This document shows positions 1 to 37,973 of a DNA stretch of 37,973 nt, one piece after another. The translations under genes were made by a program, and so were the position numbers. The notes beneath the pieces are model-generated. The model did no database searches and was not told the DNA's origin. It worked only from the letters and a program-made list of their open reading frames with translations. The stretch lies in IMG/VR virus record IMGVR_UViG_3300013212_000040, positions 1 to 37,973 of that record. The stretch is one strand, 5' to 3'. This DNA comes from a virus. Within the stretch, counting starts at the first letter, position 1; each line of letters starts with the position of its first letter.

Positions 1-57
1 GGGACTCAAAATCCCCCGCCGCAAGGTGTGCCGGTTCGAGTCCGGCCCGAGGCACCA
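1..57 (+). tRNA. tRNA-Leu (CAA), 3' part only
   Basis: The first 57 bases are the 3' part of a type II tRNA. An anticodon arm with loop CTCAAAA (anticodon CAA) is followed by a long variable arm, a T arm with loop TTCGAGT closed by CCGG pairs, the acceptor 3' strand and an encoded CCA at 55-57. The long variable arm and CAA anticodon identify tRNA-Leu reading TTG. The 5' half lies outside the window. Phage genes start 124 bp further on, so this gene is the likely attachment site, with the phage end restoring or adjoining the tRNA 3' end. The second att copy is not in the window. Confidence 0.93.
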
Positions 58-180
58 TAGAGGAAACAGCGCGCGACAGAGGCATCTGGCCGGAAGTGTT
101 CCGCATTCGTTCGCCGAAGCGTTCCGCAATCCACCGCGGGCACTGGCTGAGCCGGTGCGGCTCAGAGCACAGCGGGCAGG
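58..180. other. Prophage end region between tRNA and last late gene
   Basis: No gene is seen here. Two near-identical 10-mers, GTTCCGCATT (98-107) and GTTCCGCAAT (121-130), lie 23 bp apart and could be integrase arm-type sites. A perfect 7-bp inverted repeat (147-153 with 159-165) follows the last late gene on the minus strand but has no T-run, so it is only a weak transcript-end candidate. Confidence 0.35.
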
Positions 181-390
181 TCACAGCCGCCCCGGGCCGG
201 TGATGGCCTCGGCCTCGCTGATGCGCAGATGCACATGCACGCGGTCTGGTGGGCACATCGGCCGATGCCACACTACGCGCACCACCTCGAAGGCCTGGCC
301 CTCGAACCCGACCTCATCCCCCACTCGCGGGGCCTCCCCGGCATCGATCAGGATCTCGCGGCCGTTGAGGTAGTAATGGACGGCGAGCAT
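181..390 (-). CDS. Small phage protein of unknown function, last late gene
   Basis: This 69-aa protein is not matched to a named family. It begins MLAVHYYLNG and is rich in beta-forming residues (VGDEVGFEGQAFEVVRVVW, then RVHVHLR), which suggests a small all-beta fold; that is inference. The ATG at 390 was chosen because it lies 4 nt after the stop of the Rz1 gene and the protein reads naturally from there. An in-frame ATG at 426 would add 12 residues and overlap Rz1. Neither start has a clear Shine-Dalgarno sequence. It is the distal gene of the lysis cassette. Confidence 0.6.
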   Translation of the reverse strand: MLAVHYYLNGREILIDAGEAPRVGDEVGFEGQAFEVVRVVWHRPMCPPDRVHVHLRISEAEAITGPGRL

Positions 391-394
391 GGCA

Positions 395-688
395 TCACCG
401 CGGCCAGCTTGCCACCAGGGCGCCATGCCGGGCCCGGCAGTCGGCCGCCGCGGCCTCGCGGGCAGCGACGATGTCGACCAGCTCGCCCAGCGGCAGCGCG
501 CCGGCCGGGTATTCCGGGCCGGCCTGGCACGGCGCGGCCAGCGCTGCCGGCGGCGGGTCGATTGGCTTAATAGTCGGAGCCGGCGCGGCGCAGCCGGTCA
601 ACCACAGGAGCGCTAACGAGCACGTCGCCCAGGCGAAGAGCCGTCGCGGATGCCCCGAGCGCGGGGCAGATTGAGGCGTTGAGCGCAT
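395..688 (-). CDS. Rz1: Rz1-like spanin outer-membrane lipoprotein
   Basis: This 97-aa protein has a basic N-terminus, a hydrophobic stretch and a lipobox ending LWLTGC near residue 35. A Pro/Ala-rich mature segment (KPIDPPPAALAAP) is typical of Rz1 o-spanins. With the inner-membrane Rz protein it spans the periplasm and disrupts the outer membrane in the last step of lysis. The ATG at 688 has a strong GGAGG eight bases upstream and lies inside the 3' part of the Rz gene in another frame, the classic overlapping Rz/Rz1 arrangement. The last 35 or so residues extend beyond the proline-rich core. Confidence 0.85.
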   Translation of the reverse strand: MRSTPQSAPRSGHPRRLFAWATCSLALLWLTGCAAPAPTIKPIDPPPAALAAPCQAGPEYPAGALPLGELVDIVAAREAAAADCRARHGALVASWPR

Positions 689-941
689 TGCGGACCTCCG
701 GTGATGGGGTGGCGGCTTCGCGGGCCCTGGCGGTGCGCTGGGCTTCGTAGCTGGCTGCAGCGGCCCTGGCGCGCAGCTGGTTGGATTCGCGCTCGGCGTC
801 TGCCTGGGCCTGCTGGTCGGCCGCAGCCTTGTCCCAGCGGGCCTGCACCTTGGCGGCGCCGTGCCGGTAGCCATAGCCGGCGGCCAGCACCAGGGCGAGC
901 AGCACGCCGCCGAGCTTGAGGAGCCAGAGGGGGGGCATCAT
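567..941 (-). CDS. Rz: Rz-like spanin inner-membrane subunit
   Basis: This 124-aa protein has one N-terminal transmembrane segment (about residues 3-22, LWLLKLGGVLLALVLAAGYGY) followed by an Ala/Gln/Glu/Arg-rich periplasmic helix of about 60 residues that should form a coiled coil. This is the architecture of i-spanins, which pair with Rz1. The ATG at 941 overlaps the TGA of the endolysin gene (ATGATG context), giving translational coupling. A second ATG at 938 would remove one residue. The 3' part of the gene encodes Rz1 in a shifted frame. Confidence 0.85.
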   Translation of the reverse strand: MMPPLWLLKLGGVLLALVLAAGYGYRHGAAKVQARWDKAAADQQAQADAERESNQLRARAAAASYEAQRTARAREAATPSPEVRNALNASICPALGASATALRLGDVLVSAPVVDRLRRAGSDY

Positions 942-1363
942 GGGTAGAACGTCCTGTTGTTCGAGCGCGGTGGCACAGTCTGGACGTGGGCCCATCCCTT
1001 GGTGGCGCTGGGGTGCTCATGCCACAGGCCCAGGGCAACCATGGCAGCCTGGCCCTCGCCAGTCATCAGCCAGGCATCCAGGTCGCCGTCCGGGTCGTAG
1101 ATGTCGATGGCCTGGCCGGTCATGTGCTTGGACCTGGCCGCTGCGTTCGGCGTGGCCGCGTTCACCTCGGGCGGCCGCCAGCCGCTGGATACCGGCGACT
1201 TGTTGACCGGATGCATGTCGACAGTCACGCCGTAGGTCTGCGCCTGGGACAGCAGCTTGTTGGCCAGGTCGACTGTGCGGAAGGCCTCGCGCTCGATGTC
1301 GGGCGTCAGGGCGAGCGGGTACTTCTCCCGGCGGCCCATGAAGTAGTCAGCAATGGTGATCAT
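938..1363 (-). CDS. Endolysin, peptidase M15 family
   Basis: This 141-aa protein is a zinc L-alanyl-D-glutamate or D-Ala-D-Ala type peptidase that would cleave peptidoglycan cross-bridges at lysis. The M15 signature is visible: SKHMTGQAID with His80 and Asp87, then WHEHPS (Glu116) and GWAHVQ (His126). No signal peptide is seen, so release probably depends on a holin. The ATG at 1363 overlaps the stop of the upstream holin-like gene (ATGA), supporting it over a longer reading. The gene is followed immediately by Rz and Rz1, as expected for a lysis cassette. Confidence 0.9.
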   Translation of the reverse strand: MITIADYFMGRREKYPLALTPDIEREAFRTVDLANKLLSQAQTYGVTVDMHPVNKSPVSSGWRPPEVNAATPNAAARSKHMTGQAIDIYDPDGDLDAWLMTGEGQAAMVALGLWHEHPSATKGWAHVQTVPPRSNNRTFYP

Positions 1364-1602
1364 CTCGGCACCCCATAGCGCCAGCGGCGCGCATCCAGCC
1401 ACAGGTAAAGCAGCACCGAGGCGCCGAGAAGCACCTGGCCGGCCTCAGGGCTGCTGTAGATCGGGAGCGACGACACGGCCCCAACCAGCAGCACGCCGTA
1501 CTGCACCTTCATGCGCTGCGGCGTGTCGGCGGTCATCACCCTGGCCCGGCAGATGACGGCCCAGAAGATCCCCGACACGACGAGGTAGTGAAGAGCTTCC
1601 AT
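1360..1602 (-). CDS. Putative holin, three membrane segments
   Basis: This 80-aa protein starts MEALHYLVVSG. It has three hydrophobic segments at about residues 5-19, 33-50 and 56-72 and ends in an Arg-rich tail (LDARRWRYGVPR). Size, topology and position just before the endolysin gene fit a class I type holin, but the family cannot be named from the sequence alone. The start codon overlaps the stop of the upstream membrane-protein gene (TAATG), and the stop overlaps the endolysin start (ATGA). The neighbouring membrane proteins could be alternative holins or an antiholin. Confidence 0.7.
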   Translation of the reverse strand: MEALHYLVVSGIFWAVICRARVMTADTPQRMKVQYGVLLVGAVSSLPIYSSPEAGQVLLGASVLLYLWLDARRWRYGVPR

Positions 1603-1994
1603 TACTTCGCCTTTCCGTTCTGGACCGTGGCCTCGGCCCAGCGCTTGGCCAGCCGTGCCATCCACTGGCCCACAGACGGCCACCGGTGACCCACCCAGCC
1701 GATGCATAGGGCCACCGGAGCCAGGCCGCGGCGGTCGTCGATGAATGGCCAGAGCACGGCCACCGCCTCAGCCACGCCGCCAGCCAGCAGCCACGCCAGC
1801 AGGCCCATGCTGACCACGTAGCCCAGCCCCTCCCAGACGGAGCACTGACGCCACGACATGAGCCCGAACACACCGCCGGCAGCTCCAGCAATGAACACCA
1901 CGAGATGCGGGGCGATGACGGCCGCGGTCGCAGCGCCGACGAAAACACTCAAGACCTGAGCCACACCCGCGATGGGGTCAGCGCTGTTTGCCAT
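1602..1994 (-). CDS. Phage membrane protein in lysis cassette
   Basis: This 130-aa protein has an N-terminal Ala/Val-rich hydrophobic region with two segments (about 10-48) and two more around residues 55-85. Its C-terminal 45 residues are soluble and basic (WMARLAKRWAEATVQNGKAK). The family is not recognised with certainty; proteins of this type occur beside holin genes in related prophages. Its start lies inside the end of the upstream membrane-protein gene (17-base overlap) and its stop overlaps the start of the holin candidate. A role as second holin or antiholin is inferred from position only. Confidence 0.65.
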   Translation of the reverse strand: MANSADPIAGVAQVLSVFVGAATAAVIAPHLVVFIAGAAGGVFGLMSWRQCSVWEGLGYVVSMGLLAWLLAGGVAEAVAVLWPFIDDRRGLAPVALCIGWVGHRWPSVGQWMARLAKRWAEATVQNGKAK

Positions 1995-2349
1995 TTGGCC
2001 ACCTCCAGAAAACCGCCAGCGCCACCACAGCGGACACCAGCAGCATTGGCACGCCCCACTCTTTGCTGCACTGGTCTCTGCCAGGTTGCAGCTCGAATCT
2101 CGTCAGCAGCCACCAGGCCGAACAGCCGGCCGTGGTGCTGGACATGACCGCCACCGCGGCGCACACGGCCGATAGGAAGCGGTCGCGCAGGTACAGGTGA
2201 ACGCCCAGCACACACGCGCAGATCAGCGCCCACGTCGTGATGTACCTGATGGAGCCCTGCTCTCCTGTGCCGCGCGCAGCCAGCCACCAGGCGAACTCAT
2301 TCGCGCAGGCGGCGGCCAGCAGCCACACGGCATAGGTGCGCAGCTTCAC
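1978..2349 (-). CDS. Phage membrane protein, four predicted TM segments
   Basis: This 123-aa protein has hydrophobic segments at about residues 7-25, 35-52, 58-80 and 98-115 and several cysteines (ANEFAWW, CACVLGVHLYL, AGCSAWWLL). The start is GTG at 2349, which overlaps the TGA of a 44-codon gene upstream (GTGA). It belongs to the run of three adjacent membrane proteins in front of the endolysin. No function can be assigned beyond a likely contribution to lysis control or envelope alteration. Confidence 0.65.
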   Translation of the reverse strand: MKLRTYAVWLLAAACANEFAWWLAARGTGEQGSIRYITTWALICACVLGVHLYLRDRFLSAVCAAVAVMSSTTAGCSAWWLLTRFELQPGRDQCSKEWGVPMLLVSAVVALAVFWRWPNGKQR

Positions 2350-2477
2350 GAGCCATCGCCCCCATCCTTGGGCGGGTCGGTCGGCGGCGGGTTTGCGGCC
2401 ACGACAGGCGGAGGCGGCGCGGTGGGGGCAAGCCAGTCGGCCAGCTTGCGGAGGTATCGAGCGAGTGCGGCACGCAT
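2346..2477 (-). CDS. 44-aa proline-rich phage protein
   Basis: This short gene reads MRAALARYLRKLADWL and then a Pro-rich tail (APTAPPPPVVAANPPP, ending DPPKDGGDGS). Its ATG at 2477 overlaps the TGA of the gene before it and its TGA overlaps the GTG of the gene after it, so it fills the space between them exactly with coupled junctions. The N-terminal 16 residues form a basic amphipathic helix. It is easily missed because of its length. No function is known; position between tail and lysis genes suggests a virion or lysis accessory role. Confidence 0.65.
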   Translation of the reverse strand: MRAALARYLRKLADWLAPTAPPPPVVAANPPPTDPPKDGGDGS

Positions 2478-2842
2478 CACTTCACCCCCGCAGCGGTCAA
2501 CGTCAGGGCCTTGAGCGCCTTGTCGAGGTCGATGATGTACTGAGGCAGAGCCGGAGGCGTGGTCGTGGTAGCGCCGCCAAACCGGGCCTTAAACCAGTTG
2601 TTGATGGCGGGGATGACTCGCGATGTCAGGAACGCCGAGACGGTCATGGTCCTCAGTTCTCCCTCGAAATCTGTGATGAGGCCTTTCACGCCGGCTGGCT
2701 CAATCACCAGAAGGTCGAGCGAGTTGGCGCCGTCAGGTGTTGGTACGTACTGGAGCTTCAGGCCCCAGGTCACGCCGGCCGTGGTGGCCTGGAAGTCGCC
2801 CGAGTCAAGTACCGGGGCGCCAATGGTGGTTTTGACGGTCAT
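2477..2842 (-). CDS. Hypothetical protein at end of tail module
   Basis: This 121-aa protein has a beta-rich N-terminal two thirds (GVTWGLKLQYVPTPDG, LDLLVIEPAGVKGL), then a helix (VIPAINNWFKARFGG), a Thr/Pro linker and a C-terminal amphipathic helix (YIIDLDKALKALTL). A good ribosome binding site (AGGAG) precedes the ATG at 2842. The family is not recognised. Position after the tail-tip genes and before the lysis genes suggests a tail-associated protein. Confidence 0.65.
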   Translation of the reverse strand: MTVKTTIGAPVLDSGDFQATTAGVTWGLKLQYVPTPDGANSLDLLVIEPAGVKGLITDFEGELRTMTVSAFLTSRVIPAINNWFKARFGGATTTTPPALPQYIIDLDKALKALTLTAAGVK

Positions 2843-2851
2843 GTGGGTCTC

Positions 2852-3169
2852 CTACTGGATGGCCGCGGCCGCGGCGAAAAGGCTGTCGATCTGCGCAGAG
2901 GTCAGGCCGATGGCGCCGGCCAGCTGCGCGAGCAGCGGGAAGTCGCGCCTGAACTCCTGGGCGTTGTCCCAGTCGATGCGTGCCAGCGCCTGCTGCTCCG
3001 GCGGCAGGTTTCCGATGGCGGTCTCGATGGCGCCAAGCAGCCCGGCATCGTGCAGAGCGCGCAGGGCCTGGCGGCGGGTGACGGTGGGGACTGGCGCCGG
3101 CATCGGCGCTGGCTTGGCCAGCCGCATGACCGTGGCGCCGCCGATCTGTTCGGTGATGTACTCGCTCAC
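2852..3169 (-). CDS. Hypothetical tail-associated protein
   Basis: This 105-aa protein has a Pro/Ala-rich linker near residues 18-30 followed by a mostly helical segment (TRRQALRALHDAGLLGAIE, then IDWDNAQEFRRDFPLLAQLA). Proteins of this form occur just behind tail-fibre genes in siphoviral prophages and may act in fibre assembly; that is family-context inference. The GTG at 3169 was chosen because it overlaps the stop of the upstream gene (GTGA) and is preceded by GGAGGTG. Confidence 0.65.
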   Translation of the reverse strand: MSEYITEQIGGATVMRLAKPAPMPAPVPTVTRRQALRALHDAGLLGAIETAIGNLPPEQQALARIDWDNAQEFRRDFPLLAQLAGAIGLTSAQIDSLFAAAAAIQ

Positions 3170-3624
3170 AGCCGCACCTCCGCATTGATCGCAGTGGTCA
3201 GCTTGTCGGTCTCAGTCACCGAGGACGCGATCTCGATAAGGACGCCGTTGGTGTAGTCGATTGGCTGAAGGACAACGGGATTGCCGCTTGCCGAGGAGAC
3301 GCCGCCGATGGCAACCACGGCCTGACCGTTGAACGTGATGGCGCCGGACGTCTTGTCAAAAACCACGACACCATTGACAGTGATCCGGACACGCACCGTG
3401 CGGCCGGTGGCGTCGTTGACGCCCACGGCGAAGAAGTTGACCCGCCCCTTCCCGGACGCCTGATAGGCAGTCTTCAGCGTGCCTGCCGTCATCGCTCCTG
3501 AAAGTGCCGTGACCGCGTTTGCGCCTTGTGCCGCATTGGTGAATACAAGCGATGTTCCGGTAGACAGCGCCGAAACCATCGAGGTGACGGCGGCTGCCCC
3601 GCCGATGCTGCTGCGTCGTGTCAT
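3166..3624 (-). CDS. Hypothetical tail appendage protein, beta-rich
   Basis: This 152-aa protein is low in charge and rich in Ala, Gly, Thr, Val and Ser, with alternating hydrophobic residues (VRVRITVNGVVVFDKTSG, GVLIEIASSVTETD). This is typical of beta-sandwich domains in phage tail appendages. Both ends are coupled: ATGA with the gene before and GTGA with the gene after. The exact family is not recognised. A receptor-binding or fibre-tip role is possible from position. Confidence 0.65.
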   Translation of the reverse strand: MTRRSSIGGAAAVTSMVSALSTGTSLVFTNAAQGANAVTALSGAMTAGTLKTAYQASGKGRVNFFAVGVNDATGRTVRVRITVNGVVVFDKTSGAITFNGQAVVAIGGVSSASGNPVVLQPIDYTNGVLIEIASSVTETDKLTTAINAEVRL

Positions 3625-4304
3625 TGCTCAATCCATCCCAGAGAGGTGCGCGCGACCAGGCGCAGGGAGTCGCCGGTCACATCGAGGATCAAGTCCTCAG
3701 CAACGCGGCGGATGTTGTTGCCGTTGCGGAGAACGGTGACCGGGTTGACCGTCAGCGACATGCCGACGTCCACAAAGTCGATCCAGTCGGTGTCACCGAA
3801 GGTGGCCGGCAGCGTCACGCTGAAGGCGCCGCCAGAGCTGTCGAGCTCGTACAGCGTGCGCACCTGCAGCGTCGTCGCCGAGGTGATGCGAACCCGCGCG
3901 CCGTTGACCTGGTCCACCCAGTTCGCGGTGTCGTTCGCCGGGTCTGTCGTGCCGGCGCCAGCGGTCGTGCGCCGATACACGCGGCCGTCCAGCAGGCTGC
4001 GGCGGCGGTCGCCGATGGCGTAGGTGGTGCCGCTCACCCAGGCGGCGGCGCCGTTGGCTGCCGCAGAGTCTGCCGCGCTTGCCGCTGCCGCATCCTTGTA
4101 GCCAAAAGCTTCGGCAGCCTTTGCCGTGGCCGTGGCCGCACCAGCCGTAGCCGTTGCTGCGGCGGCGTTGTTCTCGGATGCCTGAGCGTTCGCCTCGCTT
4201 ATGAACGTTGGCAAAGCGGCCCAGGACGCGAAGGCCTTGTCGTTAAATGTCGCAGTGTCGTCGTTAGGTTGAGGAGCCGGCGGCATTGGGGAGATGGTCG
4301 TCAT
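3621..4304 (-). CDS. Tail fibre-like protein
   Basis: This 227-aa protein has three parts. After a short N-terminus comes an Ala-rich segment of about 60 residues (ANAQASENNAAAATATAGAA) like the helical or triple-stranded shafts of tail fibres. Then comes a small WVSGTTYAIGDRR segment resembling chitin/carbohydrate-binding type modules, and a beta-rich C-terminal domain (FSVTLPATFGDTDWIDFVDV) typical of fibre tips. The ATG at 4304 overlaps the stop of the preceding gene. It is the best candidate in the tail module for receptor contact. Confidence 0.75.
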   Translation of the reverse strand: MTTISPMPPAPQPNDDTATFNDKAFASWAALPTFISEANAQASENNAAAATATAGAATATAKAAEAFGYKDAAAASAADSAAANGAAAWVSGTTYAIGDRRRSLLDGRVYRRTTAGAGTTDPANDTANWVDQVNGARVRITSATTLQVRTLYELDSSGGAFSVTLPATFGDTDWIDFVDVGMSLTVNPVTVLRNGNNIRRVAEDLILDVTGDSLRLVARTSLGWIEQ

Positions 4305-5200
4305 GTCAGACCCTCCACCTGCAAGCTGCACACGCTGTGCGAGGCATAGGCGATGTTCACGTCGAACTCCTTGTAGAAGCCGTAGATGACGGCCGACTCG
4401 TAGCGAGGGCCGATGAAGAGGCAGGGTGTGGCGCGGATGCTGGCCAGATAGGTGATGGCCTCATCGACCATCTCGGCCTTGATTGGGATGTCAAAGCTCG
4501 CGCGCTTGGCGTAGGCGCGCTGCACCAGCACCGTGTCGCCGAAGTCGGTGGTTTCCTTCCGGCTGTAATCCTGGATCCCTACGCGGGCGCCCTGCTGCAC
4601 CAGAATCCCCAGCTCCTTGGCCTGGCCAAACAGCAGCACGCCGGCCGCCAGTGCTGTGGTGCCGGTGACGTCTATGCGCAGTTCAGAGCCGAGCACGCCG
4701 GGCACATCGGAGATGGCAAGCGTCGGTCCGCGACGTTCTCCCCACGTCCACTCCCACCATCCAGCCTGAACCGGCAGGCTGGTGAGGTTGATGGTGCGGT
4801 CCAGCAGAGTGCCGAGCGTGGCGTGGGTGATGCGGATGCGCAGCGACTGCGCGCCCGTCAGGCCGCCGAGAAACACGACGTTGTAGGCGCCGGTCGGCTG
4901 CAAGCGGTAGTAGAAGCTCGTGCTCTGCGCCGTCTGCGTGGTGTTGGACCGGTCGAACATGGCCCAGCGGTTCGTCGGGCCGACCTCGACCCACTGCGCC
5001 GAGGTGGTGGGGTTGTTGTTGAGGTTGCCGGCCGCCGCGCTCTCGTAGACCTTGTGGGTGCTCACGAGGTGCACGCGGTCGCCCTGGGCGTAGGTGGTGG
5101 AGCTCGACCACGCCGGATAGGCGCTTTCGGGCACGTCGGTGGCCACCAGCACGCTGTCGGAGACCGGCAGCGGCTGGACGATGCGCAGGGGTGTCGTCAT
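4301..5200 (-). CDS. Tail-tip protein downstream of the tape measure
   Basis: This 299-aa protein contains near residues 33-75 a module with AWSSSTTYAQGDRVHL and SAQWVEVGPTNRWAMFD, similar in pattern to small carbohydrate-binding repeats. A jelly-roll-like beta region follows, and the C-terminal part (SFDIPIKAEMVDEAITYLAS, CSLQVEGLT) resembles proteins placed directly after tape measures in related prophages. It is the only large tail protein after the tape measure; no lambda M/L/K/I/J-like series is visible. The start overlaps the tape-measure stop (ATGA). A distal tail or baseplate role is inferred. Confidence 0.7.
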   Translation of the reverse strand: MTTPLRIVQPLPVSDSVLVATDVPESAYPAWSSSTTYAQGDRVHLVSTHKVYESAAAGNLNNNPTTSAQWVEVGPTNRWAMFDRSNTTQTAQSTSFYYRLQPTGAYNVVFLGGLTGAQSLRIRITHATLGTLLDRTINLTSLPVQAGWWEWTWGERRGPTLAISDVPGVLGSELRIDVTGTTALAAGVLLFGQAKELGILVQQGARVGIQDYSRKETTDFGDTVLVQRAYAKRASFDIPIKAEMVDEAITYLASIRATPCLFIGPRYESAVIYGFYKEFDVNIAYASHSVCSLQVEGLT

Positions 5201-8200
5201 GCGGTGACTCGCGTTTCCGGGAGGCCTTCGCCGTCCCACTTGCGCAGCAGGCGGTTCGCCTCGGTCTGCAACTTGACGGACGACAGGTCGCCGGCCTTGA
5301 TGGCGTCGAGCAGTTCGCGCAGCACGTTGACGACCTCGCTGTTGCTCACCTGGCCGGTGCCGCCCGAGGCCGCCGGGTTGTAGGCGCGCGGGACGATGGC
5401 CTCGCCCTCGTGCACGATGGCCGCCATGTCTCGGGGCACGTAGTTGGTGCCCGTGGCGAACTTGGGCAGGCTCAGGCCGAAGCGGGTCGCAAGGCCGGCG
5501 CCGGTCTGCTCAAGGCTCGCCGCCACCTGGGCGCGGATGCGCTGCAGGTCCAGCAGGCTCGCCGCGCCGGCCTCGGCCAGCTGCAGCAGGGTCTGGCTCA
5601 GGCCTGGCAGCAGCTTGGCGGCCTCCTGGTCGCCGGCACGGGCCTGGGCGGTGGTGATCGCGAATTGGCTCTGGGCGTTGGCCAGGCTCTGCGGCGACGT
5701 GCCATTGACCAGGCCGCGGATGCGCGCCACCTCGCCGAAGATGGAGTCGGTCACCGACTGCCAGGCTTGGCGCAGCTGCTGGGCCGCCTGTGCGGCTTCT
5801 TGGGCAGCTTGGGCGGCGGCAGCCTGTGCGGCCTTCTCGTCCTCGATGGCGTAGATGCGCTCCAGCAGCGCTCGGTTGGACTCGTCCAGCCCGGCCAGTT
5901 CCTGCGCCCGCAGGCCGGCGGTGTCGCCCTGGGCCTGCAGCAGGCGGGTGATGAGGCCCGCGCGCTGGTCTGCGATGGCGGCCACGCGCTGGGCTTCAGC
6001 CTGGGCCGCGGCTTGCGCTGCCTGGGCGGCCTGCTCTGCGGCGCTCTTTGCGTCGTTCGTGGCCTGGATCTGGGCCTTGAGGCCCTGCACCAAGTCATAG
6101 GCTGCGGTGGCGGCGGCAGCGTCTGCCGTGGACAGGCCCTCGGTCAGCTTGGCCAGGGCCTGCTGACGCTCCAGCGCGGCTGCCTCCTCTGCTTTGCCTT
6201 GGGCGCGCAACAGCTCGACCTGCAGGTCACCCTGCTGGGCGGCGAGGTCGGCCAGCACGCGGCGGCCGGCTTCGGCCATCTTGGCGGCAGCGGCTTCCAT
6301 GTCGGCAGCAGCTTGGGCGGCGGCGTCACCGGCGGAGGCAACGGCCGGCACCAGCGCGGCGAAGGCCGGCGCGAGCTTCAGGAGCTGCGCATAGGCGGCT
6401 TGGCCGCTGGCCGTGCTGAGGTCTTGCGCCTCAACCAGGGCGCGGTAGGCGTCGCGGCTGGACGGCACGGACAGGCCCAGCGCTTCGAGTTCCTTGCTCA
6501 GCGACGCCGTGGCGGCGGCGGTCTTCTCCGCGTCGGAATAGAAGTTGTCGTAGTAGGAGCTGGCCGCAGTCTTGAGGTTGTCGATGCCCGAGAAGGCCTT
6601 CAGCAGTCCCTCGACGGCGCTATCGGTCAGGTTCTTGAGCTGCGGCATGGCCGCGCCCAGGCTGTTGAATGCGTCCTTGGTGGCCAGGATGTTCTGCACC
6701 ACGCTGGACAGCTGCTCGAAGCTGACGTCGCCCGTCAGCTGCTGCAGCTCTGCCTTCGCCCAGCCGGGGATGTCGATCTGCTGGAGCGCCGAGCGAACGT
6801 CACCGGCCAGGGCTGTCGTCAGCTGCTGCAGCCCCTTCGTCGGGTCCTTGTCCAGGCCGGAGCCCGAGAAGCTGCTCAGGATCTGGCCATTCGGCCCGAG
6901 CACCGAGCGATTGCCCTGACTGGCCCGCGTGTTGTCCGAGGCGAAGAACGCGCCGACCTGGTAACCGCCCTGGCCGCCGAATGCGGTGGAGATGGCATTG
7001 AGCAGGCTGGCGCCGGTCGACGTGGATGCCTTGAGCGCGTCCTGCACGCCCTGGCTGAAGTACTTCCCGATGCTGTCGCCCCAGGCGCGGTCCAGGCCGA
7101 ACATGCCGTTGTTGACGGCCTGGCCTGTCGTGCCGTTGCTCAGGTAGGAGGCGCCGGATTGGTTTGCGCCGACAGAGCCGAAGGCCTTGTCGATGGCGCC
7201 GCCGATGGCCGAACCAAGAGCTGCGCCGATGGGGCCGCCAAGATAGGTGCCGAGCGCCGAACCTGCCGCTGCGCCGTACTTGCCCTGGCTGAGCTGGTAG
7301 ACGGAGTTGGCGATGCCGGCCGCGCCGCCGATGCTGGCCAGCAGCGACGAGCCACCGCTGAAGGCGCTGCCGAGGCCCGTATTGGAGAACAGGCTCAGGC
7401 TGCCGAGGTTGCCCTGGGCGCCGCCGGCCGCATTGCTGAACCCCGGCACGCCGATTGAGCTCAGCGCAGATCCAACAATGCCGCTCTTCCCATCGGCGCC
7501 CTGAATTATCAGCTTCAGGGTAGTAGTCTTGAAGGTGTTGACGATGCCCTTCCAGAGCGTGTCGAAGAAGCCGCGGCCAGCCTCGAAGGCTCGGAAGAGG
7601 CTGTCAGTCAGGCCCTGGCCGATCTGGTCAGAGATCCGCTGCCAATCGCGCGCCGTCTCTTCGGCAGCCTTTTTGGCCGTGTCGCGCGCCTCCTTGTTGC
7701 CGATGAGCGTCGCCAGCTCCTTGCGGGCGTTGATCTCGCGCTGAATGGCGTCCGCCGCGGCCTGGTCGTTGGTGGCCACGGCGCGGGCCCGCTGCTCTTC
7801 CAGCCGCTTGATCGTGACCAGCTCGATGGCCTGGGCCAGGCTCACATTGAGCGCGGCCGACACGCCGAGGGCTTCTTCCTCGTCGCGCAGCTTCTGTACC
7901 TGCTTGGCCACAGCGTCGCCAGACTGCTTGAGCGCGTCGAGCGTCTTCTCGTAGATCTCGTTGCCGCGCTGCTGGGCGTCGGCGACTTGCTTGGCTGCGT
8001 CGGCCTGCTCCTTGGCGAGCTTGACGGCGAAGGGCTGCTTGGCGATCAGCTCCTTCACGAGCTCGACGTATTCCGCCTCGCTCATGTTGGTGCGCTTGCG
8101 CACAGCCTCCAAGCGCTGCAGGTCCTGCACGTAGGTGCCAGACAAGCCAGCGAGGCGCTCCAGCAATGCTGCTTCTTGCTCGCGCGCGCGCAGGGCCGCG

Positions 8201-9747
8201 TTGTCGGCGCTCTTGTCGCGGGCACGCTCCTTGGCGGCGGCGATCTGGTCCTCGATCTCCTTGCGGCTTTTGCCAGCGGCGGCGCCAAGGTTCTCGATTC
8301 GCTGGATCTCCAGCGCCAGCTTCGCCTGCTTGTCGAGGCTTTGCTCGGCGAGCTTGTCGAACTCGGTGCGCGCCTGGACAGTCTTCAGGCGCTGCGCGTC
8401 AGCCTCTGCCGTTTTGCGAGCAAGGCGGTCGACCTCCTTGAGCGCGTCGATCTGCTGCTGGTAGCCGGCGGCGCTGGCCAGGGCCTGGTCGCGGAAGAAG
8501 TTGTCCAGCAGGCCGCCGCCGTTCAGGCGCGCGGCGCGGCTCTGCGCGCTTTTCAGCGAGGCTTCCAGGCTGCTGATCGTGTCGGCCCGGCCGATGTTCA
8601 GCAGCTCATCGCCGACACTCTTGATGGCGCCCTTGATGCCGAGCCATGCAGACTCCAGCAGGCCCAGGTTGGCGGCCAGCTGCGGGACTCGCTGCTCCTG
8701 CGCGGCTGCGTAGGCCTCCTGCGCCACCTTGGCGGCCTCGGTCGCCCGGCCCTGCCCTTCCAGCGCCTTGATCTGCTCGTAGAGCGAGACGGTGAGGAAG
8801 TTGGTTGACTCGTTGAGCTTGAGCGATGCCTGCAGCGGAGCCTTGCCAAGTTCGGCGAAGGCCTTCACGGTCTCTTCAACAGCCGGGCCGCCGACGCGCT
8901 CAAGCTGCACAGCTGCCGCTGCGAAGCGGCCCAGGTTCTCGGCGCCGACCTTGCCGGTGGCCGCCAGCTGGTTCAGGGCATCGGCGGCGGCGCCCTGGGT
9001 GATGCCAGAGCCGGCGATGCTGGCCGACACGGCGCTGAGCTGTTGCGCAGTGACGCCGGCCGCGTTGCCGGTCAGGATCAGGGTCTTCTGGAAGGCCTGG
9101 GCCTCTTCGGCGCCCTTGATGTAGGCGAAGCCGAGCCCGGCAACCGCCGCCGCAGCGATGGTGAAGGGGTTGACCAGTCCGAGCACATACCCGCCGAGCG
9201 CCCGAGCGGCAGCACCCGCGCCGCCAAACGAGTCCTTCAGCTGGCCGCCCTGCTGCAGCAGCACCGTCATGGGCGCCTGGCCAGCTTGCAGGCTGGTGAT
9301 GATGTCGGTGAACTGCGCCGGCACCTGGCGCAGCGCCGCCGCCGTCTGGCCGGCGCTCACGCCGATGTTGCCGAGGCTGGCGCGGGCCGCGTTCTGGGCC
9401 GCCTCGGCTCGCTTCAGGTCTTCAATGTAGGGCTTCAGGGCGTCGGCCGTGCCGCGCTGCTTGGCGATGCTCTCGAAGTAGGCAGCCGTCCCCCGGCCGC
9501 CGGCCTCTGCTGCCGCGGTCGCGCGCTGGATGGCCTGGGCCATCCTGCCGACTTCGCGCTCGACCTTGCCCGACGCCTTCTCCGCGCCGTCGCCGATCTT
9601 CTCGACGCCGGCCCCGGCCTTCGCGCCCTCGCGCTCTGCGGCCTTGCTCAGGTCACCCAGCGCAGTCTTGGCCTGCTCAACACCCGCACGAACGCCAGAG
9701 GCGTCCGCGGTGATCTTGAGCTCTGCCTCGCGGGAGTTCTCGGCCAT
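5197..9747 (-). CDS. Tail length tape measure protein
   Basis: This 1516-aa protein is the largest in the window. It has long Ala/Gln/Glu-rich helical regions, a lambda-type tape-measure segment near residues 135-235 (AAALRQVPAQFTDIITSLQ, then GYVLGLVNPFTIAAAAVAGL) with a possible membrane segment, and a lambda gpH C-terminal-like segment around 700-745 (FFDTLWKGIVNTFKTTTLKL). The protein sets siphovirus tail length and enters the cell envelope during DNA ejection. At about 1.5 angstrom per residue, the family rule of thumb, the tail would be roughly 0.2 micrometre long. It follows the chaperone pair, as in lambda. Confidence 0.93.
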   Translation of the reverse strand: MAENSREAELKITADASGVRAGVEQAKTALGDLSKAAEREGAKAGAGVEKIGDGAEKASGKVEREVGRMAQAIQRATAAAEAGGRGTAAYFESIAKQRGTADALKPYIEDLKRAEAAQNAARASLGNIGVSAGQTAAALRQVPAQFTDIITSLQAGQAPMTVLLQQGGQLKDSFGGAGAAARALGGYVLGLVNPFTIAAAAVAGLGFAYIKGAEEAQAFQKTLILTGNAAGVTAQQLSAVSASIAGSGITQGAAADALNQLAATGKVGAENLGRFAAAAVQLERVGGPAVEETVKAFAELGKAPLQASLKLNESTNFLTVSLYEQIKALEGQGRATEAAKVAQEAYAAAQEQRVPQLAANLGLLESAWLGIKGAIKSVGDELLNIGRADTISSLEASLKSAQSRAARLNGGGLLDNFFRDQALASAAGYQQQIDALKEVDRLARKTAEADAQRLKTVQARTEFDKLAEQSLDKQAKLALEIQRIENLGAAAGKSRKEIEDQIAAAKERARDKSADNAALRAREQEAALLERLAGLSGTYVQDLQRLEAVRKRTNMSEAEYVELVKELIAKQPFAVKLAKEQADAAKQVADAQQRGNEIYEKTLDALKQSGDAVAKQVQKLRDEEEALGVSAALNVSLAQAIELVTIKRLEEQRARAVATNDQAAADAIQREINARKELATLIGNKEARDTAKKAAEETARDWQRISDQIGQGLTDSLFRAFEAGRGFFDTLWKGIVNTFKTTTLKLIIQGADGKSGIVGSALSSIGVPGFSNAAGGAQGNLGSLSLFSNTGLGSAFSGGSSLLASIGGAAGIANSVYQLSQGKYGAAAGSALGTYLGGPIGAALGSAIGGAIDKAFGSVGANQSGASYLSNGTTGQAVNNGMFGLDRAWGDSIGKYFSQGVQDALKASTSTGASLLNAISTAFGGQGGYQVGAFFASDNTRASQGNRSVLGPNGQILSSFSGSGLDKDPTKGLQQLTTALAGDVRSALQQIDIPGWAKAELQQLTGDVSFEQLSSVVQNILATKDAFNSLGAAMPQLKNLTDSAVEGLLKAFSGIDNLKTAASSYYDNFYSDAEKTAAATASLSKELEALGLSVPSSRDAYRALVEAQDLSTASGQAAYAQLLKLAPAFAALVPAVASAGDAAAQAAADMEAAAAKMAEAGRRVLADLAAQQGDLQVELLRAQGKAEEAAALERQQALAKLTEGLSTADAAAATAAYDLVQGLKAQIQATNDAKSAAEQAAQAAQAAAQAEAQRVAAIADQRAGLITRLLQAQGDTAGLRAQELAGLDESNRALLERIYAIEDEKAAQAAAAQAAQEAAQAAQQLRQAWQSVTDSIFGEVARIRGLVNGTSPQSLANAQSQFAITTAQARAGDQEAAKLLPGLSQTLLQLAEAGAASLLDLQRIRAQVAASLEQTGAGLATRFGLSLPKFATGTNYVPRDMAAIVHEGEAIVPRAYNPAASGGTGQVSNSEVVNVLRELLDAIKAGDLSSVKLQTEANRLLRKWDGEGLPETRVTA

Positions 9748-9761
9748 GGGTTGGGGTTCTT

Positions 9762-10031
9762 TCAGTCGGCGGCGTTCAGCCGGATCTGGTCAAGCGCGGC
9801 GCCTTCACAGGCGCGCACAAGGTCGAAGGTCTCGCGCCACTCTTCGGCGCTCAGCTGCTCCATGTCGAGCAGCTTCATCAGGGGGACGTAGTCGAGACCG
9901 GTAGGCCCGTTCATGCCCATGCGCCACTGCGTGGCCACACTGCAGAAGAGACGCCAGGCGGTCCAGTTTTCCGGCCAGATCTCGACCTCGTCGAGGCCAT
10001 AGTCGGCAGCGGAGAACAACTCGCCGACCAC
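9762..10031 (-). CDS. DUF1799-like tail assembly chaperone part (lambda gpT-like)
   Basis: This reading frame gives 89 aa from a GTG at 10031 (VGELFSAADYGLDEVE, ending RLNAAD). It resembles DUF1799 proteins, which occupy the gpT position next to tape-measure genes. It is probably made mainly as the C-terminal part of a 228-aa fusion. A -1 shift at the GGGAAAC heptamer at 10085-10079 joins the 123 codons of the upstream chaperone gene to 105 codons reading LTQAARAAYLRERSGG and then this frame. Independent initiation at the GTG is not supported by a clear ribosome binding site. In lambda the gpGT fusion recruits tail tube subunits to the tape measure. Confidence 0.85.
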   Translation of the reverse strand: MVGELFSAADYGLDEVEIWPENWTAWRLFCSVATQWRMGMNGPTGLDYVPLMKLLDMEQLSAEEWRETFDLVRACEGAALDQIRLNAAD

Positions 10032-10040
10032 GCCGCCAGA

Positions 10041-10085
10041 CCGCTCGCGTAGGTAGGCGGCGCGAGCGGCCTGCGTCAGTTTCCC
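10041..10085 (-). promoter_or_regulatory. Programmed -1 frameshift signal
   Basis: On the minus strand the last sense codons of the gpG-like gene are CTG GGA AAC followed by TGA, forming the slippery heptamer G GGA AAC in the correct phase (10085-10079). A 9-nt spacer (TGACGCAGG, 10078-10070) is followed by a perfect 9-bp stem, CCGCTCGCG (10069-10061) with CGCGAGCGG (10049-10041), around an 11-nt loop. The -1 frame after the heptamer is open straight into the DUF1799-like frame. Heptamer, spacer and stimulating stem are the three standard parts of such a signal; lambda uses the close relative GGGAAAG at the same point. Confidence 0.93.
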
Positions 10086-10447
10086 AGGCGTCCCTCGGTG
10101 ACGGCGGCGCTGTAGGCCTCCATCAGGGCTTTGGCCGCGGCGGGCAGTTCGTCGGCCAGCTGTGCCGCGCTCTCGGGCGTCAGCTTCTCGTCGAGGTTCC
10201 AGCTTTCCAGCACGTCGGCCAGATAGGCGCCGTTCTTGTCGACGCTGGCGGCCATGACGCCGGCCAGGTCCATCTGTCCCGCCGGCTCGTCCACCTTGAA
10301 GGTGTCGCGCAGGAACTCGCCGAACTGCTTGCGGCTGCGGTACTTGAAGACGGCCTCGATGACGCCCTCGGTGCCGTTTGGCATCGGGAAGCGAACGGTG
10401 ACAGGAGCGAACGTCTTGGGCGGCTTGCCCAGGGTGATCTTGGTCAT
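10076..10447 (-). CDS. Tail assembly chaperone, lambda gpG-like
   Basis: This 123-aa protein begins MTKITLGKPPKTFAPVTVRF and contains an AVFKYRSRKQFGEFLRD segment seen in tail assembly chaperones. It ends TEGRLGN at a TGA that sits directly behind the frameshift heptamer. It would bind the tape measure during tail assembly together with its frameshifted, longer form. AAGGA precedes the ATG at 10447. In lambda order the tail tube gene would be directly upstream; here an HNH endonuclease gene lies between them. Confidence 0.88.
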   Translation of the reverse strand: MTKITLGKPPKTFAPVTVRFPMPNGTEGVIEAVFKYRSRKQFGEFLRDTFKVDEPAGQMDLAGVMAASVDKNGAYLADVLESWNLDEKLTPESAAQLADELPAAAKALMEAYSAAVTEGRLGN

Positions 10448-10464
10448 GGTGTTGGTCCTTCGAA

Positions 10465-10938
10465 TCAGATGGTGCAGCCGGGGTGCAGCACCCTCTTGGC
10501 TGCGAGATAGGCTTGGTAGGCCGTTGCCGGGTCTTGGAACGAGCCGAGGTAGTGGGTCACTCGGTTGGCCTTGATGACCGCGCGGTAGGCACGGTCCTTC
10601 TTGTTCCAGTGCACACCTAGATAGCCGCTCTTGTTGTTTGACTTCGGCCCCTTGCGGTTCTGGCCATTGATCGCGTTTGAGACCTGGCGAAGGTTCTCGA
10701 TGCGGTTGTCAGAGCGGAAGCCGTTGATGTGATCAATCTGTTCCGATGGCCACTCTCCGTGGAAGTGAAGCCAGGCCAAGCGATGGGCACGATAGGCACG
10801 GCCATCGATCCTGATGCGGATGTAGCCGTTCTCCATGTAGGGCGTTCCAACCCTTCTGGAAAGCCTTTGCAGCAGGCCCGTTGTGGGGTCGTACCCGACC
10901 AGCGAACGAAGCTCGTCCGCCGTGAGCGTTGAGTTCAT
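10465..10938 (-). CDS. HNH homing endonuclease with AP2-like domain (copy 1)
   Basis: This 157-aa protein has an N-terminal YDPTTGLLQRL module, an HNH core (HRLAWLHFHG, then IDHINGFRSDNRIENLRQVS and an Asn/Lys segment), and a C-terminal AP2-type DNA-binding part (GYLGVHWNKKDRAYRAVI, LGSFQDPATAYQAYLAAK). Such stand-alone endonucleases cut a specific DNA site and spread by repair; they have no role in virion assembly. It is inserted between the tail tube gene and the chaperone gene, a place where lambda has nothing. Two relatives occur at 21347 and 22971. Only a weak ribosome binding site is seen. Confidence 0.9.
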   Translation of the reverse strand: MNSTLTADELRSLVGYDPTTGLLQRLSRRVGTPYMENGYIRIRIDGRAYRAHRLAWLHFHGEWPSEQIDHINGFRSDNRIENLRQVSNAINGQNRKGPKSNNKSGYLGVHWNKKDRAYRAVIKANRVTHYLGSFQDPATAYQAYLAAKRVLHPGCTI

Positions 10939-10947
10939 GTTGATCTT

Positions 10948-10991
10948 TCGCGCGGAGGGAAGCCCGTGCCCGACTGCGCCTCTCCGCGCGA
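10948..10991 (-). repeat. Inverted repeat upstream of the HNH gene
   Basis: A perfect 10-bp inverted repeat, TCGCGCGGAG (10948-10957) with CTCCGCGCGA (10982-10991), would form a hairpin in the minus-strand transcript ending about nine bases before the HNH start codon. It lies in the 106-bp gap between the tail tube stop and the HNH gene. It could limit translation of the endonuclease or protect the tube mRNA; both are inference. Confidence 0.6.
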
Positions 10992-11044
10992 GAGGAGAGA
11001 ACGCAGCCGGGTCGGTGCATGGGGTGCGCCGTCAGGCGCGGGGA

Positions 11045-11704
11045 TCAGCTGGCGTACCGGGTCAGCACGTTCAGGCCGTTGAACTGGGCCGAGACGGTGT
11101 TGATCTGGCCGTCGTTCATCTGCACGGCTTCGTTGAGCGCAACCGTGCAGGGAACCAGGTTGACCTGACCGCTGCGCGTCACGATGCGCAGGATGGTGTT
11201 GGTCTGCACCTGGGTCAGCGTGCGCATGGCGGTGTAGCCGGCAGAGCCGATGGAATCAGCGTCGAGCGTGAGCTGGTAGCTGTTGGGGTTGAAGCCATCG
11301 TTGATCTGGTAGCGCACGTCGCTGTCCAGGAACTTGTAGTCGACGGTCACCGGATCACCACCCGAGGACGAAATCGCCGTCACGCTGCCGATGGTCTGGA
11401 ACGTGTTGACGCGCGCAAGGGTGCCGCCACCAGCGCCAGTCGGGAAAAAGTTCGTGTTGGTGGTGTCGACGCCTTCCAGCGTGACACTGGTATTTGCGAC
11501 CACAGCCTTGAGGCGCGCGGCCCGCAGGTTGAGGCGTCCCCAACCGCTGGTAACCAGCACGATGTCGTTGACACTCAGGCCGGCGGTCGACGCCATCGGC
11601 AGCACAGCCTCGGAAGCATTGCTGCCGCCGTTGGTGGTGAAGGGAAGCGCGGAGGCCAGGACAGAGGCGATGGAAACGGTCGTTCCGGTTGGTACTTGAG
11701 CCAT
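11045..11704 (-). CDS. Major tail tube protein
   Basis: This 219-aa protein has the composition of a tail tube subunit: beta-rich, few charged residues, many Thr, Ser, Val and Asn. Segments include GLSVNDIVLVTSGWGRLN near residue 43 and a C-terminal QMNDGQINTVSAQFNGLNVL. It polymerises around the tape measure to form the tail shaft. Its position, after the tail terminator and before the gpG/gpGT pair, is that of lambda gpV. Two tandem hairpin-plus-T-run structures lie directly upstream, which is unusual inside a late operon. Confidence 0.83.
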   Translation of the reverse strand: MAQVPTGTTVSIASVLASALPFTTNGGSNASEAVLPMASTAGLSVNDIVLVTSGWGRLNLRAARLKAVVANTSVTLEGVDTTNTNFFPTGAGGGTLARVNTFQTIGSVTAISSSGGDPVTVDYKFLDSDVRYQINDGFNPNSYQLTLDADSIGSAGYTAMRTLTQVQTNTILRIVTRSGQVNLVPCTVALNEAVQMNDGQINTVSAQFNGLNVLTRYAS

Positions 11705-11725
11705 GGTGAGGGCCTTTCAGAAGTG

Positions 11726-11746
11726 AAAAAGCCCGCGTCAGCGGGC
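11726..11746 (-). terminator. Intrinsic terminator-like hairpin before the tail tube gene
   Basis: On the minus strand a 6-bp stem GCCCGC/GCGGGC with loop TGAC is followed directly by TTTTT (11730-11726). It is the second of two such hairpins in the gap 11705-11831. Confidence 0.7.
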
Positions 11747-11772
11747 CGGGTTGATTGCCCTCAGCGGGGCGT

Positions 11773-11805
11773 AAAAAAGCCCGCCGCGGTCTCCCGGGGC
11801 GGGCT
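11773..11805 (-). terminator. Intrinsic terminator after the tail terminator gene
   Basis: On the minus strand AGCCCGCC (11805-11798) pairs perfectly with GGCGGGCT (11785-11778) and is followed by a run of six T. The same arm sequence recurs at 21887-21916 and 22853-22880. Essential tail genes lie downstream, so late transcription must read through it. Confidence 0.8.
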
Positions 11806-11831
11806 ATGGGGTCAGGCCTTGCGGGCCGGTG

Positions 11832-12188
11832 TCAGGTTCGTGCGGCCCAGATAGAGAAGTCCTGGATGCAGCCGCGGCGGTCGCCGTCGTCGTCCAGGTC
11901 TCCAATGGGCTCGGAATCGGGCTGCGCCGTGAAGGCAGAGGCTGCACACAGCGCCTCTTCGATCTGGCGGCACAGGCTCAGCGCCTCGGCGCGCGTGGCG
12001 GCCCAGGTGTTGATTTGGACCATCGTGTGCCGCTTGTCGGCCGCGGCGTTGTCGAGGTAGCGCCAGGGCGTGCCGCCGATGTGCTGGAAGGTCACGTAGG
12101 GCAGCGCGGTCTCGTAGGGCGCCACGTCGGGGAAGACGCGCGGACACAGCGTCTTCAGCAGCGTGACGAGGTTGGATTCCATGCTCAC
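11832..12188 (-). CDS. Tail terminator / completion protein, DUF3168 (gpU-like)
   Basis: This 118-aa protein resembles DUF3168 tail-completion proteins: LVTLLKTLCPRVFPDVAP near the start, PYVTFQHIGGTPWRYLD in the middle, and VQINTWAATRAEALSLCRQI. Such proteins cap the tail tube and join it to the head. The GTG at 12188 overlaps the stop of the upstream gene (GTGA) and has AAGGGG at good spacing; an ATG two codons later is an alternative. It is followed by two terminator-like hairpins. Confidence 0.83.
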   Translation of the reverse strand: MSMESNLVTLLKTLCPRVFPDVAPYETALPYVTFQHIGGTPWRYLDNAAADKRHTMVQINTWAATRAEALSLCRQIEEALCAASAFTAQPDSEPIGDLDDDGDRRGCIQDFSIWAART

Positions 12189-12724
12189 TTAATCAGCCCC
12201 TTGGCCTTGAGCTCGGCGAAGAACCGCTCGGCCACCGCCCTCTGCGCCGCCGGCAGCTTCGACGCGGCAGAGCGGATGAAGGCGCGGGCCGGCACCTGGC
12301 GCGGGCCGCCCTTGCGCGGCACGTAGTAGGCGTCCTTCACGGCCTGGGTCGCGCGGCGCTTCGGCTTCGGCTTGCCCTGCATCTCGGGGCGCACCATCGG
12401 GAAGATGCGGCCGCGGGCGTCCCGGGCGAGCTCGTAGCGCTGCATGAAGCCGAATTCGATCATCCAGCCGTGCGGCGCCTTCTTGCGGCTCCAGCTGATG
12501 CGGTATGAGGACAGGTCAGCGCGAGACTCGTTCTCGATGAACTTCTGAAAGATGGCCCGATCCAGATTGCCGCTCACCTTACGGATGCGCGATACGTTGG
12601 CCTTGACCTGGTCGTACAGCACCTGTGCTCCAGCCTGGGCGGCAGGCCGCACCGCCTCCAGCGCAGATGCCTCAAGCTCATCAAAGCCCAGCGACTTGAT
12701 GTCGAGCGTGATGGACATGCTCAC
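12185..12724 (-). CDS. HK97 gp10-like head-tail joining protein
   Basis: This 179-aa protein has an N-terminal helix-rich part (FDELEASALEAVRPAAQAGA) typical of the HK97 gp10 family, then basic segments (PKPKRRATQAVKDAYY) and RQVPARAFIRSAASKLP, the conserved arginine/proline stretch before the C-terminal helix. It acts in the neck or at the tail top. The GTG start at 12724 overlaps the stop of the head closure gene, with GAGGTGG upstream. Order with its neighbours (gp6-like, head closure, gp10-like, DUF3168) is the standard connector module. Confidence 0.8.
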   Translation of the reverse strand: MSMSITLDIKSLGFDELEASALEAVRPAAQAGAQVLYDQVKANVSRIRKVSGNLDRAIFQKFIENESRADLSSYRISWSRKKAPHGWMIEFGFMQRYELARDARGRIFPMVRPEMQGKPKPKRRATQAVKDAYYVPRKGGPRQVPARAFIRSAASKLPAAQRAVAERFFAELKAKGLIK

Positions 12725-13029
12725 CGCGCCACCTCACAGACCAAGTACATGTCGAGCCGGTTCTCCTCGTCGGGCAGCACCGCCTTGATGTCGTAGACCG
12801 TGGAGCCGTGCAGGGCCTGCATGCCCTCCTTGATGTCGTCGCGCTTGCTGACGCTGAGCGAGGCGCGCACGGTGCTGGTGAGCGCGTCGGCCTTGATCGC
12901 CGCGGCGCCGCTCAGATGCCGGATGCTTGCCCACAGCGTGGCAACCGTCGCCCAGGTCTGCAGAGGCTGGCCGAGCTCGTCCGACCCGTCAACGCGCTGC
13001 CGGATGGTGATGCGGGAGTTGCGCGCCAT
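12721..13029 (-). CDS. Head closure / head-tail adaptor protein
   Basis: This 102-aa protein begins MARNSRITIRQRVDGSDELG and continues with QTWATVATLWASIRHLSG and LHGSTVYDIKAVLPDEENRL. It matches the small SPP1 gp16-like joining family, in which RITIRQR, a Trp-containing WA.I, and a final beta pair are typical. It seals the portal after packaging and receives the tail. The ATG at 13029 lies two bases after the stop of the gp6-like gene. A longer reading upstream is a shadow of the gp6-like gene. Confidence 0.82.
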   Translation of the reverse strand: MARNSRITIRQRVDGSDELGQPLQTWATVATLWASIRHLSGAAAIKADALTSTVRASLSVSKRDDIKEGMQALHGSTVYDIKAVLPDEENRLDMYLVCEVAR

Positions 13030-13031
13030 GA

Positions 13032-13589
13032 TCAGCCGTAGAGGCGCTGCCCGTCGAGCAGGCGCTCCCAGAGAGGGGAGATTTCCAGGGCCTTGGTCGA
13101 CGCTGCGTCTGGGTTGTTCACCCAGGCGGACACGGCGGCCTTGATGAAGAGCTTCACCGACTCGTCGACCTGTGCCGCACTGCTGGGGCCGGCCGTCAGG
13201 TCGATGCGCACGCGCGGCCCAGCTGCCACCTGTGGCAGCGTGGGCCAAGACGTGCCGAGGGCAGGCGCCAGGACCGTGCCGGCGCCTTCGGCTGCGAACA
13301 CGTAGGCCGAACCTGCAAGGTTTGCCCAGGCTGCGCCGTTCCAGTACGTGACAGCACAGGCGGTGGCCCCGTAGACCGGCAGCACGTCCTCCACATCCGG
13401 CCAGTCGGCCAGCTCAGTGCGCCACGCCTGGAGCCGGTAGAGGCGCCCGGTGATCTGCTCGGCCTGCTCGCGCGCGGACGTGATCAGGCCGCTGATGAGG
13501 GCGTCAAGGTCGCTGATGTCGACCCGGGCCGCCAGCTTGGCCTCGGCCAGGGTGACGGGCTCGTCGCCAGAGGTGGAGAGGCGTTGCAT
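13032..13589 (-). CDS. Head-tail connector protein, HK97 gp6-like
   Basis: This 185-aa protein begins with a helical EPVTLAEAKLAARVDISDLDA segment followed by LISGLITSAREQAEQITGR, the hallmark of gp6-like connectors that bind under the portal. A central beta region (AVTYWNGAAWANLAGSAYVF) and a C-terminal helical part (VDESVKLFIKAAVSAWVNNP) follow. It forms a ring between the portal and the head closure protein. Its neighbour on the capsid side is the beta-helix spike, which is not part of the usual module. Confidence 0.83.
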   Translation of the reverse strand: MQRLSTSGDEPVTLAEAKLAARVDISDLDALISGLITSAREQAEQITGRLYRLQAWRTELADWPDVEDVLPVYGATACAVTYWNGAAWANLAGSAYVFAAEGAGTVLAPALGTSWPTLPQVAAGPRVRIDLTAGPSSAAQVDESVKLFIKAAVSAWVNNPDAASTKALEISPLWERLLDGQRLYG

Positions 13590-13611
13590 GGTTACCGGCA
13601 GGGGATGGGAA

Positions 13612-15780
13612 TCAGTACTTCTTAGTCGGGTCAGAGAGCAACGACCAACTGTTCGCCGCCGTGCCCTGGCAGCTCACCAAGCCCGCCACACCGAGAGTGC
13701 CGGCCGCCGCGTTCGTGTTGCGCACGATGGCGCCATCCCAACGAGCCAGCTTGGTCACATCAACCGCGATCTCATGCCCATCGCAATACAGCGATGATCC
13801 AGATCCAGGCGTGTCTGATGCGATCCACGGGAATGTGTACGTGTAGTTCGGCGCGCCGCTGCTTTTGAGCATGGTCACAGCACCGCCCGTGCCAGTGCTG
13901 GAGAGCACGTTGTATGCACCGTAAGCGTTGCCGCGAGGGAGATAGCCCTGCATGCTGATCTGCACGCGCGCACCGTTGGCGTAGAACTGCAACACCGAAT
14001 TGCCGCCAAAGATGTTCTTGACTTGCAACCCATCGATAACAAGGTTCACATCGCCGGTGCTGCCGTTGCCAGTCACTGCATTGCCGCAGTTGGCAACCCA
14101 CATGTTGGCGATTGAGACGGCCGGGAACTGCCCTTGTCCCAATTCAAGCCCGGCCCGGCCTCCGTTGTCTCGGCGAGCATTGGCGCTGAAGTTATCCAAC
14201 TCCACCGACTCAAATTGCAGGGTCGTGGAGCTTGCGCTATTGGTTAGCAACCATGCACTCGTTGTGCTGCCTGCAAGCTGGTTATTGACGTTGCTGATCT
14301 TGATGCGACGGGCCGGGCTGTTGATCTTGACCAAGGCTCCAAGGGATGCCGTGTAAGGCATGTCGTTGGCGATGCGGTCGAACATCAGCACTTCATGGTT
14401 GAAGCCCTGCTCGCCCCAAATCAGCTCAGTGCCAGAACCAGACTGCAAGCCATGACGGATTCGGCTGAACTGGCCCAAGCCAATGTTTGTGTAGAACGAG
14501 AGCGTGCGGCCCGTCGTGGACTGCGGGCGGATGTCGTCAACCACCACGTCATTGATGACGCCACCGAAGCCGGGGCTTGGGAACGTGGCAAGGTACACCA
14601 CCGTCCCGCCGTTCACCATCACGGGCTTGACATCCTCAATGCGGATGCCGGTCATGGCGTAATTGCTGTCGATGGTGCCGCCCGAGACATACGTCCCTGG
14701 GTTCTGATCAAGCTCCACCACTGTGGAGCCAGCGCCAGCAGACAGAACGCGATAGTTGCCGTTCCAGGTCGATGGATTGACGCCCGCAATCTGCACAAAG
14801 TCGCCGACCGTTCCGACAGTGCCGCTAAACGTGAACGTGCCGACACCGTTGGCCCACGTCGCGCCCGTCAGGTTGGTGGTCGTCCCGGTGACGTTGCTGT
14901 AGACGGCCACGCAGTTACCGGCGTTGCCAGCCTGCACGTTGCCGGTGATCTTGCGAACCGTGATGTTGCGGATGGGGCCGATGTGCAGGGCCGGCGTGGT
15001 TGGGTTTAGCCAGTTGCTCACGTCCTTGACGTTCAGCGCAATGAAGTCGTCACCGGACAAGCCACCGATACGCTCGATCACCCCGTTGTTGCTGTTGCCG
15101 TGCACATGCACGCCATCTGCGCCAGCTTGTGTGCTGGTGACCCAGATGTCACGCACCAGGAAGTTGGTCGCGCTCGCAAGCAGGATGTGGTACTTGCGAA
15201 TATTGACGATCCGCAGGTTTTCAATCGTGAGCCCATCTACGTTGCAGAAATAGAGGCCCATCAAACGCACGTCGCTGGCGCCGCTCTGATTAAGCGTGTT
15301 GCCATCGATGGTGCCGCCACCGCCGACGTAGATATTGGTGTTGCCGGTCTGGTCGTTGAGATTGGCCAAGACAAGAGTGCGCGCACTGCCATCCGCCATC
15401 TTGAGCGTGGTCCCCTTGCCGATCAGCACCGTCGTGTTGGAGCCGATGTAGAGCGTGGCGTTGACCTGGATCGTGCCGAGATTGCCCGGGATAGAGACCA
15501 CACCGCCAGCGGTGATTGCGGCTTGCAGCAGCGCCGTGTTTGCAACCGCGGAACCAGCGCCAACGGCAAGACCCGAAATCCCACCCCCTGACACCAAGGA
15601 TGAAAGCGGGAGATCGTCCAGCGCAAATACTTCAATGAATTGCCCAGTCGCGATCAGCTGTGAAGCCTCCGTATCGCTTCGCTCTTCAGTCTGACCGGGC
15701 ATCCACACGCTCTGCTTTCCGGTCGTGGCCAGCTCCGGCCAGCGCTCGCGCGTCCCGGTGTACTTGATGGTCTTGGGCAT
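13612..15780 (-). CDS. Beta-helix (GH28/pectate-lyase-like) spike encoded in the head-connector module
   Basis: This 722-aa protein has three parts. Residues 1-52 (PKTIKYTGTRERWPELATTG, ending QLIATGQFIEV) look like the small head proteins encoded at this position in related phages. Residues about 68-290 form a right-handed beta-helix with GGTIDGN (154-160), GADGVHVHG (Asp222) and LSGDDFIALN (Asp244, Asp245), matching the first two acidic motifs of GH28 polygalacturonase-type enzymes. The family's GHG and RIK motifs are not evident. A beta insertion follows (about 300-370), then more helix turns and a C-terminal cap. It may digest or bind a host surface polysaccharide. Base composition is less GC-rich than its neighbours, suggesting acquisition. 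AAGGA precedes the ATG. Confidence 0.85.
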   Translation of the reverse strand: MPKTIKYTGTRERWPELATTGKQSVWMPGQTEERSDTEASQLIATGQFIEVFALDDLPLSSLVSGGGISGLAVGAGSAVANTALLQAAITAGGVVSIPGNLGTIQVNATLYIGSNTTVLIGKGTTLKMADGSARTLVLANLNDQTGNTNIYVGGGGTIDGNTLNQSGASDVRLMGLYFCNVDGLTIENLRIVNIRKYHILLASATNFLVRDIWVTSTQAGADGVHVHGNSNNGVIERIGGLSGDDFIALNVKDVSNWLNPTTPALHIGPIRNITVRKITGNVQAGNAGNCVAVYSNVTGTTTNLTGATWANGVGTFTFSGTVGTVGDFVQIAGVNPSTWNGNYRVLSAGAGSTVVELDQNPGTYVSGGTIDSNYAMTGIRIEDVKPVMVNGGTVVYLATFPSPGFGGVINDVVVDDIRPQSTTGRTLSFYTNIGLGQFSRIRHGLQSGSGTELIWGEQGFNHEVLMFDRIANDMPYTASLGALVKINSPARRIKISNVNNQLAGSTTSAWLLTNSASSTTLQFESVELDNFSANARRDNGGRAGLELGQGQFPAVSIANMWVANCGNAVTGNGSTGDVNLVIDGLQVKNIFGGNSVLQFYANGARVQISMQGYLPRGNAYGAYNVLSSTGTGGAVTMLKSSGAPNYTYTFPWIASDTPGSGSSLYCDGHEIAVDVTKLARWDGAIVRNTNAAAGTLGVAGLVSCQGTAANSWSLLSDPTKKY

Positions 15781-15846
15781 GGTGCTGCGTCCTTCGTGTT
15801 GGGCTCAAGCGGATGCGCCCCACCGGGCGCACGGCGGCTGAGTCCG

Positions 15847-16050
15847 TTACTCGGCGGCCTTCTTGCGGCTCGGCTTTGCGGGCGCCGCGGGCTCGGAACC
15901 GACGATCTCGATGAAGCCCTCGTCGACAAGGCCGGCGTGTTCCGCCACCTCGTCGGAGACCTCCCGCGTTTCGTCGCTGGGCTGGAATTCCTCGACCTCG
16001 ACGCCACGGTGGGCGAAGGCGAAGGGCTTGATGACCTTGATCTGGGGCAT
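15847..16050 (-). CDS. Small head-region protein
   Basis: This 67-aa protein begins MPQIKVIKPFAFAHRGVEVE, has TREVSDEVAEHAGLVDEGFI, and ends in a Pro/Lys-rich tail. Its core resembles residues 1-52 of the adjacent beta-helix protein: both have a short beta start, an acidic stretch, a helix with EA or VAEHA, and a final GFIEI or GQFIEV. A virion-bound role near capsid or connector is inferred from position directly after the capsid gene. The ATG at 16050 is preceded by AGAGAG. Confidence 0.68.
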   Translation of the reverse strand: MPQIKVIKPFAFAHRGVEVEEFQPSDETREVSDEVAEHAGLVDEGFIEIVGSEPAAPAKPSRKKAAE

Positions 16051-16070
16051 GGTTTGCTCTCTGGAAAAGG

Positions 16071-16099
16071 AAAGGGCCGCCGGGGTGAGCGGCGGCCCT
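16071..16099 (-). terminator. Hairpin after the capsid gene
   Basis: GGGCCGCC (16074-16081) pairs perfectly with GGCGGCCC (16091-16098). On the minus strand the stem is followed by TTTCCTTTTCC, a broken T-run. It lies between the capsid stop and the next gene, so it may partly terminate transcription or protect the abundant capsid mRNA. Confidence 0.55.
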
Positions 16100-16112
16100 C
16101 AACTGCCCTTGA

Positions 16113-17519
16113 TCAGGAGGCGGCGATCTTCAGGAGCTTGATGGCCTGCGTGTTACGCAGCTTGCCGCCCACGCGCTTGCGCACGTAGAACTTGACGAAG
16201 CCCTGCGTCGTGATCTCGTCGCGGGTGATGCGCATGCCCACACGGTCGGCGATCAGGTAGCCCTCGCGGAAATCACCGAACGCCAGCGAGAAGGCGTTGG
16301 CCGCAACCGCCGGCATGTCCTCGGCTTCCGTGATCGGGTAGCCCATGAACGTTGCCGGCTGGCCAGCGGAGACGGCCGGCTGCCACAGGTACTGGTTCGT
16401 CGTGTCCTTGTACTTGCGCAGCGCGGCCAGCACCAGCTTCGAGGTGACCCAGCGGGCATTCGTGCGGTAGCGGGCACGCAGCGCGTATACCAGGTCGTAG
16501 AACACGTCAGCGCTGGTCGGCAACGCGGCGGCCTGGCCCGAGGCGATGTACTGCAGCGTGCCGAAGGCGCGGGCGCTGTCAGCGGTGGTAACCGGGGTTG
16601 GGCCGGCCAGGATGCCGGTGGGCTTCTTGGTGCCGTTGCCGGAGACGAACGCAGCCCCCTCACCCTGGGCGATGGCTTCCGCCGCGCTCATGGTCAGCCA
16701 GCCCTCCACGTCGAAGAACAAGTCGTCGAGCGACTCTTCGGAGGCCTGCGGGCGGGCGGAGGCCATGCCAAAGGTCGGCGCCACTTCGTTCAGGTCGGGC
16801 GTGTTGGTCTGGTTGCGAGTGTCGGTTTCGCCGACCCACTCGAAGCCCGCGCCGTTGATGTCGAACAGCTCCTTGTAGTCCGGGCTGCCGACCGTGCGCA
16901 CCGTGGCAATCTGGCGGATCGGGCTGATGTCCACGGACAGACGCTGGATCTGGCGCTCGATGATCTCGGGCAGCGCGAAGCCGCCGGCCGAGCCGGTACT
17001 GGTCACGGTCTGCGTGGCGCGGGTTTCCCAGCCGTCATCACCGCCCAGAGCGGCGGCGTTGGCCTTCTTCAGCTCGCGCTGCTTGGCCTGCAGCTCCTGC
17101 GTGGCACGGATGTCGGACGGGTTGCGCACCCAGCCGGCGAAGGCCTGGCGGTACTCGGCCGCCTCCTTGGACTCGCCATCCTGGCGGCCCTTGGCGTCCA
17201 GCGCACCCGGGCGGGCCAGCTTGGTCTCCATCTTCTCCAGACGGGACTTCTGCTCGTTCAGGGCGTCCATGTGGCCGTCGATCTTGGCCAGCTTGGCGTC
17301 AAGGTCGGCGGTGGAGTTGCCGGCCTTGACAGCCTCCAGCCGGGCGTCGTTGGTCTTCTTGTACTCGTCGAACGCCGTGGCGATCTTGTCGAGCGCTTCG
17401 GCGACGGACTTGAGGGAGGGCTCTTCACGCTTCTCGTAGGTGGCCAGGGCCAGGGCCTTGGCTTGGAAAGCGGCGAAGTGGGCGGCCATCAGCATGGCCA
17501 TGGGGCGATTGCGAGACAT
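16113..17519 (-). CDS. Major capsid protein, HK97 gp5-like
   Basis: This 468-aa protein has an N-terminal helical scaffold-like delta region of about 120 residues (LKSVAEALDKIATAFDEYKK, then a coiled segment) followed by the HK97-fold shell domain: GGFALPEIIERQIQRLS, SPIRQIATVRTVGS, GFEWVGETDTRNQ, and late segments WVTSKLVLAALRKYKD and LIADRVGMRITRDE. The delta region is expected to be removed by the prohead protease encoded upstream, so no separate scaffold gene is needed. The order portal, protease, capsid supports the call. Its gene is flanked by hairpins on both sides. Confidence 0.94.
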   Translation of the reverse strand: MSRNRPMAMLMAAHFAAFQAKALALATYEKREEPSLKSVAEALDKIATAFDEYKKTNDARLEAVKAGNSTADLDAKLAKIDGHMDALNEQKSRLEKMETKLARPGALDAKGRQDGESKEAAEYRQAFAGWVRNPSDIRATQELQAKQRELKKANAAALGGDDGWETRATQTVTSTGSAGGFALPEIIERQIQRLSVDISPIRQIATVRTVGSPDYKELFDINGAGFEWVGETDTRNQTNTPDLNEVAPTFGMASARPQASEESLDDLFFDVEGWLTMSAAEAIAQGEGAAFVSGNGTKKPTGILAGPTPVTTADSARAFGTLQYIASGQAAALPTSADVFYDLVYALRARYRTNARWVTSKLVLAALRKYKDTTNQYLWQPAVSAGQPATFMGYPITEAEDMPAVAANAFSLAFGDFREGYLIADRVGMRITRDEITTQGFVKFYVRKRVGGKLRNTQAIKLLKIAAS

Positions 17520-17540
17520 GGTGTCTTCCTTTCAGAAACG

Positions 17541-17562
17541 AAAAAGCCGCCCGAAGGCGGCT
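17541..17562 (-). terminator. Intrinsic terminator between protease and capsid genes
   Basis: On the minus strand AGCCGCC pairs with GGCGGCT around a TTCG tetraloop (17562-17545), followed by TTTTT. It lies between the protease stop at 17584 and the capsid start at 17519. As essential genes lie downstream, it must be overcome by antitermination or be only partly effective. Confidence 0.8.
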
Positions 17563-17583
17563 GTCTGGTGATGCCGGGTGCGG

Positions 17584-18498
17584 TCAGCTCTGCAGGCTTT
17601 CCAGCAGGCGCTTGGCCGCCCGGATGGCTTGCGCCTGGGCGTCTGCGGACTCGCTCCGCTGCTCGCCCATGCGCATGACGCGCGACACGAAGGCCGTGGC
17701 GTCTTGCTTGCTGAACCCGGCATCACGCAGGATTCGTTCAGCATTCTTAGGGGTGATCATGGACTTTCCCATGTCCTCCATATCGTCATCAGCGCCCTTC
17801 GCCTTCTGCAAGGAAGAGAGAGCATCTTTCATCATCTTCATCATCTTCATCTGAGACTCGTCGCTCGTTGGCTCTGTGCCGTCCATGTGAGCCTCGTGCA
17901 GCTTTATGGCCGCCGTCAGATGCTTGATTGCTTTGGAGACGTCGTCGTCCGAAACCGCTTTGACGTTTGTGACTCGGGCCTTCTCATTTGCCGGGAAGGT
18001 CACCAGGCTGACCTCCCAGAGATCGACTTCGGTCAGGGTGCGGATGTCGGTTTCGCGGTCGTAGCTCCACTGCTTCGACACGAAGCCGATGGACAGGCCG
18101 TTGAGCGCGCCGAGCTTGAGCAGGGCGTGGGCCTCCTTGCCGCGCACGGTGTCCAGGGCCAGCTTGCCCTTGATGCGCAGGCCCTTGGAGTCCTCGACCA
18201 TCTCGGTCCAGACGCCGATGGGCTCGCCGCTGTCGTGCTGCCACAGCATCGCCGGCATCGTGCCGGCCGCCTTGTGCGCAGCCAGGGAGGCATTGAAGGC
18301 GCCCGCGGCGATGATGTCGTCGTAGGCGTCCTTCACGCCGAACATGGAGCCGTAGCCCTCGACAGAGCCGTCGTCGCCGGTGGCCTTGATGCTCAGGGCG
18401 TAGGACCGGACCTCACGGCCCGTGCTGGAGTCTTTGCGCTCGGGCGCACCGCCGCGGCGATGGCCGGTTTCCGGCGGCTTACGGTTGCGGTGGGTCAT
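17584..18498 (-). CDS. HK97-type prohead protease
   Basis: This 304-aa protein contains the peptidase U35 domain at about residues 30-180: VEGYGSMFGVKDAYDDII, LWQHDSGEPIG with His88, LNGLSIGF with Ser136, and LWEVSLVTFPAN with Glu162, fitting the His/Ser/acid arrangement of herpes-type assemblins. It cleaves the capsid delta domain and itself during maturation. The C-terminal 110 residues are helical and Met/Lys-rich (SQMKMMKMMKDALSSLQ) and may serve as a scaffold-like tail. The ATG at 18498 has GGGAGGTG at good spacing; a GTG three codons earlier is possible. The gene overlaps the end of the portal gene. Confidence 0.92.
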   Translation of the reverse strand: MTHRNRKPPETGHRRGGAPERKDSSTGREVRSYALSIKATGDDGSVEGYGSMFGVKDAYDDIIAAGAFNASLAAHKAAGTMPAMLWQHDSGEPIGVWTEMVEDSKGLRIKGKLALDTVRGKEAHALLKLGALNGLSIGFVSKQWSYDRETDIRTLTEVDLWEVSLVTFPANEKARVTNVKAVSDDDVSKAIKHLTAAIKLHEAHMDGTEPTSDESQMKMMKMMKDALSSLQKAKGADDDMEDMGKSMITPKNAERILRDAGFSKQDATAFVSRVMRMGEQRSESADAQAQAIRAAKRLLESLQS

Positions 18499-19687
18499 TG
18501 GGGTCACCTCCCGGCGCGCTGCCGGTCATGTTCAGGGGGGTCAGAGGCTCATCCAGGCCGGGCAGCGGGTCCTTGCCCTCCTCGTCGCGGATCTCGTTGC
18601 GGGTGTAGATGCCCATCTCGGCCATCGTGCGGGCCCACTGCGCGCGGTCGCGCATTGCGCCGGCCATCAGGTAGCGGGTGTCGAACTCGGCGAAGAGCGG
18701 GCCGCTGCCGTCGAGCAGCATCTCGTCGATGCGCTGGCTCCAGGCCTTGTGCCAGGGGGCCAGGGTGTGCTTGACGTGGGCGGCGAAGAAGGCCTCGGAG
18801 CTGGCGAAGGTGGCCGCCTTGTCGCTGTGGCCGACCATGATCGGAAAGACGCCGTAGGAGCGGCAGATTTCCTCAACCTGCATGCGGCGGTGCTCAATGC
18901 TTTGAGCGTCGGCTCCGGTGATGGTGTGCGAGAGCCACTTCGCATCCCGGTCCAGAATCATGGGCTCGTGCGGACGCTTGGCCTTCTCTTTGAGAAAGGC
19001 CGCGAGCCGGTCGTGCTGTTCCTTGTTCAGCGTGCCGGTCACCGAGTAGGTGCCGCTCGGCCGCAGGCCGTTCTCATGCAGGCTGGCCTGGCTCTTCTCG
19101 TTGGCGATGGCCAGGCCGATGGCCGAGCGCGCCAGCTGCAGGGCATTCAGCGGCAGACCCCACGTCCACTGCAGGCCCTGGAGCAGGAAGACGTCATCGG
19201 GCGTGAACTCGCCGATCTGCCCGAACTCATCCCAGCAGCGGTAGCGGAGTTCGTAGCGGCCGACCTTGCGCACGTCCCAGCGGCCGGGCTCGACGGGGAT
19301 CAGCTCGCGCACCCGGCGGTTGTCGCCGCGCACCTTGATGGACAGGCCTGCGCCGGTCAGGGCAGCGTGCAGCGTCATCTGCCGGCGCCACTCGAAGCTG
19401 GTTTGCCACTCGTTAGGCCGGCGGCTGAGCAGCCGGTACTCTGGGATGTTGTCGGCGCGCTCGCGTGTGCCGTCATCCTTCTCGCGGTAGACGTGCAGCG
19501 CAGGCGTGGCGCAGCCGTCCGCAATGGTCTTGACGCAGGCTAGCACCGTGCTGACCTGCAGCGCCGTCTTGTCGGTGACGTTGACGCCGGCCACCGACCC
19601 GCCAGAGTGCGAGTCGATCAGGCCCGCGATCTGGTCGTAGGTCAGCTCCGTGGCCTTGCGACTGAACAAGCGCCCGAGCCAGCTCAC
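18479..19687 (-). CDS. Portal protein, HK97 gp3-like
   Basis: This 402-aa protein forms the dodecameric DNA gate at one capsid vertex. Family features are TALQVSTVLACVKTIADG near residue 45, LPLNALQLARSAIGLAIANE in the middle, MQVEEICRSYGVFPIMVGH, and the helical RDRAQWARTMAEMGIYTRNE segment before an acidic, Pro-rich end. The GTG at 19687 was chosen because it overlaps the TerL stop (GTGA) and has GGGAG nine bases upstream; a TTG five codons earlier lacks such support. Confidence 0.93.
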   Translation of the reverse strand: MSWLGRLFSRKATELTYDQIAGLIDSHSGGSVAGVNVTDKTALQVSTVLACVKTIADGCATPALHVYREKDDGTRERADNIPEYRLLSRRPNEWQTSFEWRRQMTLHAALTGAGLSIKVRGDNRRVRELIPVEPGRWDVRKVGRYELRYRCWDEFGQIGEFTPDDVFLLQGLQWTWGLPLNALQLARSAIGLAIANEKSQASLHENGLRPSGTYSVTGTLNKEQHDRLAAFLKEKAKRPHEPMILDRDAKWLSHTITGADAQSIEHRRMQVEEICRSYGVFPIMVGHSDKAATFASSEAFFAAHVKHTLAPWHKAWSQRIDEMLLDGSGPLFAEFDTRYLMAGAMRDRAQWARTMAEMGIYTRNEIRDEEGKDPLPGLDEPLTPLNMTGSAPGGDPNDPPQP

Positions 19688-21354
19688 GCGGCGGACTCCC
19701 AAAAGCTGCGCTGCGGCTGCGGATTGCGGCTCAGCAGTTCCGTCGCGTTGAGTGTTGCCATGAGGGGGTCAATCTTTCCGGTGCCGCTCGCCTGCTTGGT
19801 GATCAGCACACTGTTTGCGCGCGGCTCGATGCGCGCATTCCCGACGCACCAGGCCATGAGCCGGGTGCCGCCGTGGGTGAACTTGCCTTCGGCCAGCTTC
19901 CGCTCGGCCGTCTTGATGGCACCAGCCAGCCGCCAGCCCTGGCTGACGCCGACGATGCGCTCCAGCGGGAAGCCGCGGCCGGTGATGGCATCGACGATGG
20001 AGCCGATACCCGCCGGGTCGCAGCCGATCTTGTCGAGCAGCCCGGAGGCTTCGCACTGCTCCACGACATCGGCCACCTGCTCCACGTCCTGGCCGATCTC
20101 GTCAACCAGGGTGAGCGTGCCTTCCTTCTGCAGGTCCAGCAGCAGCGGCGCCTCGCTCTTGCGGAGCTGCAGCACCGAGACATGGGCCCAGGCGTGCGCC
20201 CAGTGCAGCCACTGGCCGGACTCGGCCTCGCGGCCCAGCACGGACAGGCCCAGCAGGTCGTCCAGGCCGCCGCCGTCAATGCCGATCTCGACCACGTCGC
20301 TGCGGTTGAGCAGGTCGTCGAGCGTCAGCGCCTTGCCGGCCGCCTCCCACCAATCCGCGCCGCGCCACCGGTCGGCGCGCAGGGCCAGGCCGATCTCCAC
20401 GTTGCCGTGCTTCGCCATGAAGCCACGGAACGACTCTTCGCCCTCTTCCTTGGCCTTGGTGTACTCGCGCTCGAGGAAATCCCGGGCCACCGAGGCGCCC
20501 AGGTTCGGGTTGACCATGGCCAAGTTCTCGAGCAGAAGGTGCTCTTTCGTCCTGACCATCTCCGGCGGGTGCTCAAAGAGCACCGGGACGAAGCGCGGGT
20601 CATGGATCTCGCCGTCGCGCACGCGCCGCGCGTAGTCCAGCTTCTTCTTGAACACGCCCACCGGCGGCTCGTCGGACTGCGTGGTCAGGTAGATCACGAA
20701 GCCTTCCGGCCGACTGGCCAGGCCGCCGAGCGCCTCGCGGAGCATGTTTTCCGCGTTGGCCTGCTTGCCCAGCAACCACAGCTCGTCGATCAGCGTGCCT
20801 ACTGACTTCTTGCCGGCCACCGTCGCCGAGTCAGTGGCCACGACCTTGAGCGTGGCGCCCTTCTCGCGGTGCGTCAGCGTCCGAATTGCGCCTTGCACGT
20901 TGATGAGCTCGCTCAGTTCGCTGACGCCGCCGTCCTCGTCGAACTGCACCATGTCGCGCGCCGGGCCGAAACTGTTGTTCGCGACCTCAAGGGTGGGCGC
21001 CAGGATGGTGAACTCGGCCGACTGGCGCCAATTGCGGATCAGGCTGGTCAGCATGATCGAGGCCGCCAGGCCCGACTTGAAGTTCTTCTTCGGGATCAGG
21101 ACGAACCACTCAGTAATGAGCCGCCGTCCGCTCTCCGCGTCATAGGCGCCGAAGATCGACGCCGCCAGGTCAAAGATCCACTGGTTGCAGGCGTCGGCGA
21201 TCCTGGGGCTGCCAGGCGCGTCGACGATGCGCAGCTCGCGCAGCACCTCGAGCGCCGCCTCCGCCTCCTCCGGGAAGATCGGCGGCGGGATGATCGACCG
21301 CCCCGTCTTGAGCCTTTCAGCCCAATCGGGGCAGGAGGTCTGCCATTCAGGCAC
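19684..21354 (-). CDS. terL: Terminase large subunit
   Basis: This 556-aa protein is the ATPase/nuclease motor for DNA packaging. The N-terminus (PEWQTSCPDWAERLKTGRSI) and LRIVDAPGSPRIADACNQWI are typical of the HK97-like TerL family. A Walker A variant (LIPKKNFKS, about 86-94) and Walker B (GTLIDELWLLG, Asp190-Glu191) are visible, and the nuclease domain begins at VEIGIDGGGLDDLLGLSVLG. The start is a GTG at 21354, eight bases inside the end of the HNH gene; a longer in-frame reading upstream is out-of-frame HNH sequence. No clear ribosome binding site precedes the GTG, so translation may depend on coupling to the HNH gene. Confidence 0.93.
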   Translation of the reverse strand: MPEWQTSCPDWAERLKTGRSIIPPPIFPEEAEAALEVLRELRIVDAPGSPRIADACNQWIFDLAASIFGAYDAESGRRLITEWFVLIPKKNFKSGLAASIMLTSLIRNWRQSAEFTILAPTLEVANNSFGPARDMVQFDEDGGVSELSELINVQGAIRTLTHREKGATLKVVATDSATVAGKKSVGTLIDELWLLGKQANAENMLREALGGLASRPEGFVIYLTTQSDEPPVGVFKKKLDYARRVRDGEIHDPRFVPVLFEHPPEMVRTKEHLLLENLAMVNPNLGASVARDFLEREYTKAKEEGEESFRGFMAKHGNVEIGLALRADRWRGADWWEAAGKALTLDDLLNRSDVVEIGIDGGGLDDLLGLSVLGREAESGQWLHWAHAWAHVSVLQLRKSEAPLLLDLQKEGTLTLVDEIGQDVEQVADVVEQCEASGLLDKIGCDPAGIGSIVDAITGRGFPLERIVGVSQGWRLAGAIKTAERKLAEGKFTHGGTRLMAWCVGNARIEPRANSVLITKQASGTGKIDPLMATLNATELLSRNPQPQRSFWESAA

Positions 21355-21856
21355 TGCGCGGCACCGGCTGGAACGGGTGGGCCTGGGCCTTCGCCGCCAG
21401 ATAAGCGCTGTGCGCCTCTTCCGGGGTGTCGTACCCGCCAAGGTTCTCGGAGCGCCCGCCGACCCTGATCCCAGCACGCCACTTGCGGGCATGACGGTCC
21501 CAGGACACACCCATGTAGCCGCTCTGGTTGTTGCGCTGGCGCTTGCGGTTGTGCTGGTTCTCAGACCAGTTCGCCTCGCGCAGGTTCTCGAGCCGGTTGT
21601 CAGTGCGCACGCCGTTGATGTGGTCCATCGCCACCGCCGGCCAGCGGCCGTGGACGTACAGCCACGCCAACCGGTGCGCCTTGTGGCGCTTGCCGTTGAT
21701 GGTGATGACGACGTAGCCGCCGAAGTCGACGGTGCCTGCGACCTTGCCGACCACACCGCGCTTGCCGCAGCGCTTGATCCAGGTGAAGTGGCCTGTGCCG
21801 CTGTCGTAGTGCAGAAGGTTCTTTAAGCCTTCCGCAGTAAGCTGCTGTCCGTCCAT
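21347..21856 (-). CDS. HNH homing endonuclease with AP2-like domain (copy 2)
   Basis: This 169-aa protein starts MDGQQLTAEGLKNLLHYDSG. It has the HNH core HRLAWLYVHGRWPAVAMDHI, NGVRTDNRLENLREANWSEN and the AP2-like GYMGVSWDRHARKWRAGIRV. It sits exactly between the small and large terminase genes, and its 3' end overlaps the TerL start. A strong AAGGAG precedes the ATG at 21856. It belongs to the same family as the proteins at 10465 and 22971. A homing role is inferred; its recognition site may lie in the terminase region of phages that lack it. Confidence 0.9.
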   Translation of the reverse strand: MDGQQLTAEGLKNLLHYDSGTGHFTWIKRCGKRGVVGKVAGTVDFGGYVVITINGKRHKAHRLAWLYVHGRWPAVAMDHINGVRTDNRLENLREANWSENQHNRKRQRNNQSGYMGVSWDRHARKWRAGIRVGGRSENLGGYDTPEEAHSAYLAAKAQAHPFQPVPRSA

Positions 21857-21884
21857 GAAGACTCCTTGCCAGTCGGAATGGAAA

Positions 21885-21925
21885 GAGCCCGCCGGGTGGT
21901 GACACACACGGCGGGCTCGCTTTTT
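21885..21925. terminator. Bidirectional hairpin between TerS and the HNH gene
   Basis: A perfect 10-bp stem, GAGCCCGCCG (21885-21894) with CGGCGGGCTC (21909-21918), is followed on the plus strand by GCTTTTT and on the minus strand by TTTCC. The minus-strand T-run is short, so termination of late transcription would be partial. Its arms contain the AGCCCGCC/GGCGGGCT sequence seen at two other places. Confidence 0.6.
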
Positions 21926-21932
21926 GGGGCTG

Positions 21933-22253
21933 CTACTTGTTGTTGACGATGAGCTTCGGCGGGGCCGAGGCCGTGAACTTCGAGGCGACCTTCTTGGCGC
22001 GCTCGGCAACCTCTTCCTTCTTGCCGCCGTCGCCCTTCTTGGTGTGTGTGTACTGAACCGCCGCGATGGCGGCACGCACCTGCAGCGCTGTCGCCTCGAC
22101 CTCGCCCAGCGCCACCTTCTGCAGCATCTCGAGCATGTCCATCGGCGGCAGCGCCGTGGGCTCAGGCTTCGGTTTCGGCTTCCTGCCGGCCCCCGGCCGT
22201 GCCCCTCCTGAGTTAGGCCGGGGCCCTCCCGACCTCCCCTTGACGCCTGCCAT
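21933..22253 (-). CDS. terS: Terminase small subunit
   Basis: This 106-aa protein begins MAGVKGRSGGPRPNSGGARP, with GAGRKPKPKPEP following. This basic Gly/Arg/Pro-rich start is common in HK97-type small terminases. Then comes a helical MDMLEMLQKVALGEVEATAL segment with AAIAAVQYTHTK and a Lys/Glu-rich end. TerS recognises the packaging site and regulates TerL. AGGAA precedes the ATG at 22253. It is shorter than many small terminases but complete at both ends. TerL follows after the inserted HNH gene. Confidence 0.85.
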   Translation of the reverse strand: MAGVKGRSGGPRPNSGGARPGAGRKPKPKPEPTALPPMDMLEMLQKVALGEVEATALQVRAAIAAVQYTHTKKGDGGKKEEVAERAKKVASKFTASAPPKLIVNNK

Positions 22254-22417
22254 TTGCTGATTCCTGCTGAAAAGGGGGAAAAGGTTTACGCATGGGGTAC
22301 GAGGCGGTCGGGCAGCCCGGCGACCCCAGACTTTTGACGCCCCCCGGGCCTCTGTCGGCTCGGGCGCCGCGCCAGTGCCCCTGCGGCCCGCGTATCGGGC
22401 CCAGGAGGCGCGATCTC

Positions 22418-22768
22418 TCACCCGGCTGACTCGTCCCACTCCTGCCCGCGTGACTCGGCCTGCGTCTTCCTGGCGTGGCAGGAGCCAGGCCCGTCGCAGA
22501 TGGTCTGCAGGTTGCTGCGGTCGTCAGTCCCGCCGCGCGCCTTGGGCACGATGTGGTCCACCGTGCGGCAGTTCGGTGTGACGTGGCCGCGGCGCAGGCA
22601 GGGCTGGCACAGGCCACCCTGCGCCATCAGCACCTGGGTGCGCACCTTCTGCCAGGCCCAACCGTAGCCGCGCTCTGTGGCGCTGCCTCGGTGGCCGGCG
22701 CTCCAGCCGCCTTCACGCTTCGGGGTGGCGGGCGCCAGGCGCTGGCCGAGCATCTGGAGTCTGGCCAT
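22418..22768 (-). CDS. Packaging-associated HNH endonuclease (HK97 gp74-like)
   Basis: This 116-aa protein has an HNH fold with zinc-binding cysteines: CQPCLRRGHVTPN, TVDHIVPKARGGTDDRSNLQ, then ICDGPGSCHARKT. Endonucleases of this type next to terminase genes assist DNA cutting at packaging in HK97-like phages; they differ from the homing enzymes in this window, lacking the AP2-like end and the YDP..G module. The position immediately before TerS supports the packaging role. The ATG at 22768 was taken; a Met at codon 6 is an alternative. Confidence 0.88.
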   Translation of the reverse strand: MARLQMLGQRLAPATPKREGGWSAGHRGSATERGYGWAWQKVRTQVLMAQGGLCQPCLRRGHVTPNCRTVDHIVPKARGGTDDRSNLQTICDGPGSCHARKTQAESRGQEWDESAG

Positions 22769-22852
22769 GGTGTAGGTGCCCGCCGGGACTGCCGCGCCTG
22801 GGTTGAGCCGGAGCGAGGCGGCGCGCGTTCGTGCTGGGCGTGGAAACGAAGA

Positions 22853-22880
22853 AGCCCGCCGAGCGTGAGCCGGGCGGGCT
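22853..22880. repeat. Hairpin in gap before the packaging HNH gene
   Basis: AGCCCGCC (22853-22860) pairs perfectly with GGCGGGCT (22873-22880). Neither strand has a T-run, so it is not a standard terminator. The arms equal those of the hairpins at 11778-11805 and 21887-21916. The rest of the gap 22769-22970 shows no convincing gene. Confidence 0.55.
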
Positions 22881-22970
22881 AGAAAAGTTCAGGCGAGCTC
22901 ATCCGTAAAGCAACCGCAGGTCAAGCCTGCTCAGGCAGTTTGTGCCGGATGTGGGCCAATGGCCGGATGA

Positions 22971-23537
22971 TCAAGCCCTTGCCGGGCTGTTCGCCGAATC
23001 GAGTTGCTGATGGTGCGCCACTATAGCGGCTGCAGTCCTGATGTCAAACGCTGCCGGGTTGACGGTGTGAAGTCGGGCGGCAGCAGCCCTATATGCAAGG
23101 CTTGCCTCTTCTGCGGCTGCAAAGTACCCAAGATGCTGCTGCTTGCCGTTGAGCATGATCGACGCCTGCCAACGGTTGCGCGACTTGCTCCACGAGACAC
23201 CTCGAAAGCCGGATGTGTTGCACCTCTGAAGAAGCTTGTTCTGTTCGTTTTCGGAGCGGGTCGCCAACCGAAGGTTGGAAATCTTGTTGTCGGTCCGCCG
23301 CCGATTAATGTGGTCCAAGTCACTTGCCGGCCAGCACCCGTGTACATACAGCCACGCGAGCCTGTGATTCAGATAGCTCTTGCCGGAGATCTTCGTTCTC
23401 AGATAGCCAGTGCCGTTGTCAACTCCGGCTTCATCGCCGGCTCGCGCCGCTCCCCTGTTGCCGCGCCACTTGAACACCCCAGTTTCTGGGTCGTAATGCA
23501 GTAGCGCCTTGAGGGTTTCTTGTGTCAGTTCATTCAT
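22971..23537 (-). CDS. HNH homing endonuclease with AP2-like domain (copy 3)
   Basis: This 188-aa protein begins MNELTQETLKALLHYDPETG. It carries HRLAWLYVHGCWPASDLDHI, NRRRTDNKISNLRLATRSEN and the AP2-like GFRGVSWSKSRNRWQASIML with LGYFAAAEEASLAYRAAAAR. It lies nine bases after the stop of the Q-like gene and before the packaging HNH gene. GAAGGG precedes the ATG at 23537. It has a 35-residue C-terminal extension (ending LDSANSPARA) lacking in copies 1 and 2, and its DNA is less GC-rich than the flanking genes. Confidence 0.9.
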   Translation of the reverse strand: MNELTQETLKALLHYDPETGVFKWRGNRGAARAGDEAGVDNGTGYLRTKISGKSYLNHRLAWLYVHGCWPASDLDHINRRRTDNKISNLRLATRSENEQNKLLQRCNTSGFRGVSWSKSRNRWQASIMLNGKQQHLGYFAAAEEASLAYRAAAARLHTVNPAAFDIRTAAAIVAHHQQLDSANSPARA

Positions 23538-23546
23538 CTTCGCCCT

Positions 23547-24326
23547 TCAGGCACGGCGAGTACGCCGGTGGATCTGACTCATTGACGCAGTGCAGCGCGA
23601 GTCCATGACGTTGAGCAGGAACAGCCCGAAGGCTTGCTCGGCTGCGTTCCTGCCCAGCTGGCCATGCCGCCGGCTGCCGGTGCCGCCGCACTTGGCGCAG
23701 CGCAGGCGCGGGGAGCCGTAGCCGCCGGAGAAGCCGCGGCCCTCGCACTTCTGGCAGAGGCGATCAAGCCAGACGTCGAGAACCTGGCCCACCAGGGTGG
23801 CCAGCTGGGCGTCGGTGGAGCTGCAAGCCTTGTGAGGCGCCTGGCGGTGGGCGAAGAGAAACAGCGCTTGCTTGGCGGGCTCCAGGCTGCGCAGCCCCAT
23901 GAGGATCAGCGCGCGAGCGGTGACCAGCTCGCGCTCGCACTCGGAGCGAAGGCGGGCCGCCTCATTGGCATGGCGCTTTCCCTCGGCCTCCTTGTCGGCT
24001 TGCAGCCGCTCGGCCTTGGCCTTGTCGTCGCCGGTGGCGGTGCGCTGAGCGGCCTTGGCTTTGGCCGCCTGTTCTGCGCAGGCCTTGGCTGCCGCATCTG
24101 AAGCCGTTGCAAGCCGGCTCCACTCTCGGGCAGCCTTACCGTACTGAGCCACATCGCCGGCCGCAGAGTCCCACTCACCGCGCAGCCGGGTGAGCAGCAC
24201 GCCCATCGTCTCGGCCAGGCCGGCGGCGATGAGGGTGTCGGCGTCGCCAGGGGCCTCATCCGTGCGGCGCAGGGCGAGGTGGCTGGATCGGGTGGCGCGG
24301 GCGTATTTCTCTTCTGTACGAGTCAT
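23547..24326 (-). CDS. Q-like late regulator candidate with DnaJ-type zinc finger
   Basis: This 259-aa protein has an Ala/Lys/Glu-rich helical centre (AEQAAKAKAAQRTATGDDKA) and a C-terminal zinc-finger-like part: CQKCEGRGFSGGYGSPRLRC followed by AKCGGTGSRRHG, i.e. two CxxCxGxG-type pairs, as in several phage antitermination Q-like proteins. It is the last gene before the packaging and virion genes, where Q lies in lambda. The call rests on position and the zinc finger and is not certain. AGGAA precedes the ATG at 24326. The leader just upstream is crossed by a plus-strand terminator hairpin and promoter-like sequence. Confidence 0.6.
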   Translation of the reverse strand: MTRTEEKYARATRSSHLALRRTDEAPGDADTLIAAGLAETMGVLLTRLRGEWDSAAGDVAQYGKAAREWSRLATASDAAAKACAEQAAKAKAAQRTATGDDKAKAERLQADKEAEGKRHANEAARLRSECERELVTARALILMGLRSLEPAKQALFLFAHRQAPHKACSSTDAQLATLVGQVLDVWLDRLCQKCEGRGFSGGYGSPRLRCAKCGGTGSRRHGQLGRNAAEQAFGLFLLNVMDSRCTASMSQIHRRTRRA

Positions 24327-24338
24327 CAGAGTTCCTGA

Positions 24339-24400
24339 GATAATCGGGTTACCAGCTCGATATCGAAGGGCGCTCTGGCGAAAGTCGGGGCGCTTTTTTT
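24339..24400 (+). ncRNA. Candidate plus-strand small RNA with intrinsic terminator
   Basis: A perfect stem of at least 12 bp with a GAAA tetraloop (24366-24397, loop 24380-24383) leads into TTTTTTT (24394-24400). Several of its pairs are G-U, so it folds only in the plus-strand RNA. Upstream is TGA-GATAAT (24336-24344), an extended -10 box with 5 of 6 matches; a -35 box is weak. A transcript from about 24351 would be about 50 nt and antisense to the leader of the Q-like gene. The terminator is clear; the promoter and the RNA are inferred. Confidence 0.6.
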
Positions 24401-24956
24401 ATGTAGCCAGCGACTTGAGAAGCGTCTGCAGCTGCTTGAGCTTTTCCGCATCGGCCGACGCTGAAGACTTCTGCTCTTCAATATCAAGCGCGGCTTCGTC
24501 AATTTCTCTAGACAGCTTGCGCATCAAGTCAGCCACCTCTTTCATCGTTTTTGCGAGTTCTTCGGCGCGCTCCGCAAGCACCACAATGCGTGCGGAGTTC
24601 TGCATGGCCTGTTGCCCGAGGCTGGCGAGTCTTGAAAGTGCGCCAGTGGGGGCTTGAGGTTTCGGTGTGGCTTTCATTTGTTCTTCCTGGGTCGTGGTTT
24701 CTTCGGAATCCAGCTTTACCGGCGCGCGTCTAAAAACTCCGCGTTCAGGCTCCATTACCAAGCCGGCGTCTACGAGGCTTGCCAAACACCCACGCAACGC
24801 TCGCGGATCTCGTCCCGTGCTGCATCCCGTCCGGCTAAGCTCAGACTGGATGTAAGTTGCGGACCACGCCTCCATTGCAGGAACGGCTTCGTACACGCGC
24901 CGCGCAACTGCACTCATGCTCTTGAGGCGCACCTCATGCTTCTTTGCGGTCAGCAT
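24399..24956 (-). CDS. Winged-helix plus coiled-coil protein of unknown function
   Basis: This 185-aa protein begins MLTAKKHEVRLKSMSAVARR. Its first 80 residues resemble a winged helix (ATYIQSELSRTGCSTGRDPR, ALRGCLASLVDAGLVMEPER). A Thr/Glu/Lys linker follows, then a long coiled coil (VVLAERAEELAKTMKEVADL, EIDEAALDIEEQ) to the end. The ATG at 24956 overlaps the stop of the NinG gene by seven bases. It probably binds DNA as an oligomer; its place between ninG and the Q-like gene makes a regulatory role plausible. Its base composition is less GC-rich than its neighbours. Confidence 0.7.
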   Translation of the reverse strand: MLTAKKHEVRLKSMSAVARRVYEAVPAMEAWSATYIQSELSRTGCSTGRDPRALRGCLASLVDAGLVMEPERGVFRRAPVKLDSEETTTQEEQMKATPKPQAPTGALSRLASLGQQAMQNSARIVVLAERAEELAKTMKEVADLMRKLSREIDEAALDIEEQKSSASADAEKLKQLQTLLKSLAT

Positions 24957-25621
24957 CGGATGAGCTTCTCCAGGGCGTTGGCCTTGCGGCGGTAGGTGTC
25001 GCGGATCTCGCGCAGGCCCTCGCGGGTCCACTTGATCGGGGTGTTGTTCTGCTCCAGCGCCTCGACGCGCGCCAGGCCGATGCGGGCGATGAGGCCGGCG
25101 CGATACGCAACGGCGTTGCCGGCCCGGTCCCGGTTCTCCACCACGCTCTGAGCGTGACAGTTGTCCTCGTTGAACCGCAGGTGATCGGCCGCGCCCGTGC
25201 TGCGGTAGTGGCCGGCATCCACCGCGCTGCCGGTGATGCCCTTGGTGCCCCACTGAAGGGGTTTGCCACTGCTGATGCAAGGATGGCCGGCGAGGCGGTC
25301 GCGGGCGCGAATGAAGCGGTTGAACTCGCGTTGCGCTTCCTTCTTGAGCTGCGGCACGGTCTTGAGCGCTTCGAGTTCCACGCGGGTCTGCTTCCGGTCC
25401 TCGCGCGCCGCCTTCTCCGCCGTGCGCGCCTTCATGTGCTCGACCATCAGGCTGGCGCACTTGGGGCCGCAGGCCTTCTGCATCTGCCGGGCGGGCGTAA
25501 ACATCTCCCCGCATCCACCCTTGCGGGCGTCGCAGCGGCGGGGCCGGATTGCTGGGGCCGATGCGCGGGCCGGCTGACTGGCGCGCAGGGGCGTGTGGCG
25601 CTTCATGGGCGTGCGCTTCAT
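24950..25621 (-). CDS. ninG: NinG / Rap recombination endonuclease
   Basis: This 223-aa protein has the zinc-binding pair CDARKGGCGEMF and CGPKC near the N-terminus and the NinG hallmark DAGHYRSTGAADHLRFNEDN with CHAQ. The lambda family member Rap cuts branched DNA and helps RecBCD-pathway recombination between phage and plasmid. The ATG at 25621 overlaps the stop of the DUF1367 gene (ATGA); a GTG two codons earlier is possible. Its position in a nin-like cluster before the Q-like gene is as in lambda. Confidence 0.9.
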   Translation of the reverse strand: MKRTPMKRHTPLRASQPARASAPAIRPRRCDARKGGCGEMFTPARQMQKACGPKCASLMVEHMKARTAEKAAREDRKQTRVELEALKTVPQLKKEAQREFNRFIRARDRLAGHPCISSGKPLQWGTKGITGSAVDAGHYRSTGAADHLRFNEDNCHAQSVVENRDRAGNAVAYRAGLIARIGLARVEALEQNNTPIKWTREGLREIRDTYRRKANALEKLIRC

Positions 25622-26070
25622 GCCCACCCCTGCACGATCATGTCCATCAGCCGGTCGGCCGTGGCGCGCTCCATCTGCGGCAGGATGAACTGCAGCACCC
25701 CGTCGATCGCTGCCGAGTAGAACGCCTCGAATTCCTCCTGAGGCATCGACTCGTAGGCGATGGACTTCGGCACCTGCACCAGCTCGCCCGTCGTGGGGTG
25801 GATCGCTGCGTCAAAGTGGCCGGCAGCCAGCTTCACGGCGACCAGCGCTTTGTCGGTCGTGTTGTAGGTCTCGCTGTTTTCCGCCACCAGCTGCAGCAGC
25901 GCCATCAGCTTGCGATGGTGCGGGCCGTTGCGCGGCGTCGACCATTCAAAGCGCAGCCAGGCTCCCGCCTTCAGCGTCTCCAGGCGGCGGCGAAACTTGG
26001 TCCAGGCCTCCTGGTCGATCGCAGTGGCGCCGCGTATGCCGGCGGGCGTCTTGATGAGCATGGCTTTCAT
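25618..26070 (-). CDS. DUF1367 family phage protein
   Basis: This 150-aa protein begins MKAMLIKTPAGIRGATAIDQ and contains FEWSTPRNGPHHRKLMALLQ, the conserved core of DUF1367, followed by PKSIAYESMPQEEFEAFYSA and VLQFILPQMERATADRLMDM. The family is widespread in lambda-like phages next to NinG and has no established biochemical role; a nucleic-acid function is suspected from context. Both junctions are ATGA overlaps. Confidence 0.88.
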   Translation of the reverse strand: MKAMLIKTPAGIRGATAIDQEAWTKFRRRLETLKAGAWLRFEWSTPRNGPHHRKLMALLQLVAENSETYNTTDKALVAVKLAAGHFDAAIHPTTGELVQVPKSIAYESMPQEEFEAFYSAAIDGVLQFILPQMERATADRLMDMIVQGWA

Positions 26071-26231
26071 GCAGCGTTCCGCCTTGGCTCCGGCAGCATC
26101 CCCGCGCGCTTGGTCATCTCGCGCAGCTTTGCCTGCTTGCGCTTGAGGGCCGCGGCGCGCTCCTGGCGCTCCTCCTCTTCCCTCGCCCGGGTGCGGGCCT
26201 GGGCGGCTGCAATGCGTTCGGATGGCGTCAT
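26067..26231 (-). CDS. 54-aa highly charged protein in the nin-like cluster
   Basis: This short gene, ATG at 26231 to TGA at 26067, encodes MTPSERIAAAQARTRAREEE and then a Lys/Arg/Glu/Ala-rich helix ending PEPRRNAA. Its start overlaps the stop of the LuxR-HTH gene and its stop overlaps the DUF1367 start, so it exactly fills the gap with coupled junctions. The whole protein should be one long charged helix. No function is known. Confidence 0.72.
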   Translation of the reverse strand: MTPSERIAAAQARTRAREEEERQERAAALKRKQAKLREMTKRAGMLPEPRRNAA

Positions 26232-26662
26232 TCAGCCACCGCCTTGCTATAGGCCTGCAGAAGCTCTGCAGTCGTCTTCACCCCAGCCTTGCGCCGCGCC
26301 ACCTTGAGATAGCTCTCCATCGTGTTGAACTTGATGCCAGACGCCGCGGCTGCAGCGGCCAACGTGGCGCCGGCAGTCATTGCCTCGACGACCTTCCGCT
26401 CGGATGGCGTAAGGCATTCCGGGAACTGCTTCGCCTCTCGGCGCTTGCGCAGCTCAACCCGGGCGTCATCGCGCGGCAGCTGGTTCCTGCTCACGCCTTC
26501 CATGATGAGCGCCTTTGCAACGATGCAGGCGGTGTCCTTGGAACAGTCGAACTTCACGCAGATGTCCGAACGGGTCAGCATCTCGTCCGGGTTTCGGTGG
26601 AAGAAATCGCGCGCCTTCTGCAGCGTGGTCTTCGGCTCCTGATGGTGGGAATGAATAGTCAT
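26228..26662 (-). CDS. DNA-binding protein with LuxR-type HTH
   Basis: This 144-aa protein begins MTIHSHHQEPKTTLQKARDF. An N-terminal helix-turn-helix-like part (LTRSDICVKFDCSKDTACIV) and a C-terminal LuxR/GerE-type HTH (LTPSERKVVEAMTAGATLAA, FNTMESYLKVARRKAGVKTT) are visible. The second part matches the LxLTpxExxVL..va.G.s..eIA...g.s..TVk.hl pattern. The ATG at 26662 overlaps the helicase stop. It may be a phage regulator or replication accessory factor; the target is unknown. Confidence 0.72.
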   Translation of the reverse strand: MTIHSHHQEPKTTLQKARDFFHRNPDEMLTRSDICVKFDCSKDTACIVAKALIMEGVSRNQLPRDDARVELRKRREAKQFPECLTPSERKVVEAMTAGATLAAAAAASGIKFNTMESYLKVARRKAGVKTTAELLQAYSKAVAE

Positions 26663-27621
26663 TGCATGGTCCTTTCTCGGTGGGGCCACTGCGTCATATC
26701 GAGCGTGGCGTTCGGCGATCCGACGTACTGCATGGATGCCTTGTGAAACCACAACTTGATCGGGCCTTCCCAGCCCGTCCCGTTGCGCTGCTTTTTGCAG
26801 AAGACGACGCTGTCCGGCTCCTCGGTCTTGGCGTACTTGCCGGCCGCGAGCTCGTCTTCCTTGGGCTTGTTGCGCCACACCAGCAGCAGGTTGTCGACCT
26901 GATCAACGATGGAGCCGGCGCCCTTCACGTCGCTCTTGTCGGGCAGGTCGGATTCCTTGTTGCCCTTGCGCAGGTGGTGCACCAGGTGGATGTGCGCGTC
27001 GTAGTCCTTCGCGATGGCGCAGAACTCGTCCACGACGTGCTTCTGGCCGTTGTAGTCGTCGTCGTCCTTGACGCACTTCATGAGCGAGTCGACGAAGACA
27101 TGCTTGATGCCCAGCACCTTGCACATGTACCGGACCACGGCCACGATCTTTTGGGGAGTCACGGTGCCCTGCTGGTCGTAGAACCACAGGCGCTCGTCAG
27201 TGAAGGCGCGGAAGTCGTCGAGGATCTCCCGGATCACCGGCACCTCCTCGGGGTGGATGCAGTCCAGGTCCTGGCCGGCCTGCTGGCGCGCCATGCGGTC
27301 CAGAGACTTCATGGGCTTCATCTCGAAGGACGCAATGCCGACCTTCTCGCCCTGGGCCATGATGGACAGGCCAGCCATGCCGCTGATGGCCGACTTGCCG
27401 TGACCGTTGACGCCACCCCAGAGCGTCACCTCACCGGGCCGGAATGCAAAGACGTTGTGCGTCTTCTCCCACGGCATCTTGGCGCCGACCTCGCGGCCCT
27501 TGGGCTTGCCGACCATGTCGATCATGGCGGCCAAGAAGTCGGCCGCCGGCTTGACCTTGCTGGTCTCCTCGGTCTCGGCCTCGTACTGGCTCCAGTCGAT
27601 GGTGTCGGGGATCAGGTTCAT
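26659..27621 (-). CDS. DnaB-type replicative helicase (RecA-like ATPase domain)
   Basis: This 320-aa protein carries the helicase core without the usual DnaB N-terminal domain. Walker A is GGVNGHGKS (about 69-77), preceded by RPGEVTLW. Then come IASFEMKPMKSLDRMARQQA, Walker B in IKHVFVDSLMKC and HIHLVHHLRKGN. This organisation is that of phage-encoded helicases that work with an O-like initiator. The ATG at 27621 overlaps the stop of the gene before it (ATGA). The initiator gene lies one gene upstream, so the phage appears to supply its own helicase rather than only loading that of the host. Confidence 0.9.
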   Translation of the reverse strand: MNLIPDTIDWSQYEAETEETSKVKPAADFLAAMIDMVGKPKGREVGAKMPWEKTHNVFAFRPGEVTLWGGVNGHGKSAISGMAGLSIMAQGEKVGIASFEMKPMKSLDRMARQQAGQDLDCIHPEEVPVIREILDDFRAFTDERLWFYDQQGTVTPQKIVAVVRYMCKVLGIKHVFVDSLMKCVKDDDDYNGQKHVVDEFCAIAKDYDAHIHLVHHLRKGNKESDLPDKSDVKGAGSIVDQVDNLLLVWRNKPKEDELAAGKYAKTEEPDSVVFCKKQRNGTGWEGPIKLWFHKASMQYVGSPNATLDMTQWPHRERTMQ

Positions 27622-27947
27622 GCGAGCTGCTCCCCGTTGACCCGAACCCAGACTGGACCGTCGATCCACGACTCCCTCGGCGAACCGATGGCGATGCCGA
27701 CGTCAGCAGCACCAGCGCGGCAGGCTGCACGCGCCCAGCGCTCGGCCTCTTCGAATCGGCCCGTCTCACCGAGAACCACAACGCGCAGCAAGTGCAGCGC
27801 CCGCAGGTCGGCAGACTCGGGCCGCTCGGCGCCGCAGTCCAGGCATCCGGCCAGAGGCTGGCCAGCCATGCCGGGCGTGCGGAGCAGCAGCAGTTCGGGG
27901 CGCAAGCCCTGACGACGCTGAGCGATGAGGTGTTGAAGGCCCTGCAT
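27618..27947 (-). CDS. Hypothetical protein between initiator and helicase
   Basis: This 109-aa protein begins MQGLQHLIAQRRQGLRPELL. It has a CLDCGAERP pair of cysteines, a helical RVVVLGETGRFEEAERWARA segment and a beta-rich end (GPVWVRVNGEQLA). It lies between the replication initiator and the helicase with ATGA overlaps at both ends, so a helicase-loading role is conceivable, but it does not resemble lambda P in size or sequence. Confidence 0.65.
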   Translation of the reverse strand: MQGLQHLIAQRRQGLRPELLLLRTPGMAGQPLAGCLDCGAERPESADLRALHLLRVVVLGETGRFEEAERWARAACRAGAADVGIAIGSPRESWIDGPVWVRVNGEQLA

Positions 27948-28741
27948 CACAGCGCCCCCGCCAGTTGCAGACCACCAGCCGACCCGCCATCAGCCGCTGC
28001 GCCGTCCCACCGACGCTGGTTGAGGTACACCAGCGGGGCGGGGATGTAACGGCCGCCGTCTCGGCTCCAGTCGTCCGAGGTCTTGAGGCGCCGAACGTGC
28101 TCGACGATGGCCATGGCTTCCTTCTCGCACTTGGCCTTACGCCAAGCCTCCAAGCACTTCACCCTGCCGCCCTTCCTCGTCGATGCAGGCCATTCGGTCC
28201 AGAAGGTCGTGAACCCGTCCGGCTCCCCCTCAGGGGGCAAGGGGGGTTGTGTTCCTGTTTCTGTTCCTGTTCCTGTTAATTGCTTCGAAGGGGCTTCACC
28301 AGGGCTTCGAAGGGGCTTCGAAGGGGCTTCAGATGCGAGGTGGTAGGCCTTGCCGTATACCTTGAAGAACGCATCCCGCAGCAGCTTGGTGCTGATGCGC
28401 GCCCATTCCTTTTGCACCCCCTTGACCTTGTTGTCGTCGGCCTTGAGGTTCTCGCCCACCTGATGGGCGGCCATGCGGATCACGAAGACCGTCTCGGTCT
28501 CGTGGTCGTACTCGCAGAACTCGATCCCCACCAAGCGCTCAAGCGCAGCCGTCGCCCGGTCGACACCGAGACCTGTCTCGTGCGCCATGTAGAGCACAGG
28601 GCAGTGGAAGACGCCGATCATGTTGGCGTGCGGCGAGGTCATGAGGTACAGCGCGAGAAGCTGGGCCTCCAGGTCGCCGCGCAGCGCCTTGCCGGTCTTG
28701 CCGATCCAGAACTGCGGGGAAACTGTGCCGTACTCGCGCAT
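27947..28741 (-). CDS. Replication initiator protein, lambda O-like
   Basis: This 264-aa protein has an N-terminal winged-helix type domain (YGTVSPQFWIGKTGKALRGD, LLALYLMTSPHANMIGVFHC, LGVDRATAALERLVGIEFCE) common in phage O/DnaD-like initiators. A low-complexity linker (about 137-170, EAPSKPLRSPGEAPSKQL with Thr/Gly/Glu repeats) follows, then a C-terminal domain (FTTFWTEWPASTRKGGRVKC, WSRDGGRYIPAPLVYLNQRR). The latter resembles the C-terminal module of phage replication proteins. The linker DNA carries tandem 11-bp iterons, the likely origin. Both ends overlap neighbours by ATGA. Confidence 0.83.
   Translation of the reverse strand: MREYGTVSPQFWIGKTGKALRGDLEAQLLALYLMTSPHANMIGVFHCPVLYMAHETGLGVDRATAALERLVGIEFCEYDHETETVFVIRMAAHQVGENLKADDNKVKGVQKEWARISTKLLRDAFFKVYGKAYHLASEAPSKPLRSPGEAPSKQLTGTGTETGTQPPLPPEGEPDGFTTFWTEWPASTRKGGRVKCLEAWRKAKCEKEAMAIVEHVRRLKTSDDWSRDGGRYIPAPLVYLNQRRWDGAAADGGSAGGLQLAGAL
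28251..28336. repeat. Iteron array and purine tract, candidate replication origin
   Basis: Five tandem 11-bp units start at 28282, 28293, 28304, 28315 and 28326. Three are GCTTCGAAGGG exactly and two are degenerate (GCTTCACCAGG, GCTTCAGATGC). Next to them at 28251-28277 is a 6-bp repeat (GTTCCT, GTTTCT, GTTCCT, GTTCCT, GTT) followed by TAATT, an AT-richer strand-asymmetric tract. The 11-bp period does not match codons and equals about one helical turn. Iterons plus an adjacent easily melted tract inside the initiator gene is the lambda ori layout. Confidence 0.72.
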
Positions 28742-28869
28742 CAGAGCCCCAGCCTCTCGGCAATTGCCCGGCTCGCGGCCTCGACCTCTTCAGATGAGGC
28801 GCCCGGGTTGGCGGCCAGCCAGGCGGCTTTCTGCTCGGCGTAGAGCTTGCACAGTTCGGCGTAGCTCAC
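28741..28869 (-). CDS. 42-aa small protein upstream of the initiator
   Basis: This gene runs from GTG at 28869 (GTGA overlap with the upstream stop) to TGA at 28741 (ATGA overlap with the initiator start). It encodes VSYAELCKLYAEQKAAWLAA and then NPGASSEEVEAASRAIAERL with GL at the end. The protein should be two short helices with a Pro/Gly turn. No function is known. The coupled junctions on both sides are the main support. Confidence 0.65.
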   Translation of the reverse strand: MSYAELCKLYAEQKAAWLAANPGASSEEVEAASRAIAERLGL

Positions 28870-29162
28870 ACAGCCTCCCACACTTGGGCAATGCCGCCGC
28901 TGGGCGTGCCGCGCTTGACCGGCAGGCCGAGCAGGTCGACGTGTGCACGGGCCTCGCTGCACTTGCACAGCTCGTGCATGCGGCGGTCGATCTGGACCAC
29001 AGACAGGCCGGTGATGCGCTCCAGCTCGTGAGCGGTGCGCGGGCCGTGTTTCTTCAGCGCGGAAAGGATGCGGTCGCGGTGGGTCGGGGCGAACTGACGC
29101 GCGCGGTCGGCGGCGTCGTGCGACTGGATGGGGTCGCTGTTGCGTGCAAGAGCGAAATTCAT
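28866..29162 (-). CDS. Winged-helix DNA-binding protein
   Basis: This 98-aa protein begins MNFALARNSDPIQSHDAADR. A winged-helix core follows: RDRILSALKKHGPRTAHELE, RITGLSVVQIDRRMHELCKC. This is a MarR-like pattern in which the second helix would read DNA, and the end (VKRGTPSGGIAQVWEAV) forms the wing. The ATG at 29162 overlaps the stop of the preceding gene. It probably regulates phage genes or assists initiation, as it lies just ahead of the initiator gene. Confidence 0.72.
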   Translation of the reverse strand: MNFALARNSDPIQSHDAADRARQFAPTHRDRILSALKKHGPRTAHELERITGLSVVQIDRRMHELCKCSEARAHVDLLGLPVKRGTPSGGIAQVWEAV

Positions 29163-29398
29163 GCGCTCACCCATCGGCCGTTGACGTAGCTGCCGGCCAT
29201 GCCGCGGGCCATGAGGGGCAGGGTGTTGCCACCGCCGAATGCGTCGAGCCGCGCAGAGAGGCCGTCGAAGGGGCCGCCTTTGAGTGGGAAGGCTTTGCGA
29301 ACAAGTCGTCGCGCGGAGAGCATGCCGCGACGAAGCGGCTTCATTCGGGCGCCAACCTTGCCGGTGTAGATGACGTTGCGATTCTTTGTCCTCGGCAT
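29159..29398 (-). CDS. Small basic hypothetical protein
   Basis: This 79-aa protein begins MPRTKNRNVIYTGKVGARMK. It is Arg/Lys-rich in its first half and has FPLKGGPFDGLSARLDAFGG and NTLPLMARGMAGSYVNGRWV in the second. The strong positive charge suggests nucleic-acid contact. GAGGCG precedes the ATG at 29398, and the stop overlaps the next start. No family is recognised. Confidence 0.65.
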   Translation of the reverse strand: MPRTKNRNVIYTGKVGARMKPLRRGMLSARRLVRKAFPLKGGPFDGLSARLDAFGGGNTLPLMARGMAGSYVNGRWVSA

Positions 29399-29406
29399 GG
29401 TTCGCC

Positions 29407-29754
29407 TCACCGGATGATTTCGTCGACTGACACGCGCTTCCAGCCGGCGGCCTTCAGCATCTCGGCGCACTGGCTGGCCGAGTCGGGAATCGAGTAGGGT
29501 TTGCTGCGAGCCTTCTGCGGCCGGTGGCCGTTCATGAAGACGGTCTCATCCCACGGCTGGAGCTTCTCGTCGGACTCCATGGCCTTCTCGTGCTCGACCT
29601 TCGCTTGGGCGAGTTGCTCCGGACTGAAGCCGCTGACGGACCAGCCCATGTGCTTTTTCTCGCGCTCGTCCTTGGTTGCGGACTTCTTCTTCGCGACGTG
29701 CGATTGACGGCTTCCGATGGCGATTGGCTGGCCGTATGCGTTGACGTAGTTCAT
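29407..29754 (-). CDS. Hypothetical early protein
   Basis: This 115-aa protein begins MNYVNAYGQPIAIGSRQSHV. A Lys-rich segment (AKKKSATKDEREKKHMGW) follows, then FSPEQLAQAKVEHEKAMESD and a C-terminal helix with a Trp (CAEMLKAAGWKRVSVDEIIR). The ATG at 29754 overlaps the stop of the CII-like gene, so the two are probably translated together. No family is recognised. Confidence 0.65.
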   Translation of the reverse strand: MNYVNAYGQPIAIGSRQSHVAKKKSATKDEREKKHMGWSVSGFSPEQLAQAKVEHEKAMESDEKLQPWDETVFMNGHRPQKARSKPYSIPDSASQCAEMLKAAGWKRVSVDEIIR

Positions 29755-30119
29755 GCCATTGCTCCTTGCAGTACGCGCTTCAGCGCGGCGTTCTCTTCGC
29801 GCAGCAGGCGGTTCTGACGCTCCAGGTCGTTCTCGCGCTTGCGCATCGAGCCGAGGTCGTAGCCGCGCGCTGCGTTCATCCACAGCAGTGGGGCGTCGTT
29901 GCCGCAGTGATCCATGACAGCGATCAACTTCGGCCAGATCACGCCCTCTTGGCCAGACTCCCAGCGGGACCACTGGGCCTTGTCGAGCTTCAGCGCGCTT
30001 TGGATCTGCTTAGGCTCCAGGCCGGCGACCTTGGCGCACAAGGCGATGGCGCCGCCTAACGTGGTCTCGCGCTCAATCTCTTGCGCGGTGACTTCAGAAG
30101 GAAAACCGAGCTGGTGCAC
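29751..30119 (-). CDS. CII-like HTH transcription regulator
   Basis: This 122-aa protein has a helix-turn-helix at about residues 25-60 (AIALCAKVAGLEPKQIQSAL, DKAQWSRWESGQEGVIWPKL) and a C-terminal leucine-zipper-like coiled coil (MRKRENDLERQNRLLREENA ending VLQGAMA). The HTH resembles Cro/CI-type XRE folds, while the place after Cro and before the replication genes is that of lambda cII; the exact role is inferred. The GTG at 30119 was chosen because GGGAGAGG lies just upstream and the protein reads sensibly from there. Confidence 0.72.
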   Translation of the reverse strand: MHQLGFPSEVTAQEIERETTLGGAIALCAKVAGLEPKQIQSALKLDKAQWSRWESGQEGVIWPKLIAVMDHCGNDAPLLWMNAARGYDLGSMRKRENDLERQNRLLREENAALKRVLQGAMA

Positions 30120-30132
30120 AACCTCTCCCAAA

Positions 30133-30519
30133 TCAGTTGAGTGGCGTTGAGTGGCTCGGTCGGCCAAAAATTTTTGGCATGGACACAAGCAACGCACACG
30201 AATGGGCCGCCGCCAAGCTGGCGTGGCTGCTGGCCCGGATCGCCCGCGACTTCGAGGCCGCCGCTGCGGCACTGAAGGGGCGGAAGTGAGAGCGGGTTGG
30301 CACATTGGTCAGGGGCCCGCTGGCTTGCCCTGCAATGCATCCCGTTGGTCCAGCGTCCGAGGAGTCACCGTGGTGTGCGGCGGATGGCTGGCGGGCCCCA
30401 TGTGCCATGGGGTTGTTGAAGAAGAAGCCCCGGGCCGAAGCCCGAGGCAAACCCTGCGCGCCGTTCATGCCCTGGTGTTCAGCGGGGCCGGTCGCGAGGG
30501 AGGGAGGGATCTGGCGCAT
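30133..30519 (-). ncRNA. Ash/C4-like region of uncertain coding status
   Basis: The stretch between the gene at 30523 and the CII-like gene has no typical gene. On the minus strand a frame reads LPRASARGFFFNNPMAHGAR and later GQASGPLTNVPTR and HFRPFSAAAA. From memory this is like the Ash/Icd-like families of P1/P4-type immunity regions, where conservation often reflects the C4 antisense RNA. The hairpin at 30427-30448 folds fully only on this strand, with a UUCG loop, and is followed by TTCTTCTTC. It could be a regulatory RNA, a transcript attenuator or a peptide gene. Confidence 0.4.
30163..30289 (+). other. Palindrome and possible 36-aa plus-strand ORF
   Basis: A perfect palindrome CCAAAAATTTTTGG (30163-30176) is followed directly by an ATG at 30179 opening MDTSNAHEWAAAKLAWLLAR, then IARDFEAAAAALKGRK, stop at 30289. 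The peptide would be one amphipathic helix. No ribosome binding site is present, and the frame lies opposite the Ash/C4-like reading. The palindrome may be an operator or RNA element upstream of the CII-like gene. Treat the ORF as unproven. Confidence 0.3.
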
Positions 30520-30522
30520 GGC

Positions 30523-30831
30523 TTAGCCGACAACGCCGTCAGGCATGTGCAATTCGAAGCGGGCCTCAAACTCGGCCGCCTCCAGAACTTCAAAGCGGCC
30601 CTGCTCGTCCTTCAAGACCCACTGACCAAGCTCAACGCCACGACTGAAGACGCCTATCGCACTGGTAGGGAGCAAAGCGCGCGACGTGTACACCTCTCGG
30701 CGTTCAGGGTGGTAGTGGCCGCTGATGCTGATGCCAAATGGGACGGGCACGCGATCAAACAGCCATGCATCACGGACTTCGGCCGTGTACTGGAATGCCT
30801 CCACAAACTGAGGCTTAGTGCGATAGAGCAT
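30523..30831 (-). CDS. Small conserved phage protein downstream of Cro
   Basis: This 102-aa protein begins MLYRTKPQFVEAFQYTAEVR and ends with a LGQWVLKDEQGRFEVLEAAE and FEARFEL segment. It matches a common phage pattern with a start like M.YR.KP..VEA.Q and an end like G.W......G.F......F...FE. Proteins of that form have no known function. The ATG lies three bases after the Cro stop, so it belongs to the early leftward transcript. Confidence 0.72.
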   Translation of the reverse strand: MLYRTKPQFVEAFQYTAEVRDAWLFDRVPVPFGISISGHYHPERREVYTSRALLPTSAIGVFSRGVELGQWVLKDEQGRFEVLEAAEFEARFELHMPDGVVG

Positions 30832-30834
30832 TTC

Positions 30835-31104
30835 TCAGGCCTCCACCGCCACAGCCTTGCGGCGGGCGCGCTTGGGGGCGGGGAGGTCGGGCCAGATCAG
30901 CCAGTAGTCATCCGGCCGCAGATCAGCGCGGGTGACCTTGCCGGCCGTGGCTCGCTCGATGCGGACGCACAAGTCAGCACTCGGAACACGGCCATCCTGG
31001 CGCGCAGCAAGTTGCGACAGGTAGACCCGCGAGACGCCGAGCTGGACGGCAAACGCGGTGACGGTGGGCGAGTCCGTGGAATCGAGCCAGTCGCGGAGTT
31101 TCAT
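30835..31104 (-). CDS. Cro-like repressor, YdaS-type HTH
   Basis: This 89-aa protein begins MKLRDWLDSTDSPTVTAFAV. The HTH follows (AVQLGVSRVYLSQLAARQDG), then RVPSADLCVRIERATAGKVT, RADLRPDDYWLIWPDLP and a basic tail. This is the YdaS/Cro-like family used as Cro by many lambda-like prophages. The ATG at 31104 is directly next to the first operator (31108-31124). ATGs at 31122 and 31146 would put operators inside the gene. There is no clear ribosome binding site, so the mRNA may have a very short leader. Confidence 0.85.
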   Translation of the reverse strand: MKLRDWLDSTDSPTVTAFAVQLGVSRVYLSQLAARQDGRVPSADLCVRIERATAGKVTRADLRPDDYWLIWPDLPAPKRARRKAVAVEA

Positions 31105-31107
31105 GCC

Positions 31108-31172
31108 GTATGAAGTTTGCATACCATGTGCCGGAGCGTACTGCATACCGGCCGCGTATGCAAGCGGGATAC
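31108..31172. promoter_or_regulatory. OR-like operator cluster between cro and cI
   Basis: Three 17-bp sites are centred at 31116, 31140 and 31164, exactly 24 bp apart. The form is GTATGC-N5-GCATAC. The sites are GTATGAAGTTTGCATAC (31108-31124), a half-site with a right arm GCATAC (31132-31148), and GTATGCAAGCGGGATAC (31156-31172). They fill the 77 bp between the divergent repressor genes, so both promoters must lie within them. A TTGCAT -35-like box for leftward transcription lies at 31163-31158; the -10 boxes are not clear. Confidence 0.83.
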
Positions 31173-31181
31173 GCTGGATCA

Positions 31182-31775
31182 GTGAAGATTTCTTTGCCCA
31201 TCCAGCTGCGCCGCCAGCAAAACGTGCAGCTGCTGATCTCCGAGGTCGGCGGCGTGGCCAACCTATCGCGCCTGGTTGGCTCACCTAGGCCACACCTCAG
31301 CGCCATCGCCAGTGGCGCCAAGCCGTGCGGCAACAAGCTGGCAGCCAAGATCGAGGAAAGGCTGGACAAGGATCCGGGCTGGCTTGACGAAGAGCATCGC
31401 CAGGGCCTGCCCGATGCGCACCAACCAGGCATGGCTCACGTCGTGAGCTACCCGAGAATCGAGACTCCTCCCATAACGCAATGGGAGGTGGTGGTGAGCT
31501 TGGAGAAGATGCCGGCGATCCCGGCTGACTTGATGGTCGAGGCGCCCGACGACGCACTGAAGGCGGCGGGCCTTGGCAAGGGGCAATTGATCTGGTTCAG
31601 GGCCGCCAGCGCGGCGCAACCCGCAAACGTGGTGCTGATCGAAGCCGAGGGGCGGCGTTACATTCGGCGCTACACCGAGGACGGCACTGCTGCGCCGCTG
31701 GACTCGGCTTACAAGACGTTCACCGACTTCCGAGTGGTGGCTGTCATGTTCATGCGACCTGGCAGCAGCGTCTAG
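31182..31775 (+). CDS. CI-type prophage repressor
   Basis: This 197-aa protein from GTG at 31182 begins VKISLPIQLRRQQNVQLLIS. The N-terminal HTH (VGGVANLSRLVGSPRPHLSA, IASGAKPCGNKLAAKIEERL) is of the type common in betaproteobacterial prophage repressors. The C-terminal half (WEVVVSLEKMPAIPADLMVE, APDDALKAAGLGKGQLIWF, RRYIRRYTEDG) resembles an S24/LexA-like domain, but Ala stands where DSM would have the catalytic Ser and Arg where the Lys is expected. Self-cleavage is therefore doubtful. It keeps the prophage silent by binding the two operator clusters. The start lies just beyond the last OR-like site; an upstream in-frame ATG at 31110 lies inside the operators. Confidence 0.83.
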   Translation: MKISLPIQLRRQQNVQLLISEVGGVANLSRLVGSPRPHLSAIASGAKPCGNKLAAKIEERLDKDPGWLDEEHRQGLPDAHQPGMAHVVSYPRIETPPITQWEVVVSLEKMPAIPADLMVEAPDDALKAAGLGKGQLIWFRAASAAQPANVVLIEAEGRRYIRRYTEDGTAAPLDSAYKTFTDFRVVAVMFMRPGSSV

Positions 31776-31799
31776 GCTGCCAATTCCTGGAGGGTCTAC

Positions 31800-32174
31800 A
31801 TGCTCCGCATCGCGTTAGCAGCGTTGCTGCTTGCAGCCACTGGGGCGGCCATCTCGGCGCCGAGCAAGCTCAACGACATAGAGTTCGCCAAATGGGCCAA
31901 GGCGCAGCTAGAGCGCCCGCTGAAAGACCCCGGCAGCGTGCAGTACCGTGACACCCACGTCTTCCGTGAGCTGGAGGGCCGCGGTCGCTACCTGTGCGGC
32001 GAGATCAACCCGAAGAACTCATACGGTGCCTACGTTGGCTTCCAGCGCTTCTGGGTCGGCGAGGACGGGGACATTCGATTCATGGGCGACGGCGATGGGG
32101 AGTATTCGCCCAGCCTCTTTGGCGCGCTGGCCTTGGCCAAGTGCGCCAACAGGTTGCGCACCATCAACAAGTGA
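31800..32174 (+). CDS. Secreted protein expressed from the lysogen
   Basis: This 124-aa protein begins with a signal peptide (MLRIALAALLLAATGAAISA, cleavage likely after AISA). The mature part has KWAKAQLERPLKDPGSVQYR, then LCGEINPKNSYGAYVGFQRF and two cysteines. The KDPxSxxYR...CGExNxKNSYGxYxGFxxF pattern recurs in small envelope proteins of proteobacteria with no settled function. GGAGGG lies five bases before the ATG. It follows CI by 25 bp on the same strand, so it should be made in the lysogen. Superinfection exclusion or lysogenic conversion is inferred. Confidence 0.75.
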   Translation: MLRIALAALLLAATGAAISAPSKLNDIEFAKWAKAQLERPLKDPGSVQYRDTHVFRELEGRGRYLCGEINPKNSYGAYVGFQRFWVGEDGDIRFMGDGDGEYSPSLFGALALAKCANRLRTINK

Positions 32175-32211
32175 CACGCGCCGGCCGCGCTGGGCGCTGA
32201 GGGAGAGACCA

Positions 32212-32463
32212 ATGCTTGTTTACCTCAACATCACATCCCCAAGCGAGATGTTCATGCGGGTCGTTTGGCCAGAAGGCGTGCCGTACCCATCCATAGGCGA
32301 TCAAGTGATGTTCAAACAACACGAGATCGTGTGGTTCTTCAAGGTCGAAGAGCGAGTCCTCAGTCTTGGCTTTGACCCGTTGACGAATCAGCCTTCGGCC
32401 AGCGTACATCTACAAGTTGACGCGCCAGCTCCATCGGGATGGTCCCCAGAGCGCCTTTGCTGA
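32212..32463 (+). CDS. Hypothetical protein in the cI operon
   Basis: This 83-aa protein begins MLVYLNITSPSEMFMRVVWP. It has SIGDQVMFKQHEIVWFFKVE, and its pattern of alternating residues suggests a small beta-barrel. GGGAGAG precedes the ATG at good spacing. It is the third plus-strand gene after CI, and its 3' end overlaps by 104 bases the 3' end of the opposing gene at 32360-32860. No family is recognised. Confidence 0.6.
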   Translation: MLVYLNITSPSEMFMRVVWPEGVPYPSIGDQVMFKQHEIVWFFKVEERVLSLGFDPLTNQPSASVHLQVDAPAPSGWSPERLC

Positions 32464-32860
32464 CGACCCAGCCGCTAGTGAACCCGCAAGGGGTCTCCAA
32501 GAGAACGAGTGCCCGAGTGTTCTGGCCCGCTGGAAAGCCGAAGTTGATGGCGCCAGTATCGTCGGTGGTGTAAGTAATTCGTCCATCTTGGTTGGTATGC
32601 GACGCCTCTTCCAGGATTGACTGCCTCACATCAAGCTCGCACTGATCGAGACGCCTGACAAGGTCGAACTCTTGCAGCTGGGTTGTGATCATCCCGTTGA
32701 CCCATGAGGGAACAGTGTGCGTCACCTGCAAGAGCGCAAGTGGCCCCGATAGATCGAGCTTCACATCAACCACCGTCTTCGGTGAGACGTTGATGGCCTT
32801 GAGGATTGCAAGCGCGATGCTTCTGCTGGTGGACACGTTGCGATCTTCTTCCTGACTCAT
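32360..32860 (-). CDS. Leftward gene between OL-like operators and cI operon
   Basis: This 166-aa protein begins MSQEEDRNVSTSRSIALAIL. It has VDVKLDLSGPLALLQVTHTV, LVRRLDQCELDVRQSILEEA and, near the end, CGFTSGWVVSKGALGTIPME. No family is recognised. It runs against the cI operon. On its strand TTGCAT (32958-32953), an 18-bp spacer and TAGTAT (32934-32929) form a fair promoter overlapping the OL-like operators, so CI may control it. Its expression would yield RNA antisense to the end of the cI operon. A plus-strand terminator lies in its leader. Confidence 0.62.
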   Translation of the reverse strand: MSQEEDRNVSTSRSIALAILKAINVSPKTVVDVKLDLSGPLALLQVTHTVPSWVNGMITTQLQEFDLVRRLDQCELDVRQSILEEASHTNQDGRITYTTDDTGAINFGFPAGQNTRALVLLETPCGFTSGWVVSKGALGTIPMELARQLVDVRWPKADSSTGQSQD

Positions 32861-32893
32861 CTCTGAACCCTTCCGGCCTCTCGGCCACTGTGA

Positions 32894-32916
32894 GCCCGCA
32901 CCGTGCGGGCTTTTTT
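32894..32916 (+). terminator. Intrinsic terminator of the cI operon
   Basis: GCCCGCA (32894-32900) pairs perfectly with TGCGGGC (32904-32910) around CCG and is followed by TTTTTT (32911-32916). It ends plus-strand transcripts coming from CI before the OL-like region. Confidence 0.85.
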
Positions 32917-32926
32917 GCGGGCGTTC

Positions 32927-32991
32927 GCATACTAGGTAGTTTCCCTTGTAGTATGCAATTCGCTTGCATTGAGCGTATGCGTGTAGCATAC
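32927..32991. promoter_or_regulatory. OL-like operators with divergent promoters
   Basis: The 17-bp sites at 32951-32967 (left arm GTATGC, right arm GCTTGC) and 32975-32991 (GTATGCGTGTAGCATAC, a perfect palindrome) are centred 24 bp apart, the same spacing and arm sequence as the sites at 31108-31172. A degenerate GCATAC lies at 32927-32932. Rightward, TTGCAT (32964-32969), 17 bp and CATACT (32987-32992) form a PL-like promoter. Leftward, TTGCAT and TAGTAT form a second one. All boxes overlap operator arms. Confidence 0.8.
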
Positions 32992-33041
32992 TCCATCTCA
33001 AGCCACCAAGACAACCGCGGTGCGGGGTGGCTGGAGGACAG

Positions 33042-33407
33042 ATGAGCTGCATCAGCGATGTAGTTGCCCAGGCCGAGGACGCAACCGCCGGCCGCCGCGC
33101 GACCCTGCTGCTCAAGCTGCAGGATGCCCAGCGCGACCTGGCCCGCCTGACGGCCAGCCGCAATGCAGCCCTTGAGCGGGCCACTGCCTGCCGCGCCCTG
33201 GCTGCAGAGACCGAGAACTACCACCGCCGTATCGAGCACAACGCCGCCTCTGTGCGCCACCTGCTCAGCGCTGAGGCCGACTGGAATGCGATCTGGGAGC
33301 TGACGCAGACCATCGGCAGCATCGAGCGTGCTCTGAACGCCGGCCGCGTGGTGCTCAGCGCTGAGGTCTGCGCTGCTGTCGACGACACGATGAGGGCCGC
33401 AGCATGA
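33042..33407 (+). CDS. Coiled-coil protein, first gene of the PL-like operon
   Basis: This 121-aa protein begins MSCISDVVAQAEDATAGRRA and is mainly helical (LLLKLQDAQRDLARLTASRN, then CRALAAETENYHRRIEHNAA), so a coiled coil is likely. A strong GGAGG lies just before the ATG at 33042. It is the first gene after the OL-like operators, the place of N or Ea/kil-type genes in other phages, but it lacks the Arg-rich motif of N. The stop overlaps the next start (ATGA). No family is recognised. Confidence 0.68.
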   Translation: MSCISDVVAQAEDATAGRRATLLLKLQDAQRDLARLTASRNAALERATACRALAAETENYHRRIEHNAASVRHLLSAEADWNAIWELTQTIGSIERALNAGRVVLSAEVCAAVDDTMRAAA

Positions 33408-33601
33408 GCGCAACGCTTGTTGTCAGCGGGATCTTGCTGTCGATCGCATCGGGTGTTTGCGCTGCGTTCTACGGCCTTGCAGCGGCAAACGCTGAGGTTC
33501 GATCTGAGCGCATGGCTTGGATCTGCGCGGCGATGTGGGCTTTCTCATGCGCCATCCAGATGGTGATCTCAACTGCACGCCTTGCCGGAGCTGCAGCATG
33601 A
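33404..33601 (+). CDS. Small membrane protein, two TM segments
   Basis: This 65-aa protein has hydrophobic segments at about residues 4-27 (LVVSGILLSIASGVCAAFYG) and 38-56 (AWICAAMWAFSCAIQMVIST) with a short charged loop (EVRSERM) between them. Both ends overlap neighbours by ATGA. As an early gene repressed in the lysogen it could alter the host envelope at infection; that is inference. Confidence 0.68.
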   Translation: MSATLVVSGILLSIASGVCAAFYGLAAANAEVRSERMAWICAAMWAFSCAIQMVISTARLAGAAA

Positions 33602-33894
33602 CCGCCCACCGCGCCCTGCCCCTCTCCATCGTCGAGGCCCGCAACCGCGAGCAGCGCACCGCCTGGACCGGCTGCACGCAGAACTGCCGCCAGGGCCGTG
33701 ACTGCACCTGCGCGCCGGCCGCGGCTCCCGCTGAGATGGCCGTCTACGACCCGAGCGACGACGACCGCAAGCCCCCGATGACTGGCGCTGAGGCCGTGCT
33801 GCTGGTGGTCATCGTGATCCTCTCCAGCTGCATGTCCGCCTGGGTGCTGTGCACCTTTGCCGCCCACATCAAGAACGCGCTGGGGCTGCCATGA
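33598..33894 (+). CDS. Cys-rich protein with C-terminal membrane anchor
   Basis: This 98-aa protein has an N-terminal basic region (SIVEARNREQRTAWTG) followed by four closely spaced cysteines (CTQNCRQGRDCTC, about 26-38), an acidic segment (YDPSDDDRKPPMTGAE) and one C-terminal membrane segment (AVLLVVIVILSSCMSAWVLC). The cysteines could bind a metal on the cytoplasmic side. ATGA overlaps exist at both ends. Similar small proteins are common in early operons of betaproteobacterial phages, with no known role. Confidence 0.68.
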   Translation: MTAHRALPLSIVEARNREQRTAWTGCTQNCRQGRDCTCAPAAAPAEMAVYDPSDDDRKPPMTGAEAVLLVVIVILSSCMSAWVLCTFAAHIKNALGLP

Positions 33895-34004
33895 AGCTCG
33901 ACCACATCGCCGAGCGCGGCCTCTCCGAACTGTCTGCGGGCGCTGCCCTGCTGGCCTCTCTCTTCCTGGTCGGCGCCCTGGTCGCGCCGTTCCTGCTCCT
34001 TTGA
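33891..34004 (+). CDS. 37-aa single-span membrane peptide
   Basis: The ATG at 33891 overlaps the stop of the previous gene, and the frame reads MKLDHIAERGLSELSAGAAL and then a membrane segment LASLFLVGALVAPFLLL to a TGA at 34002-34004. The hydrophobic end covers about 20 residues. It is the fourth coupled gene in the PL-like operon, and the annealing protein starts five bases later. It is too short for most gene finders. Confidence 0.6.
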   Translation: MKLDHIAERGLSELSAGAALLASLFLVGALVAPFLLL

Positions 34005-34008
34005 CCTC

Positions 34009-34743
34009 ATGACCACCACGCAAAACACCGCTCTCGAAAAGCTGCGCGAGGAAGTACCCGACAACCTCATCAGCAAGCTGCCCAAGGGCACCAAGGCACA
34101 GAACGAGTGCCCCAACGATCAGAAGATCAACTGCAACGTGTGCGGCGGCTGGCACCACAAGAACGTGCGGCACGTCGATTATGTCGGCCACGCCGCAACG
34201 ACCCACCGGCTGCTGGATGCCGACATCCATTGGAACTGGGAGCCGCTGGCGCTGACCGAGCAAGGCCTGCCCCTCTTCGACGCGAATGGCGGCCTGTGGA
34301 TTCGCCTGACGGTCGGCGGCCAGACCCGCCTGGGCTACGGCAACGCCGACAAGAAGGCCGGCGACGCCGGGGCACGCGAGAAGGAAGTCATCGGCGACGC
34401 GATCCGAAACGCGGCCATGCGCTTTGGCTTTGCCCTGGCCCTGTGGAGCAAGGCCGACCTGCACGCCGGCAGCGACCGCGACCAGTGGTATTTCAAGCAC
34501 GTCGACGCCATCCGCGCCGCCAAGAACGTCGGCGAGCTCAGGGCCGTAACTCAGGCAGCCATTGCCGAGGCCAAGGAGCGCGGCGACCAGGAGGCAGAGG
34601 ACGACTTCCTGATCGAGCAGGCCGACAAGATGGCCCGCGCCAAGCGGAAGGACCCGCCTGCCGCTGGCACGACCGCATCGCCTCCGGCCGCAGCCACCAA
34701 CGACAAGCCCGCCCCGCTCGACTCCGACGACATCCCCTACTGA
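34009..34743 (+). CDS. Rad52/Sak-like single-strand annealing protein
   Basis: This 244-aa protein has the Rad52/Sak-type core: HVDYVGHAATTHRLLDADIH, GLPLFDANGGLWIRLTVGGQ, GYGNADKKAGDAGAREKEVI and GDAIRNAAMRFGFALALWSK. Such proteins bind single-stranded DNA and anneal complementary strands in phage recombination and replication. A disordered Ala/Pro linker leads to an acidic end, LDSDDIPY, which closely resembles the C-terminal tip of bacterial SSB (DDDIPF). This tip may recruit the host proteins that normally bind SSB. No partner exonuclease is visible in the window. Confidence 0.83.
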   Translation: MTTTQNTALEKLREEVPDNLISKLPKGTKAQNECPNDQKINCNVCGGWHHKNVRHVDYVGHAATTHRLLDADIHWNWEPLALTEQGLPLFDANGGLWIRLTVGGQTRLGYGNADKKAGDAGAREKEVIGDAIRNAAMRFGFALALWSKADLHAGSDRDQWYFKHVDAIRAAKNVGELRAVTQAAIAEAKERGDQEAEDDFLIEQADKMARAKRKDPPAAGTTASPPAAATNDKPAPLDSDDIPY

Positions 34744-34751
34744 GGAACCCC

Positions 34752-35975
34752 ATGACCCAGCCCATCATTGACGACAGCACCGGCTTCGACGAGCCCACCG
34801 ATCAGGCGCCGACCACCAGCAAGGCTGCCCTGGCGATCACCGACGACATGAGCCGGATCAGCACGGCGGTGAGCGAGTTTGACCGCGTGGCCGCCGGCCT
34901 GGCCGACATCGAGACACGCTTTCCGAAGGACGTGGTCTACGACTTGACGACGACCAAGGGCATGAAGGACGCCATCGCCCACCGGGCAGCTTGGCGTGAC
35001 CCGCGCATCATGGTCGAGAAGGTGCGCAAGATGGCCAAGGCCCCGCTGCTCGCGCTGGGAAAGAACATCGACGCCCGCGCTGCGTGGCTGACCGAGCGCC
35101 TGCTGGAAGGCGAGACGCCGATTGACCAGCAGATCAAGGCCGAGGAAGCCCGCCGCGAGGCCGAGCGCGAGGCCAAGGCTGCCGCTGAGTTTGGCCGCGT
35201 GCTTGCCATCCAGGAAGCGCTGGCAGCCATCGGCGTCGATGTGGCTGCGGCGTGCAACAAGACCTCCGCCGACATCGCTGCGCTGCTGGAGCAGATGCAG
35301 ACCACACAGCCCGACCCGGCCACGTTCCAGGAGATGCTGGAGCAGGCCAAGGCCGCATGGGCGGCCGGCATCACCAAGCTGGAGACGGCGCACAAGGCCA
35401 AGCTGTGGGAAGAGGCCGAGCAGCGCCGCGTTGCCGCCGAGCTGGAAGCCCAGCGCATCGCCCAGCAGAAGGCCGACGAGGAGCGCGCCCGCATTGCCGC
35501 CGAGCAGGCCGCAGAAGCCGCGCGACTGGCAGAAGAGCGGGCCGAGATCGAGCGCCAGCGCGCCGAGCTGCAGGCCATGCGTGACGCTGCCGAGGCTGCT
35601 GAGCGTGCGAAGGCTGATGAAGCGGCCCGTGCTGAGCGCGAAGAAGCCGAGCGCCAAGCCGCGGAGCTGCAGGAGGCCAGCCGCCGCGCCAAGGAAGCGG
35701 AAGCCAACGCCCAGCAGACGGACGCGCCTGCGCAGGTCGTCGAGATCCGCCCGGCGACCGCCGCCATTGAGGAGCACATGCTCAAGCTCGGCGAGCTCTG
35801 GGACATCCTGGGCCTGACTGACCGCGAGGCCTTTCTCGCTGGCCTTGGCTTCCCGGCCACGCCTGCGGCCAAGGGCACTGCAAAGCTCTACGCACAGTCC
35901 GCGCTGCCATCCATCTGCAAGCGCATCAGCGAGCACTTCGACGCGCTGGCCACTGGCCACCAGAAGGCCGCGTGA
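34752..35975 (+). CDS. Large coiled-coil protein next to the annealing protein
   Basis: This 407-aa protein begins MTQPIIDDSTGFDEPTDQAP. Residues about 25-115 are conserved-looking (MSRISTAVSEFDRVAAGLAD, VVYDLTTTKGMKDAIAHRAA). Then comes a long Ala/Glu/Arg-rich coiled coil (about 120-335, e.g. EERARIAAEQAAEAARLAEE), and a globular end (LWDILGLTDREAFLAGLGFP, YAQSALPSICKRISEHFDAL). The start follows GAGGAACCCC nine bases after the previous stop. The layout recalls DUF1351-type proteins that accompany phage recombinases, but that link is tentative. Confidence 0.72.
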   Translation: MTQPIIDDSTGFDEPTDQAPTTSKAALAITDDMSRISTAVSEFDRVAAGLADIETRFPKDVVYDLTTTKGMKDAIAHRAAWRDPRIMVEKVRKMAKAPLLALGKNIDARAAWLTERLLEGETPIDQQIKAEEARREAEREAKAAAEFGRVLAIQEALAAIGVDVAAACNKTSADIAALLEQMQTTQPDPATFQEMLEQAKAAWAAGITKLETAHKAKLWEEAEQRRVAAELEAQRIAQQKADEERARIAAEQAAEAARLAEERAEIERQRAELQAMRDAAEAAERAKADEAARAEREEAERQAAELQEASRRAKEAEANAQQTDAPAQVVEIRPATAAIEEHMLKLGELWDILGLTDREAFLAGLGFPATPAAKGTAKLYAQSALPSICKRISEHFDALATGHQKAA

Positions 35976-36002
35976 TTACCAGCCCCTCCGCGAGCACATG
36001 AG

Positions 36003-36170
36003 CTATTCGCCCTGCTTTGGCGGCCTGGCTCGGTCGATCAGCTTGCGGAGCCACTCAAGGCCGTGCGCGTCGATCTTGGCCCACTGGGCCGGCGTCAAGA
36101 ACATGGCGCGGCGCTCAAGCGCTTCGCCTGGAGGCTTCGGGGGGCGGCCCCGCTTCTTCGGTTCATTCAT
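36003..36170 (-). CDS. Ribbon-helix-helix-like regulator with AT-hook-like start
   Basis: This 55-aa protein on the minus strand begins MNEPKKRGRPPKPPGEALER. The KKRGRPPKPP stretch is AT-hook-like, and RAMFLTPAQWAKIDAHGLEW with LRKLIDRARP matches small Arc/CopG-type phage repressors. It is divergent from the gene at 36257, with two GTGCCAC-centred operator candidates between them. It is the only minus-strand gene in this stretch. The ATG at 36170 was preferred; an upstream codon would add seven residues. Confidence 0.75.
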   Translation of the reverse strand: MNEPKKRGRPPKPPGEALERRAMFLTPAQWAKIDAHGLEWLRKLIDRARPPKQGE

Positions 36171-36182
36171 ACGGCAATTGTA

Positions 36183-36231
36183 GTGCCACAAAAAGTGCTT
36201 GCAATGCTTGATTTATGGTGCCACAATAAAT
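36183..36231. promoter_or_regulatory. Operator pair and promoter between divergent genes
   Basis: A 21-bp near-perfect palindrome (36211-36231, 9 of 10 pairs) is centred on GTGCCAC with arms ATTTAT and ATAAAT. A second GTGCCAC core with TTGTA/CAAAAA flanks lies at 36183-36189, 35 bp away. On the plus strand TTGCAA (36199-36204), 17 bp and CACAAT (36222-36227) form a promoter overlapped by the palindrome. The neighbouring ribbon-helix-helix protein is the obvious ligand. The tract is far AT-richer than its surroundings. Confidence 0.7.
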
Positions 36232-36256
36232 GCACCGCAACGCACTGGAGATCGAC

Positions 36257-36610
36257 ATGACCAACGCACGCTACGCCCTGGCAACCGACAAGGACTCTGA
36301 CGCCGGCCTGATCTGGTCGACTGGCGGCGTCTGGAAGGCCGGCGCGCCCGAGGTCGCCAGCCTGATGGCTGGCCCCGAAGCTGACGCCTTCGCGGCCCGC
36401 CAGCCTGGCGCCGTCATCGTGGACGTTGTCGTCTACCGCGATATGTGCAAGGTCTGGGGCGAGGCATTCAGCGCAGCTCTGGCCGGCGTCGAGCGCAGCA
36501 CCGAGGAGCAGCGCGCGGCTGCTCGCGAGGCCGGTCGTCAGGCACTCATCCTGGCCGGCTACGCCTACGCCGCCGGCCGCCGCAACCCCTTCAACCCCTG
36601 CGAAGTCTGA
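36257..36610 (+). CDS. Hypothetical protein under the GTGCCAC operators
   Basis: This 117-aa protein begins MTNARYALATDKDSDAGLIW. It has GGVWKAGAPEVASLMAGPEA, VIVDVVVYRDMCKVWGEAFS and a helical end (AAAREAGRQALILAGYAYAA). No family is recognised. The ATG at 36257 has GGAG at good spacing; an ATG at 36230 lies inside the operator palindrome and lacks a binding site. The next gene starts two bases after its stop. Confidence 0.68.
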   Translation: MTNARYALATDKDSDAGLIWSTGGVWKAGAPEVASLMAGPEADAFAARQPGAVIVDVVVYRDMCKVWGEAFSAALAGVERSTEEQRAAAREAGRQALILAGYAYAAGRRNPFNPCEV

Positions 36611-36612
36611 CC

Positions 36613-37599
36613 ATGAAACCAGACACTCAAATGCACTTCTACGGCGTCGTGCAGGAAACCAAGCCGGCCACCGCCGAAAACATCGCCCGCGACCTGCAGG
36701 CCGCCGTCATCAAGCGCCGCATCAACCAGGACCCCACCATGCCAGCCGCCCAAACCCAAGCCCCCCAGCCTGCACAGGCTGACCTCGACGCCTGGAGGTG
36801 CGACCGCTGCAACGGCGACGGCTGGCACTACGTCGAACGCGAGGGCGTAGACCCGCGCGACATCGTGCGGACGAAAGAGCACTGTGAGGAATGCGACGGG
36901 ATCGGCTGGTGCGGCCCCGACGCCCGGATTGCGGCCGGCCTGCTGCCGCATTCCGTGGCTGAAGTGGTCTTCTTCGACCCCGCATCGCGCGGGCCGCTGC
37001 CCGAGAAGTCTGGCCTCATCATCGATGCGTCGCTGGCGTTCTTCCGCAGCGCCAAGATCGGCGACAAGCTCTACAGCCAGGCGCAGATGCGGGCCGCTTT
37101 GAGCCGCTGCGCAATCCCAGCCCCTGAGGGTGCACAGCTTCCACCGCTGCCGGAGCCCGAGGGCATTGGCTATTACCGCGAGGTCACGTCAGCGGCTGGA
37201 ACGAAACACGTCTACCGCCAGGCACCGTCGTTTACAGCCGACCAAATGCATGCCTACGCCCGCGCCGCCCTGGCCGCACCACGGGTGACTGAGGGTGCGC
37301 AGGCCCTGACCGAAACGCAGATCGAGCGCGCCTGGCGCCTGGGCTTCCGCCACGCCTGCGACGCCGAGCGCCTGAACTCCGACGAGGAGTGGGGCTACAA
37401 GCGCGCGAACGTCATCGAAGAGGTGGAGGCCCTGGCCGCACCAGCACCCCAGGACTCACTAGATAGCGCGCAACCTAGCAAGGGGGTTGCTATGCAAGCG
37501 GCGCCAGTGACTGTGAGTCTTTGCCCAAGCACGTCGGCCAGCGACTGGCAAGAGATGCGCACGCTGTCCGCCGCACCGCAGACCAAGGAGCAGCCTTGA
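36613..37599 (+). CDS. Accessory protein with zinc-finger-like Cys pairs
   Basis: This 328-aa protein begins MKPDTQMHFYGVVQETKPAT. Near residues 63-98 it has CDRCNGDGWHYV and CEECDGIGWC, two CxxCxGxG pairs like a DnaJ-type zinc finger. Downstream are FRSAKIGDKLYSQAQMRAAL, GIGYYREVTSAAGTKHVYRQ, the segment ERAWRLGFRHACDAERLNSD and a low-complexity end. It looks like a mosaic of small phage modules. A Met at residue 43 (MPAAQTQAPQ) is an alternative start. Function unknown. Confidence 0.68.
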   Translation: MKPDTQMHFYGVVQETKPATAENIARDLQAAVIKRRINQDPTMPAAQTQAPQPAQADLDAWRCDRCNGDGWHYVEREGVDPRDIVRTKEHCEECDGIGWCGPDARIAAGLLPHSVAEVVFFDPASRGPLPEKSGLIIDASLAFFRSAKIGDKLYSQAQMRAALSRCAIPAPEGAQLPPLPEPEGIGYYREVTSAAGTKHVYRQAPSFTADQMHAYARAALAAPRVTEGAQALTETQIERAWRLGFRHACDAERLNSDEEWGYKRANVIEEVEALAAPAPQDSLDSAQPSKGVAMQAAPVTVSLCPSTSASDWQEMRTLSAAPQTKEQP

Positions 37600-37769
37600 A
37601 GCAGTTTGAACGCGTTGATCCTCGCCCGGCCTTCGATGCCATTGGCGAAATCCGATACATGACGCAGAGCGGCGGCTATGTGATGGTGCGCCGGCCGCGC
37701 TGCAAGCCTTTCATCCTGACCTTGAAGGACTGGGCCAAGCTGCCCAAGGAGCCCACCAATGACCGCTGA
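37596..37769 (+). CDS. 57-aa hypothetical protein with TTG start
   Basis: The start is taken as TTG at 37596, which overlaps the stop of the preceding gene (TTGA) and has AAGGAG five bases upstream. The protein reads LKQFERVDPRPAFDAIGEIR, then YMTQSGGYVMVRRPRCKPFI and LTLKDWAKLPKEPTNDR. It is a compact beta-then-helix pattern like other small phage accessory proteins. The next gene begins inside its last 11 bases. Confidence 0.65.
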   Translation: MKQFERVDPRPAFDAIGEIRYMTQSGGYVMVRRPRCKPFILTLKDWAKLPKEPTNDR

Positions 37770-37973
37770 CCTGATTCAGCAGCCCTACACGCTGTCTGAG
37801 CTGCGCGCCAAGATCGCCAGCCACGAGTACAGCGCCGAGCTTCTGCTCCAGCACGCGATGCTGCTACTGGACCGCCAAGCCCCAGCAGAGGGGGATGCGA
37901 CTCGCCGCGGCCTTCTGCCGTGCCCATTCTGCGGCCGCCGGCCCGTCCTGACCGTGCGACCCGACAACGCCGA
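37759..37973 (+). CDS. Lar-like zinc-ribbon protein, cut by the window end
   Basis: The frame from ATG at 37759 (AAGGAG nine bases upstream) reads MTADLIQQPYTLSELRAKIA, a helical SHEYSAELLLQHAMLLLDRQ, and then GLLPCPFCGRRPVLTVRPDN before the window ends. The LxPCPFCG..P motif is the start of Lar-type restriction-alleviation zinc ribbons in phages, here behind an N-terminal extension of about 55 residues. The second cysteine pair and the stop are outside the window. Confidence 0.68.
   Translation, partial: MTADLIQQPYTLSELRAKIASHEYSAELLLQHAMLLLDRQAPAEGDATRRGLLPCPFCGRRPVLTVRPDNA

Follow-up and report, generated by a model that had tools for sequence, protein, structure and literature searches.

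The 722-residue open reading frame (ORF) that separates the capsid gene from the gp6-like adaptor gene in this phage probably encodes a virion-borne spike, made up of an N-terminal domain that would dock on the head or neck and a swappable, putatively glycan-active beta-helix body. The N-terminal domain recurs at a fixed locus in other phages, the bodies behind it are interchangeable, and the breakpoints between conserved and exchanged DNA can be located. On the basis of these sequence comparisons the locus resembles a cassette in which glycan-active bodies displayed on the virion can be swapped, and the head or neck of the particle probably displays interchangeable tools for passing bacterial surface coats.

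Gene order and the 722-residue ORF

The window, i.e. the whole stretch of DNA that was analysed, is an IMG/VR virus record of 37,973 nucleotides. Its late gene block runs on the minus strand in the order terminase large subunit, portal, protease, major capsid protein (MCP), 67-aa gene, 722-aa ORF, gp6-like adaptor, neck protein, tail terminator, tail tube and tape measure. The features that matter here are the following:

16113..17519, minus strand: HK97-fold MCP, 468 aa (phrog_10, 1.6e-72)
15847..16050, minus strand: separate small head gene, 67 aa, of a family found directly 3' of the MCP gene in most relatives
13612..15780, minus strand: candidate spike ORF, 722 aa, composed of an anchor-like N-terminal domain, a linker, a beta-helix body and a cap at the C-terminus
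15631..15780, minus strand: N-terminal domain, residues 1-50, shared with some 20 proteins that other phages encode at this locus
15568..15630, minus strand: linker, residues 51-71, with the motif LVSGGG (LVSGAG in L083 and L093)
15043..15119, minus strand: codons of the conserved acidic residues Asp222 (ADG) and Asp244-Asp245 (GDD)
13612..13770, minus strand: C-terminal cap, starting near residue 670 (HEIAVDVTKLARWDGAIVRNTNAA...), to which the terminal parts of Pitbull gp24 and the ENT1 ORF correspond
13032..13589, minus strand: gp6-like head-tail adaptor, 185 aa (phrog_442, 4.9e-10)

The ORF is intact and its reading frame runs without interruption. The PHROG matches of its neighbours place it between the capsid and gp6-like genes, as an earlier note on this DNA had proposed, and the deviating base composition that the note pointed out was recovered as well: GC is 59.8% and GC3 0.76, versus 63-70% and 0.83-0.91 for all neighbouring structural genes. 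The N-terminal 165 bp equal the remainder of the ORF in composition. A direct search of viral contigs yielded no close relatives of the whole ORF, and the full protein matched nothing in NCBIfam, in PHROGs or in a PDB sequence search. The sequence has no apparent hydrophobic N-terminal signal, which makes secretion of the protein as a free enzyme unlikely. A structured leader between the 67-aa gene and the spike gene was not significant (z -0.69).

The note had further likened residues 1-52 to the small head protein that is usually encoded at this position. This identification is not supported, as that protein is the product of the separate 67-aa gene, which had been overlooked. Residues 1-52 and the 67-aa protein show no detectable sequence relation (hhalign probability 0.1; cross-scores no better than shuffles), and homology between the two was rejected at the sequence level after profile comparison and shuffle test. 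Elsewhere in the window, an HNH endonuclease gene (10465-10938; phrog_99) and two ORFs that are HNH endonuclease-like by sequence resemblance (21347-22075 and 22971-23537) are interspersed with the genes for virion structure and packaging.

The beta-helix body

The Pfam GH28 model (PF00295) aligns with residues 146-250 at an E-value of 7.3e-5 and 22.5 bits, where the curated cut-off for membership is 22.9. Within this region the spacing of GADG (Asp222) and GDD (Asp244-245) fits that of the NTD and DD motifs of GH28 (around 22 residues), with NTD reading GAD. Of the GHG and RIK motifs, which in GH28 follow downstream of DD, neither is present; His266 lies near the expected place of the former but outside a GHG. 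The body has two distant full-length relatives, gp24 of Arthrobacter phage Pitbull and an ORF of Enterobacter phage ENT1, both of which retain Asp222, Asp244 and Asp245 (in SDT/SDG and GDD) as well as the C-terminal cap; the third catalytic histidine is conserved in neither. Both differ from the window protein in their N-terminal parts, and the Pitbull gene is located after the lysis genes, distant from the head genes. A third phage match, SPO1L3, covers residues 78-209 only.

Structure prediction, proposed earlier as a check, gave a confident model for the N-terminal domain (see below) and a low-confidence one for the body, with an overall pLDDT of 54, values under 40 both at residues 260-370 and beyond residue 612, and poor quality past residue 250. 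The region of the three aspartates was modelled at pLDDT 56-73, at which their placement in three dimensions is unreliable. A Foldseek search with the body model returned no significant match, the nearest folds being beta-helix enzymes and tailspikes. Given the Pfam score below cut-off, the poor model and the non-significant fold matches, we do not assign the protein to GH28. The suggestion of a beta-helix with a GH28-like acidic site thus stands as far as the positions of the motifs and their conservation in two relatives are concerned, and falls short on the Pfam cut-off and the missing RIK.

These same shortcomings, together with the unconserved histidine, would suit a virion adhesin, the beta-helix of which binds glycans without cleaving them and aids attachment, as is the case for T4 Hoc or the head fibres of phi29. 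Of the alternatives considered this one survives best, but we hold it to be unlikely, as the three aspartates are retained in two distant relatives and the sibling cargos described below belong mostly to enzyme families.

The N-terminal domain is tied to the head/neck module

Residues 1-50 are predicted to form a compact beta-alpha-beta domain (AlphaFold pLDDT 95-98 in the full model and 91 alone), for which no sequence match was found in Pfam, PHROG, PDB or NCBIfam. Using a profile of residues 1-50, three further pattern scans, a genome-contig scan and whole-genome scans, we recovered around 20 further distinct proteins with this domain, all of them from uncultivated phages or Burkholderiaceae-type genomes, including a Roseateles MAG (L093), which points to a group of hosts. 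The genome scan of the host-like family gave 2 positives among 401 genomes, and the scan at the level of the class returned the seed genome only.

In each of the 19 distinct loci in which the MCP gene was visible the domain comes directly after it (together with the small gene), and the encoding within the head module that characterizes decoration proteins and head fibres therefore applies to all of these as well as to the window. The sole exception to the gene order is L111, where the domain is found between the gp6 adaptor and a P22 gp10-type head closure gene (phrog_578, PF11134), and where the neck is P22-like rather than siphovirus-like; the domain thus stays within the head/neck module in a phage that has a different kind of tail. 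Taken together, the 19 MCP-adjacent loci and the position in L111 imply that the domain tracks the head/neck module and not the type of tail. Divergence of the domain was uncorrelated with that of the MCP (Mantel r -0.23), and likewise with that of the protease, and weakly tracked that of gp6 (r 0.20, p about 0.04), so that co-divergence did not single out a docking partner.

This distribution bears on the possibility of an ordinary tailspike from a misplaced gene: its N-terminal domain would bind a tail protein, and only the site of the gene would be unusual. The relation of the body to proteins of tailspike-like architecture in other phages and the presence of tailspikes among the best, non-significant, Foldseek neighbours are in line with such an origin. 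Nevertheless, we consider it rather improbable: the domain occurs only within the MCP-gp6 interval or at the position just after gp6, even in L111 with its P22-like neck, locus-independent scans found it nowhere outside the head/neck locus and no copy among tail genes, and the window ORF, lying between MCP and gp6, lacks the tail-linked position of a tailspike gene.

The predicted fold resembles that of small phage structural proteins, a statistically weak resemblance that includes the C-terminal domain of lambda gpFI (2lsm, probability 0.89, E 0.34). The gene for gpFI occupies the same relative place, right after the MCP gene and before the head-closure gene, and gpFI has been proposed to bind the capsid (gpE) lattice (PMC4856287). 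An analysis of the protein content of lambda virions did not detect gpFI (PMC10721106). By analogy, capsid binding of the gpFI kind would fit capsid contact by the N-terminal domain. On the other hand, gpFI is a packaging chaperone and not a spike, and its sequence is unlike that of the domain; homology between the two was set aside as lacking sequence support, with gpFI being a weak fold neighbour only. Also rejected, as evidence of MCP adjacency, was a BFVD match to A2I2Y0, a 51-aa protein of Vibrio phage VP882: going by length, a single gene of 51 aa was seen in the VP882 record, namely gp27, which precedes the tail sheath gene and lies away from the MCP gene.

Exchange of bodies and breakpoints

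The view that the N-terminal anchor is a separable module was supported and extended, as the domain is shared with some 20 other phage proteins of the head/neck locus that have unrelated, mostly glycan-active bodies. These include GDSL/SGNH bodies in L020, L074, L083, L089, L093 and L095 (E-values of 1e-8 to 8e-22), a GH26-like body in L006 and beta-helix bodies in L072 and L097, as in the window, next to bodies that matched no assigned family. In a split arrangement, a short protein with the domain is followed by a separate enzyme gene: in L096 a 96-aa protein precedes a gene for a SASA esterase (8.5e-26), and the gene 3' of the domain protein encodes a GH5 enzyme in L091 and a PhoD-like protein in L015. 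Stand-alone copies at the same locus, for which a search among relatives had been advised, thus exist and have the enzyme gene next to them.

Comparison at the DNA level located the breakpoints. Homology between the window and L083-L086 ends at window position 15578; for L084 it spans the MCP gene, the small gene and the N-terminal domain up to this position (residue about 67) and restarts at 13563. With L074, homology ends at 15643 and restarts three bases away from the stop codon, at 13609. L095, L096 and L097, which derive from one metagenome, have 239 bp over the domain in common at 97-99% identity and then continue in unrelated ways; L095 was used with care as its contig looks chimeric. 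This contig (IMGVR_UViG_3300020045_001687, also the source of L071) contains two MCP genes in opposite orientation, probably as a result of chimeric assembly, and its spike gene is followed by an ORF of low GC that begins like PhoH. The body encoded at L097 51-1010 is related to the beta-helix body of the window (phmmer 3.9e-5), and the L097 ORF is cut short, ending in a stretch of unusual composition, possibly due to an assembly frameshift.

A mechanism can be proposed that would connect these elements. The 50-residue domain would dock on the head shell or the neck during assembly and in this way bring the protein into the particle. The body, probably a trimeric enzyme that binds or cleaves glycans, would point outward and may bind or trim the surface polysaccharide of the host before or during tail-mediated infection. 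The presence in the particle, the head or neck position, the trimeric state, the enzymatic activity and the role in infection are what we infer from gene order and sequence relations. The locus would then act as a cargo slot, in which phages with related head genes retain the docking domain and exchange the body, presumably through recombination events in the linker and at the gene's 3' end. A broader reading, plausible yet held more tentatively than that of a spike in this particular phage, is that the 50-residue plug, undescribed in the family libraries searched, could be a general head/neck display slot of Burkholderiales phages, which exchanges unrelated glycan-active enzymes (beta-helix lyases/hydrolases, SGNH and GH26, and as split genes GH5, PhoD and SASA) on the virion, without involvement of the tail or the receptor-binding proteins on it.

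Searches for depolymerases and deacetylases carried by phages usually focus on the tail genes. If the above holds true, the head/neck slot would provide phages with a second, tail-independent route to vary the chemistry they can address at the host surface, and the N-terminal domain would offer a sequence handle to find enzymes of this kind in phage genomes that lack annotation. A further, testable question is whether head enzymes help particles to cross a capsule or biofilm ahead of adsorption via the tail.

The closest proven analogue is the capsid turret of the archaeal tailed virus HFTV1, which consists of two proteins, the base gp30 and the head gp31, and has a polysaccharide-deacetylase-like domain (PMC12494034). 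The turret is proof that a glycan-deacetylase-like part can be mounted on a head of the HK97 type. Both systems would have a glycan-active-type domain attached to an HK97-fold head via a separate docking part, as judged here from the genes. Unlike the two-protein turret, the window type is usually a single chain of docking domain and body, the latter being exchanged from phage to phage. Non-essential head-borne parts that are thought to bind carbohydrates and to aid attachment have also been described in T4 (Hoc), SPP1 (gp12), T5 (pb10) and phi29 (gp8.5) (PMC7602432). In contrast to the proteins discussed here, these are binding proteins of Ig-like, collagen-like or coiled-coil type, and have no beta-helix or hydrolase bodies.

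The MCP-gp6 interval across relatives

With the MCP alone as bait, 80 loci were collected from IMG/VR, and the statistics on the interval were based on the 49 dereplicated loci in which both MCP and gp6 could be located. The interval measured 143-552 nt in 25 loci, 861-924 nt in three and 1.6-5.1 kb in 21, and the N-terminal domain was present in 8 of these 21 long intervals. No cargo is found between MCP and gp6 in 25 of the 49, and the nearest isolated relatives, Bcep176, VW-6S and vB_PaeS-D14E, likewise have a single small gene between MCP and connector, without cargo. Such variable presence, the low GC of the spike ORF relative to its neighbours and the abundance of hydrolase families among morons (the phrog_6102 'lipase' of L083 is filed under moron) could point to moron cargo, the product of which would have its function inside the host cell or on it, or be freed at lysis to modify exopolysaccharide, and would form no part of the virion, but this is very improbable, as it leaves the in-frame, separately folding and conserved domain tied to head genes unexplained, and as no signal sequence is apparent and the gene has the orientation of the late structural operon.

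Besides the candidate spikes with the N-terminal domain, the interval accommodates a second class of cargo that lacks it (L029, L034, L036, L040, L041, L048, L049, L051, L052, L056, L060 and L061). The bodies in this class include Laminin_G_3, Kelch and beta-helix types, and the last ORF before gp6 has a short Arg-rich end (for instance RPA..QRNNR or RPPRIARTTR), which is possibly another anchor. Finally, in L005 (1795-2361) and L028 (4284-4880), with MCP-gp6 intervals of 861-888 nt, a small Cys/His-rich ORF lies beside the small head gene or replaces it.
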